NCBI GenBank assembly: GCA_021819035.1
Contig: JAKASL010000002.1
Location: 1-64,000, forward strand
Length of the DNA stretch: 64,000 bases
From: an archaeon
GTDB taxonomy: Archaea; Thermoproteota; Nitrososphaeria; Nitrososphaerales; Gagatemarchaeaceae
Direction: 5' to 3'
Shown: piece by piece, positions 1-64,000 of the stretch
Position numbering within the stretch: position 1 is the stretch's first letter
How the letters are laid out: every line of letters starts with the position of its first letter
Made by a program: the position numbers and the translations under genes
The notes under the pieces: model-generated
Seen by the model: only the letters and a program-made list of their open reading frames with translations
What the model was told of the DNA's origin: nothing
Database searches by the model: none

Positions 1-40
1 GCCTGACTATCCACTCCACCTTCACGGGGTCCAGCTTCAT
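1..40 (-). CDS. Possible 5' end of a transposase-like ORF (partial)
   Basis: Reading leftwards from an ATG at 38-40, the frame gives MKLDPVKVEWIVR and runs off the window. This resembles, from memory, the start of archaeal helix-turn-helix transposase or integrase proteins that begin with KLD..KVEWI. The same frame is open upstream of the ATG back to about position 105 without a better start. Only 13 codons are visible, so the family is a guess. Confidence 0.25.
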   Translation of the reverse strand, partial: MKLDPVKVEWIVR

Positions 41-141
41 GTAGACCCGATAGCGTCTTCCCTTGCTCCATACCCACCTAGCCCCTGCACTCTTGGCTAG
101 GGGGTGAACTAATTTCAGGATAACAGATCAAGGGCTGAACG

Positions 142-912
142 GTGCAAAGGTTAGTAAGGAGACCAGGGCTGGGCGTGCCGAAGTTGGAGCCAGTTGAGAA
201 GGCAGTCGCGGTCGGGGAGTACACGGTGAACTATGCCTCGGCAGGGAACGGCGAACCCCTGTTCTTGCTCCATGGCAGCGAGCCACGGGAGACCTGGAGG
301 GTGTGGGAACCTTTGCTCCCACTCTCCGACACCTACCGGCTCGTAGCGCCGGACCTGGTGGGACACGGGAAGTCGTCGAAGCCTCAGGAGACCCCGGACT
401 ACGCGGGTCAGGCGCGCACGCTCAAAGACCTGGCGGACAAGCTCGGGGTGAGCAGGGCCGCGATGCTCGGGAGCGGGTGGGGGGGCCAGGTAGCCCTCGA
501 ATATGCCTTGGAGTGGCCGGACTCCGTGAGCTCGCTTGTGCTCATCGCCAGCGCATACGACGTGGAACAGCTCCCCAGGCTGCGGAAGCTGAGGAAGCCT
601 GCGCTGATAATCTATGCAGAGGATGACATGGTCACGCAGTTGAAGGCAGGGTACCTCCTGCGCGACGCCATCGGGAAGTCGAGGCTGGAGGTTCTGGAGA
701 CGGTCGCCAGGGACCCAAGGTACGACTTCCGAATGAGCCACAGGCTCCAGAACTTCAGGGCCCCGCAGGTGCTACAACTGACCAGGTCGTTCCTTTCCAA
801 CCCTTCCACCATGGTCGCCGAGCCTCCGGAGATGGAGAACGAGCTCCGGGGGCAGGCCCTGAGGAAAGACGACGAGAAGGACGGCCCCATCTGGAGGAAG
901 AGCTCCCCCTAG
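142..912 (+). CDS. Alpha/beta-hydrolase fold protein lacking the usual serine nucleophile
   Basis: The 256-residue product has the layout of an alpha/beta hydrolase: an oxyanion strand ending LFLLHG (about residues 40-45), a VAPDLVGHGKS segment, a nucleophile-elbow region near residue 110, an acid strand (LIIYAEDD) and a late histidine in MSHRLQNF. At the elbow the protein reads LGSGWGGQ where active enzymes read G-H-S-x-G-G, so the nucleophile serine is replaced by glycine. It may be a non-catalytic fold member or use the serine one residue earlier. The start is a GTG at 142; a later GTG at about 175 is possible. It is separated from the ribosomal operon by about 500 bases on the opposite strand. 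Confidence 0.75.
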   Translation: MQRLVRRPGLGVPKLEPVEKAVAVGEYTVNYASAGNGEPLFLLHGSEPRETWRVWEPLLPLSDTYRLVAPDLVGHGKSSKPQETPDYAGQARTLKDLADKLGVSRAAMLGSGWGGQVALEYALEWPDSVSSLVLIASAYDVEQLPRLRKLRKPALIIYAEDDMVTQLKAGYLLRDAIGKSRLEVLETVARDPRYDFRMSHRLQNFRAPQVLQLTRSFLSNPSTMVAEPPEMENELRGQALRKDDEKDGPIWRKSSP

Positions 913-1427
913 CCGCAGGCATCAGGCCTGCTCCTTTGAGGCGCCGGAACACATCTGTTCCCGATGCGGCTGCGGCCCGTCTTTCGTCCCCTGACACCGT
1001 GACCCCTCCGGCCCGGCGCATGGGCCGCGATTCGGCCGCACAGCGTGGCCCCTCAAAACCAGAAGCGCTGAGGCACACTTAGGCGGGCTGGACCGTCATC
1101 CTGGCTGACGCGCCACCTGCTTCGTCGACCGTGAACGCATTGACATGGGACCGCCAGCCTGTCCTCCGAAGCGATGCAGGAGACGTCAGAGCTCGGAGGG
1201 GAGCGCCTCAGCCTGGCCCGATGGCTGTTGGTGCCAGAATGCCTTGGGCTCATCATCATGAAGCCAGACAGCGGGGACGCCCGGGAAAGCAGCGCTCGAG
1301 GAGGCCGGCAAACGTGCGATGCGCCGCCGCGCGGTTGCCTAACCCCCGGAGGGCGGAAAGACGGCAGCCAGCAGAGCGCAGTCTAGCTGTTTCGTTGTTT
1401 CGGCCCCAGGTGGACGCGAGAGGGTGG
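913..1427. other. Gap of about 515 bases without a recognised gene
   Basis: No frame here shows a domain, a convincing start with a promoter, or codon use like the neighbours. It lies between the convergent ends of the hydrolase gene and rps7, so it probably contains both transcript ends. I see no tRNA cloverleaf and no strong terminator hairpin. Confidence 0.5.
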
Positions 1428-2039
1428 CTACCTCGAAGCCATTGCCACGCGTTCTTGCTCGTTCTTCTTCTTGACCGCGTAGCTGTTGGAGTCGCCGGAC
1501 GCAGCCTGGATGATCTCGTCCGCCAGGACCTCCTCGACGGTCTTTACCGAGTTGAACGCCGACTCTCTGACCCCCTCAGAGATGAACCTCAACGCGAGGT
1601 CCACCCGCCTCACCGGAGAGATGTCCACCGACTGGTGGTAGACTACGCCGCCATAGCTCAGCCTTGTGGTGTCCTCGTTGGGAGAGGAGTTTTCTATCGC
1701 CTTCACGAGCTGCTGCACCGGGTTCTGGCCCGTCCTTAACTCGATGATGGCGAAGGAGGCCTTGACCACGTTCATCGCTTTCTGCTTCTTGCCCCCCATC
1801 CTTCCGGTGTTCTTCGCGTATTTCTTCCCGAAGTGCATCATCTCGTTCACCAGCCTTTCGACTACGTTGACCCTCGTCTTCCCGAACTTCTTGTGCTCGT
1901 GCCTCCCTCCCGAGTGCGGGATGAGTATAGGTCTCACGTTGATCACCGTCTGGAGCCCCGGATCCTCCACCTTGACCCCGGTCAGGTCCCACCTCTCCCA
2001 GAGCAAGAGGTTAGGGTACTCGAGCGCCTGCCTGCTCAT
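1428..2039 (-). CDS. rps7: 30S ribosomal protein uS7
   Basis: The 203-residue product is ribosomal protein S7, which binds the 3' major domain of 16S rRNA and nucleates assembly of the small-subunit head. The archaeal features are clear: a long N-terminal extension, a conserved core with GGRHEHKKFGKTRVNVVERL, and an ARGQNP-like segment read here as RTGQNPVQQLVKAIENSSP. It is the last gene of the operon rpoH-rpoB-rpoA-rpl30e-nusA-rps12-rps7 and begins 2 bases after the end of rps12, so it is surely co-transcribed and probably translationally coupled. Confidence 0.97.
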   Translation of the reverse strand: MSRQALEYPNLLLWERWDLTGVKVEDPGLQTVINVRPILIPHSGGRHEHKKFGKTRVNVVERLVNEMMHFGKKYAKNTGRMGGKKQKAMNVVKASFAIIELRTGQNPVQQLVKAIENSSPNEDTTRLSYGGVVYHQSVDISPVRRVDLALRFISEGVRESAFNSVKTVEEVLADEIIQAASGDSNSYAVKKKNEQERVAMASR

Positions 2040-2041
2040 GC

Positions 2042-2479
2042 CTATCTCCTCGGCTTCTCCTTGCGGCCGTAGACCAGCTCGTTGAGCGAGACCCCGTTTA
2101 CCTTGAAGACAGTCCAGCGGACCCCAGGTATGTCCCCCATGGCCCGCTTCATCGACCCGCCAATGCCCTGCAGGACTACCTCGTCGTGCTCGTCCACGAA
2201 GTTCAGGGCGCCGTCACCGGGTAGGAAGGCGGTGACCTGCTTCCCGTTCTTAACGATCTGGCACCGGATACACTTCCTGATGGCAGAGTTAGGCTGCTTC
2301 GACTCCACCCCCACCTTCTCCAGGACGATTCCCCTCGCCTGCGGGGCGCCTTCGAGCGGGTCTGCCTTGTAGTCAAGGCCGAGCTTCCGCCTCTTGTACC
2401 ACTTGTTGGACCAGCGGAATCTCTGGCGCTTGAGCGAGATCTGTCTCGCTGCGAACTCTCCGCGTGGCGAACCGGACAT
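2042..2479 (-). CDS. rps12: 30S ribosomal protein uS12
   Basis: The 145-residue product is ribosomal protein S12 of the decoding centre. The conserved [10 protein letters not shown] block and the loop with [17 protein letters not shown] are intact, and the length is typical for archaea and eukaryotes (S23e-like). It lies between nusA and rps7 on the same strand. The start is ATG at 2479, with rps7 following after a 2-base gap. Confidence 0.97.
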
Positions 2480-2517
2480 GCTTCAGTCGCCGCCTTTTCC
2501 CATCGTATATAGAGCTT

Positions 2518-2964
2518 TCAAAGAAGTTCAGACGTTATCTGCAGGTTGCTCACGTCGAAGTAACGCTTGGCGAGGAGCCTGACCTTCTCCGCGTTCTTCC
2601 CCCCCAGCCCGAGGACCGCCCCCTTCTTCCTCGGGTCGACCACCACGACAACCGCCTTCGTGCCGTCCAGCCTCTCGCTGACGCGCACTTCCTGGACCGA
2701 CTTCGCGCCGAGGGCGTTCCTGACCAGCCCCTCCACGTCGTCGGCCCACTCGACTACTTCGACAGGTCTCCTTACGGCCCGCTCGATCTTCTTCACAGAA
2801 GCACCCTCCTTGCCTATGGCGAGGCCCATCTGTCCCTTGGCCACTACGAAGATGACCCGGCCCCTACGTTCGTCTATTACGCAGTCCCTGGCCGTCGCCC
2901 CTGTCATCCCCTGGAACATGGACATCAGGGAGAGCTCGTCCGAGGAGAGCTTGATCTCTGGCAC
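2518..2964 (-). CDS. nusA: NusA-like KH-domain transcription factor
   Basis: The 148-residue product is an archaeal NusA-like protein, consisting of paired KH RNA-binding domains without the bacterial N-terminal and S1 domains. KH-type signatures are visible: MGLAIGKEGASVKKIE (about residues 70-85) and AVLGLGGKNAEKVRLL near the C-terminus. The family is linked to transcription elongation and termination on RNA. The start is GTG at 2964, 8 bases after the end of rpl30e. Its position between L30e and S12 is the standard archaeal arrangement. Confidence 0.93.
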   Translation of the reverse strand: MPEIKLSSDELSLMSMFQGMTGATARDCVIDERRGRVIFVVAKGQMGLAIGKEGASVKKIERAVRRPVEVVEWADDVEGLVRNALGAKSVQEVRVSERLDGTKAVVVVVDPRKKGAVLGLGGKNAEKVRLLAKRYFDVSNLQITSELL

Positions 2965-2972
2965 CTAGAGTA

Positions 2973-3275
2973 TCACCGCATCAGCTGTTTGACGTCGGTG
3001 TCGCTCACGTTCCTGAGCGCCATGGCGGAGACGTTGTAGGGCTTCCCCGCCAACCGCGCCAACTCTGCTGACGTCTGGGTCAGTTCGACCACCGGGACCC
3101 CGTGCTTCTTCGCCTCTTCCCTGAGCTTCTCGCCCAGGTCGTGGGGGATGGACCTCGTTATGAGGACGCCTTTGCTCCCCTTCACTGCCGCGATGCTCTC
3201 CCTGGCGCCGACGGCGGTCTTCCCGGCCTTCATGGAATCCTTTAGCACCTTGGAGAGTTGGGCGGTGTCCACCAT
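2973..3275 (-). CDS. rpl30e: 50S ribosomal protein eL30
   Basis: The 100-residue product belongs to the L7Ae/L30e fold family and, by position directly after the RNA polymerase A gene, is ribosomal protein L30e. Visible family features are the AGKTAVGARESIAAVK helix, an ITRSIPHDLGEKL segment and a final VSAMALRNVSDTDVKQL. It starts with ATG at 3275, 6 bases after the rpoA stop. Confidence 0.92.
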   Translation of the reverse strand: MVDTAQLSKVLKDSMKAGKTAVGARESIAAVKGSKGVLITRSIPHDLGEKLREEAKKHGVPVVELTQTSAELARLAGKPYNVSAMALRNVSDTDVKQLMR

Positions 3276-3281
3276 TCTCTA

Positions 3282-6200
3282 TCAGCTCATGTAGAGGTCG
3301 ATCATACCGGTCCCCAACGGTATCGGGAGCCCGACGATGACGTTCTCCGTGACCCCCTTGAGGTCTTCGACCTCGCCCTTGACTGCGGCCTCGGCGAGGG
3401 TAGGGACTGTGATCTCGAAGGCCGCCCTGGCTAGGACGCTGCTCTTTGTCCCGGCGATGCCGTGCCTGCCTATCTGCTGGATGTATCCCTTTGACGTCAT
3501 CAGGTCCGCCACAAGGAAGATGTGGCGGATGTCTACCTCCAGCCCCTGCTCGTCCAAGGTGCTCATCAACTCCCTCACGAGGGTGGCGCGGGCCGCCTCG
3601 ATCCCGAGGACCTGGGCGACCTCGTGGACGTTGTTGGTATAGACCTTGCTCGGGTCCACCCCCTGGATCTGCACGACCTTACCTAGGTTCGACCCCGAGG
3701 TCTGTATGAACCACTCCTCTCCTTCCTTTACCACTGTGACCCGGGTGATTCCTGGGATCCCCTTCAGCTTCATGTTGAGGATCTTGTTCCTGAGCGTGAA
3801 CAGGGCAGAGAGGTCTGCCTCGGGCATGCTGACGTGGATGATGTTCGGGTTCCTCTTGTCCTGTTGGACCTTCCGCTTCCCTGTCTCTATCACCTTGGCT
3901 ATCTCCTCCGGGCTCGTGTCCCTGTCGTTCATCATCTCAGGGCTGAGGTGGAGCTTGATCCCCTCGGTGGGGTCGACCTCGCTGAAGGCGACGACGTTAC
4001 CGACCTTCGTGAAGAGTATCTCCTTCGCCACCTTGACCGCCTTCTCGTTCTGGGCGGCGTAGTCCTTGGTAAGGTAGATGTCCATGGACGGTTTAGCCGG
4101 GATCTTGCGGGCGTCAACCAGCTCCATGAGCCTCGGCAACCCCAGGGTGACGTCCCTTTCGCGGACGCCTGCGAAGTGGAATGTCCTCAGGGTCATCTGG
4201 GTGCCAGGTTCTCCTATTGACTGGGCGGCGACGATGCCTGACGCTTCGCCAGGTTCGACCCTCGAGTAGTCGAGGGCCTCGGCCACCCTTTCCATTGACT
4301 CTTTGAGACCTTCGTCCGTGAGATGGGAGTTCCCGAGCTTTTCATTCAGCTCCTTGACCAGCCTTTCATTTAGCAGGGGCTGGTCCTTCTTCAAGAGCCT
4401 CTCCAGCTCCTCCTCGCTGGTCTTGGTCTTCGACTTGTGCGAGAGCTCCTCGGTCTCGATCAGCCTGTCCAGGTTGATTGGGCGGCCGTGGTCGCTCTTG
4501 GCAGGGTCGACGCCGTCCTCTCCGTAGATGAACTGTATGATATGGCCGTGGGGGTCTCTCACGGTGAGGTCGTACTCGACCTTGAGGTGCTCGAGGGCGT
4601 TGACCAGCCTCCTCTGCATGTAACCGCTCTGCTGCGTCCTGACCGCGGTGTCCACGAGGCCCTCGCGTCCTCCCATGGCGTGGAAGAAGAACTCGGTCGG
4701 AGAGAGGCCGTCTCTGTAGTTGCTCTTGACGAACCCCTTGGCAGTGGGGGACGGGTCGTTCCAGGCGAAGTGGCTCAGCGCCCTCCCCTTCAGGCCGTGG
4801 CTGATTCTCTTGCCGCGGACTGACTGCTGCCCCAGCGCCGCGGTCATCTGGCCGACGTTGAGGCTCGACCCCCTGGCACCTGTCCTTGCCATTATCATGC
4901 CGGAGTTCTCTGCGGGGAAGGCCCTGTCAGCTATCCTCCCTGCCTTGTCCCTCGCCTTCGCGAGCTCGTTGACTATGTACGCCTCGAGGGTGTCCTCTGC
5001 CGAGAGGCCCCTGGTGAGCTGAAGCGAGCCTGCCTTGTACTTCTTCTGGAGGTCGGTGACGCTGGCATAGGCTTCGTCGAGCGCATCGGTGATCCCCTTC
5101 TTTGCCTCGGTAGGGAGCTCGAGCTCGTTGAACCCGTAGGTGAAGCCCCTGCGGGTGAGGAAGGTCTTGAGCACCTTCAGTATCGAGTTGAGGAAGTTGC
5201 GGGCCTCCTCGTTGCCGTAGTCCTTGGCGATCCTGTGCAGCAGGGAGTCCGGTTCCTCGGCCCCTATTACCGCCTTGTCGACGACCCCCGAGATCAGCTC
5301 GCCGTCCCGTATTACCACGTCGTTGGTGGCCCCGGTCCGCTGGGCTTTGGCCCACTTCGAAGTGAGGACGTAGTTCATCCCTTCGGGGATAAAGAGGGAG
5401 AAGAGTTGCTTCCCGGTGTAAGCGGGGTGCGCCCCCTTCACCGCCGGCTCGGGGAGGTCCCCGACGTAGTCCCCGACCAATGCGAGGTTAGAGAACTCCC
5501 CCGTGGTGAGGGTGGTCTCGTCCCGCGTGAGCATGAACGCTCCGGTGATGAAGTCCCTGATCCCTCCGATGATGGGCCCTCCGTACCTGGGCGAAATTAT
5601 CTGGTCCTGCACCCTCATCAGCATGAGCGCTTCGGACCTTGATTCTTCGCTCTGTGGGACGTGGAGGTTCATCTCGTCCCCGTCGAAGTCGGCGTTGTAG
5701 GGTGGGCAGACCGAGGGGTGGAGCCTGAAGGTTCTGAACGGCAGGACACGGACGAAGTGCGCCATGACGGACATCCTGTGGAGGGACGGTTGTCTGTTGA
5801 AGAGCACGATGTCACCGTCCATCAGGTGCCTTTCGACGATGTATCCTGGGACGAGGGAGTCGGCCAGCGCCTTCCTGTCGCTGGCGAAGTCCAACCTGAT
5901 CTTCACCCCGTCTGGCCTTATGACGTAGTTGGCACCGGGGTGCTCGAAGGGGCCCCTGTTCACGAGTGCCTTCAGGTGTTCGATGTTGAAAGGAGAGACC
6001 TTCTCTGGTATCGTGAGCTTCTTCGCCACCTCGAACGGCACCCCCACTTCGCCTATGTCGAGGCTGGGGTCGGGGCTGATCACAGTGCGGCTGGAGAAGT
6101 CTACCCTCTTCCCCGACAGCGACCCCCTGAACCTCCCCTCCTTCCCCTTCAGCCGCTGGCTGAGCGTCTTCAGCGGCCTCCCAGACCTGTGGTGTGCCTG

Positions 6201-7064
6201 CGGGATACCCGAGACTTCGTTGTCGAAGTAGGTGGTGACGTGGTAGTGGAGCAGGTCGACCAGGTCCTGCACGATCAGATGGGGTGTGCCTGACTCCTTA
6301 GACTCGCGCACCCTCTGGTTGACCCTGAGGATGTCGACCACCTTGTGGGTGAGGTCGTCCTCTGACCTTATGCCAGACTCAAGAGTTATGGAAGGACGTA
6401 CTGTGAGCGGGGGGACTGGGAGCACCTGCAGGACGAACCACTCGGGTCTGGCTGCCTTCGAGTTGAACCCGAGGAGTGCTAAATCGTCGTTGTTGAGCCG
6501 CTCAAGCCGCTCGCGGATTGCCACCGGGAGTAGGCGGGTCGCCCCCCCTTCCTCGGTGATTTCATGGAAAATAGTCGGCTTTGTGAACTCAATCTGATAC
6601 TGCTGCTTCCCGCAGTGCGGGCAGAGCTTTACCTTCTTCGCCTTCGTGGCGATCTCCTTGGCGACCGTCTCCGTCAGGGACGGGGTGAAGTCAGTCTGGC
6701 TCGTCAGTTTGGTCCTGTAGGCGTCAAGCTCCTGCTGCGGCAGGAGTATCCTCCCGCATGACCTGCATGTAGTCTGGATTAGTCTGTTGATCTCGTCCAC
6801 GAACGCGATGTGGAGGACCGGCTCCGCCAGCTCGATATGGCCGAAGTGTCCCGGGCACCTCCCTGCAGTCCCTCCGCAGGTGCCGCACTTCTGGCCCGGC
6901 TCGAGGGTACCGAGCCTGCTGTCCATGAGTCCCCCCTGGACAGGCATCCCGTCCTCGTCGTAGGTCTCAGGCTGGGTGATCTCGGCGACTGAGTACTTCC
7001 TGACCTCCGCGGGGGAGAAGACGGCGAAGTTGATCCCGCCGATTGTCTTGAGCGCTTGTTCCAT
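3282..7064 (-). CDS. rpoA: DNA-directed RNA polymerase subunit A, unsplit (A' + A'')
   Basis: The 1260-residue product is the largest RNA polymerase subunit. An N-terminal zinc site (CGTCGG...CPGHFGHI, about residues 60-78) and a second cysteine cluster (CRSCG, CPHCGKQ) form the clamp. The catalytic magnesium loop NADFDGDEMNLHVP lies near residue 460. The trigger-loop region (EPGTQMTLRTFHFAGV) and the A'' jaw and C-terminal clamp parts follow in the same frame. In most archaea these parts are two genes, rpoA1 and rpoA2. The single gene is typical of Thaumarchaeota-type lineages. It starts at an ATG 10 bases after the end of rpoB. Confidence 0.98.
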   Translation of the reverse strand: MEQALKTIGGINFAVFSPAEVRKYSVAEITQPETYDEDGMPVQGGLMDSRLGTLEPGQKCGTCGGTAGRCPGHFGHIELAEPVLHIAFVDEINRLIQTTCRSCGRILLPQQELDAYRTKLTSQTDFTPSLTETVAKEIATKAKKVKLCPHCGKQQYQIEFTKPTIFHEITEEGGATRLLPVAIRERLERLNNDDLALLGFNSKAARPEWFVLQVLPVPPLTVRPSITLESGIRSEDDLTHKVVDILRVNQRVRESKESGTPHLIVQDLVDLLHYHVTTYFDNEVSGIPQAHHRSGRPLKTLSQRLKGKEGRFRGSLSGKRVDFSSRTVISPDPSLDIGEVGVPFEVAKKLTIPEKVSPFNIEHLKALVNRGPFEHPGANYVIRPDGVKIRLDFASDRKALADSLVPGYIVERHLMDGDIVLFNRQPSLHRMSVMAHFVRVLPFRTFRLHPSVCPPYNADFDGDEMNLHVPQSEESRSEALMLMRVQDQIISPRYGGPIIGGIRDFITGAFMLTRDETTLTTGEFSNLALVGDYVGDLPEPAVKGAHPAYTGKQLFSLFIPEGMNYVLTSKWAKAQRTGATNDVVIRDGELISGVVDKAVIGAEEPDSLLHRIAKDYGNEEARNFLNSILKVLKTFLTRRGFTYGFNELELPTEAKKGITDALDEAYASVTDLQKKYKAGSLQLTRGLSAEDTLEAYIVNELAKARDKAGRIADRAFPAENSGMIMARTGARGSSLNVGQMTAALGQQSVRGKRISHGLKGRALSHFAWNDPSPTAKGFVKSNYRDGLSPTEFFFHAMGGREGLVDTAVRTQQSGYMQRRLVNALEHLKVEYDLTVRDPHGHIIQFIYGEDGVDPAKSDHGRPINLDRLIETEELSHKSKTKTSEEELERLLKKDQPLLNERLVKELNEKLGNSHLTDEGLKESMERVAEALDYSRVEPGEASGIVAAQSIGEPGTQMTLRTFHFAGVRERDVTLGLPRLMELVDARKIPAKPSMDIYLTKDYAAQNEKAVKVAKEILFTKVGNVVAFSEVDPTEGIKLHLSPEMMNDRDTSPEEIAKVIETGKRKVQQDKRNPNIIHVSMPEADLSALFTLRNKILNMKLKGIPGITRVTVVKEGEEWFIQTSGSNLGKVVQIQGVDPSKVYTNNVHEVAQVLGIEAARATLVRELMSTLDEQGLEVDIRHIFLVADLMTSKGYIQQIGRHGIAGTKSSVLARAAFEITVPTLAEAAVKGEVEDLKGVTENVIVGLPIPLGTGMIDLYMS

Positions 7065-7074
7065 CGACGTTTCT

Positions 7075-10000
7075 CTACACCTTGTCCTTCAGCTGGAGCC
7101 TCGGCGCGATGTTCAGGCTCATCATCTCCTGGAGCAAGAGCTTGAATGCGTAGGCGACGACCACTGTGGATATCTTGGCCTGGTCGCCGTCTATCTTGCA
7201 GGTGTACTTCCTCTGCTTCGCGTCGTAGTAGGCTATCAGGCCGCACTTCTCGCATACATAGATCTCCGCCTTGTCAGCTTCGTCCAGCAGCCTGTCCTTG
7301 AGGACCATGGACGCGCCGTACGCGATCAGGCAGTCCCTCTCCATCTCTCCGAACCTGAGGCCGCCGCCGCGTGCTCTCCCCTCGGTGGGCTGCTTGGTCA
7401 GCATCTGTACCTGCCCTCTGGCCCTGGCGTGGATCTTGTCCGCCACCATGTGGTGCAGCTTCTGGTAGTAGACCACGCCCACGAAAACGTCGGCCGCGAA
7501 CTTCTTCCCAGTCTTACCGTCGTACATGACCTCCCTCCCGGTCGGCTCGAACCCCTTCGCCCTTAGGACCTTCTCCATCTCCTCGATGCTCTCACCGGCG
7601 AAGGCTGAGCCGTCGACCGGCGAACCCCTGAATGCCGCGGCCTTCCCAGCGATGGACTCGATGAACTGGCCCACGGTCATCCTCGACGGGAAAGCGTGGG
7701 GGTTGATGATTACGTCAGGGACGATCCCCTCTGCGGTGTAGGGCATGTCCTCCTGGGGGACGACCAGCCCGATGACCCCTTTCTGACCGTGCCTTGATGC
7801 GAACTTGTCTCCTATCTCCGGGACCCTCATGTCCCTCACTCTCACCTTGAACATCTTCCCTCCCTCGACGTTCTCTGTCATGAAGATAGAATCCACCACC
7901 CCGTTCTCCGACGGCCTGACGGCCGTCGAAGTGTCGCGCCTGTAGGGGCCCTTGATCTCGAACTCCTTGTACTCCTCCATGAACCTTGGAGGGCTTGTCC
8001 TGCCGATCACCACATCCCCCCCGGTCACCTGAGACTCGTGGGCGACCACCCCGTCACCCTCGAGGAGCCGGTAGAACTTCTCCCCCCTGTAGCCGCGTAT
8101 GTTTGAGTCGGCGGACGGGACCTCGAAGGTGTCGCGCATCCCGCCGAGGTACTGCTTCGCCTCGCCTTCGTAGAGCCTGTAGAAGAATGAGCGCGACATC
8201 CCCCTCTCGACGCTCGACTTGTTCATGATGATCGCGTCCTCAATGTTGTAACCCTCGAAGGAGAGGACGGCGACCACGCAGTTCGTCCCCAGCGGACGCT
8301 CGTCTATCCGGAGAAGGTCGAGTGTCCTGGTGCGTACTACCGGCGCCTGCGGGCTCACGAGCAGGTGCTGCCTCACGTGGGGGGAGATCGGGTAGGTGGG
8401 GGAGCTGAAGCCGAGGCTCTGCTTCGCCATGGCCGACTCGTAGGTGTTCCTCGGCGACTGGTTGTGCTCAGGGTATGGGATTATGGACGCCGCGATGCCG
8501 AACATCGCCGCTGGGAAGAGCTCCATATGGGTGTTCTTGGTAGAGACGTCGTCTGGCCCCATGGACACCAGGCAGTTCTCCTCCTCGTTGGCGTCGATCA
8601 GCTCGATGACCCCTTTGTCGACCAGGTCCCGCCAGGACATCTGCCCCGTGCTGACCTTGTCGACGAGCTCGGGTGTCAGCAGTGGGCGGCCGCTTTCAAC
8701 AAGGACCAGCGGCCTTAGGACCCTCCCTGAGCTCAGGCTGATGTAGACCCGCGGGTAGGCGTTCTCGTTCACCGGAGAGACATACAGGACGCTCGCGCCG
8801 GGGTTGATCTGCCCCTCGCGCCGGAGCTTACGGAACGCCTTCGCGAGGCGCTCCCCGTCGTCGACGTACCCCAGGAACCTCCCGTCCATGAATATCCTGC
8901 AACCGTCGACCTGAAGCTTCTGGTCTGAGTCTCTGATCTGCCTGGCCCCCAGCTCCCAGAGTTTCTCCTCTATCTCCTGTGGCGGCACGCTCACGGAGAT
9001 GATAGCCGAGAGCGCGAGGTTCTTCACCAGGCCGCAGTTCACCCCTTCAGGCGTCTCCGAGGGGCATATCCTGCCGAAGTGAGTCGCATGCAAGTCCCTC
9101 GCCTCGAAGTTCGGCTGGCTCCTGCTGAGCGGGGACTGGACCCTCCTCAGGTGGCTCAGGGTGCTGAGGTAGTTGGTCCGGTCGAGGAGCTGCGTCACTC
9201 CGACCTTCCCTCTCCCCCAGTTCCCAGTCGCTATCGCGTTGTTGAGCTTGTCAGTGATTATGCCGGTCCTGATGGCGGCGCCGACGACGTTTCCCCCTCG
9301 CTTCTGGCCCGTCCTTTCGAGCTGATACTTCATGTCCCGCACCAGGTTACGGAAGGCAGTCCTGAAGAGGTCTGCCAGCATCTGGCCTGCGAACTTGATC
9401 ACCTTGTTCCCGTAGTGGTCCTTGTCGTCCGCCTCTATCCACCCCAGCCTCAGCTCGAGCAGCTTGCATGCAGCCTCGCCCATGAACATCGACTTGTCGA
9501 AGCGCTTGTCTTCCGTCTTGCCCAGATGAGGCAACAGACCCCAGTCGAGCATTGACAGGGCCCTCTTGACTCTGAACTCTTCGAGCATCCCGTGGGCGAC
9601 CCTGTTGCCGATGAAGACGAGGGCGTCCTTCTCCGTGGGCGCTTCGCTCGCCTTGTCGAAGGAGACTTCCAGGAGGTCTTGAATCTCGGGCTTTGGCGAG
9701 ACTGCGTCGGCGATGTCCTTGTCCGACTTTATCCCGAGGGCGCGCATCACTATCACATAGGGTAGGTCCACCGGGCAGCTGGGAACTTTGACATTAATGG
9801 CGCCGTCCTGCTTGAGAGTCAGCTCCAGCTTCGACCTGTATCCCACGACAGAGGAGTAGACCCGAGACTTGTAGGTGGTGGCGCCTGCCAGCTTCTCCGC
9901 GTCCACCAGAATCTTGTTAGGGGAGAGGTCCTCAAGGCCTACGATCACCCTCTCCGCCCCGTGGATGATGAAGTATCCCCCGGGGTCGTTGGGGTCTTCT

Positions 10001-10428
10001 CCCGACTCGACGAGCTGCTCCCTCGAACGGTTAGAAAGCTGACAGAGCTCGCTCTTCACCATGACAGGGAGGTCGCCGATGTGCTGGCGGGTGGTGTCGC
10101 GTGGGAGGCCCTCCTCTTCGATGGTCATTTCGAGGAGGATAGGCGCAGAGTAGGTGAGGTTCCTCAACCTCGACTCCATTGGGAGTATGCTGCTCACCGA
10201 GCCGTCGATCTCCACTACGCGTGGGGACCCGAGGGTGACCCTGCCGAACTTTATCCTGTATGGTGTGCTGACCGTCTCCACCTCGACCTCGCCTATCTCG
10301 TCGACAATGTTCTGGAGGCCTCTGGTCACGAATTCGTTGTAGCTGTTGAGGTGCTGGCGCGCCACTCCTTCCCTCTGGAGGAGGTCGCTCAGTATCACCC
10401 AGGAGTTGTTCGCTATCTGTCTGCTCAA
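7075..10428 (-). CDS. rpoB: DNA-directed RNA polymerase subunit B, unsplit
   Basis: The 1117-residue product is the second-largest RNA polymerase subunit in one piece, not split into B' and B'' as in many methanogens and haloarchaea. Visible landmarks are REGVARQHLNSYNEFV at the N-terminus, the EDLSPNKILV and GGYFIIHGAERV lobe segments, SPTYPISPHVRQHLLV, the EIGDKFASRHGQKGVIG hybrid-binding block, and a C-terminal zinc site (CEKCG...YTC). The start is a TTG at 10428 preceded by a purine-rich GGATAGAGG. It lies 3 bases from the end of rpoH. Confidence 0.98.
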   Translation of the reverse strand: MSRQIANNSWVILSDLLQREGVARQHLNSYNEFVTRGLQNIVDEIGEVEVETVSTPYRIKFGRVTLGSPRVVEIDGSVSSILPMESRLRNLTYSAPILLEMTIEEEGLPRDTTRQHIGDLPVMVKSELCQLSNRSREQLVESGEDPNDPGGYFIIHGAERVIVGLEDLSPNKILVDAEKLAGATTYKSRVYSSVVGYRSKLELTLKQDGAINVKVPSCPVDLPYVIVMRALGIKSDKDIADAVSPKPEIQDLLEVSFDKASEAPTEKDALVFIGNRVAHGMLEEFRVKRALSMLDWGLLPHLGKTEDKRFDKSMFMGEAACKLLELRLGWIEADDKDHYGNKVIKFAGQMLADLFRTAFRNLVRDMKYQLERTGQKRGGNVVGAAIRTGIITDKLNNAIATGNWGRGKVGVTQLLDRTNYLSTLSHLRRVQSPLSRSQPNFEARDLHATHFGRICPSETPEGVNCGLVKNLALSAIISVSVPPQEIEEKLWELGARQIRDSDQKLQVDGCRIFMDGRFLGYVDDGERLAKAFRKLRREGQINPGASVLYVSPVNENAYPRVYISLSSGRVLRPLVLVESGRPLLTPELVDKVSTGQMSWRDLVDKGVIELIDANEEENCLVSMGPDDVSTKNTHMELFPAAMFGIAASIIPYPEHNQSPRNTYESAMAKQSLGFSSPTYPISPHVRQHLLVSPQAPVVRTRTLDLLRIDERPLGTNCVVAVLSFEGYNIEDAIIMNKSSVERGMSRSFFYRLYEGEAKQYLGGMRDTFEVPSADSNIRGYRGEKFYRLLEGDGVVAHESQVTGGDVVIGRTSPPRFMEEYKEFEIKGPYRRDTSTAVRPSENGVVDSIFMTENVEGGKMFKVRVRDMRVPEIGDKFASRHGQKGVIGLVVPQEDMPYTAEGIVPDVIINPHAFPSRMTVGQFIESIAGKAAAFRGSPVDGSAFAGESIEEMEKVLRAKGFEPTGREVMYDGKTGKKFAADVFVGVVYYQKLHHMVADKIHARARGQVQMLTKQPTEGRARGGGLRFGEMERDCLIAYGASMVLKDRLLDEADKAEIYVCEKCGLIAYYDAKQRKYTCKIDGDQAKISTVVVAYAFKLLLQEMMSLNIAPRLQLKDKV

Positions 10429-10431
10429 CCT

Positions 10432-10731
10432 CTATCCCTCCACCACGTACCGGTAGTACACGCTTGAGCCTGCGGTCTCGCTGGTCCTGGTGACCCTGAC
10501 CAGGTCCCCCGGCTTCGCACCTATCTCCTTGACTATCGAATCGGTCGACTGTATGTACGGGAACTGGGACGGGATCGCATTGAACATTGCTACGACCTGG
10601 GCCGCCTCCTCTCGCGTAAGGAGCTCGTGCTTCGGAATCAAGAAGTGCGTGCTGACCTTGAACGCTGGGACCTCGTCCTCAACCTTCTTCCTCTTTGTTG
10701 CCTTCTTGGGCGCCGCCTTGCTCTGTGCTAT
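10432..10731 (-). CDS. rpoH: RNA polymerase subunit H, apparently starting at ATA
   Basis: The product is RpoH, the archaeal counterpart of eukaryotic RPB5's C-terminal domain. The core LIPKHELLTREEA...GAKPGDLVRVTRTSETAGSSVYYRYVV is complete. The nearest conventional start, TTG at 10639-10641, would remove the conserved FKVSTHF lead-in. The same frame is open upstream to a TAA at 10738-10740. The only candidate start there is ATA at 10729-10731, followed by AQSKAAPKKATKRKKV, a Lys/Ala-rich tail like that of thaumarchaeal RpoH. A Shine-Dalgarno GGAGGT (10740-10745) sits 8 bases before the ATA. The start codon is inferred and a base-call error from ATG is possible. It is the first gene of the operon. 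Confidence 0.88.
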   Translation of the reverse strand: MAQSKAAPKKATKRKKVEDEVPAFKVSTHFLIPKHELLTREEAAQVVAMFNAIPSQFPYIQSTDSIVKEIGAKPGDLVRVTRTSETAGSSVYYRYVVEG

Positions 10732-10815
10732 GCGCGCTTACCTCCATTAACAATACAGACTACCTCGCTCGAACAATACACGGAACAGGGCCCCTTGAAG
10801 AGCGCTTTTGACCGC

Positions 10816-10828
10816 GTATTTAGATTTT
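10816..10828 (-). promoter_or_regulatory. TATA box of the rpoH-rpoB-rpoA ribosomal operon
   Basis: On the minus strand this reads AATCTAAATAC, a good archaeal TATA element. Initiation about 26 bases on would leave a leader of roughly 60 bases before rpoH, which fits the Shine-Dalgarno seen there. No other gene on this strand lies upstream until ilvE. Confidence 0.5.
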
Positions 10829-11017
10829 ACGAAGGCCGTCCAGCGTTTCGCATTAACCGAAACTGGCTCGGGCTGGTCGAGGATGGTAGCATTTGAGCTC
10901 TTGGTTCGATTCGAAGCGCCAGCGCACTAGTTCAAACCAGACGGACCGATTTTCAGGCCCGGATAGGCTGAAGCCACCGTATCCTGACAGAGAGCCCGTT
11001 GGTCAGGCGCTCACCGA

Positions 11018-11911
11018 CTAGGCTTCATAGACCGTGGTGCCTTCCTCAGGGTTGCGCACGGCTTTGTTGAACTCAACGAAGAGCCTCTTCGTCACCGGGC
11101 CCGCGGCCCCGGTCCCGATGTCCATGCCGCTGATGGAGCCGACCGCGAGGATTTCTGCCTTGGTCCCCGCGAGGAACGCTTCGTCGGCTGTGTTGAGCTC
11201 GAATGGGGTGACGTCCCTCTCCGCGACCTCCAACCCGAGGTCGGAACAGAGGGAGATGATGCGGGCTCGGGTTATTCCGTGGAGGATGCCTGCCCCAGAT
11301 GAAGGCGTCGAAAGCTTCCCGTCCTTGACCAGGAACACGTTGCTCACGCTAGCCTCTGACACGAACCCCCTATGGTCGAGCAGTATGGCGTCGTCGGCTC
11401 CGGCGTTGGTGGCCTCCATCTTCGCGAGGATGCTGTTCATATAGTTGAGCGACTTTATCTCATGCGACGTCCCGTCGACCACGTCCCTCCTGTAGGACGA
11501 GTAGATCACCCTGACGACCTTTGGCTCCCTCGGCCCCAGGACGCTGGCCATGGGTTCCGTGATGATGAACACGGTAGGGTTCTTGCACAGGGTAGGATTG
11601 ACCCCCAGGTCCCCTGTCCCTCTGGTCACGACCAGCCTGATGTATGCGTCCGTGAGGCCGTTCCTGCGCAGCGTCTCCAGGACCGCGTCTGTCATCTCAT
11701 CTTTGGCTAGTGGGACCTTCAGCCGTATGACCTTGGCCGAGTCGTAGAGCCGGTCGATGTGGTCGGCGAGCCTGTAGACGTTACCATCGTAAGCCCTTAT
11801 CCCCTCGAAGACGCCGTCTCCGTAGAGGAGCCCGTGGTCGAACACGGAGACCACCGCCTTCGAACGCTCGACGAACTTCCCGTCGACGTAGACAAGCTGC
11901 TCCCGGCTCAT
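11018..11911 (-). CDS. ilvE: Branched-chain amino acid aminotransferase (PLP fold type IV)
   Basis: The 297-residue product catalyses the last step of valine, leucine and isoleucine synthesis, transferring an amino group from glutamate to branched-chain 2-oxo acids. The class IV landmarks are present: SVFDHGLLYGDGVFEGIR near the N-terminus, the PLP lysine in HEIKSLNYMNS (about residue 157), EASVSNVFLV, and GITRARII with a late AFLAGTKAEI. A D-amino acid or 4-amino-4-deoxychorismate lyase would be the main alternative, but the N-terminal motif favours IlvE. A TATA box at 11933-11943 places the transcript start at the ATG. Confidence 0.9.
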   Translation of the reverse strand: MSREQLVYVDGKFVERSKAVVSVFDHGLLYGDGVFEGIRAYDGNVYRLADHIDRLYDSAKVIRLKVPLAKDEMTDAVLETLRRNGLTDAYIRLVVTRGTGDLGVNPTLCKNPTVFIITEPMASVLGPREPKVVRVIYSSYRRDVVDGTSHEIKSLNYMNSILAKMEATNAGADDAILLDHRGFVSEASVSNVFLVKDGKLSTPSSGAGILHGITRARIISLCSDLGLEVAERDVTPFELNTADEAFLAGTKAEILAVGSISGMDIGTGAAGPVTKRLFVEFNKAVRNPEEGTTVYEA

Positions 11912-11932
11912 TGGAAAATGACCGGCTCGCGG

Positions 11933-11943
11933 CTGTTAAAATG
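11933..11943 (-). promoter_or_regulatory. TATA box of ilvE
   Basis: Minus strand CATTTTAACAG is centred about 26 bases before the ATG at 11911, which predicts a leaderless transcript. Confidence 0.5.
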
Positions 11944-11949
11944 GTTGTG

Positions 11950-14643
11950 TCAGTGTACGGATTTGGGGAGGCGCCCGAAGACGTACGGGAGGACGCCGCC
12001 CGACCGGAGGTACTCCATCTCGATGGTGTTGTCCACCCTGGCGAGGGCGCTGAACCTCTTTTCGTCAGCGTTCCTCTTCGCGACGACCTCCACCGAACCC
12101 TTCGGCCCGTCCATATGCTCGATGCCGATGATGTCGATTACCTCCTCACCTGTGAGGCCGAGCCGCTCTACCCCCTCTCCGTCCCTGAACTGGAGTGGTA
12201 CCACCCCCATGGCGACCAGGTTGCTCCGATGGATTCTCTCGAAGCTCTCCGCGATGACCGCCCTGACACCCAGCAGCTTCGGGGCCTTGGCCGCCCAGTC
12301 CCTGGAGCTCCCCGCGCCATATTGTTTCCCCGCTAGGACCACCAAAGGTACGTTCTCTCTCGCGTACCGCTCAGCCGCGTCGAAGATAGTCATCACTTCG
12401 CCATCGGGGAAGTGCTGCGTATAACCCCCCTCCTTCCCTTTCGCCAAGGAGTTGCGGAGCCTTATGTTGCTGAAGCCCCCGCGGACTAACACCTCGTGGT
12501 TCCCCCTCCTGCTCCCATAGGTGGACATCTGGAGCAGGCCGACCCCCCTCTCTTTGAGGTATACCCCGGCAGGGCTGTCGACCGGTATCGTCCCTGCGGG
12601 GGAGATGTGGTCGGTTGTGATCTTGTCCTGGAATACGGCCAGCACCCTCGCCCCCTTAACGTCCCGCTTTGCTGAGCCCGACTGGGAAGGGTCGAACCAC
12701 GGCGGGCGCCTGATGTATGTGGACGCAGGATTCCAGCCGTACACTTCCCCCGTAGACGATCTGAGCTCCTCCCACCTCTCGTCCCCCTTCATGGCGTCGG
12801 CGTAGCGTCTCTCGTAGAGCAGCGGGTCGAGGCACTTCTCGACCGCGTCTTTGACGTCCTTCATCGACGGCCAAAGGTCTTTCAGATATATGGGTCGCCC
12901 GTCTTTGCCGGCGCCCAAGGGGTTAGACGAGAAGTCGAAGTCTATCCTCCCTGCGAGCGCGTACGCGACCACCAGCATCGGGGACATGAGGAACGAACCC
13001 TTCGCGAGGGGGTGGATCCTGCCCTCGAAGTTCCTGTTCCCAGACAGGGCTGCGACGACGTAGAGGTCCTTCTCCTTGATCTCCTTCTCGACCTCAGGCG
13101 CAAGTGGCCCCGAGTTGCCTATGCAACTCGTGCACCCGTAACCGACCAGGAAAAAGCCAAGCTTCTCCAAGTAGGGGACCAGCCCAGCGCTTTTGAGGTA
13201 GTCCGTGACCACCATTGAACCTGGAGCCAGACTGGGCTTGACCCAGGGCTTCACCGTCAACCCGGCCTCCACCGCCCGCCTCGCTATCAGGCCGGCCCCG
13301 ACCATGACCGTCGGGTTTGAAGTGTTCGTGCAGCTCGTTATCGCTGCTATCACCACCGAGCCGTCTGACAAACCCGAGCGTCTGTTATCCACCTGGATAA
13401 CCGCCTGGGCCTGGGTCGGCCCCGACGCGAGGCCCCTGGAGCCGCCGCCGTCGCTCCTGGTCGTGAGCGTCCTGACCAACGAGGGGACAGACACCAGGGC
13501 GTGTCTCTCCTCGGGGTTGCGAGGGCCAGCGATGGATCGCTCGATCTTGTCGAGTTCGATGTGTATCACCTCGGTGTAGCGAGGTTCGACGTCAGTTACG
13601 AAGAACCCATACCGCTTCGCATAGCTCGAGACGAGCTCTACCTGCTTCGGTGCCCGGGCGGTCGCGGCCAGGTAGGCGAGGGTGGCGTCGTCCACTGGGA
13701 AGAAGCCTGCGGTCGCCCCATACTCAGGGGACATGTTCCCTATTGTCGCCCTGTCGGGGACAGACAGCCGGCTGTACCCTTCGCCGAAGTACTCGACGAA
13801 GGCCCCTACCACGTTCTTCGCCCTCAGGCGCTCGGTGACGGTGAGCACGAGGTCGGTGGGGGTGACCCCTTCGCCGAGAGCGCCGGTGAACTTGACCCCG
13901 AAGACTTCCGGTATCGGCATGTGGTACGGTTCGCCGAGCATGACAGCTTCGGCCTCGATGCCGCCGACCCCCCATCCGAGGCACCCCACCCCGTTCACCA
14001 TGGTTGTGTGCGAGTCTGTCCCCACCAGGGTGTCAGGGTAGGCCACAAGCCCGTCCCCCTCGCCAGACGTAGCGACCACCCGCGAGAGGTACTCAAGGTT
14101 GAACTGGTGGCAGATCCCCTTCCCAGGCGGGAACACCCTCATCCCCTTGAAGGCGGTCCGCGCCCACTTTAGGAGTGAGTAGCGCTCGGAGTTGCGCTCG
14201 TACTCCCTCTCGAGGTTGCGCGAGAAGGCCGCGTCGCTCCCCCAGGCGTCGACCTGGATCGAGTGGTCGATGACAAGGTCGACGGGGACCTGCGAGTTGA
14301 TAACGCCAGGGTCGATCCCAGCCGCCTTGGCGGCGTCCCGCATCCCGGCCAGGTCCACCACCAGCGGGACACCGGTGTAGTCTTGGAGGAGCACCCTGTG
14401 GGGCATGAACGGTGTCTCCATTCCGACGGAGTTAGGCCATTGGGCGAGCGAGTGGGCCGCCTCTAGGGCGCCGCCGACCTTCCGCGAGTGACGGGCGGCG
14501 TTCTCAAGCAGGATGCGTATGGAGTACGGAAGACGTTCGACGTCGTAGCCTAGGTCCTTCAGTCTGAGGACGTTGTAGACCGTCGCCCTGCCGAAAGGGG
14601 AGTCAAACTTCTCTCGGATGGCGTCAAGGCTCTCGTGTGTCAT
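11950..14643 (-). CDS. acnA: Aconitate hydratase (AcnA/IRP1 type)
   Basis: The 897-residue product isomerises citrate and isocitrate in the citric acid cycle using a [4Fe-4S] cluster. Cluster ligands are visible in AAITSCTNTSNP (about residue 435) and YGCTSCIGNSG (about residue 504). The N-terminal domain has LVGTDSHTTMVNGVGCLGWGVGG, and the swivel domain carries QYGAGSSRDWAAK and the ARENVPLVVLAG lead-in. Length and motif order match the AcnA/IRP family rather than AcnB or the short archaeal aconitase-X. Its own TATA box lies at 14674-14682. Confidence 0.97.
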   Translation of the reverse strand: MTHESLDAIREKFDSPFGRATVYNVLRLKDLGYDVERLPYSIRILLENAARHSRKVGGALEAAHSLAQWPNSVGMETPFMPHRVLLQDYTGVPLVVDLAGMRDAAKAAGIDPGVINSQVPVDLVIDHSIQVDAWGSDAAFSRNLEREYERNSERYSLLKWARTAFKGMRVFPPGKGICHQFNLEYLSRVVATSGEGDGLVAYPDTLVGTDSHTTMVNGVGCLGWGVGGIEAEAVMLGEPYHMPIPEVFGVKFTGALGEGVTPTDLVLTVTERLRAKNVVGAFVEYFGEGYSRLSVPDRATIGNMSPEYGATAGFFPVDDATLAYLAATARAPKQVELVSSYAKRYGFFVTDVEPRYTEVIHIELDKIERSIAGPRNPEERHALVSVPSLVRTLTTRSDGGGSRGLASGPTQAQAVIQVDNRRSGLSDGSVVIAAITSCTNTSNPTVMVGAGLIARRAVEAGLTVKPWVKPSLAPGSMVVTDYLKSAGLVPYLEKLGFFLVGYGCTSCIGNSGPLAPEVEKEIKEKDLYVVAALSGNRNFEGRIHPLAKGSFLMSPMLVVAYALAGRIDFDFSSNPLGAGKDGRPIYLKDLWPSMKDVKDAVEKCLDPLLYERRYADAMKGDERWEELRSSTGEVYGWNPASTYIRRPPWFDPSQSGSAKRDVKGARVLAVFQDKITTDHISPAGTIPVDSPAGVYLKERGVGLLQMSTYGSRRGNHEVLVRGGFSNIRLRNSLAKGKEGGYTQHFPDGEVMTIFDAAERYARENVPLVVLAGKQYGAGSSRDWAAKAPKLLGVRAVIAESFERIHRSNLVAMGVVPLQFRDGEGVERLGLTGEEVIDIIGIEHMDGPKGSVEVVAKRNADEKRFSALARVDNTIEMEYLRSGGVLPYVFGRLPKSVH

Positions 14644-14673
14644 AGCGGTCGGCTCGCTGCGGCTCGACCCCGC

Positions 14674-14682
14674 TATTTGAAT
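14674..14682 (-). promoter_or_regulatory. TATA box of acnA
   Basis: Minus strand TTCAAATAG is centred about 35 bases before the ATG at 14643, giving a very short leader. Confidence 0.45.
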
Positions 14683-14713
14683 TTAGGCTGAGGTGCGCCG
14701 GACAGTCCCCGCG

Positions 14714-16174
14714 TCACTCAGGTTCGAAGCCGCCGACGCGCTCCGCGCTCCCTTGAGCGGGGGCTGCGGAACGCTTCCCTCTGAGGACAGAGGGGATGAT
14801 GGCCGCCGCGTTGATCGCTGCGGAGACCTCGAAGGCGTAATCGATGCCCCTGGCGAACAGGGCCTTGTCCAGACCTGCGATGGCAGCGGGGTTGCCGGAG
14901 GATATCACCGCGGTTATGGTCGAGTACGGCAGCGCTGTGGTCATCAGTAGCAGGGCGACGTTGAAGCTCAGGACGTATCCCACGTTGAAGAATGTGGCAC
15001 GCACTCCCGACGCCACCCCTCTCGCCGAGGGCGGGACGGAGCCCATGATCGAGCTCATGTTAGGGGAACTGAAGACCCCCAGGCCAACCCCGAAGACTAT
15101 CAGATAGCCTGCCAGCGCGAGGTATGGCGTGGACACCGTGGTGGTGGAGAAGAGCAGGAGGGATCCGCTGATTATCGCCAGCCCGGTTGTGGTGAAAGGC
15201 ATGTGCCCGAACCTGTCCGAGAGGCGACCGCTGAGGGGGCCGACTGCGAGGAAGGCGATGTCGAAGGGGATGATGGCGATTCCCGCGGCGAAAGGGGACA
15301 TCCCCTTCACCAGCTGCAGATAGAGGCTCAGCAGGAGTATGACCGCACCCCAGGAGAGCGAGTTAATCATCTGGGCGGTCACGCCCCCCGTGAACTCCCT
15401 GATCCTCAAGAGCCCGAGGTTGAGCAGTGGATAGGGGTCCCTGCGCTCCCTCAGGATGAAGAGGGCAAAGAAAAAGGCAGCTCCTGCGAGCAGGAGGGCC
15501 AGCTCCTCTGGAGGGAAGGTGCCGTAAGCCGCGTAGGTGAGGGCTAGCAGGAGGAGGACTATAGCGGCCGTGAAGGTGAAGAACCCGCCCCAGTCCATTG
15601 GGACCCCCCTTTCCGGCTTTGAAAGCTCCTTCAGCCTTCGGTGCGCCCAAACCGTGCCGAAGATCCCGATGGGGACGTTGATGTAGAAGAGGGCACGCCA
15701 ATCCAGGAACAGGAGTATCAGGCCGCTGAGGGTCAGGCCTGCCATGGCCCCGACCCTGAAGGCGACCTGGTTGATGCCCAGGAAGAGTCCGAGTTCGTCG
15801 CTGGGGGTGGCGTCGGTGATGATGGCAGCGCTGTTTGCGAAGAGAGCCGCAGACCCGAGCCCCTGCAGGATCCTGAAGATGATGACGTAGTCAGGGGAGG
15901 GCGAGATGCTGGTAAGGAAGGACCCTATGGTGAATATGAGGAACCCGACGGCGTATATCTTCACCCTCCCCATCATGTCGCTCACCCTCCCGATGAAGAG
16001 GAGAGCGACGGTGCTACCGAAGACATAAGCCTGGGTGAACCAGATCGCCTGCTCTGCCCCGGCCCCCAGGGCGGCGGCGACCTCGGGGATGCCGATCACG
16101 ATAATCCTCGAGTCGATGCCGGACATGAGCACCCCGACCGTGGTTACCGTAAGGACTGTCCACTTGTACTGCAA
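14714..16174 (-). CDS. MFS drug-type exporter (DHA2 family, 14 helices)
   Basis: The 486-residue product is a major facilitator of the QacA/EmrB type, a proton-driven exporter of hydrophobic or cationic compounds. About 14 hydrophobic segments are visible. The motif A-like loop [18 protein letters not shown] lies between helices 2 and 3, and the second half has [13 protein letters not shown]. The N-terminus is ATG-CAG-TAC-AAG-TGG, shared with a second MFS gene in this window (31422-33170), so the two are paralogues. It is transcribed divergently from the DUF255 gene. The substrate is unknown. Confidence 0.9.
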
Positions 16175-16277
16175 AGAAGGTCACGCGGGCAGCATAGCCC
16201 TGGCTCGCAGTAAGCTGAGGAATGTTAAACGTTGTTCCCTGGAGACAACTTCAATTAGACCGCGCCGCGTCGGCCAA

Positions 16278-18299
16278 GTGAAGTTGGAGAACAGGACACC
16301 CAACAGGCTGGCGAAGGAGAAGAGCCCATACCTGCTGGAGCACGCCTACAACCCGGTGGACTGGTGGCCTTGGTGCGACGAGGCGCTGGCCAAGGCGAAG
16401 AACGACGGCAAGCCGATATTCCTGAGCATAGGGTACTCCGCATGCCACTGGTGCCATGTCCTTGCGAAGGAGTCGTTCGAAGACCCAAGGACAGCCGCCT
16501 ACATCAACAAGAACTTCATCCCCATCAAGGTCGACAGAGAAGAAAGGCCTGAGGTCGACGCGTACTACATGGATGCCGTCCAGGCGATGACCGGCGGGGG
16601 CGGGTGGCCGCTGAGCGTCTTCCTCACCCCCGGCCTCGAGCCGTTCTACGGAGGGACGTACTTCCCCCCCGAGCCTCGCCAGGGGATGCCGAGCTTCATG
16701 CAGGTCTTGCAGTTCGTCGCGAATCTCTGGAAGGAGAAGAGGGCTGAGGTGTCAGCCAACGCGGGTGAGGTGTCAAGGGTTCTCCATGCGAGCGGAAAGG
16801 GGGCGGCAGAGCCCGCGAGGGAGGCGCTGGACGAGTGTTACGCGGGCCTGATGTCCACCTTCGACTCCACCCGCGGAGGGTTCGGCACTGCCCCGAAGTT
16901 CCCGCTGCCGGTCACTCTGGGGTTCCTCATGAGGTACTACTTCAGGACCGGGAAGGAGCTGGCCAAGGCCAGCGCGTTGAAGACGCTGGACGGGATGATG
17001 GCCGGGGGCATAAGGGACCACCTCGGGGGCGGGTTCCACCGCTACTCCACCGACAGGGAGTGGCTGGTGCCTCACTTCGAGAAGATGCTCTACGACAACG
17101 CCCTCTTGGCCAGGACGTACGCCGAGGCGCATCAGCTGACCGGGAAAGCCGAGTATGCGGACGTCGCCCGGGAGGCTCTAAGGTGGATCGTGGGCGAAAT
17201 GAAGGGCTCGGAAGGAGGATTCTACTCCGCCCAGGACGCGGACACGGCCGAAGGAGAGGGGACTTACTACAGCTGGACCCCGCAGGAGGTCATCGAATGC
17301 GCCGGGACGGAAGACGGCGAGGCGTTCAACAAAGTGTATGGAGTGACCAAGACAGGCAACTTCGAAGGGCGGAGCTTGCTCCACCTCGAATTCGGGAGAG
17401 CGCATTCGAAGGATGAGCAGGCAGCCGCAGCCAGGGTCAGGCGGGCGCTATATGCCAGGAGGCTCGAGAGGCCCAGGCCGAAGACAGACACGAAGGTCTT
17501 GACGTCATGGAACGGGCTCGCCATATCCGCGCTCGCCTTCACCGGTAGGGTGCTCCGCGACGACGTGCTCGTGGCGGAAGCGTCCGGGGCTGCAGACTTC
17601 GTCCTGAGGAAGTCGCACGATGACGGAAGGCTACTCCGCAGGTACGCCGACGGCGAAGCTGCGTTGCCTGGGACGCTAGAAGACTACGCATTCTTCATTA
17701 TGGGGCTGTTGGACCTGTTCGAGGCGACCGGGGACCCGGATAGGCTCCAGGACTCTCTCAGGCTGGCGGACGCCATGCTGGAGTTCGAGGACGGCGAGTC
17801 TGGCGGATTTTACATGGCGCTCGAGCAGCAGCCTGCGAGAGTGAAAGAGAGCTATGACGGCCCAGCCCCGTCAGGGAACTCGGTGGCAGCCCTGGACCTC
17901 GCGCGTCTCGGCGCGCTGACGGGGAGGGACCCGCTGAGGAAAGCCGCGGAGAGGACGCTGAGGGCGTTCGGGAAGGAACTGAGCGAAAACCCGACCGGCC
18001 ACACGTGCATGCTCGCGGCCCTGGACCTGCTCACGAACGGGTCGAGGGAGGTCGTGTTGACTGCCAGCCGGTTCTCCGAGGCCAAGCCCTTCGTCGAAGC
18101 TGTCTACGGGACGTATTCACCTGACAGGGCCCTCGCGATCGTGACGGAAACAAGCTGGCCGACGCTCTCGAAGGTCGTCCCTATGCTCGAAGGGAGGAGG
18201 CCCGGGGCCGGACCCATGGCCTACGTCTGCGTGAACGGCACGTGCAATCTCCCCGCCAGGAGCGCGGCGGAACTCGCGTCCCAACTGAGAGCGGGTTAG
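16278..18299 (+). CDS. Thioredoxin-domain DUF255 protein (YyaL/SSP411 type)
   Basis: The product (about 673 residues from GTG 16278) has an N-terminal thioredoxin-fold DUF255 domain followed by a six-hairpin-glycosidase-like alpha/alpha barrel. The start follows the family pattern [21 protein letters not shown]. The CxxC site is SACHWCHVL, followed by [15 protein letters not shown] and [13 protein letters not shown]. The long frame is open further upstream, but that part overlaps the divergent MFS gene and is not family-like. These proteins are widespread but their biochemical role is unsettled. The gene ends 33 bases before a small unknown gene on the same strand. Confidence 0.92.
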
Positions 18300-18301
18300 A
18301 C

Positions 18302-18309
18302 CTTTTATC
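18302..18309 (+). promoter_or_regulatory. TATA box of the 100-residue gene at 18333
   Basis: CTTTTATC is centred about 27 bases before the ATG at 18333, fitting leaderless transcription. Confidence 0.45.
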
Positions 18310-18332
18310 GGCCCTCAGATGACGGGAACGAG

Positions 18333-18635
18333 ATGGCAGGGACCTGGGAGATAAGAGGGCTCTTCGGGAACGAGTATGCCATGGAGCAGGCGATTGAGGC
18401 GCTCAGGAAGCAGACAGGGGTTGAGTGGACCGTCCTCGACAGGCGGAACATTTCAGTGAAACTGGCCAGGAGAGACAGGGACGCCGAGGAGATGGTCAGG
18501 AGGACCTTCGAGATGTACCACGGGTACACCGAACATGAAGGCCCTCTAGGCGAGTACGACCGCCTGAGGCAAAAGGAGCACGATAAGAAGCTGGAAAGGG
18601 AAGAAGCAAAGCACCGCCGCGCGTCCAAGGGTTGA
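18333..18635 (+). CDS. Small unknown protein, 100 residues, charged C-terminal helix
   Basis: I do not recognise the family. The N-terminal half has a mixed alpha/beta pattern (WEIRGLFGNEYAMEQAIEALRKQ...WTVLDRRNISVKL). The C-terminal third is a highly charged helix rich in Lys, Arg and Glu. A correctly placed TATA box and codon use like the neighbours argue that it is real. It is convergent with kdpC, 7 bases away. Confidence 0.7.
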   Translation: MAGTWEIRGLFGNEYAMEQAIEALRKQTGVEWTVLDRRNISVKLARRDRDAEEMVRRTFEMYHGYTEHEGPLGEYDRLRQKEHDKKLEREEAKHRRASKG

Positions 18636-18642
18636 AGTCAGG

Positions 18643-19113
18643 TCAGGCATAACCTGGATAGGACGACGGGTAGGCCGCGATGAGCGCGAGGTTGAGTTCC
18701 AGGACGTTCACGTAGGGGGTCCCTGCGACCCAAAGGGTCCAATGCTCGTGGGACTTCACCAGGGCGACGAGGCTCGACCCGGCTATGCCGGTGGCGTTGG
18801 ATATCCTCGGGACCTGAGAGAGCGCTTCCGCGACTGTGATATCTGGGTCCACGCCTGAAGCCGACGCTGTGAGCGGGTTGGTCTCGTTCCTCCCATGGAA
18901 GAACGCCGGCAAGGTGAAGCCGTTGTCGATGTAATACGAGCCGACAGCCCTCCCTCCCAGCTGGGCCTGGCTCCCGTCTGCCTGGTATGGCAGCGCGGCT
19001 TGCGCGACGCCGGTTATCAACAGCGGATAGGCGAGGCCACATACTAGCATCGAGAGGATGGAGAGCGCGATCACTGGCCTGTACTTCCTCCACCTCGAAC
19101 TCCTTGTGCTCAT
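18643..19113 (-). CDS. kdpC: Potassium-transporting ATPase subunit C
   Basis: The 156-residue product is KdpC, the single-span subunit of the KdpFABC high-affinity potassium pump. It has one N-terminal membrane helix (VIALSILSMLVCGLAYPLLI), a conserved GSYYIDNGFTLPAFFHGR segment, SASGVDPDITVAEALSQVPR and a C-terminal VNVLELNLAL. It is shorter than many bacterial KdpC proteins but no motif is missing. It is the last gene of kdpA-kdpB-kdpC and starts 9 bases after kdpB ends. Confidence 0.95.
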   Translation of the reverse strand: MSTRSSRWRKYRPVIALSILSMLVCGLAYPLLITGVAQAALPYQADGSQAQLGGRAVGSYYIDNGFTLPAFFHGRNETNPLTASASGVDPDITVAEALSQVPRISNATGIAGSSLVALVKSHEHWTLWVAGTPYVNVLELNLALIAAYPSSYPGYA

Positions 19114-19122
19114 GCCTTCCCC

Positions 19123-21282
19123 CTACAGGACCCCCAGGAGCATGTCGATGAGTTTTATGCCGACGAAAGGGACGACCACCCCACCCACGCCGTAGATCAG
19201 TACGTTCCTGAGGAACAGCGACATGGTGCTGGAGGGCTTGAATGTCACCCCGCGCATCGCCAGCGGTATGAGCAAGGGGATCACTATGGCGTTGAAGATG
19301 AGGGCGGAGAGGACGGCTGTCTGAAGGCCCAGCCCCAGTATGTTGAGCGACCTGAGGGCAGGGAATGCCGTGGCGAACATGACCGGGAGGATGGCGAAGT
19401 ACTTCGCGACGTCGTTGGATATGCTGAAGGCTGTCACCGCCCCCCTCGTCATCAGAAGTTGCTTGCCGAGCAGGACAACGTCGATGATCTTCGCCGGGTT
19501 CGATTCGAGGTCAACCATATTGGCAGCCTCCTTGGCGGCCTCGGTCCCTGAGTTCATGGCCAGACCGACGTCGGCCGCCGCGAGGGCTGGGGCGTCGTTG
19601 GTCCCGTCGCCTATCATGGCTACGACGTGGTTCTGCGACTGCTCCTTCAGCACGATGCTGTACTTGTCTTCTGGTTTCACCTTCGCCACGAACTCTTCTA
19701 TCCCCACCTCTGAGGCTATGCTCCTGGCGGTGAGGGGCTGGTCCCCCGTTATCATCACAGGCCTGATCCCCATGGCTTTTACGGCTTCTATCTTCTCCCT
19801 GGTCCCTGGTTTCAGGACGTCCTTCAGCCTGACCAGCCCTATCACTTCGTGGTCTTTGGCGACGGCCATCGGGGTGTCACCTTCTGAGGCGACCGTGTCT
19901 ACCAGCTCCTGGAATCCTTTCGGGACAATGAATCCAGACCTCAGGAAGGAGTCTGGAGCCCCCTTCACTATCTCCGTCTCTTCCCCTGAGAGGTGCATCC
20001 CCTGCTCGCTGGGGTCTTCTAGGAAGAACTTTCTCCTGATCCTCTGGACGCTCCCCTTGGGGAGGACGAAACTGGAGCCGAAGTGGAGCTTGACCCCGCT
20101 CGTCCTGGTCTGGGCTGAGAAGTCGTAGACCTCGGACAGGGACAGGGCATTGAGCTCCCTTGGGACGAAACCCTTCTCATGGGCGAGCCTGATGACGCTC
20201 CTCCCTTCCGGGGTGTCGTCGAACCACGACGAGAGGAACGCCGCCTCCCCAACTTCCTTCTCCGTCCTGGCCCCCAGAGGCATCATCTCGACCGCCTGCC
20301 TGTTGCCGACTGTGATGGTCCCGGTCTTGTCCAGGAGTATGGCGTCAGTGTCCCCGGCCGTCTCTATGGCCTTTCCGGACTTCGCGACCACCTTCCTCTC
20401 GTAGAGCCGGCTTATGCCTGACAGGCCGATGGCCGGGAGCAGGGCCCCGATGGTGGTGGGGAGGAGGCAGACGTACAGTGCAATCAGGACTGAAAGGTCT
20501 AAGCTGAGCCCCAGGGCGACGGAGAGCCCGAGGATCGAGGCTACGATTATGGTGAAGACGGCGGACAAGCCGAAGATGACCATAGTGATCGCCACTTCGT
20601 TGGGTGTCTTGGGGCGCTTGGAGGACTCGACCAGGCGGACCATCTGGTCGAGGTAGCTTTCGCCCGGGTTCACGGCCACCCTGGCGGTCATGGTGTCACT
20701 TGCGACCTTCGAGCCTCCGATCAGGCTATCGCCGGGGGCCTTCCGGACGGGCGCGGACTCGCCGGTGACCAGGGACTCGTCCACCATGGCTATCCCTTCC
20801 AGGACCTCCGCGTCCACGGGGACGACGTCCCCCTTCTCCAGCAGGATCAAGTCCCCCTTCCGGAGCATGGTAGACCTGGTGCGGACGATCTCCCGCTCCC
20901 AGCCCTCGGTGACGACCTTCTTTGCCGGGACCTCGGTCTCCAGCTGTTTCAGGGCGTTCGCGGTGTTCTTCGCCTGCTGTTCAGCCAGCGAGTCAGAGAG
21001 GGTGCTGAACCAGACAGTGACGAGAAGAATCGCGGCTACCTCGACGTAGAACCCCCTGTCGCCAGGGTTTGCGAATGGGACGAAGGCGTGGGGGAATGCG
21101 GCCATGGCTGCGACGACGAAGAAAGCCAGCTCCACAATCAGCATCACGGGGTTTGAGAGGAGAGAAGCGGGGCTCAGCCTGACGACAGACTCCGTCAGGG
21201 TCTTGGCCGTCAGCGCAGATGGGCGGCGTGACACCCTTGCCCTGCCGAGCACCCTGTCGAGGCCGGGGACGTGCCTAGCCAA
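19123..21282 (-). CDS. kdpB: Potassium-transporting P-type ATPase subunit B
   Basis: The 719-residue product is the catalytic subunit. The phosphorylation site is LLDKTGTITVGN (Asp about residue 318), the actuator loop is LVTGESAPV, and the nucleotide and P-domain motifs are MITGDQPLTA and MIGDGTNDAPALAAADVG. Membrane helices lie near the N-terminus and after residue 230. It begins at a TTG that overlaps the end of kdpA by 8 bases, so the subunits are probably translationally coupled. No kdpD or kdpE sensor genes are next to the operon. Confidence 0.97.
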   Translation of the reverse strand: MARHVPGLDRVLGRARVSRRPSALTAKTLTESVVRLSPASLLSNPVMLIVELAFFVVAAMAAFPHAFVPFANPGDRGFYVEVAAILLVTVWFSTLSDSLAEQQAKNTANALKQLETEVPAKKVVTEGWEREIVRTRSTMLRKGDLILLEKGDVVPVDAEVLEGIAMVDESLVTGESAPVRKAPGDSLIGGSKVASDTMTARVAVNPGESYLDQMVRLVESSKRPKTPNEVAITMVIFGLSAVFTIIVASILGLSVALGLSLDLSVLIALYVCLLPTTIGALLPAIGLSGISRLYERKVVAKSGKAIETAGDTDAILLDKTGTITVGNRQAVEMMPLGARTEKEVGEAAFLSSWFDDTPEGRSVIRLAHEKGFVPRELNALSLSEVYDFSAQTRTSGVKLHFGSSFVLPKGSVQRIRRKFFLEDPSEQGMHLSGEETEIVKGAPDSFLRSGFIVPKGFQELVDTVASEGDTPMAVAKDHEVIGLVRLKDVLKPGTREKIEAVKAMGIRPVMITGDQPLTARSIASEVGIEEFVAKVKPEDKYSIVLKEQSQNHVVAMIGDGTNDAPALAAADVGLAMNSGTEAAKEAANMVDLESNPAKIIDVVLLGKQLLMTRGAVTAFSISNDVAKYFAILPVMFATAFPALRSLNILGLGLQTAVLSALIFNAIVIPLLIPLAMRGVTFKPSSTMSLFLRNVLIYGVGGVVVPFVGIKLIDMLLGVL

Positions 21283-22942
21283 CGAAATTCACCAGCCCCT
21301 GGAAATAAGCAAGCAGCGGGCCTAGTATGAGGAATGGCAAGAACGTCAGGACGACCAGCAGCAGGATGCTCCCTATCAGGACGAACGAGAAGGCGGCGCC
21401 GTCGGTCCGGAGGCTCTGCTCTGCCACCCTCTTCCTCCCTATCATCGAGCCGGCGAGGGCGAGGAGTATCGCAATAGGCACGAAGCGCCCGACGAACATC
21501 ACAGCCGCGGTGGCGAAGTTGAAAAACGGCGTGTTGGCCGCAGCCCCCAGGAAGTCGGACCCGTTGTTGGCGGCAGAGCTCGTGAACTCGTATAGTACCT
21601 GGGTGAATGCCACGGAGGTTGGAAGCGACGAGAACCCAGGGATGGCGTCGACCGCCTTCGTGGCGAAGGCCGCCAAGGTGGGGACCAGTATAGCGATCGG
21701 ATGGACCAGGAAAGCGACCATCACCAGCTTGACGTCCCTGGCTGTTATCTTCGCCCCGAGATACTCCGGGGTCCGGCCTGTCATGAGCCCGACGACGAAG
21801 ACTGTGATGACCACGTACATCAGCATGTACATGACCCCCACCCCGATCCCTCCGGGGGTCGCCTGCACCAGCATCCCCATGTAGGCTGAGAGGATGCCCA
21901 AGGGGTTGATCCCCGTCAGCGAGGCGTTCAGCGACCCCGTGGTTGACGCCGTGGTTATGACAGTCCAGAATGTGGAAAAGAAGCCACCGAACCGGGTCTC
22001 GATGCCCGGCCCGACCGCAGGGATGGAGCCGAGGAAAGCCACGGCAAGGTCGACCGCCAGGAGGCCGTAGCTCCCGATCAGGATGGGCCTCGTCTCCTTC
22101 TTCCTTCCGATGAGCTCCCCGAAGGCGAAGATGAGAGTGGTGGGGATGAGGAGCATCAGGTATATCTCGAGGACATCGGTGACAGGGGTCGGGTTCTGGA
22201 ACGGGTAAGCCGAGTTGGCTCCGAAGTACCCCCCGCCGTTGGTGCCGATCTGCATTATGGATACGAGAGACGCCACTGGTCCGATGAGGAGCCTCTGGGT
22301 GGCGCCTTCCACTGTCTTTACAGTTACGTAGCCCCCAACGGTCTGCGGTACCCCCAGTGCGACCAGAACCAGGGCCGCCACGGCGCAGAGAGGGAGGAGT
22401 ATCCTCGTAAGTACCCTCACGAAGTCAACGTAGAAGTTTCCAAGGTGTGACGAACCCGGCCTCAGGCCCCGCACCATGGCGGCCATCACGCAGACCCCTG
22501 TGGCGGCTGAGGTGAACTGCAGGAACTGTATGGCAGTCATCTGCGAGAAGTAAGAAAGGGCCGTCTCCCCAGCGTAGTGCTGGAGGTTGGTGTTTGTACC
22601 GAAAGATACGACTGTGTTGAAAGCCAGGTCCCAGCTCAGGCCGGGGAATCCCATGGGGTTCAGCGGGAGGACGCCCTGCCCCACCAGGATCGCGAAGGCT
22701 ATGGCCATCTGGGCGACATTGAGCAAGATTACCGCGAAGAGGTATTCCCTCCACCCCATAGTCATCTTTGGGTCTGCCCCTATCAGCCTGTAGACAGCAC
22801 TCTCGAGAGGGTCCAACAGCCTGTCGAGCCGCGTGGGGGTGCCAGTGAGCACCCTGACTACATAGGGGGCGAGGAGGCTACCTGAGATGAGAGTTGAAGC
22901 CAGGATGGCTACGACGATTAAAGACTGGATGGCGTCTATCAA
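21275..22942 (-). CDS. kdpA: Potassium-transporting ATPase subunit A
   Basis: The 555-residue product is the potassium-selective channel-like subunit, with about ten membrane helices. Filter-like loops include NTVVSFGTNTNLQHYAGE and IGTNGGGYFGANSAYPFQNP; a further conserved loop contains SSAANNGSDF. The start is a TTG at 22942. The operon order A-B-C is standard. Regulation cannot be read from the sequence; an Lrp-type sensor-domain gene lies just upstream on the same strand, but no link is shown. Confidence 0.97.
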   Translation of the reverse strand: MIDAIQSLIVVAILASTLISGSLLAPYVVRVLTGTPTRLDRLLDPLESAVYRLIGADPKMTMGWREYLFAVILLNVAQMAIAFAILVGQGVLPLNPMGFPGLSWDLAFNTVVSFGTNTNLQHYAGETALSYFSQMTAIQFLQFTSAATGVCVMAAMVRGLRPGSSHLGNFYVDFVRVLTRILLPLCAVAALVLVALGVPQTVGGYVTVKTVEGATQRLLIGPVASLVSIMQIGTNGGGYFGANSAYPFQNPTPVTDVLEIYLMLLIPTTLIFAFGELIGRKKETRPILIGSYGLLAVDLAVAFLGSIPAVGPGIETRFGGFFSTFWTVITTASTTGSLNASLTGINPLGILSAYMGMLVQATPGGIGVGVMYMLMYVVITVFVVGLMTGRTPEYLGAKITARDVKLVMVAFLVHPIAILVPTLAAFATKAVDAIPGFSSLPTSVAFTQVLYEFTSSAANNGSDFLGAAANTPFFNFATAAVMFVGRFVPIAILLALAGSMIGRKRVAEQSLRTDGAAFSFVLIGSILLLVVLTFLPFLILGPLLAYFQGLVNFVG

Positions 22943-22999
22943 CTATCTCGAGTTCCATCGCTGCCCCTTGGCCCCTGATGTGAGTGTTTCGCAGGCGGC

Positions 23000-23290
23000 C
23001 TAGCGCCCCGAAGGCCTAGGCTTCGCATCCCCGTTGAAGCGGGGACCCTTATGGGTATACAAGACCATAGCGCTTACTGTGCTCTTGATCCCCTTTATCT
23101 TGAGGATTCTGTTCTTCAGGATGTCCCTGAACTCTTCGATGTCTGTCGCTGACACGAGTGTCACGACGTCGAACTCCCCCGTCACCTCGTATAGCTCTTC
23201 TATGTTCGGGATCCTCTTCAGAGCGTCCACTACCTCATCCATGCTCGGCGAATCCACGAATATGTCGACGAACGCAAGCATCCTGGCCAT
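23000..23290 (-). CDS. Stand-alone Lrp/AsnC ligand-binding (RAM) domain protein
   Basis: The product (about 96 residues from ATG 23290) is a single alpha/beta RAM domain, like the C-terminal effector-binding part of Lrp/AsnC regulators but without the DNA-binding helix-turn-helix. The FVDIFVDSPSMDEVVDALK start and the EVTGEFDVVTLVSATDIEEF core are typical. Such proteins bind amino acids or join full-length Lrp oligomers. A minus-strand TATA (TATATA, 23330-23336) lies a short leader upstream. A TTG one codon earlier is an alternative start. Confidence 0.85.
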   Translation of the reverse strand: MARMLAFVDIFVDSPSMDEVVDALKRIPNIEELYEVTGEFDVVTLVSATDIEEFRDILKNRILKIKGIKSTVSAMVLYTHKGPRFNGDAKPRPSGR

Positions 23291-23376
23291 CAATCAGACC
23301 GTTGGCTTGGGCGGCCGCGTCTTCGGCGATATATACGTTCCCGAAGCAGACGCAGACCGCCTCCTGCCCTGTGCCA

Positions 23377-23387
23377 TAGATATATAG
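23377..23387 (+). promoter_or_regulatory. TATA box of the membrane protein gene at 23410
   Basis: TAGATATATAG is centred 26-27 bases before the TTG at 23410. This spacing supports TTG as a leaderless start. Confidence 0.55.
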
Positions 23388-23409
23388 CGAGGACGAATGA
23401 CGGACCAGA

Positions 23410-24036
23410 TTGAACCCCCTGCTGCTGGAGGCAGCCGCCATACTGGCAATCTCCTTCGTCTCCAACATATCGCCCTTCTTTGGGGCGTCCTACACCTTCT
23501 TCGCCACCCTTGACCTCATCCTGATAGGGTTCACGCCGGCCAACTTCCTTGCGGTAGTGGCGTTCTCGGCGGCTGGGGCTGCGCTCGGGAAGCTAGTAAT
23601 CTACTACGGTGCGTTCGGGTTGAGGCGGTTCCTCGTAGGCAACAAGAACGTCCAGCTGATAGGGAGGAACGCGTCCAAGCACACTTTCTATGCTGTCCTC
23701 TTCGTCGCCGCATTCCTCCCCGTCCTTCCCCTCGACGACTTCATCTACATCGGGGCAGGCGCGACGTCGGCATCGCTCTCAGCGATGGGTGGAGTTACGT
23801 TCGGGGCGAAGCTGCTTAAGAGCGCGGTGGAGATAGGGATCGAGTTCACCATACTGAAGGAGGTGATAAGGGCGTTCACTTTCTCTAACGTCTGGCTGAC
23901 CATCGCGGTCACGGCGGGGTTCATCGCTGTCGGGATATTGATCTACCAGCTTGACTGGGAAGCCCTCGCCAAGAGATACCTCCACATCGAGCTCGACAGT
24001 GACCAGCCATCGGACGAAGAGACGCAAGCCATATAG
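23410..24036 (+). CDS. VTT/DedA-like membrane protein
   Basis: The 208-residue product has about five hydrophobic segments and a central pattern like the VTT (DedA/SNARE-associated) family: an F/GASYTFFATLDLILIGF stretch, a GKLVIYYGAFGLRRF loop, and AAFLPVLPLDDFIYIGAGA where family members have a conserved re-entrant PLPDD-like loop. These proteins are implicated in lipid scrambling or membrane homeostasis. The TTG start matches a leaderless promoter. The stop codon overlaps the TATA box of the downstream tRNA gene. Confidence 0.7.
   Translation: MNPLLLEAAAILAISFVSNISPFFGASYTFFATLDLILIGFTPANFLAVVAFSAAGAALGKLVIYYGAFGLRRFLVGNKNVQLIGRNASKHTFYAVLFVAAFLPVLPLDDFIYIGAGATSASLSAMGGVTFGAKLLKSAVEIGIEFTILKEVIRAFTFSNVWLTIAVTAGFIAVGILIYQLDWEALAKRYLHIELDSDQPSDEETQAI
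24030..24036 (+). promoter_or_regulatory. TATA box of tRNA-Leu
   Basis: CATATAG overlaps the stop codon of the preceding gene and is centred about 28 bases before the mature 5' end at 24062. Confidence 0.45.
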
Positions 24037-24061
24037 TTTCTCGGAGAGGGTCGCCCCTCGC

Positions 24062-24146
24062 GCGGGGGTCGCCCAGCCTGGTCAACGGCGCGAGGCTTAG
24101 GACCTCGTCCCTTAGGGGTTCGTGGGTTCGAATCCCACCCCCCGCA
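24062..24146 (+). tRNA. tRNA-Leu (anticodon UAG)
   Basis: The acceptor stem pairs GCGGGGG (24062-24068) with CCCCCGC (24139-24145), with discriminator A at 24146. The anticodon loop CTTAGGA sits between GAGG and CCTC, giving anticodon TAG. A long variable arm (TCCCTTAGGGG region) marks a class II tRNA. The T arm is GTGGG-TTCGAAT-CCCAC. There is no intron and no encoded CCA end. Confidence 0.95.
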
Positions 24147-24740
24147 TTCTGCTGAATCAGTCGGAATGCACATCGCTCGAAGAATAGGAGCCAGGATTGC
24201 GCCCCATTTAGCAACCTATTTTGTGACTGGGTCCGAAGAGATTGTGTATAGCGGACTCCCTGTCTTGTGGGGGATGCTCCCGTTGGTTTCCGACGGTCAC
24301 CAATTTTCCCAAGATCGCACTAGTTTCAACCGATTGGGGCCTGATAGTCAGGTTTGCACTATCGAGCCCAATCCAGGTTGCTCGGGACAGCAACTTGTAA
24401 TTTTGCGATTGGTTCCGGAGTCGAGTAGAGTCAAGCAGGAGTTAATCCATCATTCTCGGGACGTGCGCGACTTCGGTGTGCGCTGGGACCGGTCGGAACA
24501 CCCAAACCCAGCAAGCTTGACCGCGGTCTCTCAATACGGCGTCGTTTGATTCCAGACTGCGGCGTATATTTCGTGGGACACCCGGGCTCTCCTTGTTTTT
24601 GAGCTAGTGAATGATGAGAACCCAAACTCTGGTCTTCCTTCCCGGCACGTTGTCGAGCCACGATAAGGCAGCCTCTGCCGCGTGCCTTCCCTACTCTGTT
24701 TGGAGAGCACCGCGAATCATCTGTTTTAAGGCAGTCAGAC
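24147..24740. other. Gap of about 600 bases downstream of tRNA-Leu
   Basis: The stretch is visibly less GC-rich than its neighbours. A 127-codon open frame at 24166-24549 (+) has no promoter, no recognisable domain and unusual composition, so I do not call it. The tRNA 3' end is a common integration site, but I did not find a second copy of the tRNA end here that would mark an attachment site. Confidence 0.4.
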
Positions 24741-24748
24741 TTTATATG
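24741..24748 (+). promoter_or_regulatory. TATA box of the repeat membrane protein gene
   Basis: TTTATATG is a strong archaeal TATA box, about 33 bases before the ATG at 24778, giving a leader of only a few bases. Confidence 0.6.
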
Positions 24749-24777
24749 GGCGTTCGGGGACTCATTCCACGAGTAAA

Positions 24778-25116
24778 ATGATTGTAGAAGTAATGAACAT
24801 CATCGCAGGCCTAGTATTGGCCGCAGGTATCACGACAAGCATACCGGCCGTGGGAAAGGACATCGCAAGGCTCGCCAAGTGGCTCGGAAGATTCCAGACC
24901 ATAATAGGGATCGTAGCGATAATCGTCGCGGTCGTGTACTTCTCGTTGCTGCAGGGGACGGTGGCCATAATCGCCGGACTGATTCTAATCGTAGGGATAC
25001 TCCCGAGCATTCCCGCAGTCGGGACAAGCCTTGAGAAGCTCGCCAAGTGGCTCGGAAGATTCCAGACCATAATAGGGATCGTAGCAATTATAATCGGCAT
25101 CTTGGGCCTCCTTTAG
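24778..25116 (+). CDS. Small membrane protein with internal tandem duplication
   Basis: The 112-residue product is two near-identical units, each a hydrophobic helix, a SIPAVG turn, an amphipathic KLAKWLGRFQ segment and a second hydrophobic helix (TIIGIVAII). This predicts four membrane helices in two hairpins. The unit period is 56 codons, and 48 bases are identical between 24870-24917 and 25038-25085. I do not recognise a family; the repeat unit resembles small archaeal hydrophobic proteins of unknown role. A strong TATA box precedes it. The identical DNA repeat suggests recent duplication or gene conversion. Confidence 0.75.
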   Translation: MIVEVMNIIAGLVLAAGITTSIPAVGKDIARLAKWLGRFQTIIGIVAIIVAVVYFSLLQGTVAIIAGLILIVGILPSIPAVGTSLEKLAKWLGRFQTIIGIVAIIIGILGLL

Positions 25117-25439
25117 TCAACGGATGGCAACGCGGGAAGAACGGGGCAGGGGCGCAGCCCTAGCGGCGGCTCGCCTGAAATACGACGCGAAAGAACGTTC
25201 TCGAAGCGTCCCTGTTTGAGTTTCGTTAACTCCTCATCTGTCCTGCTCAGGAGCGCTCGTTTCTGCCTCTTCAGGGACCCGTTAAGCGAAAGCCTCCGGA
25301 GTTCCATGCACTCCATGAGTTACTGCAAGTAGACCCACAACTCTCTTTCATCAAAATGCTCGACCTCTGAAGAGTTGTAAAACGCAAGTCGAAGCATGAT
25401 TTCTTTCGACGATTTCTGAACTTCTTGATACTCTCTTAG
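25117..25439 (-). other. Gap with two doubtful minus-strand ORF remnants
   Basis: On the minus strand, a frame ending at 25320 (last residues EHFDERELWVYLQ) is followed after 3 bases by an ATG frame, 25316 to 25113, beginning MECMELRRLSLNGSLKRQKR. Both read like genuine protein ends, but the first has no credible start because it runs into the opposite-strand pseudogene. They may be remnants of a two-gene unit. No family is recognised. Confidence 0.3.
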
Positions 25440-26051
25440 AAGCTCATCGTCTTCTTTCGCACCTTCGAAAAGCAGAGGGCCATCAGGGCCCTGGGCACCG
25501 CGGCCCCCTCCGAAATCGTGTACTACTTTGTCAGGGGTCGGTACCAGAACCTGAAGAAGGCGCTGGCGAGTCTTGAAGCGGAGTCGGTCATTCACCGCGT
25601 CAGGGTCGAAGGGTTCGGGAAAGAAGAACGGTACGTCCACGACCGAGACGTCCAGCTCCTCGAGTCGATGGGAGGGAAAGCCTGACAGCCGCGGACTACG
25701 CTCATCGCCCCCTTTGACAACCTGATCGCCGGGAGGCGGAGGACCAACACGGTTTTCGGCTTCGATTACGCGCACGAGCAGTTCCTCCCGAAGGAGAAGC
25801 GGAAGTACGGCACCTGTGTGCTCCCGGTCCTGCGAGGCGAGACCCTGATAGGCAGGGTCGACCCGCGGCTCGACAAGGAGCAGAGGAGGCTGGTAGTCAA
25901 CTCAGTGCATGCCGAACCCGGCGCTCCCTGAGGCAAGGAAGTCGGATTGGAGATCGCGGAGAGCGTACAGCAGCTGGCATCTTTCATCGGAGCCAAGGAG
26001 GTGGAGTACACGTCCAGGGTGCCGGCGCCGTGGAGAGGGGGCCTGCGCTAA
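25440..26051 (+). pseudogene. Winged-helix DNA glycosylase-like (AlkZ/YcaQ, HTH_42) pseudogene
   Basis: One frame reads through two TGA codons (25683-25685 and 25929-25931) to a TAA at 26049-26051. The translated segments match, from memory, the C-terminal two thirds of the YcaQ/AlkZ winged-helix family: LASLEAESVIHRVRVEG, then TTLIAPFDNLIAGRRRTN, VFGFDYAHEQFLPKEKRKYG, VLPVLRGETLIGRVDPRLD. The N-terminal third is absent; an in-frame TAG lies at 25437-25439. Members unhook DNA crosslinks or are uncharacterised. The frame is never shifted, only interrupted, so decay by point mutation is recent, or the stops are recoded, which is less likely. Confidence 0.75.
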
Positions 26052-26079
26052 GCGAAGCTCGGAGGAGAGCCCAGACGCC

Positions 26080-27105
26080 AAGGCTTCCCACCAAGCTGGA
26101 AGGTCCAGCTCCTCGCTCTTCGTCAGTACCCTGTAGCTGTTGAGGGTGATCCAATTGCCCGGTTCGTTCAGCCACTCGAAGTCGACCCGAGACTTCCGCT
26201 CCGAGTCGGTCCTCTCCCTCACCCAGTCGCCCTCGAGGGCCACCTGCCTTCCGGTGTCATCTTTGAGAGCATCAGGAGCACCGCGTCTCGGACCCTCTCG
26301 TCGTTCTGGTAGCCCGGCCTTGACAGCACCCTGAGGCCGTGCAGGGCGTCGTAGTAGTACATCGGGAAGTGGAACCCCGTGAACAGATTTCCCTTCATCG
26401 CCCGGTCGAGGCCCCCCAGCTCGAGTGGGGCCCATGTCCGGTGCGACTTGTAGACCCGGTGGGCGAGCAGGAACTCCGCGCCTCGCTCTGCTGAGACCTT
26501 CATCCTCCTCGCCCACTCTTCCCTCGGCACATCCGAGTAGGCCCAGAGCGGCTCGACCGTGGACATGAAGGAGCCATGTGTAGGGCTGTGTGGCGGGTAG
26601 TCGCAGTTCCATCCTCCGTCCTCAGCTGGGCCTCTGGGAGCCAGTCCATGGCGTTCCTCACACGCCTGTCACCCCCGTAGCCCAGGACGATGAGGGTCCG
26701 AATCATGTTGCCGGTCAGGCAGGGGTCCTCTTCCTGCCTACCCCTTCCCTCGACGGCGCGGCAGCAGAATGCGCCGCTCTCCATCTGGTGCTGGGCGAGG
26801 AACCGCTCGGCCGCAGAATCAATCCATCCTGCGCGAGGAACCCCGAGCTCCCCGAGGAACATGAGCTGCCACACGCTGGAGGTGAACTTTGGCACGAAGT
26901 CCTTCCAGGCGGCCAGAAGCCGCTGTCCCTTTGGGCGCACTTCAACGCGGCCACGGGGCGCCGCTTCAAGATGGCCTGCCTCGACTCGGCCACCCGGGGA
27001 TCATCCCGGTCCATGCCCAAGATGTCCGTGAGCGCGAACATCCTGACCGAAGGATTGGACCGCTCCAGGAGCCATCCGAGAGCCCTGGCTTCCGTCAGAA
27101 CGGCT
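26080..27105 (-). pseudogene. Terpenoid-cyclase/prenyltransferase-fold (alpha-alpha barrel) pseudogene
   Basis: Pieces of one protein appear in different minus-strand frames. About 27105-26950 gives GWLLERSNPSVRMFALTD. About 26945-26560 gives TSSVWQLMFLGELGV, CLTGNMIRTLIVLGYG and NAMDWLPEAQ. About 26570-26230 gives WAYSDVPREEW, GAEFLLAHRVYKS and HFPMYYYDALHGLRVL. About 26260-26080 gives NEPGNWITLNSYRVLTK. At least three frameshifts separate them. The repeats resemble squalene-cyclase-like alpha-alpha toroid proteins. The function is lost in this copy. It abuts the AlkZ-like pseudogene in convergent orientation. Confidence 0.75.
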
Positions 27106-27120
27106 TGGCCGCAACCGGCT

Positions 27121-27657
27121 TTAATCTGTGCCCGAAGGCGCGTCCAGCCCAGGTAGCCCTTCGCCAGGAGGCTCGCCTTCTACCTCTTCGCCCCAGAACG
27201 CGTTCTTCCCGAAGAAGAGGAGGTAGCTTATCACGACGAAATCGGCGATGATGGCCACATGCATCATGGTGCAGTATACGCAGATCGCGTGGATGATGAA
27301 GAACTCGACGAACATCAGGTAGGGGACGAGTATGATTCCGATGAACCTCCAGCCGAACAAGATTTCCAGGGTCGCGTCGGAGACCCGCTCAGACCCGAAG
27401 GCCACGAAGTAGACGAGCCCCAGGTTCACGAGGAAGTACCCCATGGCGAGGAGCTCCAGGGGGACCCCCAGGATCTTGCTATAGGGGCTGCTCAGCACCG
27501 CCCCGCAGTCGAAGTGGAGGCCGTAGAAGCTCCCCGTAGGGCAGAACGGGAGTTGCTGATGGAGGGAGTAAAAAATCATGAGCACAGTCCCCGACGCCCA
27601 GAGCCCGAAGGCTGACATCGCGACGAGGACGAGCAGTTTCAGCCTGGATATTCTCAT
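27121..27657 (-). CDS. Vitamin K epoxide reductase family protein (VKOR)
   Basis: The product (178 residues from ATG 27657) is a membrane quinone-linked thiol oxidoreductase with about four or five helices. The first cysteine pair is in LPFCPTGSFYGLHFDCGAV (about residues 38-52) and the active CxxC is ICVYC in a later helix. SSPYSKILGVPLELLAMGYF is the conserved helix after the loop. Archaeal VKORs reoxidise periplasmic disulfide oxidants with quinones. No thioredoxin partner is fused or adjacent. An in-frame GTG/ATG further upstream exists, but the extra residues are not family-like. Confidence 0.9.
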   Translation of the reverse strand: MRISRLKLLVLVAMSAFGLWASGTVLMIFYSLHQQLPFCPTGSFYGLHFDCGAVLSSPYSKILGVPLELLAMGYFLVNLGLVYFVAFGSERVSDATLEILFGWRFIGIILVPYLMFVEFFIIHAICVYCTMMHVAIIADFVVISYLLFFGKNAFWGEEVEGEPPGEGLPGLDAPSGTD

Positions 27658-27750
27658 GTGGGACCCGACAGCCGCCCCGGCGACCTCCGTGCACACATAA
27701 CAGCCCGCTAGGCTGGGAGGGGGATAGATGGTTTAAGGAACGTCCCGAAT

Positions 27751-29349
27751 GTGATAGGCAACTCTTTTAGTCATTACAGGCGCCAGAAGCGCAGTTTGCA
27801 GTCTGGCGGGCTCGAGCCGCGTGACTATCAGAGGAAGATAGCCGAGGTGGCGTCCAAGACCAACACCCTGGTCGTCCTACCGACAGGGCTTGGCAAGACC
27901 ATCATCGCCATGCTGGTCACTGAGAGGTCGCTGGCTTCGAAGCCGGGGTCCAAGGTGGTAGTCCTCGCTCCCACGAGGCCCCTCGTCCTGCAGCATCTGC
28001 GCTCCTTCAGCGAGGGGTTGAAGCTCCCGGAGGGGTCGATGGTCGCCCTCACCGGGACCGTGGACCCTGGCGAGAGGGAAGTCTTGTGGATGAAGGCGAA
28101 GGTGATCTTCGCAACCCCCCAGACGGTCTACAACGACGTCCGACATGGGAGGGTCTCTCTGAAGGATGTATCCCTGGCGGTGTTCGACGAGGCGCACAGG
28201 AGCGTCAAAGACTACACATACACCAAGCTGGCGAGCGCCTACAGGGAGGGAGCTGACAGGCCCCTGATACTGGGTCTGACCGCGTCCCCAGGAGCATCCA
28301 AGGAGAAGGTGAACGAGATCAAGAGGAGCCTGTTCATAGAGGCAGTGGAGGCAAGAAGCGAAGAAAGCGAAGACGTGAAGGGATACGTCGAGAAGACGGA
28401 CATCGAGCCCATCAGGGTCAGAGTCCCTGATGAATACTACGAGACGATCCTCAGGCTGAGGGAGCTGTTCAACGACAGGGTGAAGAGGCTCGTCAGCGGC
28501 GGGTTCCTTCAGAGCAACCGGGTGTCGAAGAAGGCGCTACTTGAGGCTAGAGGGGTCATATCGGCGAGGCTGAAGGCCGCGCAGGCTGGCGGAGGCCAGA
28601 AGGGATACATATTCGGAGCCATAATCAACCAGGCGCAGGCAGTCGCCATCCTACACGCCATCGAGATGGTCGAGACCCAGGGCCCTGGGACCCTCAACAG
28701 GTACCTGGCGAAGATGCGCGAGCGACCAGACAAGGGGAAGTCGATTTCATCCCTCCTGAGGGATCCCGCCTGGGAGAAGGTCGAAGAAGAGGCGGCCAAG
28801 CTCGCATCGTTCCCGCACCCCAAGGTGTCAGTGATGCTCTCCGTGGTCAGGACCCAGCTCGCAAAGAAGCACGGCTCCAGGGTGATAGTGTTCACCCAGT
28901 ACCGGGACACCATAGAAGACCTCGTCAGGGCGCTCGAAGGCGAGGGGCTGTCGGCTAGGAGGTTCGTGGGCCAGGCGGACAGAGAGGGGAGTAGGGGGAT
29001 GGACCAGCAGTCCCAGACAGAGACTCTGGAACGGTTCAGGGACGGCGAGTTCAGAGTGCTGGTGAGCAGCAGCATAGGAGAGGAGGGGTTGCACGTCCCC
29101 GACGTCGACCTGGTGGTATTCTACGAGGCGGTCCCCTCGGAGATCAGGTACATCCAGCGCCGCGGGAGGACTGGGAGGACGACCGAGGGGAGGGTCGTAA
29201 TCCTCCTTGCCGAGGGGACGGTGGACGAGTCCTATTACTACAGCACCCTGATGAAGGAGAACAGGATGAGGGAGCTGGTGAAGCAGACTGGGGATAAGCG
29301 ACCGCGAAAGAAGGCCAGGGACCCGACGTTGATGGACTTCCTTGGCTAG
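27751..29349 (+). CDS. Hef/FANCM-type superfamily 2 helicase (helicase domain only)
   Basis: The 532-residue product has RDYQRKIAE (Q-like motif), Walker A VVLPTGLGKT, Walker B DEAH, motif III LTASPG, and motif VI YIQRRGRTGR, with the extra helical insertion of the Hef/Mph1/FANCM group between the two RecA lobes. These helicases act on stalled forks and branched DNA. Euryarchaeal Hef carries a C-terminal XPF nuclease domain; this protein ends with RKKARDPTLMDFLG just after the helicase and has none. The start is GTG at 27751. It overlaps the convergent pyruvate kinase gene by 4 bases. Confidence 0.9.
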   Translation: MIGNSFSHYRRQKRSLQSGGLEPRDYQRKIAEVASKTNTLVVLPTGLGKTIIAMLVTERSLASKPGSKVVVLAPTRPLVLQHLRSFSEGLKLPEGSMVALTGTVDPGEREVLWMKAKVIFATPQTVYNDVRHGRVSLKDVSLAVFDEAHRSVKDYTYTKLASAYREGADRPLILGLTASPGASKEKVNEIKRSLFIEAVEARSEESEDVKGYVEKTDIEPIRVRVPDEYYETILRLRELFNDRVKRLVSGGFLQSNRVSKKALLEARGVISARLKAAQAGGGQKGYIFGAIINQAQAVAILHAIEMVETQGPGTLNRYLAKMRERPDKGKSISSLLRDPAWEKVEEEAAKLASFPHPKVSVMLSVVRTQLAKKHGSRVIVFTQYRDTIEDLVRALEGEGLSARRFVGQADREGSRGMDQQSQTETLERFRDGEFRVLVSSSIGEEGLHVPDVDLVVFYEAVPSEIRYIQRRGRTGRTTEGRVVILLAEGTVDESYYYSTLMKENRMRELVKQTGDKRPRKKARDPTLMDFLG

Positions 29350-30752
29350 TCCTTTCTTCCGACAACAGAGACCTTGATGAGGTTGGTCGTCCCCTTGACC
29401 CCGGGGGTCCCCGAGATCACCACTATAAGATCCCCTTTCTTGGCCAGCCCCACCTCCTCGGCTGCGGCGTCGGCCCGGCCGAAGAGCCAATCAACGGTCT
29501 TCGCCTGCCTTGTCACAATGGACACAACGCCCCGGTAGAGGCAGAGCCATCTGGCCACTTGGGCGCTGGAGCAGATGGCGAGTATCGGCTGGCGGGGCCG
29601 GTTCATGGAGACCCGTCGAGCCGTCGAGCCTGTCTGGGTGGGGGCCACTATGGCCTTGGCCCCGACGTAGTCTGCAAGTCTGCACGCAGCACGCGCGATA
29701 GCGGGTCCGGTCTCGTGGGCGGCGGGCGTGATAGCAGGGACCTCGTAGGCGTGGTGGGACTTCTCGGTCGTCCGGGCGATCCTGTCGAGCATCTTCGCGG
29801 CCTCGACTGGATACTTCCCCACCGTCGTCTCGTCAGAAAGCATCACAGCGTCGGTCCCTTCGATTATCGCGGTGGACACGTCAGTCACCTCCGCCCTGCT
29901 GGGCACCGGAGAGCTCACCATGCTCAGCAGCATCTGGGTGGCGACGATCACAGGCTTGCCCGCGTCGTTGCACTTCGTGATTATCTTCTTTTGGATCTCT
30001 GGGACGGTCTCGATGGGGACTTCGATCCCCAGGTCCCCCCTGGCTACCATTATCCCGTCCGCCTCGGCCAGGATGGCGTCAAACTCCTTCACGGCCTCCA
30101 TCTTCTCTATCTTGGCGATGAGCATTGGCCCGTCCCTTGGGAGGAGTCTCCTGATCGATCTGAGGTCGGACGCCGACCGGACGAACGAAGCTGCCACGAA
30201 GTCGACATGCTGCCGCAGCCCGAACTGGATGTGAGACACGTCGTTCTTGGTCGGATATTCGACCTTCAGTTTTACCCCGGGGGCGTTTATTCCCTTCCCA
30301 GAGCTCAGGACACCGCCAGCCTGGACCGTACAGGCTACGGAACCGTGCGATGCGTCCTCTACCCTGAGCCTGATCACACCGTCGGCGAGGTGGAGCATGT
30401 CTCCTCTTTCCACCGATCCGAGGAGCGGAGGGTAGCTAACAGGGATCCTCTTCGAGTCGCCCTCTGCCTCGGAAGCGTCGAGCACCACCGTGGACCCCTG
30501 GGCAAGCGTGGCAGACCCCCCCATCATCTTCCCGACCCTGATTTTCGGACCAGGGAGGTCCTGGAGGATAGCTACCGACTTCCCCTTCGCCTTGGCCTCG
30601 GCACGGATGGTCTGAATCTCCATCCGATGGCTGTCCCTGTCCCCGTGCGAGAAGTTGATCCTGAACACGTCGACAAGGTCGACGAGCGCCCTGACAGTCT
30701 CGGCGTTGCTGCTGGCAGGGCCAATGGTGACGACGATCTTTGTTTTCCTCAT
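29346..30752 (-). CDS. pyk: Pyruvate kinase
   Basis: The 468-residue product makes pyruvate and ATP from phosphoenolpyruvate in the last step of glycolysis. Conserved blocks include TIGPASSNAETVRAL and FRINFSHGD at the N-terminus, LPGPKIRVG before the B domain, LIAKIEKMEAV (catalytic Lys, about residue 216), IMVARGDLGIEVP and MLLSMVSSPVPSRAEVTDV with EGTDAVMLSDETTVGKYPVEA. The C-terminal domain is complete but short. It is convergent with the helicase gene. Confidence 0.97.
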   Translation of the reverse strand: MRKTKIVVTIGPASSNAETVRALVDLVDVFRINFSHGDRDSHRMEIQTIRAEAKAKGKSVAILQDLPGPKIRVGKMMGGSATLAQGSTVVLDASEAEGDSKRIPVSYPPLLGSVERGDMLHLADGVIRLRVEDASHGSVACTVQAGGVLSSGKGINAPGVKLKVEYPTKNDVSHIQFGLRQHVDFVAASFVRSASDLRSIRRLLPRDGPMLIAKIEKMEAVKEFDAILAEADGIMVARGDLGIEVPIETVPEIQKKIITKCNDAGKPVIVATQMLLSMVSSPVPSRAEVTDVSTAIIEGTDAVMLSDETTVGKYPVEAAKMLDRIARTTEKSHHAYEVPAITPAAHETGPAIARAACRLADYVGAKAIVAPTQTGSTARRVSMNRPRQPILAICSSAQVARWLCLYRGVVSIVTRQAKTVDWLFGRADAAAEEVGLAKKGDLIVVISGTPGVKGTTNLIKVSVVGRKD

Positions 30753-30839
30753 CGCAGGACGGCCTCCCCCTCCGGCTCGCTTGGGATAAAGTTAGACGCG
30801 CAGGTGCGTCGGCACCGTTCGCAGTTTGCGCGGGGCCTT

Positions 30840-31406
30840 TCAGGAAGGCGAGCCGGCGCCGACCCTCACCAGCTGCCTGTTGGACAGGCTCCAGAGGATG
30901 AGCAGGAGGACCAGGATGTCGAATATGAGGAGGCCGAGCTGGGCCGCGAAGTAGCTGAGCACCCCGTCGACCACGAAGAGTGGCCCCACCGTCAGCCTCT
31001 GCCTCATCTCGGTCAGGAGGGACGCCCTCTTATCCTGAGCGATCTCCACTCCGTACTCTCTCAGGATGAATCTGATCAGCAGAGCCCAGGTTATGATGAT
31101 CATCCCGACCACCCCTGAGATATAGGCGGTCCCGCCGAACTTGAGGGTGAACGGGACGAGGGAGATCAGTATGAGGATGAAGATGTCAAGGATCGGGAAG
31201 TTCATCGTCTTCGGCGGGTAGGCGAGCCTGTCGACGACGTACCCCCACCAGAACCAGATGACGAGGATGTTTGTCGATATGTAGGATATTATGGTATTGA
31301 GGTCGAGGGTCGCGACGAAAGTAGCAGTGAAGGCGAGCGATATCGCGACCACCATGGTCGCCAGCTCGAGGACCAGGACGTTGACGGTCTGCCTGTCTTG
31401 TGCCAT
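30840..31406 (-). CDS. Multi-pass membrane protein, unknown
   Basis: The 188-residue product has about five or six hydrophobic segments and a cytoplasmic loop with REYGVEIAQDKRASLLTEM. A first helix with NVLVLELATMVVAISLAFTA and a WFWWGYVVDR turn recall TMEM175-like or other small channel families, but no diagnostic filter motif is evident. It lies 15 bases downstream of an MFS exporter gene on the same strand, so the two may form one transcript under the PadR gene further upstream. Confidence 0.75.
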   Translation of the reverse strand: MAQDRQTVNVLVLELATMVVAISLAFTATFVATLDLNTIISYISTNILVIWFWWGYVVDRLAYPPKTMNFPILDIFILILISLVPFTLKFGGTAYISGVVGMIIITWALLIRFILREYGVEIAQDKRASLLTEMRQRLTVGPLFVVDGVLSYFAAQLGLLIFDILVLLLILWSLSNRQLVRVGAGSPS

Positions 31407-31421
31407 GCTTGCTCTCGGCCC

Positions 31422-33170
31422 TCAGTTAAGACGGGGGTCTACGGCTGGTCCTCCAGCCGGCCTGCTCCCTCGCCTCTGACCGGGGTCGCCGGTCTCCGCG
31501 ACTCCTCTGAGCTCTTCGAAGTGCACATATGTGCTGCCGCGGAGGGCGGAGGCCACGGCCGCTGCCACTGAGAGGACCCCCCCTATGTAGAAAGTGAGCC
31601 TGAGAGCCGACATGAAGGCCGGGGCTATGGCTGTCGGGAAGAAGCTCTTCCCTGTCAGGTATGCCAGGGTGGCCGGTGGGATGGACGACGTCAGGGACGC
31701 CGGTGCGGCGCTCAGGGTCGACGCGACAGGGTTGTAACCCAGGAAAGCGGCGAAGAGGGCGTTGGTAGGAGGGATCTGCTTGAATGTGGCGGCGAGCTGC
31801 GGCACCCCAGCACTCGTGAGCGCGTTCCCCAGCGCCCCCGGGAGCGAGGCAGCCAGGGCGATGAGGACGATGGAGAAGAAGACGCCGAGGCTCGCGGTCT
31901 GCCCGACGTTTTGAATCGTCGCCCTCATCCCAGAAGCCGCCCCCCGCGACTCCGCCGGGGACGCGTTCATTATCGCTGCCGTGTTTGGAGCGGCGAACAT
32001 CCCTCCTCCGAGGCCCATCACGAAGATTACCGCCGCGAACTCAGGGAATGCGAAGTTGTAGGGGAGGAACGAGAGGAGTATGAAAGTGGCACCTGTTACC
32101 ACCATGCCAAGGGTGGCTAGGAACCTCGCCCCCCGCCTGTCAGAGATCCGCCCGCTTATCGGGCCCATTATCACGAAGCCGACCAGCATGGGGATGATGT
32201 AGATCCCAGACCAGAATGGGGTGGACTGGTAGGAGTAACCGTGCAGCGGGAGCCAGATCCCCTGGAGCAGGATGATTAGCATCAGTTGCACCCCGCCCCT
32301 TCCGATTGCAGCCAGGAGGCCGGCGAAATTCCCGGCGCTGAACGCCTGGTTCTTGAAAAGGCCGAGCCTGAACATCGGGTCCTCGACCCTCATCTCTATG
32401 AACGGGAAGGCGATCAGGAGGGCGGCTCCTCCTAGCAGCGCACCGATGACCCCCGGGCTCCCCCACCCCATGTCAGAAGTGCCGTAGGGCTGGAGACCGT
32501 AGGTGACCCCAACGAGCAGCAGAACCAGCCCGAGGGCGAATGTCACGTTCCCCCAGTAGTCAATCTTCTGATGCCTCCTTACCGACACCACCTCCTTCAG
32601 CTTGAGGTATGACCAGGCCGTCCCGAAGATGCCGACCGGGACGCTGACGAGGAAGATGAAGCGCCAGTTGATCGTGGCAAGCACGCCCCCCACTATGATC
32701 CCTAACAGCGAGCCGGCCAGGGCTGCGACCATGTTGATTCCCAGTGCCTGCGCCCGCTCATTGGCTGGGAATGCGTCGGTCACGATGGCGGCGCTGTTGG
32801 ACCAAAGGAAGGCGCCACCGACCCCCTGTACGATCCTGAAAGTGATGAGCTCCATGGCCCCTGCACTCCCGGTACTGGGGGTGAGATAGGCGAGGAACGA
32901 GCCGATGGTGAATATGGCGAACCCTAGGTTGTAGAGCCTGACCCTGCCGAACATGTCGGATATCCTCCCGAAGGTCACGAGGAGAGTGGCGGTGACTATG
33001 CTGTACCCGAACAGGATCCAGAGCAAGTACTGGAAGGAGCCTGCCGCCAGAGGGTCAATCTTTATCCCGTTGAAGATGGCAGGGAGAGAGATTAGGACGA
33101 TGGTGCCATCTATCGTGGCCATCAGGACCCCGATGGTGGTGTTTGAGAGGACAGTCCACTTGTACTGCGT
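31422..33170 (-). CDS. MFS drug-type exporter (DHA2), apparent ACG start
   Basis: The product is a 14-helix exporter like the paralogue at 14714-16174. It has [18 protein letters not shown] (motif A) and [16 protein letters not shown]. The first ATG (33120-33122) would begin in the middle of helix 1. The frame upstream reads ACG-CAG-TAC-AAG-TGG-ACT-GTC, and the paralogue reads ATG-CAG-TAC-AAG-TGG-ACT-GTC, so ACG at 33168-33170 is the likely start, with CTG at 33174-33176 as an alternative. GGAGG lies about ten bases before the ACG. The upstream PadR gene ends at 33173, which suggests coupling and PadR control. Confidence 0.88.
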
Positions 33171-33172
33171 GC

Positions 33173-33799
33173 TCAGGCCGCCTCCGCTATGGAATAGACT
33201 GATACCGCGCTCCGCCCGCCACCCGCATCACGCCTTCGCCGCGGACGTGACCCGGCGCCGCGGGCCGTCGTCCTGTGCGTCGGAAGCTGGGAATCCACCC
33301 ACCCGATCTGAGTCTCCATGAAAAGCCTGAGCTCCTTGAGGTAGGCCTCCCTCTCGGGGAGGGGGAGCTCCGACAGCTTTTCCCTTAGCTGCTGGGCGCC
33401 TTCCCTGTACCTGTTGAGGACGAGCGGGACGAACACCGGGGGAGGGAGGATGTCGGAGAAGAGCTGCGCGACGACCTTCTCCTTCCTCCCGAGGCCGGCT
33501 ATCCTCTCTCGCATCTCCCTTAGCGCCTTGCGGCCCTCGGCGGTCATGACGTACTCCTTCCCCCCGGAGATGGTCCCTCGGGCGACCCTCGCGTAGCCGT
33601 CGGAGACCAGACCCTTGAGTGTCGGATACATCGTCCCCGGCCCGGGCCGCCAGGCGCCTTCGGTCCTCTCGTCTATCTTCTGGATTATCGCATAACCGGT
33701 TTCAGGTCCGCGCGAGAGAAGCGTCATGGTGTAGAGTCTCAGGAAGCCCCGGGGGACCGCCTGAGGGTTGAGCCAACGCTTCGAGTGGTGGCGAGCCAA
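33173..33799 (-). CDS. PadR-family transcriptional regulator
   Basis: The 208-residue product has the PadR winged helix: [24 protein letters not shown], then [20 protein letters not shown] and a basic wing ([14 protein letters not shown]). An alpha-helical dimerisation region follows ([14 protein letters not shown]) and the tail is Arg-rich. It starts at a TTG about 8 bases from the expected transcript start of a TATA box at 33829-33837. PadR proteins typically repress adjacent exporters on drug binding; here the MFS gene follows directly and an ABC exporter is divergent. Confidence 0.93.
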
Positions 33800-33828
33800 T
33801 ATAATGCCTGGCGCCGCTGAAGTTGCGG

Positions 33829-33871
33829 TATAAAAATAGTATTCGATATCGTATCAGATAATCTTTAAATC
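33829..33871. promoter_or_regulatory. Divergent promoters with a palindromic operator candidate
   Basis: A minus-strand TATA (TTTTTATA, 33829-33837) serves the padR-MFS unit and a plus-strand TATA (CTTTAAATC, 33863-33871) serves the ABC exporter. Between them is the perfect palindrome CGATATCG (33844-33851), overlapping a looser TATC...GATA pair. TATC/GATA half-sites also occur at the other PadR promoter of this window (48582-48597). Binding of both promoters by one PadR is inferred. Confidence 0.5.
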
Positions 33872-33903
33872 AAGACCTCCAGGCGGGCACCCAGCTCCTG
33901 TAA

Positions 33904-34836
33904 TTGCCACCATCCATCGAAGCGCGCCAGCTAACAAAGAGGTACGGTCAGTTCACCGCCCTCTCGGGGCTGGACCTCAGCATCCAAGGGACCAAATGCG
34001 TCGGTTTCCTCGGCCCGAACGGCGCCGGCAAGACCACCACCATGAAGATACTGACTGGACTGATCAGGGCCACCAAGGGGACCGCGCTCATCAACGGCGT
34101 CGACGTAGCCAGTGACAAGAAGGCAGCTTTGTCTTCATGCGCCACCCTCATAGAGACCCCCGAGATCTACCCGTCGCTCACCCCCAAAGAGGCGCTATCG
34201 ATGCTCTGCGAGATCAGGGGCGTCCCGCGGCAGGACAGGAACAAGAGGATCGACGATGCCCTCGCACGGGTCAAGATGTCAGAGTGGGCAGACAAGAAGG
34301 TCGGGGGATTCTCGAAGGGGATGAAGCAGAGGGTGAACGTCGCTTCTACGCTCCTGAGCGACCCAGAGGTGATCATACTCGACGAGCCATCGAGCGGGCT
34401 GGACCCGCGTGGGATGAGCGAAGTCAGGGACATTGTTCTGTCTCTCAGGGACAGGTTGGTCTTCATGAGCTCCCACCTGCTCGCCGAGGTGACCGAGGTC
34501 TGCCAGGAAGTGGCTCTGATAGACCATGGGAAGCTCCTTGTGTACGACACAATCGAGAACGTAACGGCCAAGTTCGCCGGGGGCGGGGGGGCAGCGGAAG
34601 TGGGTTTCGCTGGGAACGTGGACGAGCAGCTCAGGGCGCGGGTCTCCAAGCTTCCAGGGGTGACTTCCACCACGAAGTCCAACGACAGGCACCTCATCGT
34701 GAAGTATGACACCGCCGTGTTGACCCAGGACAAGCTCCTTGAGAGCGTGGCGGGATTGAAAGCGGGCGCGATCACCTTCTCCCAGGCGTCGGGGCTTGAA
34801 GACGCGTATCTGTCACTGATCAAGGAGACACTCTGA
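33904..34836 (+). CDS. ABC exporter ATP-binding protein
   Basis: The 310-residue product is an ABC-2-type ATPase. Walker A is GPNGAGKTTT (about residues 37-46), the signature is GGFSKGMKQRV, and Walker B is VIILDEPSSGLDP. The C-terminal domain of about 90 residues is typical of drug or antibiotic exporters (CcmA/DrrA type). The start is a TTG at 33904, about 11 bases after the predicted transcript start. It is followed after 3 bases by the permease gene. Confidence 0.95.
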   Translation: MPPSIEARQLTKRYGQFTALSGLDLSIQGTKCVGFLGPNGAGKTTTMKILTGLIRATKGTALINGVDVASDKKAALSSCATLIETPEIYPSLTPKEALSMLCEIRGVPRQDRNKRIDDALARVKMSEWADKKVGGFSKGMKQRVNVASTLLSDPEVIILDEPSSGLDPRGMSEVRDIVLSLRDRLVFMSSHLLAEVTEVCQEVALIDHGKLLVYDTIENVTAKFAGGGGAAEVGFAGNVDEQLRARVSKLPGVTSTTKSNDRHLIVKYDTAVLTQDKLLESVAGLKAGAITFSQASGLEDAYLSLIKETL

Positions 34837-34839
34837 AGC

Positions 34840-35691
34840 ATGTCACGCGAAGGCTCGAAGGCGGCGGTGGGCTCCCTAGCGCACGTCGGGATCGCCGCCA
34901 AATACAACTTCCTGAACTACTTCAGGGCGCGCAGGTTCTACGTCATGCTCGCCATAATACTGATCATAGCTGGCCTCCTCACCGCTCTTGTCGGCTATTA
35001 CAGGCCTCCGGGCTTCGTCGACGGGGGCGCCCTGGGCTTCTACGGCGCGGGGTGGGGGAGCTTCGCCAGCATCGTGGTCGTCCTGTCCGCCGCATTCTTC
35101 GGCGGGGATGCCATTTCAGGCGAGTTCCAGAACCGGACGGGATACTTCTTGGTGCCTAACCCGATCAGGAGGTCGGCCATCTACGTCGGGAAGTGGCTCG
35201 CCGCCCTGGCAGCCTCGACGATCATCCTCGCTGTGTTCGCGCTGGCAATGCTCGCAAACGGGCTCTTCTACTTCCCGGGAAACGTCCCATGGGAGTTCGT
35301 CGAGTCCTTCGCCTTCGCCTGGGTATACCTGGTAGCCGCCATGTCGCTGGCGTTTGCCTTCAGCTCTCTGTTCAAGAGCAGCTCCATATCCGTCCTCATG
35401 AGTGTCATACTACTGCTGTTCGTCTTCAGCGTCATCGACACGGTATCGTCGCTGGTCGCCGGAATCGAGCCTTGGTTCTCCCTGACGTACGGGGCCGGGA
35501 TAGTGTCGAACATACTTAACGTCCCCTACCCCGCAGCCAAGACGGTCACCCCGTTCGGCCCGGGCGGGAGGTTCACGGTGGTTTCTTACAACGCCACCGT
35601 CCCCGAAGGGCTCCTCATCCTGTTGGTCTACCTCGTTGTCATGGCCGTCTTGGGCCTGATCCTGTTCGAGCGGAAAGAGTTCACGTCCTAG
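34840..35691 (+). CDS. ABC-2 type exporter permease
   Basis: The 283-residue product has an N-terminal amphipathic segment (YNFLNYFRARRFYVML), then six membrane helices. ISGEFQNRTGYFLVPNPI is the conserved ABC-2 coupling helix. The last helix ends FERKEFTS at the cytoplasmic face. It forms a unit with the preceding ATPase, probably as a dimeric exporter. The substrate is unknown. It overlaps the convergent phosphoesterase gene by 4 bases. Confidence 0.93.
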   Translation: MSREGSKAAVGSLAHVGIAAKYNFLNYFRARRFYVMLAIILIIAGLLTALVGYYRPPGFVDGGALGFYGAGWGSFASIVVVLSAAFFGGDAISGEFQNRTGYFLVPNPIRRSAIYVGKWLAALAASTIILAVFALAMLANGLFYFPGNVPWEFVESFAFAWVYLVAAMSLAFAFSSLFKSSSISVLMSVILLLFVFSVIDTVSSLVAGIEPWFSLTYGAGIVSNILNVPYPAAKTVTPFGPGGRFTVVSYNATVPEGLLILLVYLVVMAVLGLILFERKEFTS

Positions 35692-36632
35692 CCGCTTGTC
35701 AGCAGAAAGTCGTGGACCTTCCCCGGCTCGAGGTTGACCAGCGCACCGCGAAGGATGCCGTCGGCATACTCACTCCCGGGGTTGAGGCACAAGGTCCGCC
35801 CTATCCTCACGAACCCCTTCGACTCGTGGATGTGCCCGTGCAACCCGAGGAGGGGAGAGTGCGCCTCGATGGCGCCCCGCACGGCCGAGCTCCCGGCGTG
35901 GATGTACTTCACCCCGAGCCCTTCCCTCACGTACGTGAAGTCGTGGCTGACTGCTGGAGCCCTGTCCAGCTCTGTGTTCACAGGGGGGACGTGCAGATTG
36001 TAGATGGCGTCTTCCGGCCTGTTGACCTGGGAAACCAGGCGCTCTATCATCTCCCTGAGCCTTTCCTCGCTCACCTCCCTGGGGCTCTTCCACGGTGTGG
36101 GATTGGCCGTCCCCAGGGTTATCATCTCGAATCCGCCGTCGATTTCTACGACCTTCGCTTCGGGGTTGATGAATGGCCCGGAGTCCACCAAGGCCGAGTC
36201 TATCTCTAGCTTGTCGTCGTTCCCCGGCGAGACGTAGCATTTGGTGCCCGTCTCCCTGAGCCTTTCCTGTACAAGGTCCACCCAAGACCTGAGTACCTCC
36301 GCCATTGCACCGTTGAAGACCGCCTCCTCCCTTGACTTGTCGGCCTGTATCTCCGCCAGCTCAGCCTTGGTCGTCATGAAAGAGTACTGCCCGGCGTCCT
36401 GGAGCCTCTTCCTGGTCTCAGCGACCTCTTCCCTCCCGAAGACGGCCCGCTCACCGAACACCTGTGCCTCGTACTTCCCGTCCTCCCGCTCGACTATGGG
36501 GATGAGGACCTTGCCGGTGATGTCCCCCCCGAGTATGAGGCAGCTTGCCTTGTAGACCTTCGCGGCATTGAGGAACTTCCTGAAGCACCTGTCAGAGCCA
36601 TGGACGTCGGTCGTGAAGAAAATGCGGGTCAA
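35688..36632 (-). CDS. Calcineurin-like metallophosphoesterase
   Basis: The 314-residue product has the family's metal ligands in order: TTDVHGS (residues 7-13), LGGDITGK, SPGNDDK, a histidine in NLHVPPVNT, and LGLHGHIHES near residue 265. The substrate is unknown; the group includes phosphodiesterases and nucleotide hydrolases. The central insert with many charged residues is a subfamily feature. The start is a TTG at 36632 just after the predicted transcript start from a TATA box at 36661-36669. Confidence 0.9.
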   Translation of the reverse strand: MTRIFFTTDVHGSDRCFRKFLNAAKVYKASCLILGGDITGKVLIPIVEREDGKYEAQVFGERAVFGREEVAETRKRLQDAGQYSFMTTKAELAEIQADKSREEAVFNGAMAEVLRSWVDLVQERLRETGTKCYVSPGNDDKLEIDSALVDSGPFINPEAKVVEIDGGFEMITLGTANPTPWKSPREVSEERLREMIERLVSQVNRPEDAIYNLHVPPVNTELDRAPAVSHDFTYVREGLGVKYIHAGSSAVRGAIEAHSPLLGLHGHIHESKGFVRIGRTLCLNPGSEYADGILRGALVNLEPGKVHDFLLTSG

Positions 36633-36660
36633 GGCCGTCTGGTGCGGCGAATTCCTGACC

Positions 36661-36669
36661 GTATTTAAC
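36661..36669 (-). promoter_or_regulatory. TATA box of the metallophosphoesterase gene
   Basis: Minus strand GTTAAATAC is centred about 33 bases before the TTG at 36632. Confidence 0.45.
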
Positions 36670-36759
36670 GAGGATTAACAGCAGCCTGCTAATCATCTTC
36701 GGATTGGTTCCAGGCTGCGGGCCGGAGAGACGCTTGATGCGTTCTGGGCGGCGCCAGAA

Positions 36760-37206
36760 TCAGGAAGCGGCTTCTACTGCCTTGGTGATCCCTTCGAAGA
36801 TTTCGGCGACCTTCTTGGTCGCGAACCCCTTCAGCAGCGACGAGCCCAGCCCCGCCATAACCCCGGTTATCTCGGCGTCGGCGGACCAGCGCATGGAGGT
36901 GGGGGCGTCCCCGGATAGCTCAAAGACGCTGGTGATCCTCATGGAGCTCCCGCTCCCCGTCCCCTCAGCGACAAGGGTCGCCTTTGAGATCGGCGCCGTT
37001 TTGGAGATGGTCATCTTCACCTTCATGGCGCTCGACACCACGGCCACCCTCAGCTTGATCCTGGCCTCCAAGCTCTGTGCGTCGAGGACGTGGACGTCGT
37101 CCGCGTCTGGGAGGGTCTTGGCGATGAAGTAAGCATCAGTGAGGAGGGCATAGACCTTGTTCTGTGGAGATCTGATGACGTTCGATCCGTCGAGATGGAG
37201 TTGCAT
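36760..37206 (-). CDS. CoxG-like SRPBCC-domain protein
   Basis: The 148-residue product has the START/SRPBCC fold pattern of the carbon monoxide dehydrogenase subunit G (CoxG) family: a first strand LDGSNVIRSPQNKVYALLTD, the ADAEITGVMAGLGSSLLKG segment, and a final amphipathic helix. CoxG homologues are often not linked to CO oxidation, and no cox genes are near, so a lipid or hydrophobic-ligand role is as likely. The ATG coincides with the predicted transcript start. Confidence 0.82.
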   Translation of the reverse strand: MQLHLDGSNVIRSPQNKVYALLTDAYFIAKTLPDADDVHVLDAQSLEARIKLRVAVVSSAMKVKMTISKTAPISKATLVAEGTGSGSSMRITSVFELSGDAPTSMRWSADAEITGVMAGLGSSLLKGFATKKVAEIFEGITKAVEAAS

Positions 37207-37510
37207 GCCGTTCTCGCTTCCTAGAGTGATTTAACCCCTACCAGGAACCAGGACGGACGCTCGCCGAGCGCCCCTCCGGGCTGGTTGGCATTCTGACGCA
37301 GAGCAAGAGCGCGCCCTATCCCTCGGCGCCTTCGGAGGCGGCGGCCGAGCCAACCAAGCCAGCGGGGGCCACGCCAGCGCTCTGGTCCACGGCGTGGCCA
37401 GGAGGCCAGGGTCAGGACGCATAGTCTCGAACGAGAGAAGATGACGGCGAGACCTGCAACGAAGGGGCACCTGAAGCCGTCAGCAGCGGTACAGGTCAGT
37501 CCGACGCATC
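37207..37510. other. Gap of about 300 bases with the CoxG promoter
   Basis: The stretch carries the TATA box of the CoxG-like gene (37228-37236, minus strand GGTTAAATC) centred 26 bases before its ATG. The rest is GC-rich with no gene that I can support. Confidence 0.5.
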
Positions 37511-38734
37511 TTACCTGTAGGCCTCGAACTCCCTCCCCAGGACGGACGAGGCGATCTTAAGCTCCATTATCTCGTCGGTCCCTTCGTAGATCCTGGCGAC
37601 TCTGGAGTCTAAAAAGTGCCTGGCGACCGGGGACATTATGGAGTAGCCGAACCCGCCGAAACACTGGACCGCCCTGTCCGCTGACTCGAAGGCGCACCTT
37701 GACGAGACGTATTTCGCCACCGCGGAGAGCCTGTCCGCGCCCATACGGAGGGAGAGGTCTCCGGGGGACCTTCCGTAGTCGTCCTTCTTCATCGCCGCCC
37801 TGTACACCAGCCACCTGCACGCCTCAAGACCGGTCTCGATGTAGGCGACATGCTTCTGAATCAACTGGTGCCTGCCGATCTCCTTGCCGTGCTGGACCCT
37901 AGAGGAGACCCTCTCCTTGACCTGATTGAGGCAGTCTTCCATCACACCGACGCATCCAGAGGCGATGCCTATCCGACCGTTCAGGAGGGCGGAGTAGGCG
38001 ACCGAGAGCCCCTTCCCCTCCTCCCCCAGGAGGTCTTCCCTGGGGACGAAGGCTTCGTCTAGGCTGACCAGCGACGTGTCTGAGGTGAACAGTCCCATCT
38101 TCTCTTCGAGGCGCATGTCGACCCTGAAGCCCTCCTGTTTCGTGTCGACAAGGAAGGCGGTGACGCCACCCGCGCCCCCCTCGGCGCGGGCGAAGACAAT
38201 CATGTTGGTGGCTATGGAGCCGTTGGAGATGAGGTACTTCGACCCGGACAGCCTGAACCCGCCCCCGTCTTTGGCATAGCTGGTCTTTAGGGAGGCCGGG
38301 TCTGAGCCGGTCTCAGGCTCGGTCAGCGCGTAGGCGAACAGGACGTCCCCCTTGGCCGCCGCGGGGAGATACCTCCCCCTCTGCTCCTCGTTCCCCCAGT
38401 CCTGGATCGCGAGGCTCCCAAGGCACATGTGGACGTCAGCCAGCGTGATGACGCCCATCCCAGTCTGACCCATCCTCTCGAGGAAGAGAGCCTCGACCAA
38501 CTGCCGCGCCCCCCGGCCCCCGTACTTCGTGTCTATGGGGACCCCCATCAGGTCGTGGCGCCTGAGCACCCCTGCTATCTCGGGGTTGTACTTCCTCTCG
38601 ACATAACTCTCGAACTCGGAGAATAGCAGCTCGGCCGCGGCCGCGTCGGCGTCCTGGAGCAGCCTCTTCTCCTCTGCCTCCAGCCCGACTATACGGTCGA
38701 CCTCGTCTACGGACGATTGGAACAGGCTTTCCAT
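37511..38734 (-). CDS. Acyl-CoA dehydrogenase
   Basis: The product (407 residues from ATG 38734) is a flavin acyl-CoA dehydrogenase, which makes the trans-2 double bond in beta-oxidation or amino acid breakdown. Family blocks are YALTEPETGSDPASL, the beta-domain GSKYLISNGSIA, CFGGFGY, and the catalytic glutamate in RIYEGTDEIMELKI near the C-terminus. A TATA box at 38760-38769 sits about 30 bases before this ATG, so the in-frame start 13 codons upstream (38773) is unlikely. The acyl chain specificity is unknown. Confidence 0.95.
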   Translation of the reverse strand: MESLFQSSVDEVDRIVGLEAEEKRLLQDADAAAAELLFSEFESYVERKYNPEIAGVLRRHDLMGVPIDTKYGGRGARQLVEALFLERMGQTGMGVITLADVHMCLGSLAIQDWGNEEQRGRYLPAAAKGDVLFAYALTEPETGSDPASLKTSYAKDGGGFRLSGSKYLISNGSIATNMIVFARAEGGAGGVTAFLVDTKQEGFRVDMRLEEKMGLFTSDTSLVSLDEAFVPREDLLGEEGKGLSVAYSALLNGRIGIASGCVGVMEDCLNQVKERVSSRVQHGKEIGRHQLIQKHVAYIETGLEACRWLVYRAAMKKDDYGRSPGDLSLRMGADRLSAVAKYVSSRCAFESADRAVQCFGGFGYSIMSPVARHFLDSRVARIYEGTDEIMELKIASSVLGREFEAYR

Positions 38735-38759
38735 GGCTGGCCTGGGGCGAAGGTGCCCG

Positions 38760-38769
38760 GATTTAATCC
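38760..38769. promoter_or_regulatory. TATA element GATTTAATCC between divergent genes
   Basis: Read on the minus strand as GGATTAAATC, it is correctly spaced for the acyl-CoA dehydrogenase start at 38734. The sequence is nearly symmetrical and might also serve the plus-strand zinc-site gene. Confidence 0.45.
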
Positions 38770-38816
38770 TCACCTGCCTGACATGCTTTTGAACTGGTCC
38801 TCCGCAGACGGGTGGT

Positions 38817-39020
38817 TTGAAGACCGACGTCTCGCCCTTGTGGCTGACTTACTATATGGTCGACTGGGGTTCCATCAAGCAGGAGCAGGCCGAGCAGAGG
38901 TGCACCCTCTGCGGTCGCACCCTGTCGAAGACCGAGGCGGTGACCGACGGCAGAGGCACTGGATTCGTGGGCTATGTCTGCCACGCGGACAGGCAGGTCA
39001 CCTGGGTGAAGGGTGACTAA
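38817..39020 (+). CDS. Small zinc-ribbon-like protein
   Basis: The 67-residue frame contains CTLCGRTLSKTE and a later C-H pair in GYVCHADRQ, suggesting a compact zinc-binding fold. The start may be TTG at 38817 or ATG at 38862 (MVDWGSIKQEQ); the shorter form keeps all metal ligands. I do not recognise a named family. It overlaps the convergent MazG gene by 4 bases. Confidence 0.65.
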   Translation: MKTDVSPLWLTYYMVDWGSIKQEQAEQRCTLCGRTLSKTEAVTDGRGTGFVGYVCHADRQVTWVKGD

Positions 39021-39337
39021 CCCTCCTGTCTGTCTCTGAACCCCTCTCCGTATCGGTGTGGCCTCGCCATGTTCTTCGACCATTTAGCCTCGAACACCGC
39101 GTCGAGGTCCGCCTCTGGAGAGATCAGCCTGGACGCATCGAGGACGTAGAATATCACGTCGATCAACTCCTCTATGGTCTCATCCGCCGGCTTCCCCTTC
39201 TTCCAGGAGTCCCCGGCTTCCCCCAGTTCGATGAACGCGAAAAGTAGTTTGTTGGCTATCTCGTCGGCGGAGTTGCCGAAACCCTTCGCCACGACGAGCT
39301 CCTCGACCTTCTTCTTAGCCGCCTCCAGCGTTGGCAC
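39017..39337 (-). CDS. MazG-like nucleotide pyrophosphohydrolase
   Basis: The 106-residue product matches the all-alpha NTP pyrophosphatase (MazG/dUTPase-like) fold: FAFIELGEAGDSWKKGK carries the first metal-binding E-x-x-E-x-x-D-like set and IEELIDVIFYVLD the second acidic helix. Such enzymes hydrolyse non-canonical nucleotides to monophosphate and pyrophosphate. It has a single domain. Confidence 0.82.
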   Translation of the reverse strand: MPTLEAAKKKVEELVVAKGFGNSADEIANKLLFAFIELGEAGDSWKKGKPADETIEELIDVIFYVLDASRLISPEADLDAVFEAKWSKNMARPHRYGEGFRDRQEG

Positions 39338-39361
39338 GGCTCGGACGGCACTGAAGTGAGG

Positions 39362-40054
39362 CTATGAAGTTTTGGCCCTGGGAGCCACGACAGTCCGATA
39401 GTAGTCGCAGGAGCCGGATAGCGTGCACGACTGGCACTTCGGTCCGATTGGCTTGCAGGTTGTCTGCCCGAACCTCACGAAGAGTTCGTTGAGCTCCAGC
39501 CAGTAGCGGCGAGGGACCTTCTTGACGAGCTCGGCCTCCGTCTCTTCGGGCTTCTTCGTCTTCACCAGCCCCAGCCTGTTAGAGATGCGATGGACGTGCG
39601 TGTCGACAGGTATCGCCGGCTTGCTGAAGGCGTACACTAGGACGCAGTTCGCCGTCTTCCTTCCCACCGAATGCAGCTTCAGCAGGTCATCCTCGTTGTC
39701 TGGAACAGCCCCCCCGAACTCCGCGACCAGCTGCTTTGACACCCGGATGACATTCTTCGTCTTCATCCTGTAGAACCCTGATGGCCTGATGAGCCTGCTG
39801 ACCGCTTTGGGGTCTGCCTCCGCCAGCTCGCGGGGGGTCTTGTACTTTGAAAACAGGTTTTCAGTCGTGCGGGTGGTGTTTTCATCCCTGGTCCGGTGCG
39901 AGAGGATGGTCCCGATCAGAATCCTGAACGGCTCCCCTCCCTCTGTCTCCTGCAGCTTCGCAAGCGCCGTGGCCCTCTTGTCCCCGGAGTCGTGCACCAT
40001 CCCCCTGATCTCCCTGAGGATGTCTGGCAGGGCTAGGCGCCTTCGATGGCCCAT
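39362..40054 (-). CDS. nth: Endonuclease III (DNA glycosylase/AP lyase)
   Basis: The 230-residue product is a base-excision repair enzyme for oxidised pyrimidines. The helix-hairpin-helix is [17 protein letters not shown] with its catalytic lysine, the catalytic aspartate is in [10 protein letters not shown], and the [4Fe-4S] ligands are C-x6-C-x2-C-x5-C at the C-terminus ([13 protein letters not shown]...SC). The start at 40054 overlaps the end of the epimerase gene by 22 bases; a later ATG at 40000 is possible but removes part of helix 1. Confidence 0.95.
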
Positions 40055-40956
40055 GGTTCCTTCCTGTACCAGGCGGCGACATCATCACATGCCTCTTTCA
40101 GGCCGAACCGCGGGACATAGCCGAGCTCCGCCCAGTCCGGCTGGTCGTCGATGGCCAAGGAAGCGCCCAGCTGGTCTGAGGCGTACTTCGAGATGGCAGG
40201 TCCTGAGAAGAGCCCCTGCTTCTTGAACTCCGGGGCCTTGCCTACGGCGGACGACACCCCTCGTGCGAGGGACTCCGGGGTGGCATCGAACGACTTCACG
40301 AGGTAGGACGACCCGGTGGTCAGGTTCCTCGTGGCAGCCCTGTACATCGCCTGGGCGATGTCGCGAGGGTGCGAGTAGGACATGCTCCCGCCTCGAGGCA
40401 CGACCACCTTGCCCTGCACGATCATCCTGAGCAGAGGTACGGCGATGGATTGGTCCCTCGACCCGAAGGCCTTCGCCGCCCTGATTATCGTGACCCTGGG
40501 TGAAGCAGTGCGCTTGGTGAACTCCAGCAGGAGCCTCTCGGCCTCGGCCTTGGCCTTCTGGTACTCGCCTGTAGGGCTGATCTGCTTAGACCGATCGATC
40601 TTCCCCGCACCGAAGCCGTAGACGTCGAGGGTGCTCAGGTGCACGAAGCATTTGGCCTTCGCCTCGGAGGCAGCTCCCAGCAGGTTGATGATCCCCTCCG
40701 TGTTGACTTGTATGAAACCGTCCCCCGAGTATGGCATTGGCGACGCCAAGTTGTAGACTGTGTCCACGCCTTCCATCGCATCGTGGAGCGAGTGGTGGTC
40801 AGAAAGGTCGACCTCGACGCTCTGGACCCCGTTGGTGTCCATGGTCTTCAGATGAGCTCCCTTCCTGAAGACGCCCTTGGAGATCTCCCCCTCCTGGAAG
40901 AGGTACTCCACGAGATGGCCTCCTATGAAACCAGTCCCTCCCACGAGGAGGTTCAC
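40033..40956 (-). CDS. NAD(P)-dependent sugar epimerase/dehydratase-like SDR
   Basis: The 307-residue product has an extended short-chain dehydrogenase fold: the nucleotide loop [17 protein letters not shown] at the N-terminus, [10 protein letters not shown], and STLDVYG. The usual active-site tyrosine-lysine motif is represented by [13 protein letters not shown]. The substrate is unknown. It starts with a 4-base overlap with the upstream His-tail gene and overlaps nth downstream, so the three genes form one transcript. Confidence 0.88.
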
Positions 40957-41273
40957 GGGTGTCCCCCCTCCGGCGCGCCGAGATGGAGGTGATGATGATG
41001 CTCGTCCTTCCCAGGCTTGGTCTCGAACTCGCCCCTCACGAGGCGCAGCTGAAGGTCCTCCTCGAACTTTGGAAAGTCGCCGGTTAGAGCCGCCAGTCTC
41101 GACTTTGCCCCTTCCGTGAACTGGGGTGAGAAGTTCTGCCCGCCGAAACGGCCGTAGGCCACGCCGGAGAATCTGACCTTCTTCCCCTTGACCTGGATGT
41201 ATCCCCTGATGAGGTTAGCCACCTCCCCTTCGCTGACATAATCGACCACCACGGTGTAGTCTGGCAAGCTCAA
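40953..41273 (-). CDS. Unknown 106-residue protein with a His-rich tail
   Basis: The body (VVVDYVSEGEVANLIRGYIQV...) looks like a mixed alpha/beta domain of no family known to me. The C-terminus carries four consecutive histidines plus a fifth (EHHHHLHLG), a likely metal-binding tail. It is first in an operon with the epimerase and endonuclease III, and overlaps the epimerase start by 4 bases. Confidence 0.75.
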   Translation of the reverse strand: MSLPDYTVVVDYVSEGEVANLIRGYIQVKGKKVRFSGVAYGRFGGQNFSPQFTEGAKSRLAALTGDFPKFEEDLQLRLVRGEFETKPGKDEHHHHLHLGAPEGGHP

Positions 41274-41338
41274 TCTGTTGGTGCCCCTCCCGCCAGGTGC
41301 TTATAGTCAGTTCTGAAGCTGGCGCCGACCTTCCGCGG

Positions 41339-41770
41339 TCACATCTCGAAGTCCGGCGGCCTGTACCGCGCCTGGACCATCTCCTTGAGCGAGGTCACCA
41401 GGGAGAAGCTGGAGCCGACTATGTCGGTCTGGGTTACGATGCCCACGAGTCTGTGGTTCTCCATGACCGGGAGCTTCTTGATGCCGGCCTCAGACATGAT
41501 CCTCGCCGCGACCTCCACCTTCTCGGCCGGGGAGACTGTGACGAGGCTCTTCCTCTTCAGCGATGCGACGGAGGAGTCTGGATCGACACCCCTGGCCACG
41601 CTCCTGGAGATGTCCCCCTCCGTGACTATCCCCACGGGCTTGGACCTAGCCTGGACAATCACCAGGGCGCCTATCTTCCACCTCGACATCGCCTTCGCCG
41701 CATCCCTGATGGAGGCGTCGGAACCTATGGTCCTGACCCTCCTGGTCATGATGTCCTTGACGTAGATCAT
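41339..41770 (-). CDS. Two-CBS-domain protein
   Basis: The 143-residue product is a tandem CBS pair. Repeat one runs VKDIMTRRVRTIGSDASIRDAAKAM to GIVTEGDISRSV, and repeat two runs KRKSLVTVSPAEKVEVAARIM to GIVTQTDIVGS. Such modules bind adenosine nucleotides as energy sensors. It lies 4 bases after the universal stress protein gene on the same strand, so the two are co-transcribed. Confidence 0.93.
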   Translation of the reverse strand: MIYVKDIMTRRVRTIGSDASIRDAAKAMSRWKIGALVIVQARSKPVGIVTEGDISRSVARGVDPDSSVASLKRKSLVTVSPAEKVEVAARIMSEAGIKKLPVMENHRLVGIVTQTDIVGSSFSLVTSLKEMVQARYRPPDFEM

Positions 41771-41774
41771 CTCC

Positions 41775-42233
41775 TCATCTCACCACCATGACCGGGCAAC
41801 GGGCGTGGCTGACCAGCCCGGAGGCGACGCTCCCCATGATAAGCTTCTTGAAGCCCGTCATCCCCCTGGTCCCGACGACGACGAGGTCGATTTTCTGGTC
41901 CGTCGCGAAACCCACCAGCGCCTCCACCACCGACGGAGCCTCGATTAGCTCCCCTCTCGCTTTCACCCCGTATTGGGCAGCGGTCTGGACCCCCTTGGAG
42001 AGTGTTGCTGTGGCCGCGGCCTTCGCCGCGTCCTCCAGCTCGCCGTAGTTGAGGACCGGCATACCTGCGCCTCCAGCGAATACCGTCGTGAGCGAGCTGT
42101 AGACGTGGACCACAACGAGCTTTGAGCCGAACTTCGATGCTATTGAGCACGCCAGCTGTACGGCTTTCACCGAGTCGCCCGACCCATCGAAAGCGACCAC
42201 CACGTTCTGGAACGCCTTTCCTGTACTCGCCAT
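41775..42233 (-). CDS. Universal stress protein (UspA family)
   Basis: The 152-residue product has the Usp fold: NVVVAFDGSGDSVKAVQLA at the N-terminus and the ATP-binding pattern VVGTRGMTGFKKLIMGSVASGLVSHARCPVMVV at the C-terminus, which is the complete G-x2-G-x9-G-S/T motif. It starts at the ATG matching a TATA box at 42258-42268, with a perfect inverted repeat just upstream. Confidence 0.95.
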   Translation of the reverse strand: MASTGKAFQNVVVAFDGSGDSVKAVQLACSIASKFGSKLVVVHVYSSLTTVFAGGAGMPVLNYGELEDAAKAAATATLSKGVQTAAQYGVKARGELIEAPSVVEALVGFATDQKIDLVVVGTRGMTGFKKLIMGSVASGLVSHARCPVMVVR

Positions 42234-42257
42234 GGGCAGCTTGAATTCGCCCCCTCA

Positions 42258-42294
42258 CTATTTAACACGTCATTACAATTCCCATAATTGGGAA
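42258..42294 (-). promoter_or_regulatory. UspA promoter with an upstream inverted repeat
   Basis: The TATA box (minus strand GTGTTAAATAG, 42258-42268) is centred about 29 bases before the ATG. Just upstream is the perfect inverted repeat TTCCCA-TAAT-TGGGAA (42279-42294), at the position of an activator or BRE-overlapping site. Confidence 0.45.
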
Positions 42295-42451
42295 ACCGCA
42301 CCTAATCCAGACACGGGCGGCGTCGACTGGCGCGCCGGAGAAGCGCAGCCAAAGCTGCTGAGGCGGCGTGGACGCGCTGGTGCCTGCGTTTGGCCTTGGG
42401 GCGGAGAGGCTTTCCCAAGACTGATTTTCATGCGCGAAAAACGTCTGGGCC

Positions 42452-42460
42452 TGTTATAAG
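42452..42460 (+). promoter_or_regulatory. TATA box of the four-helix membrane protein gene
   Basis: TGTTATAAG is centred 27-28 bases before the ATG at 42484, favouring that codon over the in-frame ATG at 42469. Confidence 0.5.
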
Positions 42461-42483
42461 CCCCCGACATGGACCGAGATGGC

Positions 42484-43047
42484 ATGGAAAACACATCGCA
42501 GCAAATCGCCTTCAAGAGCAAGTGGGCAGGCAGGTTCGTCTGGGCAGCGGTGATCGAAGGGTTCTTCGCGGTGGTCGCCACCGTGCTGACCCTCGACCCG
42601 CTCCAGTATCTCACAGGAAAGCCAGACTACTTCTCCCCGGCCAGGGTCATAGCCGCCAACGGAGCGGGGACCTGGTTCTTCACAGGCTACATCTCCTTCC
42701 TTGTGGTGGGCGTCGTCGCCATGGCGGTCACCGCCATATTCTACCTCTACATCGAAGGGATTCAGGGCAAGCCCTACAAGGGCTTCACAAACGTCCTCGC
42801 CTGGGGCCACATCATCTTCATGAACGTAGGAGTGGCTGGGTCCATGTTCCTGATGATGTGGGGAGGATACCTCGCAGGCTGGGCGAGCACGTCAGTCGCG
42901 GGGGGAGGAGAGGGCCTCACAGCAGAGCAAATCCACGTCCAGATACTCGGACATCTGACAGACCCCATCGGGGCGCTGGTACTCGTCGCGGCCCTTGGCG
43001 CGCTTCTGGGGGGCCTAGGGTACATCATCCGAAGCAGGACAAACTGA
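42484..43047 (+). CDS. Four- to five-helix membrane protein, unknown
   Basis: The product (187 residues from ATG 42484) has hydrophobic segments around WAAVIEGFFAVVATVL, FTGYISFLVVGVVAMAV, LAWGHIIFMNVGVAGSMFLMM and ALVLVAALGALLGGLGYII. A histidine within the third helix and one in ILGHLTDPIGA could be ligands. It recalls small membrane proteins of archaeal respiratory complexes, but I cannot name a family. The start is chosen from the TATA spacing. Confidence 0.75.
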   Translation: MENTSQQIAFKSKWAGRFVWAAVIEGFFAVVATVLTLDPLQYLTGKPDYFSPARVIAANGAGTWFFTGYISFLVVGVVAMAVTAIFYLYIEGIQGKPYKGFTNVLAWGHIIFMNVGVAGSMFLMMWGGYLAGWASTSVAGGGEGLTAEQIHVQILGHLTDPIGALVLVAALGALLGGLGYIIRSRTN

Positions 43048-43091
43048 GTCCTGCTTCCTCCCGGTTTTTCGAGCACGAGAGACCTGTTAAG

Positions 43092-43100
43092 CTCAAATAC
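43092..43100 (+). promoter_or_regulatory. TATA box of the HTH gene at 43124
   Basis: CTCAAATAC is centred about 28 bases before the TTG at 43124, supporting a leaderless TTG start. Confidence 0.4.
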
Positions 43101-43123
43101 GATGGTGTAGCAATTCTAAAGAA

Positions 43124-43486
43124 TTGGAGATCTCCGAGCCGTCCCGCGTCCAGGCGCTGGTACAGGGGCTCGCTGACGAGTATTCACGAAAGATAATCCT
43201 GACCACTATCCCCAAGAGCAAATCGGTCGAGGACATCAGTAAAGAAAACGACATACCACTAAGCACCTGCTACAGGAGGGTTCATGAGCTCCTCGACGCC
43301 CAGATTCTCTTGGTGGAGAGGATCATAGTCACCCCCGAGGGGAAGAAGTACGAGCTCTTCAGGAGCGCGTACAGGGCGATGGACGTCACCTTCGACGGGG
43401 GGGTCATGAAGGTGAACGCCGTCATAAACGAAGACGTCGCAGAGAAGTTGAAGCGCCTCTGGCTGACCATGAGGGAGAAGGACTGA
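43124..43486 (+). CDS. Winged-helix transcriptional regulator (ArsR-like)
   Basis: The 120-residue product has a helix-turn-helix (KSVEDISKENDIPLSTCYRRVHELLDA) followed by a wing (ILLVERIIVTPEGKKYELFRS) and a short C-terminal domain that starts MDVTFDGGVMKV. It most resembles archaeal HTH_20/ArsR-type regulators without metal cysteines. The small membrane protein gene follows 62 bases later on the same strand with its own TATA box. Confidence 0.83.
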   Translation: MEISEPSRVQALVQGLADEYSRKIILTTIPKSKSVEDISKENDIPLSTCYRRVHELLDAQILLVERIIVTPEGKKYELFRSAYRAMDVTFDGGVMKVNAVINEDVAEKLKRLWLTMREKD

Positions 43487-43513
43487 TTTCCATCCTTGAG
43501 AATCGACTTCAAG

Positions 43514-43523
43514 CCTTTAAAGG
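43514..43523 (+). promoter_or_regulatory. TATA box CCTTTAAAGG
   Basis: This perfect palindrome is centred about 30 bases before the ATG at 43549. Its symmetry could also serve as an operator, possibly for the adjacent regulator. Confidence 0.4.
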
Positions 43524-43548
43524 TCACAGGAGGTGACACTGACCAGTC

Positions 43549-43824
43549 ATGGAATTTGTCTATCTCGACTTAGCGCAAGCGCTGATTCTAATCTTTGGCG
43601 GCGTCGTGGTCTACTATGCAGGGAAGGCGTATAGGAAGAGCAAGAGCCAGGCGATGCTCCTCCTGGCCATCGGCTTCGCCTTTGTCACCTTGGGCGCCCT
43701 CGTCGCCGGGGTGATATACAACTTCGGGCCGAAAGACCTGGGGACGGTGATCACGGTGCAGGCATACTGCCAGGCGGTGGGTTTCTTCATCATCGTGTAC
43801 TCCTTGGCGCGGGCGAAGGGCTGA
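43549..43824 (+). CDS. Small three-helix membrane protein
   Basis: The 91-residue product has three hydrophobic segments (ALILIFGGVVVYYAGKAY, MLLLAIGFAFVTLGALVAGVIY and AVGFFIIVYSLA) with a basic loop after the first. It resembles the small archaeal proteins (DUF7521-like) often encoded next to HTH regulators, as here. The role is unknown. Confidence 0.75.
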   Translation: MEFVYLDLAQALILIFGGVVVYYAGKAYRKSKSQAMLLLAIGFAFVTLGALVAGVIYNFGPKDLGTVITVQAYCQAVGFFIIVYSLARAKG

Positions 43825-43882
43825 CAGCCTGACAGCCATGCACGCCCGAGACTCGCGGCCAAGGCGAATGTAGTCGGCGTGG

Positions 43883-45541
43883 ATGGTGTTTTCTACGAAG
43901 CGAGGGGAAGAGACCATAGAGCGGAGGGCAGGGGCGGTCTGCACCGCAACCGACGCCGTCTCGGCGGTGAAGGACGGGTCAGTGGTGGCCATATCCGGCT
44001 TTAACATGGCCAACACCCCAGAGTATCTCATACTCGAGCTCCACAGGCAGTACATGAAGACGGGCCACCCCAACAGCCTCTTCGTCATCACGGACGCCCT
44101 TCCGGCGATCCCTGACAGGGGACTTGATGTCGTGGCCAAAGACCTGTCTCAGAGGGAGGACGGCAGATTCATCCGCGGCATCTCTGTCCCATTCTTCGGC
44201 TTCTCCCCGTGGCTACAGAGGCTCGTGAAGGACGACGTTGTGGAGGCGTACAGCTGGCCGATGGGGGTGGCCGCATACTGGTTCAGGGAGGTTGCCTCAG
44301 GGAGACCAGGGGTGATCAGCAAGATAGGCATAGACACCGCCATCGACCCGCGAAAGGGGGGCGGGAAGGTCAACAGGCTGGCGGCAGCGAGGAACACCTG
44401 CACGGTGAAGAGGATAAAGATCGGGAGCCAAGACTACCTCCTGTACGAGGCCCCGAAGCCCGACGTAGCCCTGATCAGGGCGTCCACGGCCGACAGGAGG
44501 ACTAACCTGACCATGGAAGACGAAGCAATCCGTGGGACCGTGCTCAGCATGGCACAGGCGACCAAAGCCCACCCGAGGCCCGGCATCGTGATAGCGCAGG
44601 TAAGGAACCTGAACAGAGGGGACGCACACCCCAGAGCGGTCGAGGTCCCAGGCCCTCTGGTGGACATGGTGGTGGTCTCGCCGAGTGAGTACCACTGGCA
44701 GGTGGGCTCGACGGCCTACGACCCTGCCTTCAGCGCGGGCGGGAAGCCGACGCAGAAGATGGAGGAAGGCCCCATGGACCCTGTGGAGCGGGTCATCGCG
44801 CGGCGCGTCCTGATGGGGCTTGGTGAGGCAGCGAAGCAGAAGTGCGCTCCATACATCGTCAACCTCGGCATAGGCATCCCGGCCCTGGTGTCGACCCTGG
44901 CAGTCGCCGAAGGGCTCGAGGACCGGATAATCACTGTGGTGGAATCCGGGCAGTGGGGAGGGATGGCACTCCCTGGGGTCGACTTCGGGGCCGCGGTCGG
45001 CCCGTTCGCGCTCTCCACCATGCCGGACATGTTCTCCAACTTCGAGGGTGGGATAATCGACGCCGCCTCTCTGGGGTTCCTCCAGGTCGGGAGGAACGGA
45101 GACGTCAATCCATCGACCCTCTCGGGGAGGATATATGGCCCGGGGGGGTTCCCTGTGATAGCCGGAGGGTCGCCCCGCATCTACTTCGCCGGGGCCTTCA
45201 CCGCCCGCGGGCCGAAGATAACGGTGGAGGGAGGGAAGCTCAAGATTGCAAAGGACGGCGAAGTGAAGAAGTTCGTGCGGCGCGTCTACAAGAACTTCTT
45301 CAGCGGGAGTCAAGCGCTCAAGTTCGGCAAGGAAGTCGCCTACGTCACCGAGCGGGCGGTCTTCAGGCTCACACCGAGCGGGCTGGAGCTCACGGAGCTG
45401 GCGCCAGGAGCGGACATCGAGAGGGACGTGCTGGGGGCGATGGAGTACAAGCCAGCGGTGTCCAAGAAGCTCATGGAGATGGACCCTGCGCTCTTCAGCC
45501 CGGGGCCTATGCGGCTTGCGAAGCGGCTAGGGGTCAAGTAG
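43883..45541 (+). CDS. Acyl-CoA:carboxylate CoA-transferase (YdiF/propionate CoA-transferase type)
   Basis: The 552-residue product is a fused alpha-beta family I CoA-transferase, moving CoA between an acyl-CoA and a free acid. The first half starts with ATDAVSAVKDGSVVAISGFN and includes GRPGVISKIGIDTAIDPRKGGG. The second half has NLGIGIPALVSTLA, the catalytic glutamate in TVVESGQWGGMALPG, and GGIIDAASLGFLQVG. The gene has no close partner; an acyl-CoA dehydrogenase lies 5 kb away. The acid substrate is unknown. Confidence 0.92.
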   Translation: MVFSTKRGEETIERRAGAVCTATDAVSAVKDGSVVAISGFNMANTPEYLILELHRQYMKTGHPNSLFVITDALPAIPDRGLDVVAKDLSQREDGRFIRGISVPFFGFSPWLQRLVKDDVVEAYSWPMGVAAYWFREVASGRPGVISKIGIDTAIDPRKGGGKVNRLAAARNTCTVKRIKIGSQDYLLYEAPKPDVALIRASTADRRTNLTMEDEAIRGTVLSMAQATKAHPRPGIVIAQVRNLNRGDAHPRAVEVPGPLVDMVVVSPSEYHWQVGSTAYDPAFSAGGKPTQKMEEGPMDPVERVIARRVLMGLGEAAKQKCAPYIVNLGIGIPALVSTLAVAEGLEDRIITVVESGQWGGMALPGVDFGAAVGPFALSTMPDMFSNFEGGIIDAASLGFLQVGRNGDVNPSTLSGRIYGPGGFPVIAGGSPRIYFAGAFTARGPKITVEGGKLKIAKDGEVKKFVRRVYKNFFSGSQALKFGKEVAYVTERAVFRLTPSGLELTELAPGADIERDVLGAMEYKPAVSKKLMEMDPALFSPGPMRLAKRLGVK

Positions 45542-45581
45542 CCCTTTGGCGCGGGGCGCCGGGGTGCAGCCCCGGTGAGCG

Positions 45582-45905
45582 CTAGCGGAGGGACTCGGCC
45601 TGGATCAGCTCTTCCACCTTCTGGAAATACAGCCGGGTAGCGAGGGGCATAGCTTCGAGGTTCCGATCGATCGCGTCTATGACGTGTCTTACGGCCCGCC
45701 TCGACGTCTTGAACTCGAACTTCATGGGGAGGATAGGGTCCTGGACCACGCCTATCGAGTCGGTCAGGTATCCGGGGGCCTCTGCCCTGGCGTCGCTTGC
45801 CACCTTCTGGTACCAGCCCGACAGGATCGCAGGGTCTAGACCTTCTTTGAGGCCCTCTATCTCCTTCAGGAGCCTGTTCAGGACCAGCATCTCTTCGTTG
45901 GCCAA
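45582..45905 (-). CDS. Unknown 107-residue alpha-helical protein
   Basis: The product is predicted mainly helical (LNRLLKEIEGLKEGLD..., TSRRAVRHVIDAIDRNLEAMP, FQKVEELIQAE). No family is recognised. A TATA box at 45934-45942 (minus strand CCTTAAACT) fits the TTG start at 45905, which supports a real gene. Confidence 0.65.
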   Translation of the reverse strand: MANEEMLVLNRLLKEIEGLKEGLDPAILSGWYQKVASDARAEAPGYLTDSIGVVQDPILPMKFEFKTSRRAVRHVIDAIDRNLEAMPLATRLYFQKVEELIQAESLR

Positions 45906-45933
45906 GGGGGCAGAGATGTGACGGCGCGCCGCC

Positions 45934-45942
45934 AGTTTAAGG
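45934..45942 (-). promoter_or_regulatory. TATA box of the 107-residue gene
   Basis: Minus strand CCTTAAACT is centred about 33 bases before the TTG at 45905. Confidence 0.4.
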
Positions 45943-45991
45943 GAAAGTGTGTATGTTTGTTGGTCTCACGGTTAGTTTGTTGATGCTTCGG

Positions 45992-46399
45992 TCAGCTGCA
46001 GCGCATCTGAAAGACCTCTGTCTTCTCATACTCCGCCTCCCATGCATGGGTGCTGTTCCTCCCCCTACGGACCGCGAGAAGGGTGTACCCTGGGGGCGCC
46101 TCGCTGTGAGCCCGCTGGAGGATTACGACGGCAGGTTCGCTTTCCTCGTCGAAGGTCTTCACTATGTGCCGCCTGTACTTCTCGATCTCCTTCATGTAGT
46201 CTGTCAGGCAGAGCGTCCGACCCTGTAGCCTGGCAGAAGTGACCCTCTTTACGGAAGCACCGCAGGCCTCGCATTTGACCTTCACCATCCCGTCGGCCAT
46301 GCAGACCTTCCCCACCCCAACCACCAGAGGGAACAAGCCGGACGAGGTCTCCTCGGCGCCACACAGAGAGCACTTCGCCGAACCCTTGGCTTGATGCAA
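45992..46399 (-). CDS. Zinc-finger protein with several CxxC sites, unknown
   Basis: The 135-residue product has CSLCG near the N-terminus, a cysteine in GKVCMADG, CEACG and a further cysteine in RTLCLTDY, enough for one or two zinc sites. The C-terminal half is a mixed domain (PAVVILQRAHSEAPPGYTLL). The TTG start at 46399 coincides with the predicted transcript start from a TATA box (46424-46432). No family name can be given. Confidence 0.7.
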   Translation of the reverse strand: MHQAKGSAKCSLCGAEETSSGLFPLVVGVGKVCMADGMVKVKCEACGASVKRVTSARLQGRTLCLTDYMKEIEKYRRHIVKTFDEESEPAVVILQRAHSEAPPGYTLLAVRRGRNSTHAWEAEYEKTEVFQMRCS

Positions 46400-46423
46400 A
46401 CTAGGGAGAAGCCGCCGCCACTC

Positions 46424-46432
46424 GATTTAAGG
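46424..46432 (-). promoter_or_regulatory. TATA box of the zinc-finger gene
   Basis: Minus strand CCTTAAATC is centred 28-29 bases before the TTG at 46399. Confidence 0.45.
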
Positions 46433-47319
46433 TTGCGCCGGCGGGCTGAATGCCCGTTCTGCGGAGCCAGGGCGGTAGCCTAGAGCATCGGGACGACGTC
46501 GTCGACATCGGCCAAGCAGACCGGGGCTATGGCCACGGTTGTCGCGCCCGGTCTCTGAGATCAGGGAGTTGCGGCGATGGACCAGGACTTCAGCCGGACC
46601 TACGGCAGCCGGAGACACGTCCCCGACCGCGTGCCTTGGCCACCGTCCCAGTGTTCAGTCGCTCCCTCTCCTCGCTCACGCCCCTGAAGCACGTCTCACG
46701 AGAAGTTTCGGGGCGTAACGGCTCCGCCATAACCAGCGTTCAAAGACGGCCCCTCCCGGTAGGACCGCCGACGCCGGTCCTCTGCGCAATTTGCCGATGC
46801 TCTGGCCCGGCTCGTTCGGACGTAGCTGCGCGTGGACTAGGTTGCAGGGGCGGAACGTGTTGGCCGTTGACAACACAAGGACGTGTGGGGCGAGAGGTTG
46901 AGGGGTGCCGCCCGGCAGCCCGGAGAAGTTCCGCTGCCGACCGAAGATAGGCTGTCGTGCCTCAACTCAGAGTTGAGCGCCGAGCCGCTTCCTTCGCGTA
47001 GGGGGGCCAATTTTCCCCCCGTCAGACGCTCTCCAGAGCATGCCAGGCATTGGTCGGTGGAACCGCATCGGCTTCAGGAGAAGGTATCCGCCCCGCGAGC
47101 CCTCCCGCCTCCTCGCAGCGTGAGGGACATTCCCCCTATACGGGCGCCTGAACAACAGTAACCGTCGTTTTCAGCGCCTTTAGGTTGTCATGCCTGTGGA
47201 AGATGGGGGGCACTGATATGTACCACAGAGGCATCCCCTCTCATTGCCCCCCTTCTGCCCCGAAACTCCCACTTTCGACCGGATGGCACCCCCTGTATGA
47301 CCGGATATCGAAGGGGAGA
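46433..47319. other. Gene-free stretch of about 890 bases left of the mobile element
   Basis: Several open frames of 60 to 166 codons exist on both strands, but none shows a domain, promoter or neighbour-like codon use. Two GC-rich hairpins are present: G6...C6 at 47001-47020, and a two-tier hairpin at 47205-47252. Part may be the original upstream region of the gene at 50045, now separated from it by the element. Confidence 0.45.
47205..47252. other. Two-tier inverted repeat, candidate structured RNA or terminator
   Basis: The outer arms GGGGGGCA (47205-47212) and TGCCCCCC (47245-47252) pair perfectly. Inside the 32-base loop, AGAGG (47227-47231) pairs with CCTCT (47237-47241). The nested shape is more than a simple terminator. 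It lies 68 bases left of the mobile element's target duplication. Confidence 0.4.
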
Positions 47320-47328
47320 GACTTGCTA
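47320..47328 (+). repeat. Left target-site duplication GACTTGCTA
   Basis: This 9-bp direct repeat abuts the left terminal repeat at 47329. An identical copy abuts the right terminal repeat at 49995-50003. Confidence 0.8.
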
Positions 47329-48563
47329 GGGTGTGGGACATAAGTCTCTCTCCCCGTTCTTAGTCGCGTTCTTCGAATAGGGGCTACCATATCATGATAC
47401 CCTTTCAGTATGGTGCAGGCCTCCCCACACAGGCGGTTAAATCACGTTTCTTCTTCCTCTCTCGATCCGTCGGTCGATGGTCGTCAGGGACGAGGGCATC
47501 CAGAAGAAGCTCAGGGAGATAGACGAGCACATCAGGAAGGAGTACGTCGAGAGCCATCCCAAGGAGGAGAGGGACTGGAGGACATACGAGCAGCAGTTCT
47601 CCAGGAGGATAAAGGAGGCGATGAGGGCCCTCGACCCGCTCGTCCACGAGGCAGTGTCCACGATCAGGGTCTCCCAGCCCAGGTTCGGGAGGCCGGACTC
47701 CCTCACCCTCGAGCAGAAGGTCAAGCTCCTCCTGATCAAGCAGCTTGCGGGTGAGTCCAACAGGATGCACGCCAGCATGCTGGACATCTACTCCATGCTC
47801 TGAGGCATCGACGTCTCCTACAAGACCGTGGAACGATTGTACTCCGACGAGGAGGTGGCGACGGCCCTCCACAACCTGCACGCCCTCCTCCTGAAGAAGA
47901 AAGGGGTCGGCGAGAAGGAGGGGAGCGACGCCTCCGGGGACGGGACCGGGTACTCGCTGACGACCTCGAAGCATTACGAGAGCGTCACCAGGGAGCTGAA
48001 GGACATGGCCAAGGAAGAGCAAGGGCGGCGGCAGGAGGGACGCGAATCGTCGTCGCCACAACAGCCGCCCAAAGAGGAGACGAAGAAGCGCGCCTTCGCA
48101 TACTCCTTCAGGCTGATGGACCTCCCCACCAGGATGTACCTCGCCTACGGCTCGAGCCTGAAATCGGAGAAGGAGGCCTTCGACCGCGCCATGAAGATGC
48201 TCTCCAGGATCGATGGCGTGACGCTCGGCTCGGTCAGGCTGGACAGGTATTACGGCACGCTGGGGTACCTGGACCTCTTCGGGCGCGAGACCAAGGTCTG
48301 CATCATACCCAGGAGCAACGCCACCCTGATCGGTTCCTGGAGGTGGAAGGAGGCCATGATAGACTTCGTGAAGAACGCGGTGAAGTACCTGGAGCAGTAT
48401 TACCGGCGCGAGAGCTCGGAGTCAGGGTTCGCAGCCGACAAGAAGACGCTCGGGTGGTCGGTCGCCCGGAGGAGGGAGGACAGGATAGACTGCGCACAGT
48501 TCTTCACGGGGCTCTGGCACAACCTGTTCAACCTCTCGACCCTCTGACTTCTGTCCCACACCC
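47329..48563 (+). mobile_element. Insertion sequence, left part of the composite element
   Basis: The left terminal repeat is 47329-47344 and the right is 48548-48563; they match as inverted repeats at 15 of 16 positions. The single transposase frame ends one base before the right repeat. Length is about 1235 bp. No duplication flanks this unit alone. Confidence 0.8.
47477..48547 (+). pseudogene. Transposase interrupted by one in-frame TGA
   Basis: The frame from ATG 47477 stays in phase to the stop at 48545-48547, broken only by TGA at 47801-47803. Joined, it encodes about 355 residues. The N-terminal part is helical (DEHIRKEYVESHPKEERDWR...). After the break come GIDVSYKTVERLYSDEEV and a catalytic-type domain with FRLMDLPTRMYLAYG, SVRLDRYYGTLGYLDLFG, NATLIGSWRWK and RREDRIDCAQFFTGLWHNLF. 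This matches, from memory, archaeal ISNCY-group transposases with acidic DDE-like residues. Relatives have a small residue (Ser or Gly) at the TGA position. Confidence 0.85.
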
Positions 48564-48576
48564 CCGCGGAGAGCAA

Positions 48577-48597
48577 CTCTTATATCATTCCTGATAT
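48577..48597 (+). promoter_or_regulatory. Cargo promoter with PadR-type palindrome
   Basis: TATA-like CTCTTATATC (48577-48586) overlaps the perfect inverted repeat ATATCA-TTCC-TGATAT (48582-48597). A second TATA-like element GATATAATC follows at 48601-48609. The coding start is at 48618. A dimeric repressor, plausibly the PadR encoded two genes on, would block TATA binding here. Confidence 0.55.
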
Positions 48598-48617
48598 GAG
48601 AGATATAATCAGAGGCG

Positions 48618-48803
48618 ATGCAAAACATGCAAAGATACGGATGGGGCGGCCAGTGCGGCTGCAACTGCTCCGGGCCGGGTTATTTTCGGCCGAGGAGCAG
48701 GGACGAAGCGGTGGAGGAGCTGGAGGACTACAAGGCGGGCCTGGAGTCTGAGATAACCGCCTTGGAGAAGAGGATCCAGTCGCTCAAGGAAAAGAAGGAG
48801 TAG
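48618..48803 (+). CDS. Small Cys-motif plus coiled-coil protein (DUF5320-like)
   Basis: The 61-residue product begins with a Gly/Cys-rich patch (GGQCGCNCSGPG) and ends in a coiled coil (LEDYKAGLESEITALEKRIQ). This layout resembles the small DUF5320-type proteins found near PadR and metal-cluster genes in anaerobes and archaea. It is the first cargo gene, just downstream of the palindromic promoter, and is followed after 6 bases by padR. Confidence 0.7.
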   Translation: MQNMQRYGWGGQCGCNCSGPGYFRPRSRDEAVEELEDYKAGLESEITALEKRIQSLKEKKE

Positions 48804-48809
48804 AGGGCG

Positions 48810-49169
48810 ATGCCGGGAGGATGGTGCAGGTGCGGTCCCTTCAGGGTGAACGTCGTGCCCCAGGGCATGCTGAAGCCCTACATCCTCCGGCTGCTCTCCG
48901 AGAGGCCGATGCACGGCTTCGAGATGATGGAGGAGATATTCCAGCGCACGAAGGGGATGTGGCGGCCTGGGCCCTCTGCGGTCTATCCTACACTCGTGTG
49001 GCTGGAAGAGAAGGGCTACATCGAACAAACGCGGAGCGAGGCGAAGGGGGAGAAGGCAAGGAGGCCGTTCAGGATCACGGCGAAGGGGAAGGAGGCGCTG
49101 AAGGACTACGACAAGTTCAGGGGCGAGTGGCTCGAGGGCGTCTCGCAACTCAGGGAGATGTGGTGGTGA
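48810..49169 (+). CDS. PadR-family regulator with an N-terminal Cys motif
   Basis: The 119-residue product is a compact PadR: ILRLLSERPMHGFEMMEEIFQRT, RPGPSAVYPTLVWLEEKGYIEQ, a basic wing (KARRPFRITAKGKEAL) and a short dimerisation helix. It starts with MPGGWCRCGPF, echoing the GGxCxC patch of the upstream protein, which suggests metal or redox input. It probably autoregulates through the palindrome at 48582-48597. Confidence 0.88.
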   Translation: MPGGWCRCGPFRVNVVPQGMLKPYILRLLSERPMHGFEMMEEIFQRTKGMWRPGPSAVYPTLVWLEEKGYIEQTRSEAKGEKARRPFRITAKGKEALKDYDKFRGEWLEGVSQLREMWW

Positions 49170-49252
49170 CATGGGCAAGACTAGGGGTGGAGCACTGCTT
49201 CTGCTGCTCGCACTGCGCTGACAGTTATCAGAAGGACAAGGGAGCGAACTGA
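49163..49252 (+). CDS. Truncated TRASH-type metal-binding ORF
   Basis: A short frame from GTG 49163, overlapping the padR stop, ends with HCFCCSHCADSYQKDKGAN. The FCCxxCAD part equals the C-terminal half of a TRASH domain, as in FCCKGCADHHEK of the gene at 49369. The N-terminal CxxC half is missing. It is either a degraded duplicate or a minimal metal-binding peptide. Confidence 0.45.
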   Translation: MVTWARLGVEHCFCCSHCADSYQKDKGAN

Positions 49253-49255
49253 CCG

Positions 49256-49372
49256 ATGGAACCGCCGATCGACCTGACAGAACTCGGCGGACGGCTGAGC
49301 AGGGCCTTCCCCAGCCTCGTTACGCTATCCAATCGTGCCAGCGTCATAACCGTCATGGGCAAGTCAAGGTGA
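49256..49372 (+). CDS. 38-residue ORF coupled to the TRASH gene
   Basis: The ATG at 49256 opens a frame encoding MEPPIDLTELGGRLSRAF and a further 20 residues, ending with a TGA that overlaps the next gene's GTG (GTGA). No family is recognised. The coupling and position support translation, but it could be a remnant. Confidence 0.4.
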   Translation: MEPPIDLTELGGRLSRAFPSLVTLSNRASVITVMGKSR

Positions 49373-49638
49373 CCTCAAACGGGGTGGTCGAGGGGGCTGG
49401 GCCAGCCGCGGAAAAGGTGAGGGCTATTCGTGAAGAACACATCGGAGAGCAGCCGTTTGCGCGCCGTGCGTCGAATTCGGCCCCGCAGAAAGTAGCGACG
49501 AACACGCGCAACCCTTTCAGGTGTCAGCACTGCGGGCTTCGCCTGACGGCCGGGCGCGTCTACAGAAGGACAATCGGCGGCTCGGTTCTGCTGTTCTGCT
49601 GCAAGGGATGTGCGGACCATCATGAGAAGGGTTGTTGA
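49369..49638 (+). CDS. TRASH-domain metal-binding protein
   Basis: The 89-residue product has a disordered N-terminal half and a C-terminal treble-clef-like metal site: CQHCG, then after 21 residues CCKGC. Counted from the second cysteine this is C-x21-C-x3-C, matching the TRASH pattern (C-x19-22-C-x3-C) of heavy-metal sensing and trafficking proteins, followed by ADHHEKGC. It is the last cargo gene; the MITE-like end begins 14 bases later. The metal is not determinable from sequence. Confidence 0.75.
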   Translation: MTSNGVVEGAGPAAEKVRAIREEHIGEQPFARRASNSAPQKVATNTRNPFRCQHCGLRLTAGRVYRRTIGGSVLLFCCKGCADHHEKGC

Positions 49639-49652
49639 ATACAGGCTAGATG

Positions 49653-49994
49653 GGGTGTGGGACAAAACTGCCCCTTCCAGAGCTACCAAGGCGTCCGGAG
49701 GGCGGTTCGAGCCACTCCGCCCGGTCCGGGCGACCGACGCATTTCGACCAGGGGAGGAATGGTCCTCCTCACACCCTCACTTGAGCGGGCTTGGATGCGG
49801 GAGGGACCTGAATCCCACGTTCGGCAAACGGGAACTCGTCCGGAACCTGAGGAATAAAGGAATCACGAGGTAAGGCCCTTGTGGCGACCAATCCTTCATG
49901 ACGCTGTCAACCTTTTCGCACCAGAGTGTCCTTGATAGGGATCGTCTCTTATCATTCATAAGAGGTGCGGGCGGCCGAGTTTTGTCCCACACCC
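49653..49994 (+). mobile_element. MITE-like unit, right part of the composite element
   Basis: The 17-base inverted repeats GGGTGTGGGACAAAACT at 49653-49669 and 49978-49994 match perfectly. The 342-bp unit has no supported gene. It shares the first 12 bases of its ends with the IS at 47329-48563, so the same transposase could act on it. No target duplication flanks this unit alone. Confidence 0.8.
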
Positions 49995-50003
49995 GACTTG
50001 CTA
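49995..50003 (+). repeat. Right target-site duplication GACTTGCTA
   Basis: This is the identical copy of 47320-47328, directly after the outer right terminal repeat. It lies 41 bases before the start of the gene at 50045. Confidence 0.8.
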
Positions 50004-50044
50004 ACAAAACTTTTAGCCTCCGGTAGCGGTTTTCGCCATTTGTA

Positions 50045-50905
50045 ATGCATCCCCAGCTCAAGACATTGAGCATCCTTTCGGTCCTCATGATCATAATCGT
50101 CGCGCTGGGCCTTGCATTCACCCCGATAGGGCTGGATGGAACGTCCCCGAGCCCGGGCAACCGGCAGGCCACTCAAACAAGTACCGGTCAGGGCCCCAGC
50201 CTCCTGATCAAGGCAGAGGGCACTGAAGCAGGAGAGACCTACGCGTCCATACAGCAAGGCGCGAATCTTTCTCGGTACCTTACGCCGATGTCGAGGCTGG
50301 AGTTCGTCGTTACTGTCATCGGACCCGGAGGTGTGGTAATCCCAGGCAGGACCCCGACATACAGCTTGTACACAAACTCTTCCGGAGAGGTCGAAGCGGA
50401 GCTGCCGCCGGGGAACTACTCAGTGCAAGCCGCAGGGTCGAACTTCTTCTTCAAGAGATACGTCCTCCTGAGGGAGAATCTCACCACTGCGCTCACCTTG
50501 AGAGAGCTGCCTCAAGCGGAAGCGGTCAGTACAGCCGTCGTGGTGAACCAGGACACCGCCAAGGGCGTTGAGAGCACGGGCACTATATATCTAGAGATAA
50601 GCGGGAGTTTCCGATACAGTCCGACTTCGGTCTATCAGCTGATAGGGACTAGGGGAGCCTACGCCCCCTCTCCATCGAACGTGACATTTTTCGGAACGAA
50701 CACAACGGGCTTTGGCGGAACCAGACCCGTACTGCTGAACAGCCCCTTGGTCACTATAAACGGGACCATCGAAGGATCATACACAGCACCCGGAGGAGCA
50801 TGGGTTGTGATGTCCCCGACGGCTCCTGTCCCAGCGCTACCCGATTCAGGGGTCGAACTTGTGTACTACGCGGCTAACTCTACGGTGAACTACATTGCCC
50901 ATTGA
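50045..50905 (+). CDS. Membrane-anchored extracellular protein, first gene of the MoxR/DUF58 cluster
   Basis: The 286-residue product has one N-terminal hydrophobic helix (LSILSVLMIIIVALGLAF), then an extracellular-looking domain rich in Gly, Ser and Thr with several N-x-S/T sites. A central segment reads YSLYTNSSGEVEAELPPGNY, like a carboxypeptidase-regulatory-type beta sandwich. The family is not recognised. It overlaps the next gene by 11 bases. The mobile element inserted about 40 bases upstream, so its original promoter region may have been displaced. Confidence 0.75.
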   Translation: MHPQLKTLSILSVLMIIIVALGLAFTPIGLDGTSPSPGNRQATQTSTGQGPSLLIKAEGTEAGETYASIQQGANLSRYLTPMSRLEFVVTVIGPGGVVIPGRTPTYSLYTNSSGEVEAELPPGNYSVQAAGSNFFFKRYVLLRENLTTALTLRELPQAEAVSTAVVVNQDTAKGVESTGTIYLEISGSFRYSPTSVYQLIGTRGAYAPSPSNVTFFGTNTTGFGGTRPVLLNSPLVTINGTIEGSYTAPGGAWVVMSPTAPVPALPDSGVELVYYAANSTVNYIAH

Positions 50906-51284
50906 GCTTTCAGCAGCTGGGATGCTGCTCATGGTAGATGCGGCGTTGGTCGTCGCTGGAGCAATCGGGTATGTCCTGATGGAAAGAACGAGGCCTGCTG
51001 ACCCTTTCGACGTCAAATCTGCGTTTGCTGTGCTGGACCGTTCCATCACGAGGTATGTCCCTGCTATCGGGGAGGGATTCACCTGGAACGAAGCCTTCAA
51101 ACAACTCAAAGAGGCAGGCGTCGAGGCAGACTGGGAGAAGATGGAGAAGCACCTCTCCGACTACGAAGCATACAGGTACGGGGGCAGAGAAGCGCCAAAT
51201 AACGGGCAAGAAGACGTCATTTCGCTGGCGTTGAGATTGAGGAGGACCCTGGTTGGTATCAGAGCTAAAGGAAAGAGTGCTTAG
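50895..51284 (+). CDS. Membrane-anchored small protein of the MoxR cluster
   Basis: The 129-residue product has an N-terminal helix (AAGMLLMVDAALVVAGAIGYVLM) and a soluble helical C-terminal part (GFTWNEAFKQLKEAGVEADWEKM...). Position and layout recall the DUF4129-type partners of MoxR/DUF58 operons, but the similarity is only general. The TTG start overlaps the upstream stop, and the end overlaps moxR by 32 bases. Confidence 0.7.
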   Translation: MPIELSAAGMLLMVDAALVVAGAIGYVLMERTRPADPFDVKSAFAVLDRSITRYVPAIGEGFTWNEAFKQLKEAGVEADWEKMEKHLSDYEAYRYGGREAPNNGQEDVISLALRLRRTLVGIRAKGKSA

Positions 51285-52188
51285 GGAAGTCGGGAAGGTT
51301 GTTATCGGAAGGGAGAGGGAGACAGAGCTCCTTCTGGTCTCCTTCCTGGCAAGGGGGCACGTTCTTCTGGAAGGGGTCCCCGGGGTCTCCAAGACGATCC
51401 TTGCCAAGGCATTCGCAAGGTGCATGGGAGTGGACTTCAAGCGGATCCAGTTTACGCCTGACATGCTCCCGATGGATATGGTCGGAGGGTTCGTCTTCAA
51501 CCTGAAAGAGAGAGAGTTCGAGTTCAGACGGGGACCGGTGTTCACCAATCTTCTGTTGGCGGACGAGATAAACAGGGCGCCGCCGAAGGTGCAGAGCGCC
51601 CTCCTCGAGTCGATGCAAGAATCACAGGTCACGGTGGAAGGCCACACGGAAGCGCTTCCGAACCCATTCATGGTCATTGCCACGCAAAACCCCCAGGAGT
51701 TCCAGGGGGTTTACCCACTCCCTGAGAACCAGCTGGATAGGTTTTTGATGAGGATCGAGATAGGTTACCCCAATCTGTCCGTTGAGTCATCCGTCATAAA
51801 GCGCAACCTCGAGGACATGCGTACCGAAGACATCGACGAGGTGCTCGGTAAGGAAGACCTTCTGAGGATACTAGACGCAGTGGCCAGAGTGAAGGTGTCC
51901 GACGAGATTGTCGAATATCTCTCTGTCATCGCTCTTGAAACCAGGAGAGAGAGCAGGTTGAGTCTGGGTGCCAGCCCAAGGGCGCTCGTCCAACTTTCCC
52001 ACTGCGCCAGGGCGGTGGCATACCTCGCCGAGAGAGACTACGTGACCCCCGAGGACATCAAGGGGATTGTCGGGTACGTGCTTGGGCACAGAGTCAAGCT
52101 CGACCAGTCGGCCGTCCTGGTAGGGACTGCCAATGATCCCTTGCAGGTGGTCCAAGACATACTTACCAAAGTGAAGCCGCCACGATAG
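51253..52188 (+). CDS. MoxR-type AAA+ ATPase
   Basis: The 311-residue product has Walker A GVPGVSKTILAKAF, Walker B LLADEINRAPPKVQSALLESM, sensor 1 IATQNPQEFQGVYPLPENQLDRF, and the C-terminal lid domain. MoxR ATPases act as chaperones that mature or remodel complexes, typically with a DUF58 or VWA partner, which follows here. The TTG start at 51253 has GGAGG 7 bases upstream. Confidence 0.95.
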   Translation: MVSELKERVLREVGKVVIGRERETELLLVSFLARGHVLLEGVPGVSKTILAKAFARCMGVDFKRIQFTPDMLPMDMVGGFVFNLKEREFEFRRGPVFTNLLLADEINRAPPKVQSALLESMQESQVTVEGHTEALPNPFMVIATQNPQEFQGVYPLPENQLDRFLMRIEIGYPNLSVESSVIKRNLEDMRTEDIDEVLGKEDLLRILDAVARVKVSDEIVEYLSVIALETRRESRLSLGASPRALVQLSHCARAVAYLAERDYVTPEDIKGIVGYVLGHRVKLDQSAVLVGTANDPLQVVQDILTKVKPPR

Positions 52189-52223
52189 GCCTGACAAGCC
52201 ATGGAAAGGCCCTGCTGGAGGGG

Positions 52224-53294
52224 TTGACCCTGACCTCAATCGCAGCGTCTCTCGGAAACTTCAGTTGGGGTCTGGCGCTCGGGTTCTCCCTTGCCATTGT
52301 GGTGCTGATTTCTCTCTTTCTGCTTTTGGCTCTCCCGAAGAAGGAACTCGAGCTGACGGTCAAAGACACGGTAAGACGCGCCTTCAAGGGAGAGCAGGTC
52401 TCGAGTGGAATACGCCTTGGTTCTGGACGGTGGACCTCCAGGGCCACGTTGGAGGTCCTCTCTGCCCCGGAAGGCCTAGAAACAGCCATCCAAGGAGAAG
52501 AGAGAGACAGGACCCTTGCCGTGAGGTCGATATATTCGGGCGTGTACAAGGGGATAACCCTCAAGGTTGGTATCCTCGATCCGCTGGGTCTCTTCGCTCG
52601 CAAAGAAGTGCACGAGCTGCAGGTCTCCTATGAGTTCCTCCCGACATCCCTTCTCGCGGGGAAAGGGCCTCTTAGGCTGACGGCGTTAATCCCTGGAGAC
52701 TATCCCGGAGGGAGGAGGGGATCTGGGCAAGAGTTCTACGCGACAGAACCCTACGGCAGCTCCAGCAACTCGAAGGACATAATGTGGAAACGGCAGGCGA
52801 AGCTGCCCTATGAGTCTCTGATGGTGAGGGCGGGAGAGGCGAACATACCGGAGCAGCTTTCGGTCTGTTTTGTTGAGAGGATGGAAACGGACCCTAAGAG
52901 GCTCCCACGCTGGATGGATCTCGCTTCCGAGGCGTTGGCCAGTGTCGGACTCCCGGTAGTCTCGACTGGGATCACGTTGAGGGTGACACATGCCAAGAAG
53001 GATGGGGCGACAGTCGCGGAGGCCAGAGACTTGGGCGGCCTCGCATCACTCATAATGAAGATTTGGTCGGACGTAGAGGCCGGGACAACAGACACTGAGC
53101 GCGACCGTCCCGACATGGTGATCACGGCCGAGGAAGAGACACAGGCCCCCGAGACCATGAGGTTGGTCCTCGAAAAGCCTTCGGTCATCCTCTGCGGAAG
53201 CCGCGGCCGGAGAGACGTACAAGGTACCAACGTGGTTTTCTACACGGGTCACGAAGACGTGAGCAATCTGGTAGCGAGTGTCCTCAGCCGATGA
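52224..53294 (+). CDS. DUF58 protein
   Basis: The 356-residue product has an N-terminal helix (LGFSLAIVVLISLFLLLAL), a beta-rich section, and the DUF58 signature region NSKDIMWKRQAKLPYESLMVR. A VWA-like fold follows. DUF58 proteins pair with MoxR in surface or periplasmic assembly roles that are mostly unproven. The start is TTG at 52224; the nearby ATG at 52201 runs into a stop. It overlaps the next gene by 4 bases (ATGA). Confidence 0.9.
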   Translation: MTLTSIAASLGNFSWGLALGFSLAIVVLISLFLLLALPKKELELTVKDTVRRAFKGEQVSSGIRLGSGRWTSRATLEVLSAPEGLETAIQGEERDRTLAVRSIYSGVYKGITLKVGILDPLGLFARKEVHELQVSYEFLPTSLLAGKGPLRLTALIPGDYPGGRRGSGQEFYATEPYGSSSNSKDIMWKRQAKLPYESLMVRAGEANIPEQLSVCFVERMETDPKRLPRWMDLASEALASVGLPVVSTGITLRVTHAKKDGATVAEARDLGGLASLIMKIWSDVEAGTTDTERDRPDMVITAEEETQAPETMRLVLEKPSVILCGSRGRRDVQGTNVVFYTGHEDVSNLVASVLSR

Positions 53295-54070
53295 TGGCGA
53301 AGTCCGTTGTCTCCCTTGCGGTCATGGGGGCGCTCCTAACAATCGACTTCAACTACGTGATCGCATTCGCCCACTCGTACATCCTGGCTGAGTCGACCAT
53401 GATCGAACTTGCGGTCTTCTGGTTGCAGTTCGCGAAGACAATTCTGGTGTTCGCTGTGAAGAGGCTCAGACGTGCAAGCCCGGCCCTCTTGGTCGACATC
53501 TACGGAGGTGAGCTACTCCTGATACCGGCGATTCTTCTCTCCACCTTCTTCATAGGACCTCAGGCGGTGGGGAGCTTCCTCAGCCAACTGATTGGCGGGT
53601 GGATCGTCGGGGTGCTGTTCTTCGGTCTCCCGTTTGTAGCGTATAGGCTTAGAGGCTCAATGGCAGGGTCCGGGTCGCTCTCGACTCTCCTCCCTTCTGG
53701 CATAGTGGTCGCCGAGCTCAGCGTCATGTTGGCGAACGCTTCGGGATCCGCCGCAGCTGCGCGAGCGGGGCTATCCGACCTGGCCACAATGGCCGCCCCA
53801 AGCGCGGGATTGGGCCTTCCGGAGAACCTCGCTGTCTTTGCTGCGCTCTGTGTGCTCTACGCTTCGCTCCTAGTATATGCCGTGTTGGGACTGGGCTCAG
53901 GGTACGCTGTTGACAGAAACAGAGCGCTGGTAGTGGGCACTCTGGCCACAGGGTCGAGTCTGGTTTGGTTCATCTTATTTGCCAGCTTCTCGTTGGGTGG
54001 CGTCGTGGTCTACTCTGTTCCGACATTCGTGATCGCTGGGGCTGTGTGGTGGTACGCGCGTGCAGGCTAG
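53291..54070 (+). CDS. Polytopic membrane protein of the MoxR/DUF58 cluster
   Basis: The 259-residue product has about seven hydrophobic segments, including LLLIPAILLSTFFIG, WIVGVLFFGLPFVAYRL, LAVFAALCVLYASLLVYAVLG and SLGGVVVYSVPTFVIAGAVWWY. No family is recognised. It overlaps both neighbours (4 and 11 bases), so it is an integral part of the operon. Confidence 0.78.
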   Translation: MMAKSVVSLAVMGALLTIDFNYVIAFAHSYILAESTMIELAVFWLQFAKTILVFAVKRLRRASPALLVDIYGGELLLIPAILLSTFFIGPQAVGSFLSQLIGGWIVGVLFFGLPFVAYRLRGSMAGSGSLSTLLPSGIVVAELSVMLANASGSAAAARAGLSDLATMAAPSAGLGLPENLAVFAALCVLYASLLVYAVLGLGSGYAVDRNRALVVGTLATGSSLVWFILFASFSLGGVVVYSVPTFVIAGAVWWYARAG

Positions 54071-55664
54071 GCTCTTCCTCCTGCTGATTCTTGTGCCGTT
54101 GCTGATCCCTGTCCCTGCCCTCTCCCAGAGTTTCCAGGCCGCTCAGCCAGCCTCCTTTGGACTCGGTTATGGACCGCTTAGCATCGAACCCATCACACTA
54201 GGCACGCCGGTCTACACCCCGGGGGACCAGTTGTGGGTCCAGTCATATCAGAACACGACTTCACAGGAGGTGTTCCTGACCTCGCCTGCCGGAGTAACTA
54301 CCCCTGGAATCTTTCTCGAACCTGGGGCACTTGTGTCGATTCTGACGTTCACTCATTCGGACCCTTTGGGGCAGTGGACGGTCACCGTGACGGTCCCGGT
54401 CACTGGAGCTTCGAGCAACGCAACCGTGACTCTGGCATCGCCTACGGTGTCCCTTGTTCCACGGCTCGTGAGGTCAAACCTGTCGGAGAACACCCTGAAC
54501 CTTGACTACAGCATCCCGCCGACAACCGCCTACAACATCCAGGGATGCCTGATGGGGACACTATCTGGGCCGTCTGCGACGTTCCAGCTTCCGGCGGCGA
54601 CCGGTGGGAGCATGAAGGTTATCCTGACCGGTAACGGACTGGCCGTGACCCCGTCTGGTTCAGCGACCCAGTTCAACGCATGGTTTGAGCTCTACACCCA
54701 GAGGAGCTACGACGAGTACGGCACGCTAGTGTCCAAGCTCACGCTTGCAGCCCAGACCGGTTTACTGAGCATATCTCCTTCGCCCCAGCAGAACAACGCT
54801 TCGTTCGACGATTACTTGAACCTGGGGGCAGGGAGATACGAGCTCCAGGCATATGTCAGGACGCAGGCCGGACTTCAGCTCTTTGACGCCCAGTTCCTGA
54901 AGGCGAACGGGACATCTTGGGTCTCGTTGCAGGGCTGCACCCAGCTGGCGGACGCTGCCTCGTCGACCTTGGCTATGAGCGCGAACCTCGACAACTCGAA
55001 TTCCACCTGGCCGAGGTCCCTGATCACCATGTTCGATGTCGGCGGGGTCGAAGCTTACAACGTATCCAAGATACCCTTCGCAGAGGCGCGCATCGACATA
55101 AGGAGCGAGTCTCAGGCCAAGGCTATCACAGGGGTCGTGGCGACGGCGACGGGTCAGGGAATAGAGTCTTGGGATAGCTTCGATGGGAGCGTCTTCCTGA
55201 CTGGAACGCAGTTCCCTCTGTCTATTGCCGTTGGGATAGACTACGGCCCCGCCTCTCGGACTTACAACTCCACCGTGCCGATACCCTACTCGAGTCTCGA
55301 ACTGCTTGTCCCCGTCGGGGTCCTCGACATCCACGTTACAGCGGGGGGCGAGGTTGCCGATAACGCAACACTGAGCGTTTCCGAATCCGGGCCCCAGCAC
55401 GCGTCTTACCACGCCGACAAGGAAGGAGACCTGTCGGTGATGCTCCCTCCTGGCACATACCAAATCAATGCGTCATATGACGGGAGATCTGCGTCTGTGA
55501 GTGCCACCTTGGCGCCAGGGGAGACGACGCACGTGGGTGTCCAAGTGGGATCGCAGCCACTTCCAATCGTGTACATCGCTCTTGTTGGAGTCCTTGTAAT
55601 CGCGACAGGGGTCAACTATGTTGTCTGGCGCCAGTATCGGGAAAGGAGGTCTGCGTTCGGGTAG
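54060..55664 (+). CDS. Large extracellular protein with signal peptide and C-terminal anchor
   Basis: The 534-residue product starts with a signal peptide (LFLLLILVPLLIPVPALSQ), has a long Ser/Thr/Asn-rich beta ectodomain with many N-x-S/T sites, and ends with a membrane helix (IVYIALVGVLVIATGVNYVV) and a basic tail. The last beta segment has HASYHADKEGDLSVMLPPGTY, similar in style to YSLYTNSSGEVEAELPPGNY in the first gene, so both ends of the cluster encode related beta modules. The start is GTG at 54060, inside the end of the preceding gene. Confidence 0.78.
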   Translation: MQARLFLLLILVPLLIPVPALSQSFQAAQPASFGLGYGPLSIEPITLGTPVYTPGDQLWVQSYQNTTSQEVFLTSPAGVTTPGIFLEPGALVSILTFTHSDPLGQWTVTVTVPVTGASSNATVTLASPTVSLVPRLVRSNLSENTLNLDYSIPPTTAYNIQGCLMGTLSGPSATFQLPAATGGSMKVILTGNGLAVTPSGSATQFNAWFELYTQRSYDEYGTLVSKLTLAAQTGLLSISPSPQQNNASFDDYLNLGAGRYELQAYVRTQAGLQLFDAQFLKANGTSWVSLQGCTQLADAASSTLAMSANLDNSNSTWPRSLITMFDVGGVEAYNVSKIPFAEARIDIRSESQAKAITGVVATATGQGIESWDSFDGSVFLTGTQFPLSIAVGIDYGPASRTYNSTVPIPYSSLELLVPVGVLDIHVTAGGEVADNATLSVSESGPQHASYHADKEGDLSVMLPPGTYQINASYDGRSASVSATLAPGETTHVGVQVGSQPLPIVYIALVGVLVIATGVNYVVWRQYRERRSAFG

Positions 55665-55954
55665 CCATACTCCAAAGCCGTGGCCGTCCAGGGTCTGGCA
55701 AGGGATGGGTGCCCCTGCTTTGCAGCACCAAGGCGCTCTTGGGCAGACCGGCCGCTCCCTCTTCGGAGGCTTTGGAGAAGAGCCCCACCTCCGAGGCAGG
55801 GCCTGCACAGCGTGAACCTGGCCTCGAGCCGGAGACAGCCTTGACTGACGTCATCGACAGAGAGGGTATGGCTCAGCCAAGGCCAAGGTGACGAAACCTG
55901 AGAGAGACCATTCAATTTGTAGGAGGTTTAGAGAGAGGTCCGTCGCTCGGTGGG
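55665..55954. other. Gap of about 290 bases after the MoxR cluster
   Basis: No frame here is convincing and I see no tRNA or repeat. The promoter of the cyclic-nucleotide-domain gene begins at its right end. Confidence 0.5.
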
Positions 55955-55962
55955 TTTAAATC
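55955..55962 (+). promoter_or_regulatory. TATA box of the cyclic-nucleotide-domain gene
   Basis: TTTAAATC is centred 27-28 bases before the ATG at 55986, which selects that start over the in-frame codon at 55950. Confidence 0.6.
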
Positions 55963-55985
55963 GGCAAGAGGGTCGTAAGGGCCGG

Positions 55986-56411
55986 ATGGCAGATACTTCG
56001 GACACAGTAGAGCTCATAGGGGACGTGCCTTTCTTCGACGGCCTCGACGGAAAGAGCCTGAAGGCGGTCGTCAAAGAAGGGAAGGAGGTGTCGTTTAAGG
56101 AAGGCGACCTGGTCGTCGGGGAGAAGGGGTCAGGGGTGGGGTTCTACCTGGTCATAGACGGGAAGGTAGAGGTCAGGAAGGGTAAGAAACTGCTTGCTAC
56201 CCTGGAGCGTGGGCAGTTCTTCGGCGAGATGTCTGTCATAGACGGGCAACCCAGGTCGGCAGACGTAGTGGCCGTGGCGCCGACGAAGTGCTGGGTGCTT
56301 CCGGCCTGGAGCTTCGCGGGGCTCATAAAAGGGCACCCGGAGGTCGCCATCCCGATGCTCAAGGAGCTCGTGAAGAGGCTCAGAGCTGTCGAGGCCTCCA
56401 CCGTGTCCTGA
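55986..56411 (+). CDS. Stand-alone cyclic-nucleotide-binding-domain protein
   Basis: The product (141 residues) is a single CRP-type beta-roll: VPFFDGLDGKSLKAVVKEG, GFYLVIDGKVEVRKG, ATLERGQFFGEMSVIDGQPRSADVVA and a final helix. The phosphate-binding cassette FFGEMSVIDGQPRSA is close to the FGE(L)..L....R(S/T)A consensus, so nucleotide binding is plausible. There is no DNA-binding or enzymatic domain. It is followed after 26 bases by the TIM-barrel gene on the same strand. Confidence 0.9.
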   Translation: MADTSDTVELIGDVPFFDGLDGKSLKAVVKEGKEVSFKEGDLVVGEKGSGVGFYLVIDGKVEVRKGKKLLATLERGQFFGEMSVIDGQPRSADVVAVAPTKCWVLPAWSFAGLIKGHPEVAIPMLKELVKRLRAVEASTVS

Positions 56412-56437
56412 ACGCCGGCCCTCCTCAGGGAGAGAAT

Positions 56438-57235
56438 ATGAGGTTAGGCATCAGCACCTGGTCCCTCCTGGGATTGGAGGTCTGTGCGGCCGTGAGGGCC
56501 ATCGGAGACGCAGGGGTGGAATACATCGAGCTCTGGGGGGAGGTCCCCCACGCCTACCCGGGCTGGGCCAAGCTGGAGGAGGTCGAAGACTCATTGTCGG
56601 CCTACGACATGGTGGTGACGACCCACGCGCCATTCACCGACCTCAACCCAGCGAACCCCTTCCAGCCGGTGAAGGAGGCGGTGGCTAAGACCCTGGAATC
56701 CTTCGTCGAGTTCAGCGCATCCCTAGGGGCGCGGATTGTCACAGTCCATCCTGGGAGCGTGCACAACGAGGCCATGGTCCGGCAGTCAGAGGACAGCTCC
56801 GCGTCGGCGCTGATGAGGATGGTCAAGGCAGCTGGGGGGAGGCTGGCGATCAACGTCGAGAACCAGGCAGGGAGCTCGTCCAAGTACTACTACCCTCTTG
56901 CGAGCACCCCGGAGTCCCTCACCTCCATGGTCGACAGGTTGCCAGGGTGCGGATCCACCCTCGACAGCGGCCACGCCCACGCCAGCGGCCAGGACCCAAG
57001 CGAGATAGCGATGAGGCTCGGGGAGAAGCTCACTGAGATTCACCTGACAGACAACTCCGGCGCCCTCGACGACCATCTCATCCCCGGGGAGGGGACCGCC
57101 CCCCTCGCCCCGCTGTTGGACAAGGTGGCAGGGAGGGACGTCCTCGTCTGTCTGGAGCTGAACCCCCACAGGTACACTCCGGAGCAGGTGTTCGGGGCTT
57201 TCCCGGCGATCAGGCGAACCTACGCCCGAAGATAG
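56438..57235 (+). CDS. Xylose-isomerase-like TIM-barrel protein (sugar phosphate isomerase/AP endonuclease family 2)
   Basis: The product (265 residues from ATG 56438) begins MRLGISTWSLLGLEVC, typical of the family. Candidate metal-site residues lie in VTVHPGSVHN, INVENQAG, TLDSGHAHASG, EIHLTDNSGALDDH and CLELNPH. The frame is open further upstream but overlaps the preceding gene. Substrates of this family range from sugars to DNA; none can be assigned. Confidence 0.88.
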   Translation: MRLGISTWSLLGLEVCAAVRAIGDAGVEYIELWGEVPHAYPGWAKLEEVEDSLSAYDMVVTTHAPFTDLNPANPFQPVKEAVAKTLESFVEFSASLGARIVTVHPGSVHNEAMVRQSEDSSASALMRMVKAAGGRLAINVENQAGSSSKYYYPLASTPESLTSMVDRLPGCGSTLDSGHAHASGQDPSEIAMRLGEKLTEIHLTDNSGALDDHLIPGEGTAPLAPLLDKVAGRDVLVCLELNPHRYTPEQVFGAFPAIRRTYARR

Positions 57236-57274
57236 CGCGCTGGGCCCCGGGCCTGCGTGAAAGGATGCGGCAAC

Positions 57275-57284
57275 ATCTAAATAG
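57275..57284 (+). promoter_or_regulatory. TATA box of rps10
   Basis: ATCTAAATAG is centred about 30 bases before the ATG at 57310. It is nearly identical to the TATA box of the rpoH operon. Confidence 0.55.
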
Positions 57285-57309
57285 ACTTCCCCGACGCGGA
57301 TGAAAGAAA

Positions 57310-57621
57310 ATGGCCCAGTTCGCCAGGATCAAGCTCACGAGCACGAACCTCCCTGAGCTTGAGAAGGTCGCCAACGACATCAGGGAGATAGCAGACAAGA
57401 CAGGGGTCAAGGTGAGGGGCCCGCAGCCGCTCCCGACCAAGAAGCTCAAGATAACTACGCGCAAGGCCCCGACGGGGGAGGGGAGCCACACCTTCGATCA
57501 TTGGCAGCTGAGGGTCCACAGGAGGATACTCGACGTCCAGCCTGATGACAGGACCATGCGACAGATCACGAAGCTCAGGATACCGGAAGACGTGAAGGTA
57601 GAGCTGATACTTACATCGTAA
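57310..57621 (+). CDS. rps10: 30S ribosomal protein uS10
   Basis: The 103-residue product is ribosomal protein S10: FARIKLTSTNLPELEKVANDI, the GPQPLPTKKLKITTRKAPTGEGS loop that contacts 16S rRNA, and HRRILDVQPDDRTMRQI. Length and sequence are typical for archaea. In many archaea rps10 follows the elongation factor 1-alpha gene; here it stands alone with its own TATA box. Confidence 0.97.
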   Translation: MAQFARIKLTSTNLPELEKVANDIREIADKTGVKVRGPQPLPTKKLKITTRKAPTGEGSHTFDHWQLRVHRRILDVQPDDRTMRQITKLRIPEDVKVELILTS

Positions 57622-57868
57622 GTCTGAACTCCTGAGTGGGACGAACGCACCTGCGTCCGAAACCCACGAAAAGGCCGCCGATCTGGTGAATCATCCCTGG
57701 GGCGGAGAGCTAACGTTGCGCTATTGGCGGCTCGGCTTGTGACATATTCCTCTTGTCAACGCTGGTCTCCATCCATCGCATCGGCAGGATGGCCGAGATA
57801 GGCGCAGGGAACGCGAGGTATATCGATGGGACCTGAGCCCAGGCGGTGGCCAAGCCCAAGATGAGGAC

Positions 57869-58207
57869 TCATATCTCGAAACCATAGCAGACCAGCCGCA
57901 CATACTGCCACATCCGGTGAACGGCGTACTCCTTTCTTATCGTCTTCTCCAACCAGAAGTTCAGGAGCGCTTCGAGTTCCGCCGCCCTGGTCCCAGCCGC
58001 CCTTTGGTACAGCTGGTAGTTCCGATCGAGGAACCGCATGATTAGAACGAATATCGCCGCGACCCCCAGTGCGGCCACCTTCACGTATGGAGGGATTGTC
58101 GTACCGTTGACCTGCCCGAGAAGGGCGTCCGCTGAGAGCGCCCCTGGAGTGAATGCGAAACACCACTTCCTGAGACCGTCCAACTTGTCCTCGAAGGCAT
58201 CTATCAT
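57869..58207 (-). CDS. Membrane protein gene cut by an in-frame TGA
   Basis: The first 112 codons encode a soluble start, a membrane helix (VKVAALGVAAIFVLIMRFL) and a charged helical stretch up to LVCYGFEI, then TGA at 57869-57871. The same frame continues open for 52 more codons to TAG at 57710-57712, starting VLILGLATAWAQVPSIYLAF, which is a natural second membrane helix, and ending with a polar tail. The intact protein was thus probably 165 residues with two or three helices. No family is recognised. Confidence 0.6.
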   Translation of the reverse strand: MIDAFEDKLDGLRKWCFAFTPGALSADALLGQVNGTTIPPYVKVAALGVAAIFVLIMRFLDRNYQLYQRAAGTRAAELEALLNFWLEKTIRKEYAVHRMWQYVRLVCYGFEI

Positions 58208-58676
58208 GGCGAAACACTGGCACCACCCGTCGCAGGCGCGGCCAGGTTGGCCCGCGCCGTATTCGTTTGGACGATTGGCCGAGTCTCCCCTCTTGGTTTA
58301 CGGGAAGATTAGAGGGTGCTTTCCCCTTCGATGGGCATCAAATGGGCCCCGCAGCGGGTGCATCTGGATGGCGTCGGCATCCGATGCCTAGGGTGGGGCA
58401 GGGGCTGGTGCGGACTTGCGCCTCCCTGGGCTGAACAGCGGACGTTGATCGTTTGGTTCACGTCGATGCCCTCTGGCGAGTGGCCCAACTCCTCCAGTCA
58501 GTTCCTTGGCGGGGAGGGAGGCCTCGCCCCCTGACGGAACGGCATCTTGGCGAGCTCGTCGCTCTGGTAGGGATGTCGACTGTCGCCTTCTTCCGAAACT
58601 GGCCGCGACTGGAGCCTTGTAGACTACTGCAGGCCTTGTGGAGGCTTTCCTCAAGACGAGACGGGCGTCCTTGCCC
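58208..58676. other. Gap of about 470 bases without a confident gene
   Basis: A short minus-strand frame from about 58461 to 58309 ends with SRCTRCGAHLMPIEGESTL, a possible half zinc ribbon, but it has no promoter or complete metal site. Other frames have no recognisable content. Confidence 0.4.
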
Positions 58677-59570
58677 TCAGGCCTGCTTCTTCACCCAGTC
58701 GATGGTCCGCTGGAGCCCCTGCTCCAGGGTCAGCTCGTGCGAGTACCCAAGAAGATTCTGCGCCTTCTTGATCGTCGGGTAGCTAATCTGCGGTTCCTTC
58801 TCCAGCTCGCTCCTCGGCGGCAGGAGTCGTAGCTCCGACTTGGACCGTGTCAGCCTCCTCACAGTCTCCGCCAGCTCCCTGATTGAGACCGCCCCCACCC
58901 CGCCGAAGTTGAACGCCTCCCCCACGGCCCGCTCGTTGTTGATTATCGAAAGCGCCAGCTTGGCGAAGTTGACCGCGTGAGATGGGGAGGTCGTGTCCTT
59001 TCCGCCGTTGTACAGGGTGAGCGGCTCGTCCCTGAGGCATGCGCGGATGAACCTGATCGTCGCACGGGTCGGCTGGTCGTATTCACCGAAGAGGAGCCAG
59101 CTCCGGGTGATCGAGACCGGGAGGCCGACCGACTTGTGGAAAGCCATCGCCATGTTCTCGCCGACGACCTTCGAGTAGTCGTATGGCACCCGCGGGTCGA
59201 ACGGGGACTCCTCGGTCACCGGGTTCGTCTTCGGGGCGCCGAACACGTTGGCAGAAGAAGCCACGACGATCCTCTTCACCCCCTTCCTCTTCGCCAGCTC
59301 GAGCATGTTAAGGGTCCCGACGCAGTTGACCCTGAAGCAGAGCCCCGGGTCCTCTATGGTCCTCTTGATCTCCGTGATCGCGGCGAGATGGACTACGGCG
59401 TCGAAGTCCAGCGACGCGAGAGTGCTGAAGACGAATCTGTCGTCCAGCAGGTCCCCGGACACGTCCCACCCGGAGAGGTCTGTAGGGATGGTCCCGACGC
59501 CCTTCTCGTTGAAATACCCGATCAGGTTCCTCCCGACCATCCCCGAAGCCCCCGTCACCAGGACTTTCAA
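58677..59570 (-). CDS. NAD-dependent nucleotide-sugar epimerase/dehydratase
   Basis: The 297-residue product is an extended SDR of the UDP-glucose 4-epimerase type. It has the Rossmann loop VTGASGMVGRNL, VVHLAAITEIKRT, SSANVFG, the active-site YDYSKVVGE (Tyr and Lys) and SITRSWLLFGEYDQP. It probably works in surface glycan or nucleotide-sugar synthesis. The start is ATG at 59570. It is not obviously coupled to neighbours. Confidence 0.92.
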   Translation of the reverse strand: MKVLVTGASGMVGRNLIGYFNEKGVGTIPTDLSGWDVSGDLLDDRFVFSTLASLDFDAVVHLAAITEIKRTIEDPGLCFRVNCVGTLNMLELAKRKGVKRIVVASSANVFGAPKTNPVTEESPFDPRVPYDYSKVVGENMAMAFHKSVGLPVSITRSWLLFGEYDQPTRATIRFIRACLRDEPLTLYNGGKDTTSPSHAVNFAKLALSIINNERAVGEAFNFGGVGAVSIRELAETVRRLTRSKSELRLLPPRSELEKEPQISYPTIKKAQNLLGYSHELTLEQGLQRTIDWVKKQA

Positions 59571-59600
59571 TTCTGGAAACGCGCCCAGCCCTGATTCTAT

Positions 59601-59990
59601 TTAAGATGAAGATAGGCCCGCCCTCTTCAGCAGCTCCCCGACCAGGTCATGGTCCACGACCCCGTAGCCCACGCTTTCCGTCCCGTCGGCCATGGTCATC
59701 GGCAGCCTGGCTACGTGATAGGGGACCTCGAACGATTCTGCCACGTCCCCTTCGGCCTCGTAGAGCTTTGACCAGGCGCCTCCGGACCGGCCGTAGCAGA
59801 ACACCGCTGTCACCTTCCTCTCGCCGAACCCGCCACCCCGCCCCCCGGCGGCGAGGGACCCCTCGCCGATCTTCAGCAGGAACAGCCTGTTGTCCGCGGC
59901 CGCGGGCCTCAGGTCCACATCCATTTCAGAGATGACGATTGCTCTGTAGCTCCCTGCGAGATGAGCGTTGATCTCTTCGAGCGCGGTCAT
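59601..59990 (-). CDS. Unknown 129-residue protein
   Basis: From ATG 59990 the product reads as a mixed alpha/beta domain with a Gly-rich loop (LAAGGRGGGFGERKV) and an aspartate-histidine pair in VVDHDLVGEL. I do not recognise the family. The longer open frame upstream overlaps the Nudix gene in another phase and is not credible. It follows the Nudix gene by about 40 bases, so it is probably part of the carAB-Nudix transcript. Confidence 0.7.
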   Translation of the reverse strand: MTALEEINAHLAGSYRAIVISEMDVDLRPAAADNRLFLLKIGEGSLAAGGRGGGFGERKVTAVFCYGRSGGAWSKLYEAEGDVAESFEVPYHVARLPMTMADGTESVGYGVVDHDLVGELLKRAGLSSS

Positions 59991-60031
59991 CAGGCCGGGC
60001 CCAACCCCCCCTCGTAAAAGGGCATCCAGCC

Positions 60032-60535
60032 TTAGGTCCGGAGGGGCCTGAGGTGGAGGTACTCGTCCAGCAACAAAGAGGCGTCCGGGGTCAGCCCGCC
60101 CCCCTCGGCCATTGCCCTGAGCCCCGGGCCGTCGAAGCCCTCGACCGACTCCAGCTCGACCGGGTCGACGTTGACTGGGGCGTCGGTGGACGCAGTGAAA
60201 AGGGCCACCCACTCGCGCTCGGTGAGGTCCCCCTCCCTGATGGGAGGGAGTAGGTACTTCCCCAGGGTCGCCAGGCTGGACCTCAACCCGAGCTCCTCGG
60301 CGAGCTCCCGGGCCGCCGCATCCTCGTAGGACTCCCCCTTTTTCACGTGGCCGGTGCAGGAAAGCGTCCACTTCCCAGGCTGCCAGGGGTCCTTCCGGCT
60401 CCTTTGCTGGAGGATTACCTTCCCGTCTGACCTCGAGACTACCACGGCCACGGCTCGGTGGAGAAGTCCGTCCTTCAAACAGTCGCCGAGGGTGGATTCT
60501 CCCACCACCGAGTCGTTCTCGTCGACCAGGTCCAC
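60032..60535 (-). CDS. Nudix hydrolase resembling isopentenyl-diphosphate isomerase type 1
   Basis: The 167-residue product has a full Nudix box (GHVKKGESYEDAAARELAEELG, read as positions about 62-83). The lead-in LLHRAVAVVVSRSDGKVILQQRS and the LSCTGH cysteine-histidine pair are typical of the Idi-1/YfcD subgroup. Whether it isomerises isopentenyl diphosphate for archaeal lipids or hydrolyses a nucleotide cannot be decided here. The start is GTG at 60535, 29 bases after the carB stop. Confidence 0.82.
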   Translation of the reverse strand: MDLVDENDSVVGESTLGDCLKDGLLHRAVAVVVSRSDGKVILQQRSRKDPWQPGKWTLSCTGHVKKGESYEDAAARELAEELGLRSSLATLGKYLLPPIREGDLTEREWVALFTASTDAPVNVDPVELESVEGFDGPGLRAMAEGGGLTPDASLLLDEYLHLRPLRT

Positions 60536-60564
60536 CGCCTCCCCGCTCCCCGCCGTCCCGCCCC

Positions 60565-63500
60565 CTAGCGTCCTACGCAGAGGAGGAGAGCCTCCGCCTC
60601 CTCCTTGGTGGAGAGCACCTGGACCTGGAGGTCTACCGCCTTGCGCCTCACCATGTGGAAGGCCTCTGAATCCACGTTGGTGTTGGCGTTGAACGACAGG
60701 ACGAAGGAGACCTTCCCGCTCGCGATGGTCCCGAGGACCTCCGCCATCCTGGAGCCCAGGGCTGCCTCGTCGAGTTCCAGCACTTCTATCCCAGCTGCCC
60801 TGAAGCGCGACAGGAGGGGCTTGACCCCGTCGCTCCTCTGCCAGGGCTCCAGGAGCATTATCCCCATGTCTCCCGTCTTTGGTATCCTGTGCCCCGTGGC
60901 CAAGAAAGCCTGGGACAGGGCCTCCGCGAAGGTGTCACCGAAGCAGGCCACCTCCCCCGTGGAGCGCATCTCGACGCCGAGCTTGGGGTCTGCGCCGTCC
61001 ATCTGCAGGAAGGAGAACATGGGCGCCTTCACCGCGAAGCGTTTCGGCTCCTCTACATCAGTGGTCCTCTTCAGCGAGCCCCCCTCTATGGCCGGGGCGA
61101 CGAGGTCGATGAGGTTCACCCCCGTGGCCTTGCAGACATAGGGGAGGGAGCGCGAGGCCCTGAGGTTGCACTCTATGACGTAGACAGACGCGCCGCGCAC
61201 GAGGAACTGGATGTTGAAGGGTCCCCTCGCCTTCAGCTCCCGGGCGATGCTCCTCGTGTACACTCGTATCTTCTCCTTGGCGGCCTTCCCCACTGAGATC
61301 GTGGGGATGCTCATGATGGCGTCCCCTGAATGGATTCCCGCGTCCTGGACGTGCTCTATGATGGCACCGATGACCGTGTTCTTCCCGTCCGAAACGGCGT
61401 CGACCTCGACCTCCCTGGCCCCTTCTACGAACTCGCTGACCACGACTGGGAAGGCAGGGTTTACCATTGCAGCCTTCGTGATGTAGACCTCAAGCTCGGA
61501 CGGGTCCCAGATAACGCGCATGGCGGAGCCGCTGAGTACGTGGGAGGGCCTGACGATCACGGGGTACCCCGCCCTGGAGCAGAAGGTAGCCGCCTCGGCC
61601 GGGGAGCGGAAGGAGCCCCATGCTGGCTGGGGGATCCCAAGGCGGTCCAGCAGGGCGCTGAATTTGGTCCTGTCCTCGGCCGTCTCGATGGATTGCGAAG
61701 AGGTCCCCAAGACCCTGACCCCCCTCTTCTCCAGTGACTCGGCGAGGTCGTTGGGGGTCTGCCCCCCGACGCATAGGACCATCCCTTCTGGCTTCTCCTT
61801 GTCATAGATGGCGAGGAGCCTCTCGACAGTGAGCTCCTCGAAGTAGAGCCTGTCGCTCATGTCGAAGTCGGTCGAGACAGTCTCGGGGTTGCAGTTCACG
61901 ACCACGACCTCGTAGCCCAGCCCCTTCAGGGCCCAGGCCATGTTCATAGTCCCCCAGTCGAACTCCACTGAGCTCCCTATCCTGTACGGCCCTGCCCCCA
62001 GGACCATCACCTTCCTCGCCGAGGTGGGCGGGGCCTCGTCGACGGCCGCGTCGAAGGTCTGGTAAAGGTAGTTCGTCTTCGACGGCCACTCGGCGGCGAG
62101 GGTGTCTATGACCTTGGTGACCGGGGTGACCCCGAGGCGCACCCGGGCCTCTCTCACCCTGTCCTCCCCCATCCCAAGCAGGTCCCCTATCTGCCTGTCG
62201 GAGAACCCGAGCTTCTTCGCCTTGGTCAGGGTCTCCTTGCTCGGGACCGCCCCTGGGGGCTGGGACTCGAGGAAGGCGTAGAAGTCGACGACGTTCTTGT
62301 ACTTGCTCACGAACCACGGGTCGACCTCGCTCTTTGCTGCGACGTCCGCCTCCCGCGCGCCTGCTCGCAGGGCCTCAGCCAGGTCGAAGGCGATGGTGTC
62401 GGACGGGTGCTCGAGGGACGAGATGGCGGCGGACAGCTCGCGCGGCCTCCCCGCCCTGACCACCCCGTCTTGCTGCGGGTTCGCCATCCGCGCCGCCTTC
62501 TGGATCGCCTCCTCGAAACCCCTCCCCACCGCCATGACCTCCCCGATGGACTTCATCGACGTCCCGATGCCACGGGCGGCTCCGTCGAACTTCACGGTGT
62601 CCCAGCGAGGCATCTTCACCACCAGGTAGTCCAGGGAGGGCTCGAAGAGGGCGGTGGTGGTCCCCGACACCCTGTTCTTCAGCTCCGTGAGGTGGTACCC
62701 CAGGGCGAGCTTAGCGGCCACATATGCCAGCGGGTAGCCCGTCGCCTTGGAGGCCAGGGCCGAGGAGCGCGAGAGCCTCGCGTTGATCTCGATGGCTGCG
62801 TATCTCTCGGAGCCCGGGTGGAGGGCGAACTGGATGTTGCACTCCCCTACGATGCCGCATGTCTTGGCTGCACGGAGGGCCGCCGTCCTGAGGAGGTGGT
62901 ACTCTGCGTTGGTGAGGGTCTGCGAGGGGGCGACGACTATGTTGTCCCCTGTGTGGACCCGCATACCGAGCATGTTCTCCATGTTGCAGATGATGACGCT
63001 GTTGTCGTCCCAGTCCCGCATTATCTCATATTCTATCTGCTTCCACCCCCCTAGATACTCCTCCACCAGCACCTGGTGTGCCAGGGAGCTGTTCAGGCCG
63101 CGCTCGACAATCTGCGAGAGCTCCTGGGGGTCTCGGGCGACCCCGCCCCCTTTGCCACCGAGGGTGTAGGCGACGCGGATTATCACGGGGAATCCGAGGT
63201 CGTCAGTAGCCTTCCTCGCTTCGTCGAAGGAGTAGGCGGCTACGCTGCGCGGCACAGGGACGTCGCATCCGATCATGGTCTTCTTGAACAGGTCCCTGTC
63301 TTCCGTCAGCTGGATACCGCGGATGGGGGTGCCTAGCACCTTCACGCCATACCTGTCGAGCACCCCCGCCTCCGAGAGGCCTATGCCGCAGTTGAGGGCC
63401 GTCTGGCCGCCGAAGCCGAGGAGGATCCCGTCGGGCCTCTCCTTCTCGATGACCCTGGTCACCGACTCGACTGTCACTGGGACGAAGTGGATGTGGTCTG

Positions 63501-63678
63501 AGAACTGGAAGCTGGTCTGTATGGTAGCTATGTTGGGATTGACCAAGACCGAGTCGACCCCCTCCTCCTTCAGCGCCTTCAGGCACTGGCTGCCAGAGTA
63601 GTCGAACTCTCCCGCTTCGCCGATCTTGATGGCACCGCTCCCGATCACCAGGGCCTTCTTTACGCTTTCACGCTTCGT
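60565..63678 (-). CDS. carB: Carbamoyl-phosphate synthase large subunit, apparent ACG start
   Basis: The product (1037 residues) makes carbamoyl phosphate for arginine and pyrimidine synthesis. Two ATP-grasp halves are visible: first GGKGGGVARDPQELSQIV and LVEEYLGGWKQIEYEIMRD, second IRPSHVLSGSAMRVIWDP and SEFVEGAREVEVDAVSDG, then the C-terminal MGS-like domain. The first conventional start, GTG 63646-63648, would cut into the VLVIGSG-type strand (KKALVIGSGAIKIGEAGEF). No ATG, GTG or TTG lies between it and the upstream in-frame TGA. ACG at 63676-63678 has GAGGTGA 6 bases before it and is the likely start, overlapping the end of carA. Confidence 0.94.
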   Translation of the reverse strand, partial: TKRESVKKALVIGSGAIKIGEAGEFDYSGSQCLKALKEEGVDSVLVNPNIATIQTSFQFSDHIHFVPVTVESVTRVIEKERPDGILLGFGGQTALNCGIGLSEAGVLDRYGVKVLGTPIRGIQLTEDRDLFKKTMIGCDVPVPRSVAAYSFDEARKATDDLGFPVIIRVAYTLGGKGGGVARDPQELSQIVERGLNSSLAHQVLVEEYLGGWKQIEYEIMRDWDDNSVIICNMENMLGMRVHTGDNIVVAPSQTLTNAEYHLLRTAALRAAKTCGIVGECNIQFALHPGSERYAAIEINARLSRSSALASKATGYPLAYVAAKLALGYHLTELKNRVSGTTTALFEPSLDYLVVKMPRWDTVKFDGAARGIGTSMKSIGEVMAVGRGFEEAIQKAARMANPQQDGVVRAGRPRELSAAISSLEHPSDTIAFDLAEALRAGAREADVAAKSEVDPWFVSKYKNVVDFYAFLESQPPGAVPSKETLTKAKKLGFSDRQIGDLLGMGEDRVREARVRLGVTPVTKVIDTLAAEWPSKTNYLYQTFDAAVDEAPPTSARKVMVLGAGPYRIGSSVEFDWGTMNMAWALKGLGYEVVVVNCNPETVSTDFDMSDRLYFEELTVERLLAIYDKEKPEGMVLCVGGQTPNDLAESLEKRGVRVLGTSSQSIETAEDRTKFSALLDRLGIPQPAWGSFRSPAEAATFCSRAGYPVIVRPSHVLSGSAMRVIWDPSELEVYITKAAMVNPAFPVVVSEFVEGAREVEVDAVSDGKNTVIGAIIEHVQDAGIHSGDAIMSIPTISVGKAAKEKIRVYTRSIARELKARGPFNIQFLVRGASVYVIECNLRASRSLPYVCKATGVNLIDLVAPAIEGGSLKRTTDVEEPKRFAVKAPMFSFLQMDGADPKLGVEMRSTGEVACFGDTFAEALSQAFLATGHRIPKTGDMGIMLLEPWQRSDGVKPLLSRFRAAGIEVLELDEAALGSRMAEVLGTIASGKVSFVLSFNANTNVDSEAFHMVRRKAVDLQVQVLSTKEEAEALLLCVGR

Positions 63679-64000
63679 ATCTCTTCACCTCTTGGCGGCA
63701 TCCCTCTCCTCGCCATCTCAGCGAACCTTTCGAAGACGAAGAGGGTGTCGTATGGGCCCGGGGTAGCCTCCGGATGGAACTGGACCGCCATGCAGGGCCT
63801 GGACGCGTGGAAGACCCCTTCGATGGTATTGTCGTCTGCGTTGACGAACCATTGCCGGAGCTCGGTCCCCTTCATGGTCTTATCCGCGATGGCGTACCCG
63901 TGGTTCTGGCTCGTCACGTACCCCCTCCCCGTCGTGAGGTCCACGCAGGGCTTGTTCTGGCCTCTGTGGCCATACTTCAGCTTGAAGGTCTCAGCGCCCT
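63660..64000 (-). CDS. carA: Carbamoyl-phosphate synthase small subunit (C-terminal part)
   Basis: The visible 113 codons are the end of the glutamine amidotransferase domain: YGHRGQNKPCVDL, TSQNHGYAI, and the catalytic histidine-glutamate in VQFHPEATPGP followed by DTLFVFERFAE. The nucleophile cysteine lies beyond the window. The end overlaps the inferred start of carB by 19 bases, as expected for a coupled carAB unit. Confidence 0.93.
   Translation of the reverse strand, partial: GAETFKLKYGHRGQNKPCVDLTTGRGYVTSQNHGYAIADKTMKGTELRQWFVNADDNTIEGVFHASRPCMAVQFHPEATPGPYDTLFVFERFAEMARRGMPPRGEEIRSVKA

What the first reader, a model, noticed from the sequence alone, without database searches (positions are those of the whole stretch)
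47320..50003. Composite transposon that moved cargo as one unit, proven by outer 9-bp duplication
Seen directly: four copies of the terminal tip GGGTGTGGGACA delimit an IS (47329-48563) and a MITE-like unit (49653-49994). Perfect 9-bp direct repeats GACTTGCTA occur only outside the outermost pair, at 47320-47328 and 49995-50003. Neither inner unit has matching flanks. The best reading is that the IS plus about 1.1 kb of cargo plus the MITE transposed together. Composite transposons using a MITE as one end are seldom described in archaea, and the cargo looks adaptive.
Basis: seen in the sequence. Interest (0 to 1): 0.78.

Follow-up and report, generated by a model that had tools for sequence, protein, structure and literature searches.

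The report
Archaeal transposon built from IS and MITE
A jumping gene and a short, gene-less relative of it landed on either side of a few genes in an archaeon and carried them to a new place as one unit; related genomes still show both the genes' home and the unoccupied landing site, so the move can be followed step by step, although the carried genes are now mostly broken.

Summary
Window 47329-49994 is a 2666-bp composite transposon: an IS5-like insertion sequence, 1089 bp of cargo and a 342-bp MITE, with a perfect 9-bp duplication (GACTTGCTA) only outside.

Further evidence: (1) a congeneric genome, G024, has the empty site: the flanks join at one nonamer with one substitution and no gap. 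(2) Nine bp is the IS family's own duplication length: 16 of 28 homologue loci by script, one more by hand. (3) In relatives the cargo is part of an uninterrupted operon beside a sulfide:quinone-oxidoreductase-like gene, running through both inner breakpoints with no tip. (4) The own assembly holds no other copy of the cargo.

The 'adaptive cargo' remark is not supported: about 0.6 kb of the operon is deleted, one further gene is frameshifted and the transposase has a nonsense codon. PadR and a small ORF remain whole.

Composite transposons and MITE-bounded ones are known in bacteria. The asymmetric IS+MITE form in an archaeon, with home locus and empty target both readable, is the modest novelty. 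Limits: one empty-site genome; no donor carrying IS and MITE at the home locus was found.

The parts
47320..47328 (.). Left target-site duplication GACTTGCTA (9 bp)
   Evidence: Only two copies in the window; one copy, with one substitution, at the empty site of G024
47329..48563 (+). Insertion sequence, 1235 bp, IS5-like, forming the left end of the composite
   Evidence: Inverted tips 47329-47346 and 48546-48563; relatives with the same kind of tips and 9-bp duplications in G011 and in Ferroplasma and other archaea
47477..48547 (+). Transposase gene interrupted by one in-frame TGA at 47801-47803; the aligned Asp, Asp and Glu are retained
   Evidence: the four intact homologues aligned have Ser at this place
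48564..49652 (+). Cargo, 1089 bp, a relocated piece of an operon that is 1705-1706 bp between the same breakpoints in three relatives
   Evidence: 93% identity to L066, L068, L069, L070, L071 from 48564 on, and 92-93% to L066, L068, L069 up to 49652/3
48618..48803 (+). Small ORF, 61 aa, weak prefoldin/DUF5320-like match
   Evidence: below Pfam cut-offs; DNA conserved in the home operon
48810..49169 (+). PadR-family transcriptional regulator, 119 aa, intact
   Evidence: Pfam PF03551, E 9.4e-20
49183..49193 (.). Deletion junction: 616-617 bp of the home operon (a DF-family gene and a thioredoxin gene) missing here
49256..49638 (+). Lsm_C plus metal-binding-domain gene, frameshifted near 49360; the second half is the ORF 49369-49638
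   Evidence: The home copy is one 127-aa ORF, Lsm_C E 1.1e-13; alignment
49653..49994 (.). MITE, 342 bp, no transposase, 17-bp perfect inverted tips, forming the right end of the composite
   Evidence: partial relatives in G024 (89% over 156 bp) and G018 (73% over 240 bp)
49995..50003 (.). Right target-site duplication GACTTGCTA (9 bp)

Best explanation
It is an asymmetric composite transposon. Inferred order of events: in a donor genome an IS inserted upstream of the PadR operon at CCGCGGAGA, and a MITE with compatible tips inserted downstream at GGCTAGATG, each making its own 9-bp duplication. A DDE transposase then paired the outermost tips (IS left, MITE right) instead of the two tips of one element, excised or copied everything between them and inserted it at GACTTGCTA, duplicating those 9 bp. 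The outer halves of the older duplications stayed behind, which is why the inner flanks no longer match. Decay, before or after the move, removed two genes of the operon, frameshifted a third and put a stop in the transposase, so the unit can no longer move on its own. Shown: target with and without the unit, home locus, breakpoints, duplication length. Inferred: the donor with both insertions, the transposase that acted, and cut-and-paste versus copying.
For: Outer 9 of 9 match, inner flanks unmatched. Empty site in G024 with one nonamer and gap-free alignment across it. The family's duplication is 9 bp: G011 copy GGGCCCGAT on both sides; exact 9-bp repeats in 16 of 28 homologue loci, lengths 7-10 tested. 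Cargo continuous with its home locus across the left breakpoint in L066, L068, L069, L070, L071 and, with a few bases' difference, L074 (250 bp of upstream DNA at 84-100%), and across the right one in L066, L068, L069 and L067. No core tip TGTGGGACA in any of 11 home-type loci and no exact tip anywhere in the genomes G013, G016, G028, G029, G030. The 9-mers predicted as older insertion sites stand once at the breakpoints of the uninterrupted home sequence: CCGCGGAGA exactly in L069 and L070, GGCTAGATG exactly in L066 and L068.
Against: No genome was found in which the IS or the MITE sits at the home locus, nor a second copy of the composite. The empty site rests on one relative, whose left flank is only 76% alike over 814 bp and whose nonamer differs at one base. 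The home-locus witnesses are not independent: G016, G028 and G029 share 99.9% identical contigs, G013 and G030 are identical over the compared 606 bp. In four more distant relatives with the PadR gene (G033, G027, G004, G044) the 250 bp upstream of the home operon are not found next to it, so the breakpoint cannot be read there; in G035 it lies about 100 bp away. The own genome is 88% complete, so a home copy may lie in the missing part.
Confidence: 0.93

Rival explanations
1. Replacement by recombination: a lone MITE (or IS) first inserted here and made the nonamer repeat; later an IS-cargo-MITE segment from elsewhere recombined into it through the shared MITE and tip, so the unit never transposed whole.
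For: It would give the same final sequence; partial relatives of the MITE exist in G024 and G018, and 342 bp of MITE could serve for one crossover.
Against: The left crossover would have to fall inside the 12-18 bp tip shared by IS and MITE. The one relative with the site, G024, is empty.
Confidence: 0.04
2. Two unrelated insertions: IS and MITE inserted separately on either side of resident genes and the matching 9-mers are chance.
For: The inner ends are intact tips, as separate elements would have.
Against: A chance match is about 8 in a million; G024 lacks the cargo as well as both elements at this site; the cargo belongs to an operon elsewhere in relatives.
Confidence: 0.01
3. A one-piece transposon with passenger genes and only the outer tips, into which a second IS or MITE inserted later to create the inner tips.
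For: Passenger-gene IS elements are known (recalled).
Against: The inner junctions fall exactly where home-locus sequence begins and ends, and the inner units have no duplications of their own, which a later insertion would have made.
Confidence: 0.02

Closest known systems
Classical composite transposons (e.g. Tn5 with IS50; figure legend in PMC10969869, passages seen)
   Same: Two ends with compatible tips move the DNA between them; one end may be defective (IS50L of Tn5 has a nonsense mutation, as that legend says).
   Different: Here one end is not an IS copy but a 342-bp MITE without a transposase gene, and the other is an IS with a nonsense codon.
TIME-COMP elements of Pseudomonas (PMC4133298, passages seen)
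   Same: MITE-type elements mobilise genomic DNA between them as a composite-like unit with a target duplication (5 bp there), shown by trap plasmid.
   Different: Both ends are MITEs of Tn3 origin and 5 bp are duplicated; here one end is a full-length IS, the family is IS5-like and 9 bp are duplicated; no experiment here.
MITE-flanked class 1 integrons of Acinetobacter (PMC3934969 passages; PMC6382973 passages)
   Same: MITEs as ends of a composite-like unit, inferred from a 5-bp target duplication.
   Different: Two copies of the same MITE; bacterial; no IS end.
The IS copies L100-L106 of Ferroplasma acidarmanus Fer1 (NC_021592)
   Same: Same tip GGGTGTGGGACA, same 9-bp duplication, 55% transposase identity to the G011 copy.
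   Different: They were seen as single IS copies; whether any forms a composite, and their ISfinder names, were not examined.

Membership tests
Composite transposon | Two compatible, inverted terminal tips at the outer ends | tested here: met
   47329+ and 49983-; 18 bp at 89%
Composite transposon | Target duplication only outside the whole unit, of the family's usual length | tested here: met
   9 of 9 outside, 2 and 5 of 9 for the single units; family length 9 bp
Composite transposon | Empty target site in a relative | tested here: met
   G024, one nonamer with one substitution; only one such genome
Composite transposon | Central DNA taken from another locus | tested here: met
   Home operon continuous across both breakpoints in relatives
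Composite transposon | Both ends are IS copies | tested here: not met
   Right end is a 342-bp MITE with no transposase gene; beyond the tips its resemblances to the IS are 18 bases or shorter. It works like a composite transposon; it is not the two-IS form
Composite transposon | Moves as a unit in an experiment | not testable with these tools
   No bench assay; the transposase here carries a stop codon
MITE | Short, no transposase, tips matching an autonomous element | tested here: met
   342 bp, tips of the IS
MITE | Several copies in the genome | tested here: not met
   One copy in its own genome; partial relatives in G024 and G018, a 45-bp match in G009
IS5 family | Transposase matches the family model above its curated cut-off | tested here: not met
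   NCBIfam transpos_IS5_2 is the only transposase model hit by three intact homologues (E 1.4e-9 to 7.9e-6), at 25.5-37.8 bits against a cut-off of 140; Pfam DDE_Tnp_1 21.1 bits against 23 for one of the three. Hence 'IS5-like'
IS5 family | DDE catalytic triad | tested here: inconclusive
   Asp (DGTG), Asp (RLDRYY) and Glu (SESGF) conserved in alignment A2; their catalytic role is inferred

The most novel reading that the evidence does not exclude
In these archaea a MITE serves as a ready-made second end for its parent-type IS: one IS next to one MITE suffices to lift host genes. The mechanism moved the PadR regulator out of a sulfur/metal redox operon that the genome then lost, making IS-MITE pairs a gene-relocation route in Nitrososphaerota that two-IS searches would miss.
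Probability: 0.25. Interest if true: 0.55.

Novelty: new variant of a known kind. Interest (0 to 1): 0.42.

Why it matters
A composite transposon is often inferred from its structure and an outer duplication alone. Here the home locus of the cargo, the landing site without the unit and the family's duplication length can all be read in natural genomes, so one past transposition is reconstructed almost to the base. It indicates that a MITE can act as one end together with an IS in an archaeon, so searches that require two IS copies will miss such gene movement. The practical weight is limited: the unit was found once in the genomes searched and is now broken.

Tried and rejected
MITE as RNA gene or tRNA: no Rfam match at E up to 1 in 46500-50200; the only tRNA of the window is at 24062. 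The MITE folds better than 100 shuffles (z -3.2), which its inverted tips alone may explain.

Tips as a guide to other copies: in 101 genomes the exact tip has 20 places in 12 genomes, but the reversed control has 10 in 10, so lone tips elsewhere were not interpreted.

Excision scar or resident home copy in the own genome: not found. DNA of the home region (L066:4000-11000) matched the own genome at the window cargo and at 8 places whose matching parts lie outside the cargo operon and its SQR gene. G024's SQR region (L067:560-9000) matches the own genome only past the MITE fragment (C1:23915-27506), besides the MITE itself and one 65-bp match. The SQR protein finds one 29% match. The genome is 88% complete, so this is not decisive.

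Viral carriers: no relative of the transposase and no exact IS-cargo junction in viral contigs. The cap for metagenome contigs is 0.

Home contig of G016 as a circular plasmid: no terminal overlap of 20-399 bases; not pursued.

Reading the TGA as a special sense codon: rejected; the intact homologues have serine there and G011 has TCG.

G011 copy as a working reference: its gene is split by an insertion and the second aligned Asp is Gly.

Dropped or uneven rows: one search used 28 of the 44 loci (those with longer matches); 12 of the 28 gave no pair of ends, among them L090, the G011 copy, read by hand. One search used 15 loci. The 606-bp comparison has 11 rows that are not independent. G013 and G028 end at contig ends before the right breakpoint, G024 before the left one.
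Full report
OBSERVATION. Window 47329-49994 holds four exact copies of GGGTGTGGGACA in the order +, -, +, -, delimiting an IS (47329-48563, 1235 bp) and a MITE (49653-49994, 342 bp) with 1089 bp between them. GACTTGCTA occurs only at 47320-47328 and 49995-50003. The four 9-mers beside the tips are GACTTGCTA, CCGCGGAGA, GGCTAGATG and GACTTGCTA; only the outer pair agrees, 9 of 9, the other five pairs agreeing in 2 or 5 of 9. Equal random 9-mer pairs occur in 16 of 2,000,000 draws from the window.

THE IS. Its frame 47477-48547 is a 356-codon transposase gene broken by one TGA at 47801-47803, where the four intact homologues aligned have serine. The closest copy found is in a congeneric genome, G011, at 86% amino-acid identity over the C-terminal 247 residues. 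That copy is split by an insertion of about 0.9 kb and is flanked by a perfect 9-bp repeat, GGGCCCGAT. The named-genome scan gave 44 loci: 22 titled Thermoplasmata, Thermoplasmatota or Thermoplasmatales, 7 Ferroplasma acidarmanus Fer1, 5 Thaumarchaeota or Nitrososphaerota, 5 'archaeon', 5 of the methanogen/ANME kind. Of the 28 I examined, 16 have recognisable ends; in all 16 the best flank is an exact 9-bp repeat (lengths 7-10 tested) and both tips contain TGTGGGACA, the first three bases varying. The only transposase model hit by three intact members is NCBIfam IS5_2, far below its cut-off, hence IS5-like. In the own genome there are two other pieces: a fragment beside an IS1182/IS110-like gene (C1, L009, below both cut-offs) and a short relic (C3, L010). 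The own-genome searches found no intact transposase of this kind.

THE MITE. It has 17-bp perfect inverted tips, no transposase and no Rfam match. Relatives occur in G024 (156 bp at 89%) and G018 (240 bp at 73%), each partial, plus a 45-bp match in G009. So it belongs to a small dispersed family in the genus, but it is single-copy in its own genome, unlike a typical MITE.

EMPTY SITE. The ORF right of the unit (50045-50905) has an 88% identical counterpart in G024. There the sequence reads GGAGGCTTGCTAACAAAACTTTTAGCC. Aligned to the window's two flanks joined with one nonamer, it runs across the nonamer and the right flank without a gap, with one substitution in the nonamer (GGCTTGCTA). The right flank is 90% identical over 1504 bp, the non-coding left one 76% over 814 bp, so one change in nine bases is unremarkable. 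Of the 101 genomes searched with this ORF, 15 including the own one match; apart from G024 the others are at 26-37% identity.

HOME LOCUS. The cargo DNA matches 20 of 101 genomes, the own one included, many only in short pieces. In G016, G029, G030, G013 and G028 the match begins exactly at 48564; in G016, G029 and G030 it ends at 49652/3. Beyond these points the relatives continue with other sequence: on the left ...AAAGTCTTGGCGAGA|CCGCGG(A/G)..., on the right ...GGCTAGATGG|atatgcgtatatacg..., with no tip. The 250 bp upstream of the left breakpoint in G016 stand directly before the cargo in G029, G030, G013 and G028 (96-100%) and, five bases off, in G022 (84%); in G035 they lie about 100 bp away, and in G033, G027, G004 and G044 they are not found beside it, so those four say nothing about the breakpoint. 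None of these 11 loci holds TGTGGGACA. G024 is continuous on the right. The home operon in G016 reads: small ORF, PadR, a DF-family protein (NF049942), a Thioredoxin_3 protein, an Lsm_C plus metal-domain protein, then a pyridine-nucleotide-disulphide oxidoreductase whose best NCBIfam match, below cut-off, is a sulfide:quinone reductase model; an ArsR gene is divergent on the other side. So the inner breakpoints are where an IS and a MITE would have inserted into an intact operon. The witnesses are not independent: G016, G028 and G029 share contigs 99.9% identical over 9-30 kb, and G013 and G030 are identical over the compared stretch. That leaves three haplotypes on the left (G016 type, G030 type, G022) and three on the right (G016 type, G030, G024).

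DECAY. Between the same breakpoints the home operon is 1705-1706 bp and the cargo 1089 bp. The missing part holds the DF-family and thioredoxin genes; the Lsm_C/metal-domain gene is frameshifted near 49360. The small ORF and PadR are whole. Nothing found here supports an adaptive role of the cargo today; whether it had one when it moved cannot be told.

WHERE THE DONOR WAS. The own assembly shows no second copy of the cargo and no close SQR gene. In G024 the SQR region ends at a MITE tip followed by chromosome that in the own genome lies at C1:23915-27506 without that region. Either the own lineage lost the home region or it received the composite from another archaeon; the cargo is equally far (93.7%) from both home haplotypes in the 606-bp comparison. 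The assembly is 88% complete, so absence is not proof.

MECHANISM. Two older insertions bracketed part of the operon; a transposase then used the outermost tips and inserted the whole unit with the family's 9-bp duplication. The target with and without the unit, the home locus and the duplication length are shown; the intermediate with IS and MITE at the home locus, the transposase that acted and the chemistry (cut-and-paste or copying) are inferred. Recombination of a lone resident MITE with an IS-cargo-MITE donor is the rival I rate highest (0.04); it would need a crossover inside an 18-bp tip.

LITERATURE. Six searches of the held open library. Seen in passages: MITE-bounded composite units in bacteria, TIME-COMP (PMC4133298) and MITE-flanked integrons in Acinetobacter (PMC3934969, PMC6382973); a review that lists archaeal MITEs and defines composites as two IS around genes, the passages with 'composite' not touching archaea (PMC10969869); a possible ISH4 composite in Halobacterium (PMC7193027, one passage); and, only as a reference title, constructed composite transposons for halophilic Archaea (in PMC3235422). 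PMC2266710 was looked up for ISFac names (passages) and concerns IS4-related families. The other listed papers, PMC13367494 among them, were seen only in the listings. None of these passages described an IS-plus-MITE composite in an archaeon; subscription papers and ISfinder were not available, so this is no proof of priority.

VERDICT. A real, well-documented composite transposon of an unusual asymmetric build. The kind is known; the variant, and the completeness of the natural record, are of moderate interest.

Noticed in passing
L067 (G024:C70) 4916-5068; own C1:27506: In G024 a truncated MITE sits where synteny with the own genome (C1:23915-27506) breaks and the SQR/home-operon region begins, so the same MITE family marks a second rearrangement near the cargo's home locus.
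   Followed up: partly
L066/L086/L087 (G016:C3) against L088/L089/L071 (G028:C19) and L068 (G029:C136): Species-level genomes share contigs 99.9% identical over 9-30 kb that carry the home operon: either recent shared mobile DNA or mis-binned contigs.
   Followed up: partly
L009 2268-2770 (own C1:59267 onward): A second copy of this IS type has only its left end and N-terminal part; an IS1182/IS110-like transposase gene lies just beyond.
   Followed up: partly
L010 2245-2480 (own C3:962416): Short relic: a 61-bp match to the IS right part, preceded by sequence that by eye resembles the IS left end; possibly an internal-deletion derivative.
   Followed up: no
L038 3350-5490 (G011:C7): The closest IS copy is split by an insertion of about 0.9 kb with a transposase-like ORF (recognised by eye, not tested) but keeps its perfect 9-bp duplication GGGCCCGAT.
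   Followed up: partly
L067 1-577 and 474-1792 against L066: G024 and G016 are 98% alike over 485 bp of the home operon but 82% over the adjoining SQR region, suggesting exchange within the genus; G024's own Lsm_C/metal-domain gene also lacks about 240 bp.
   Followed up: no
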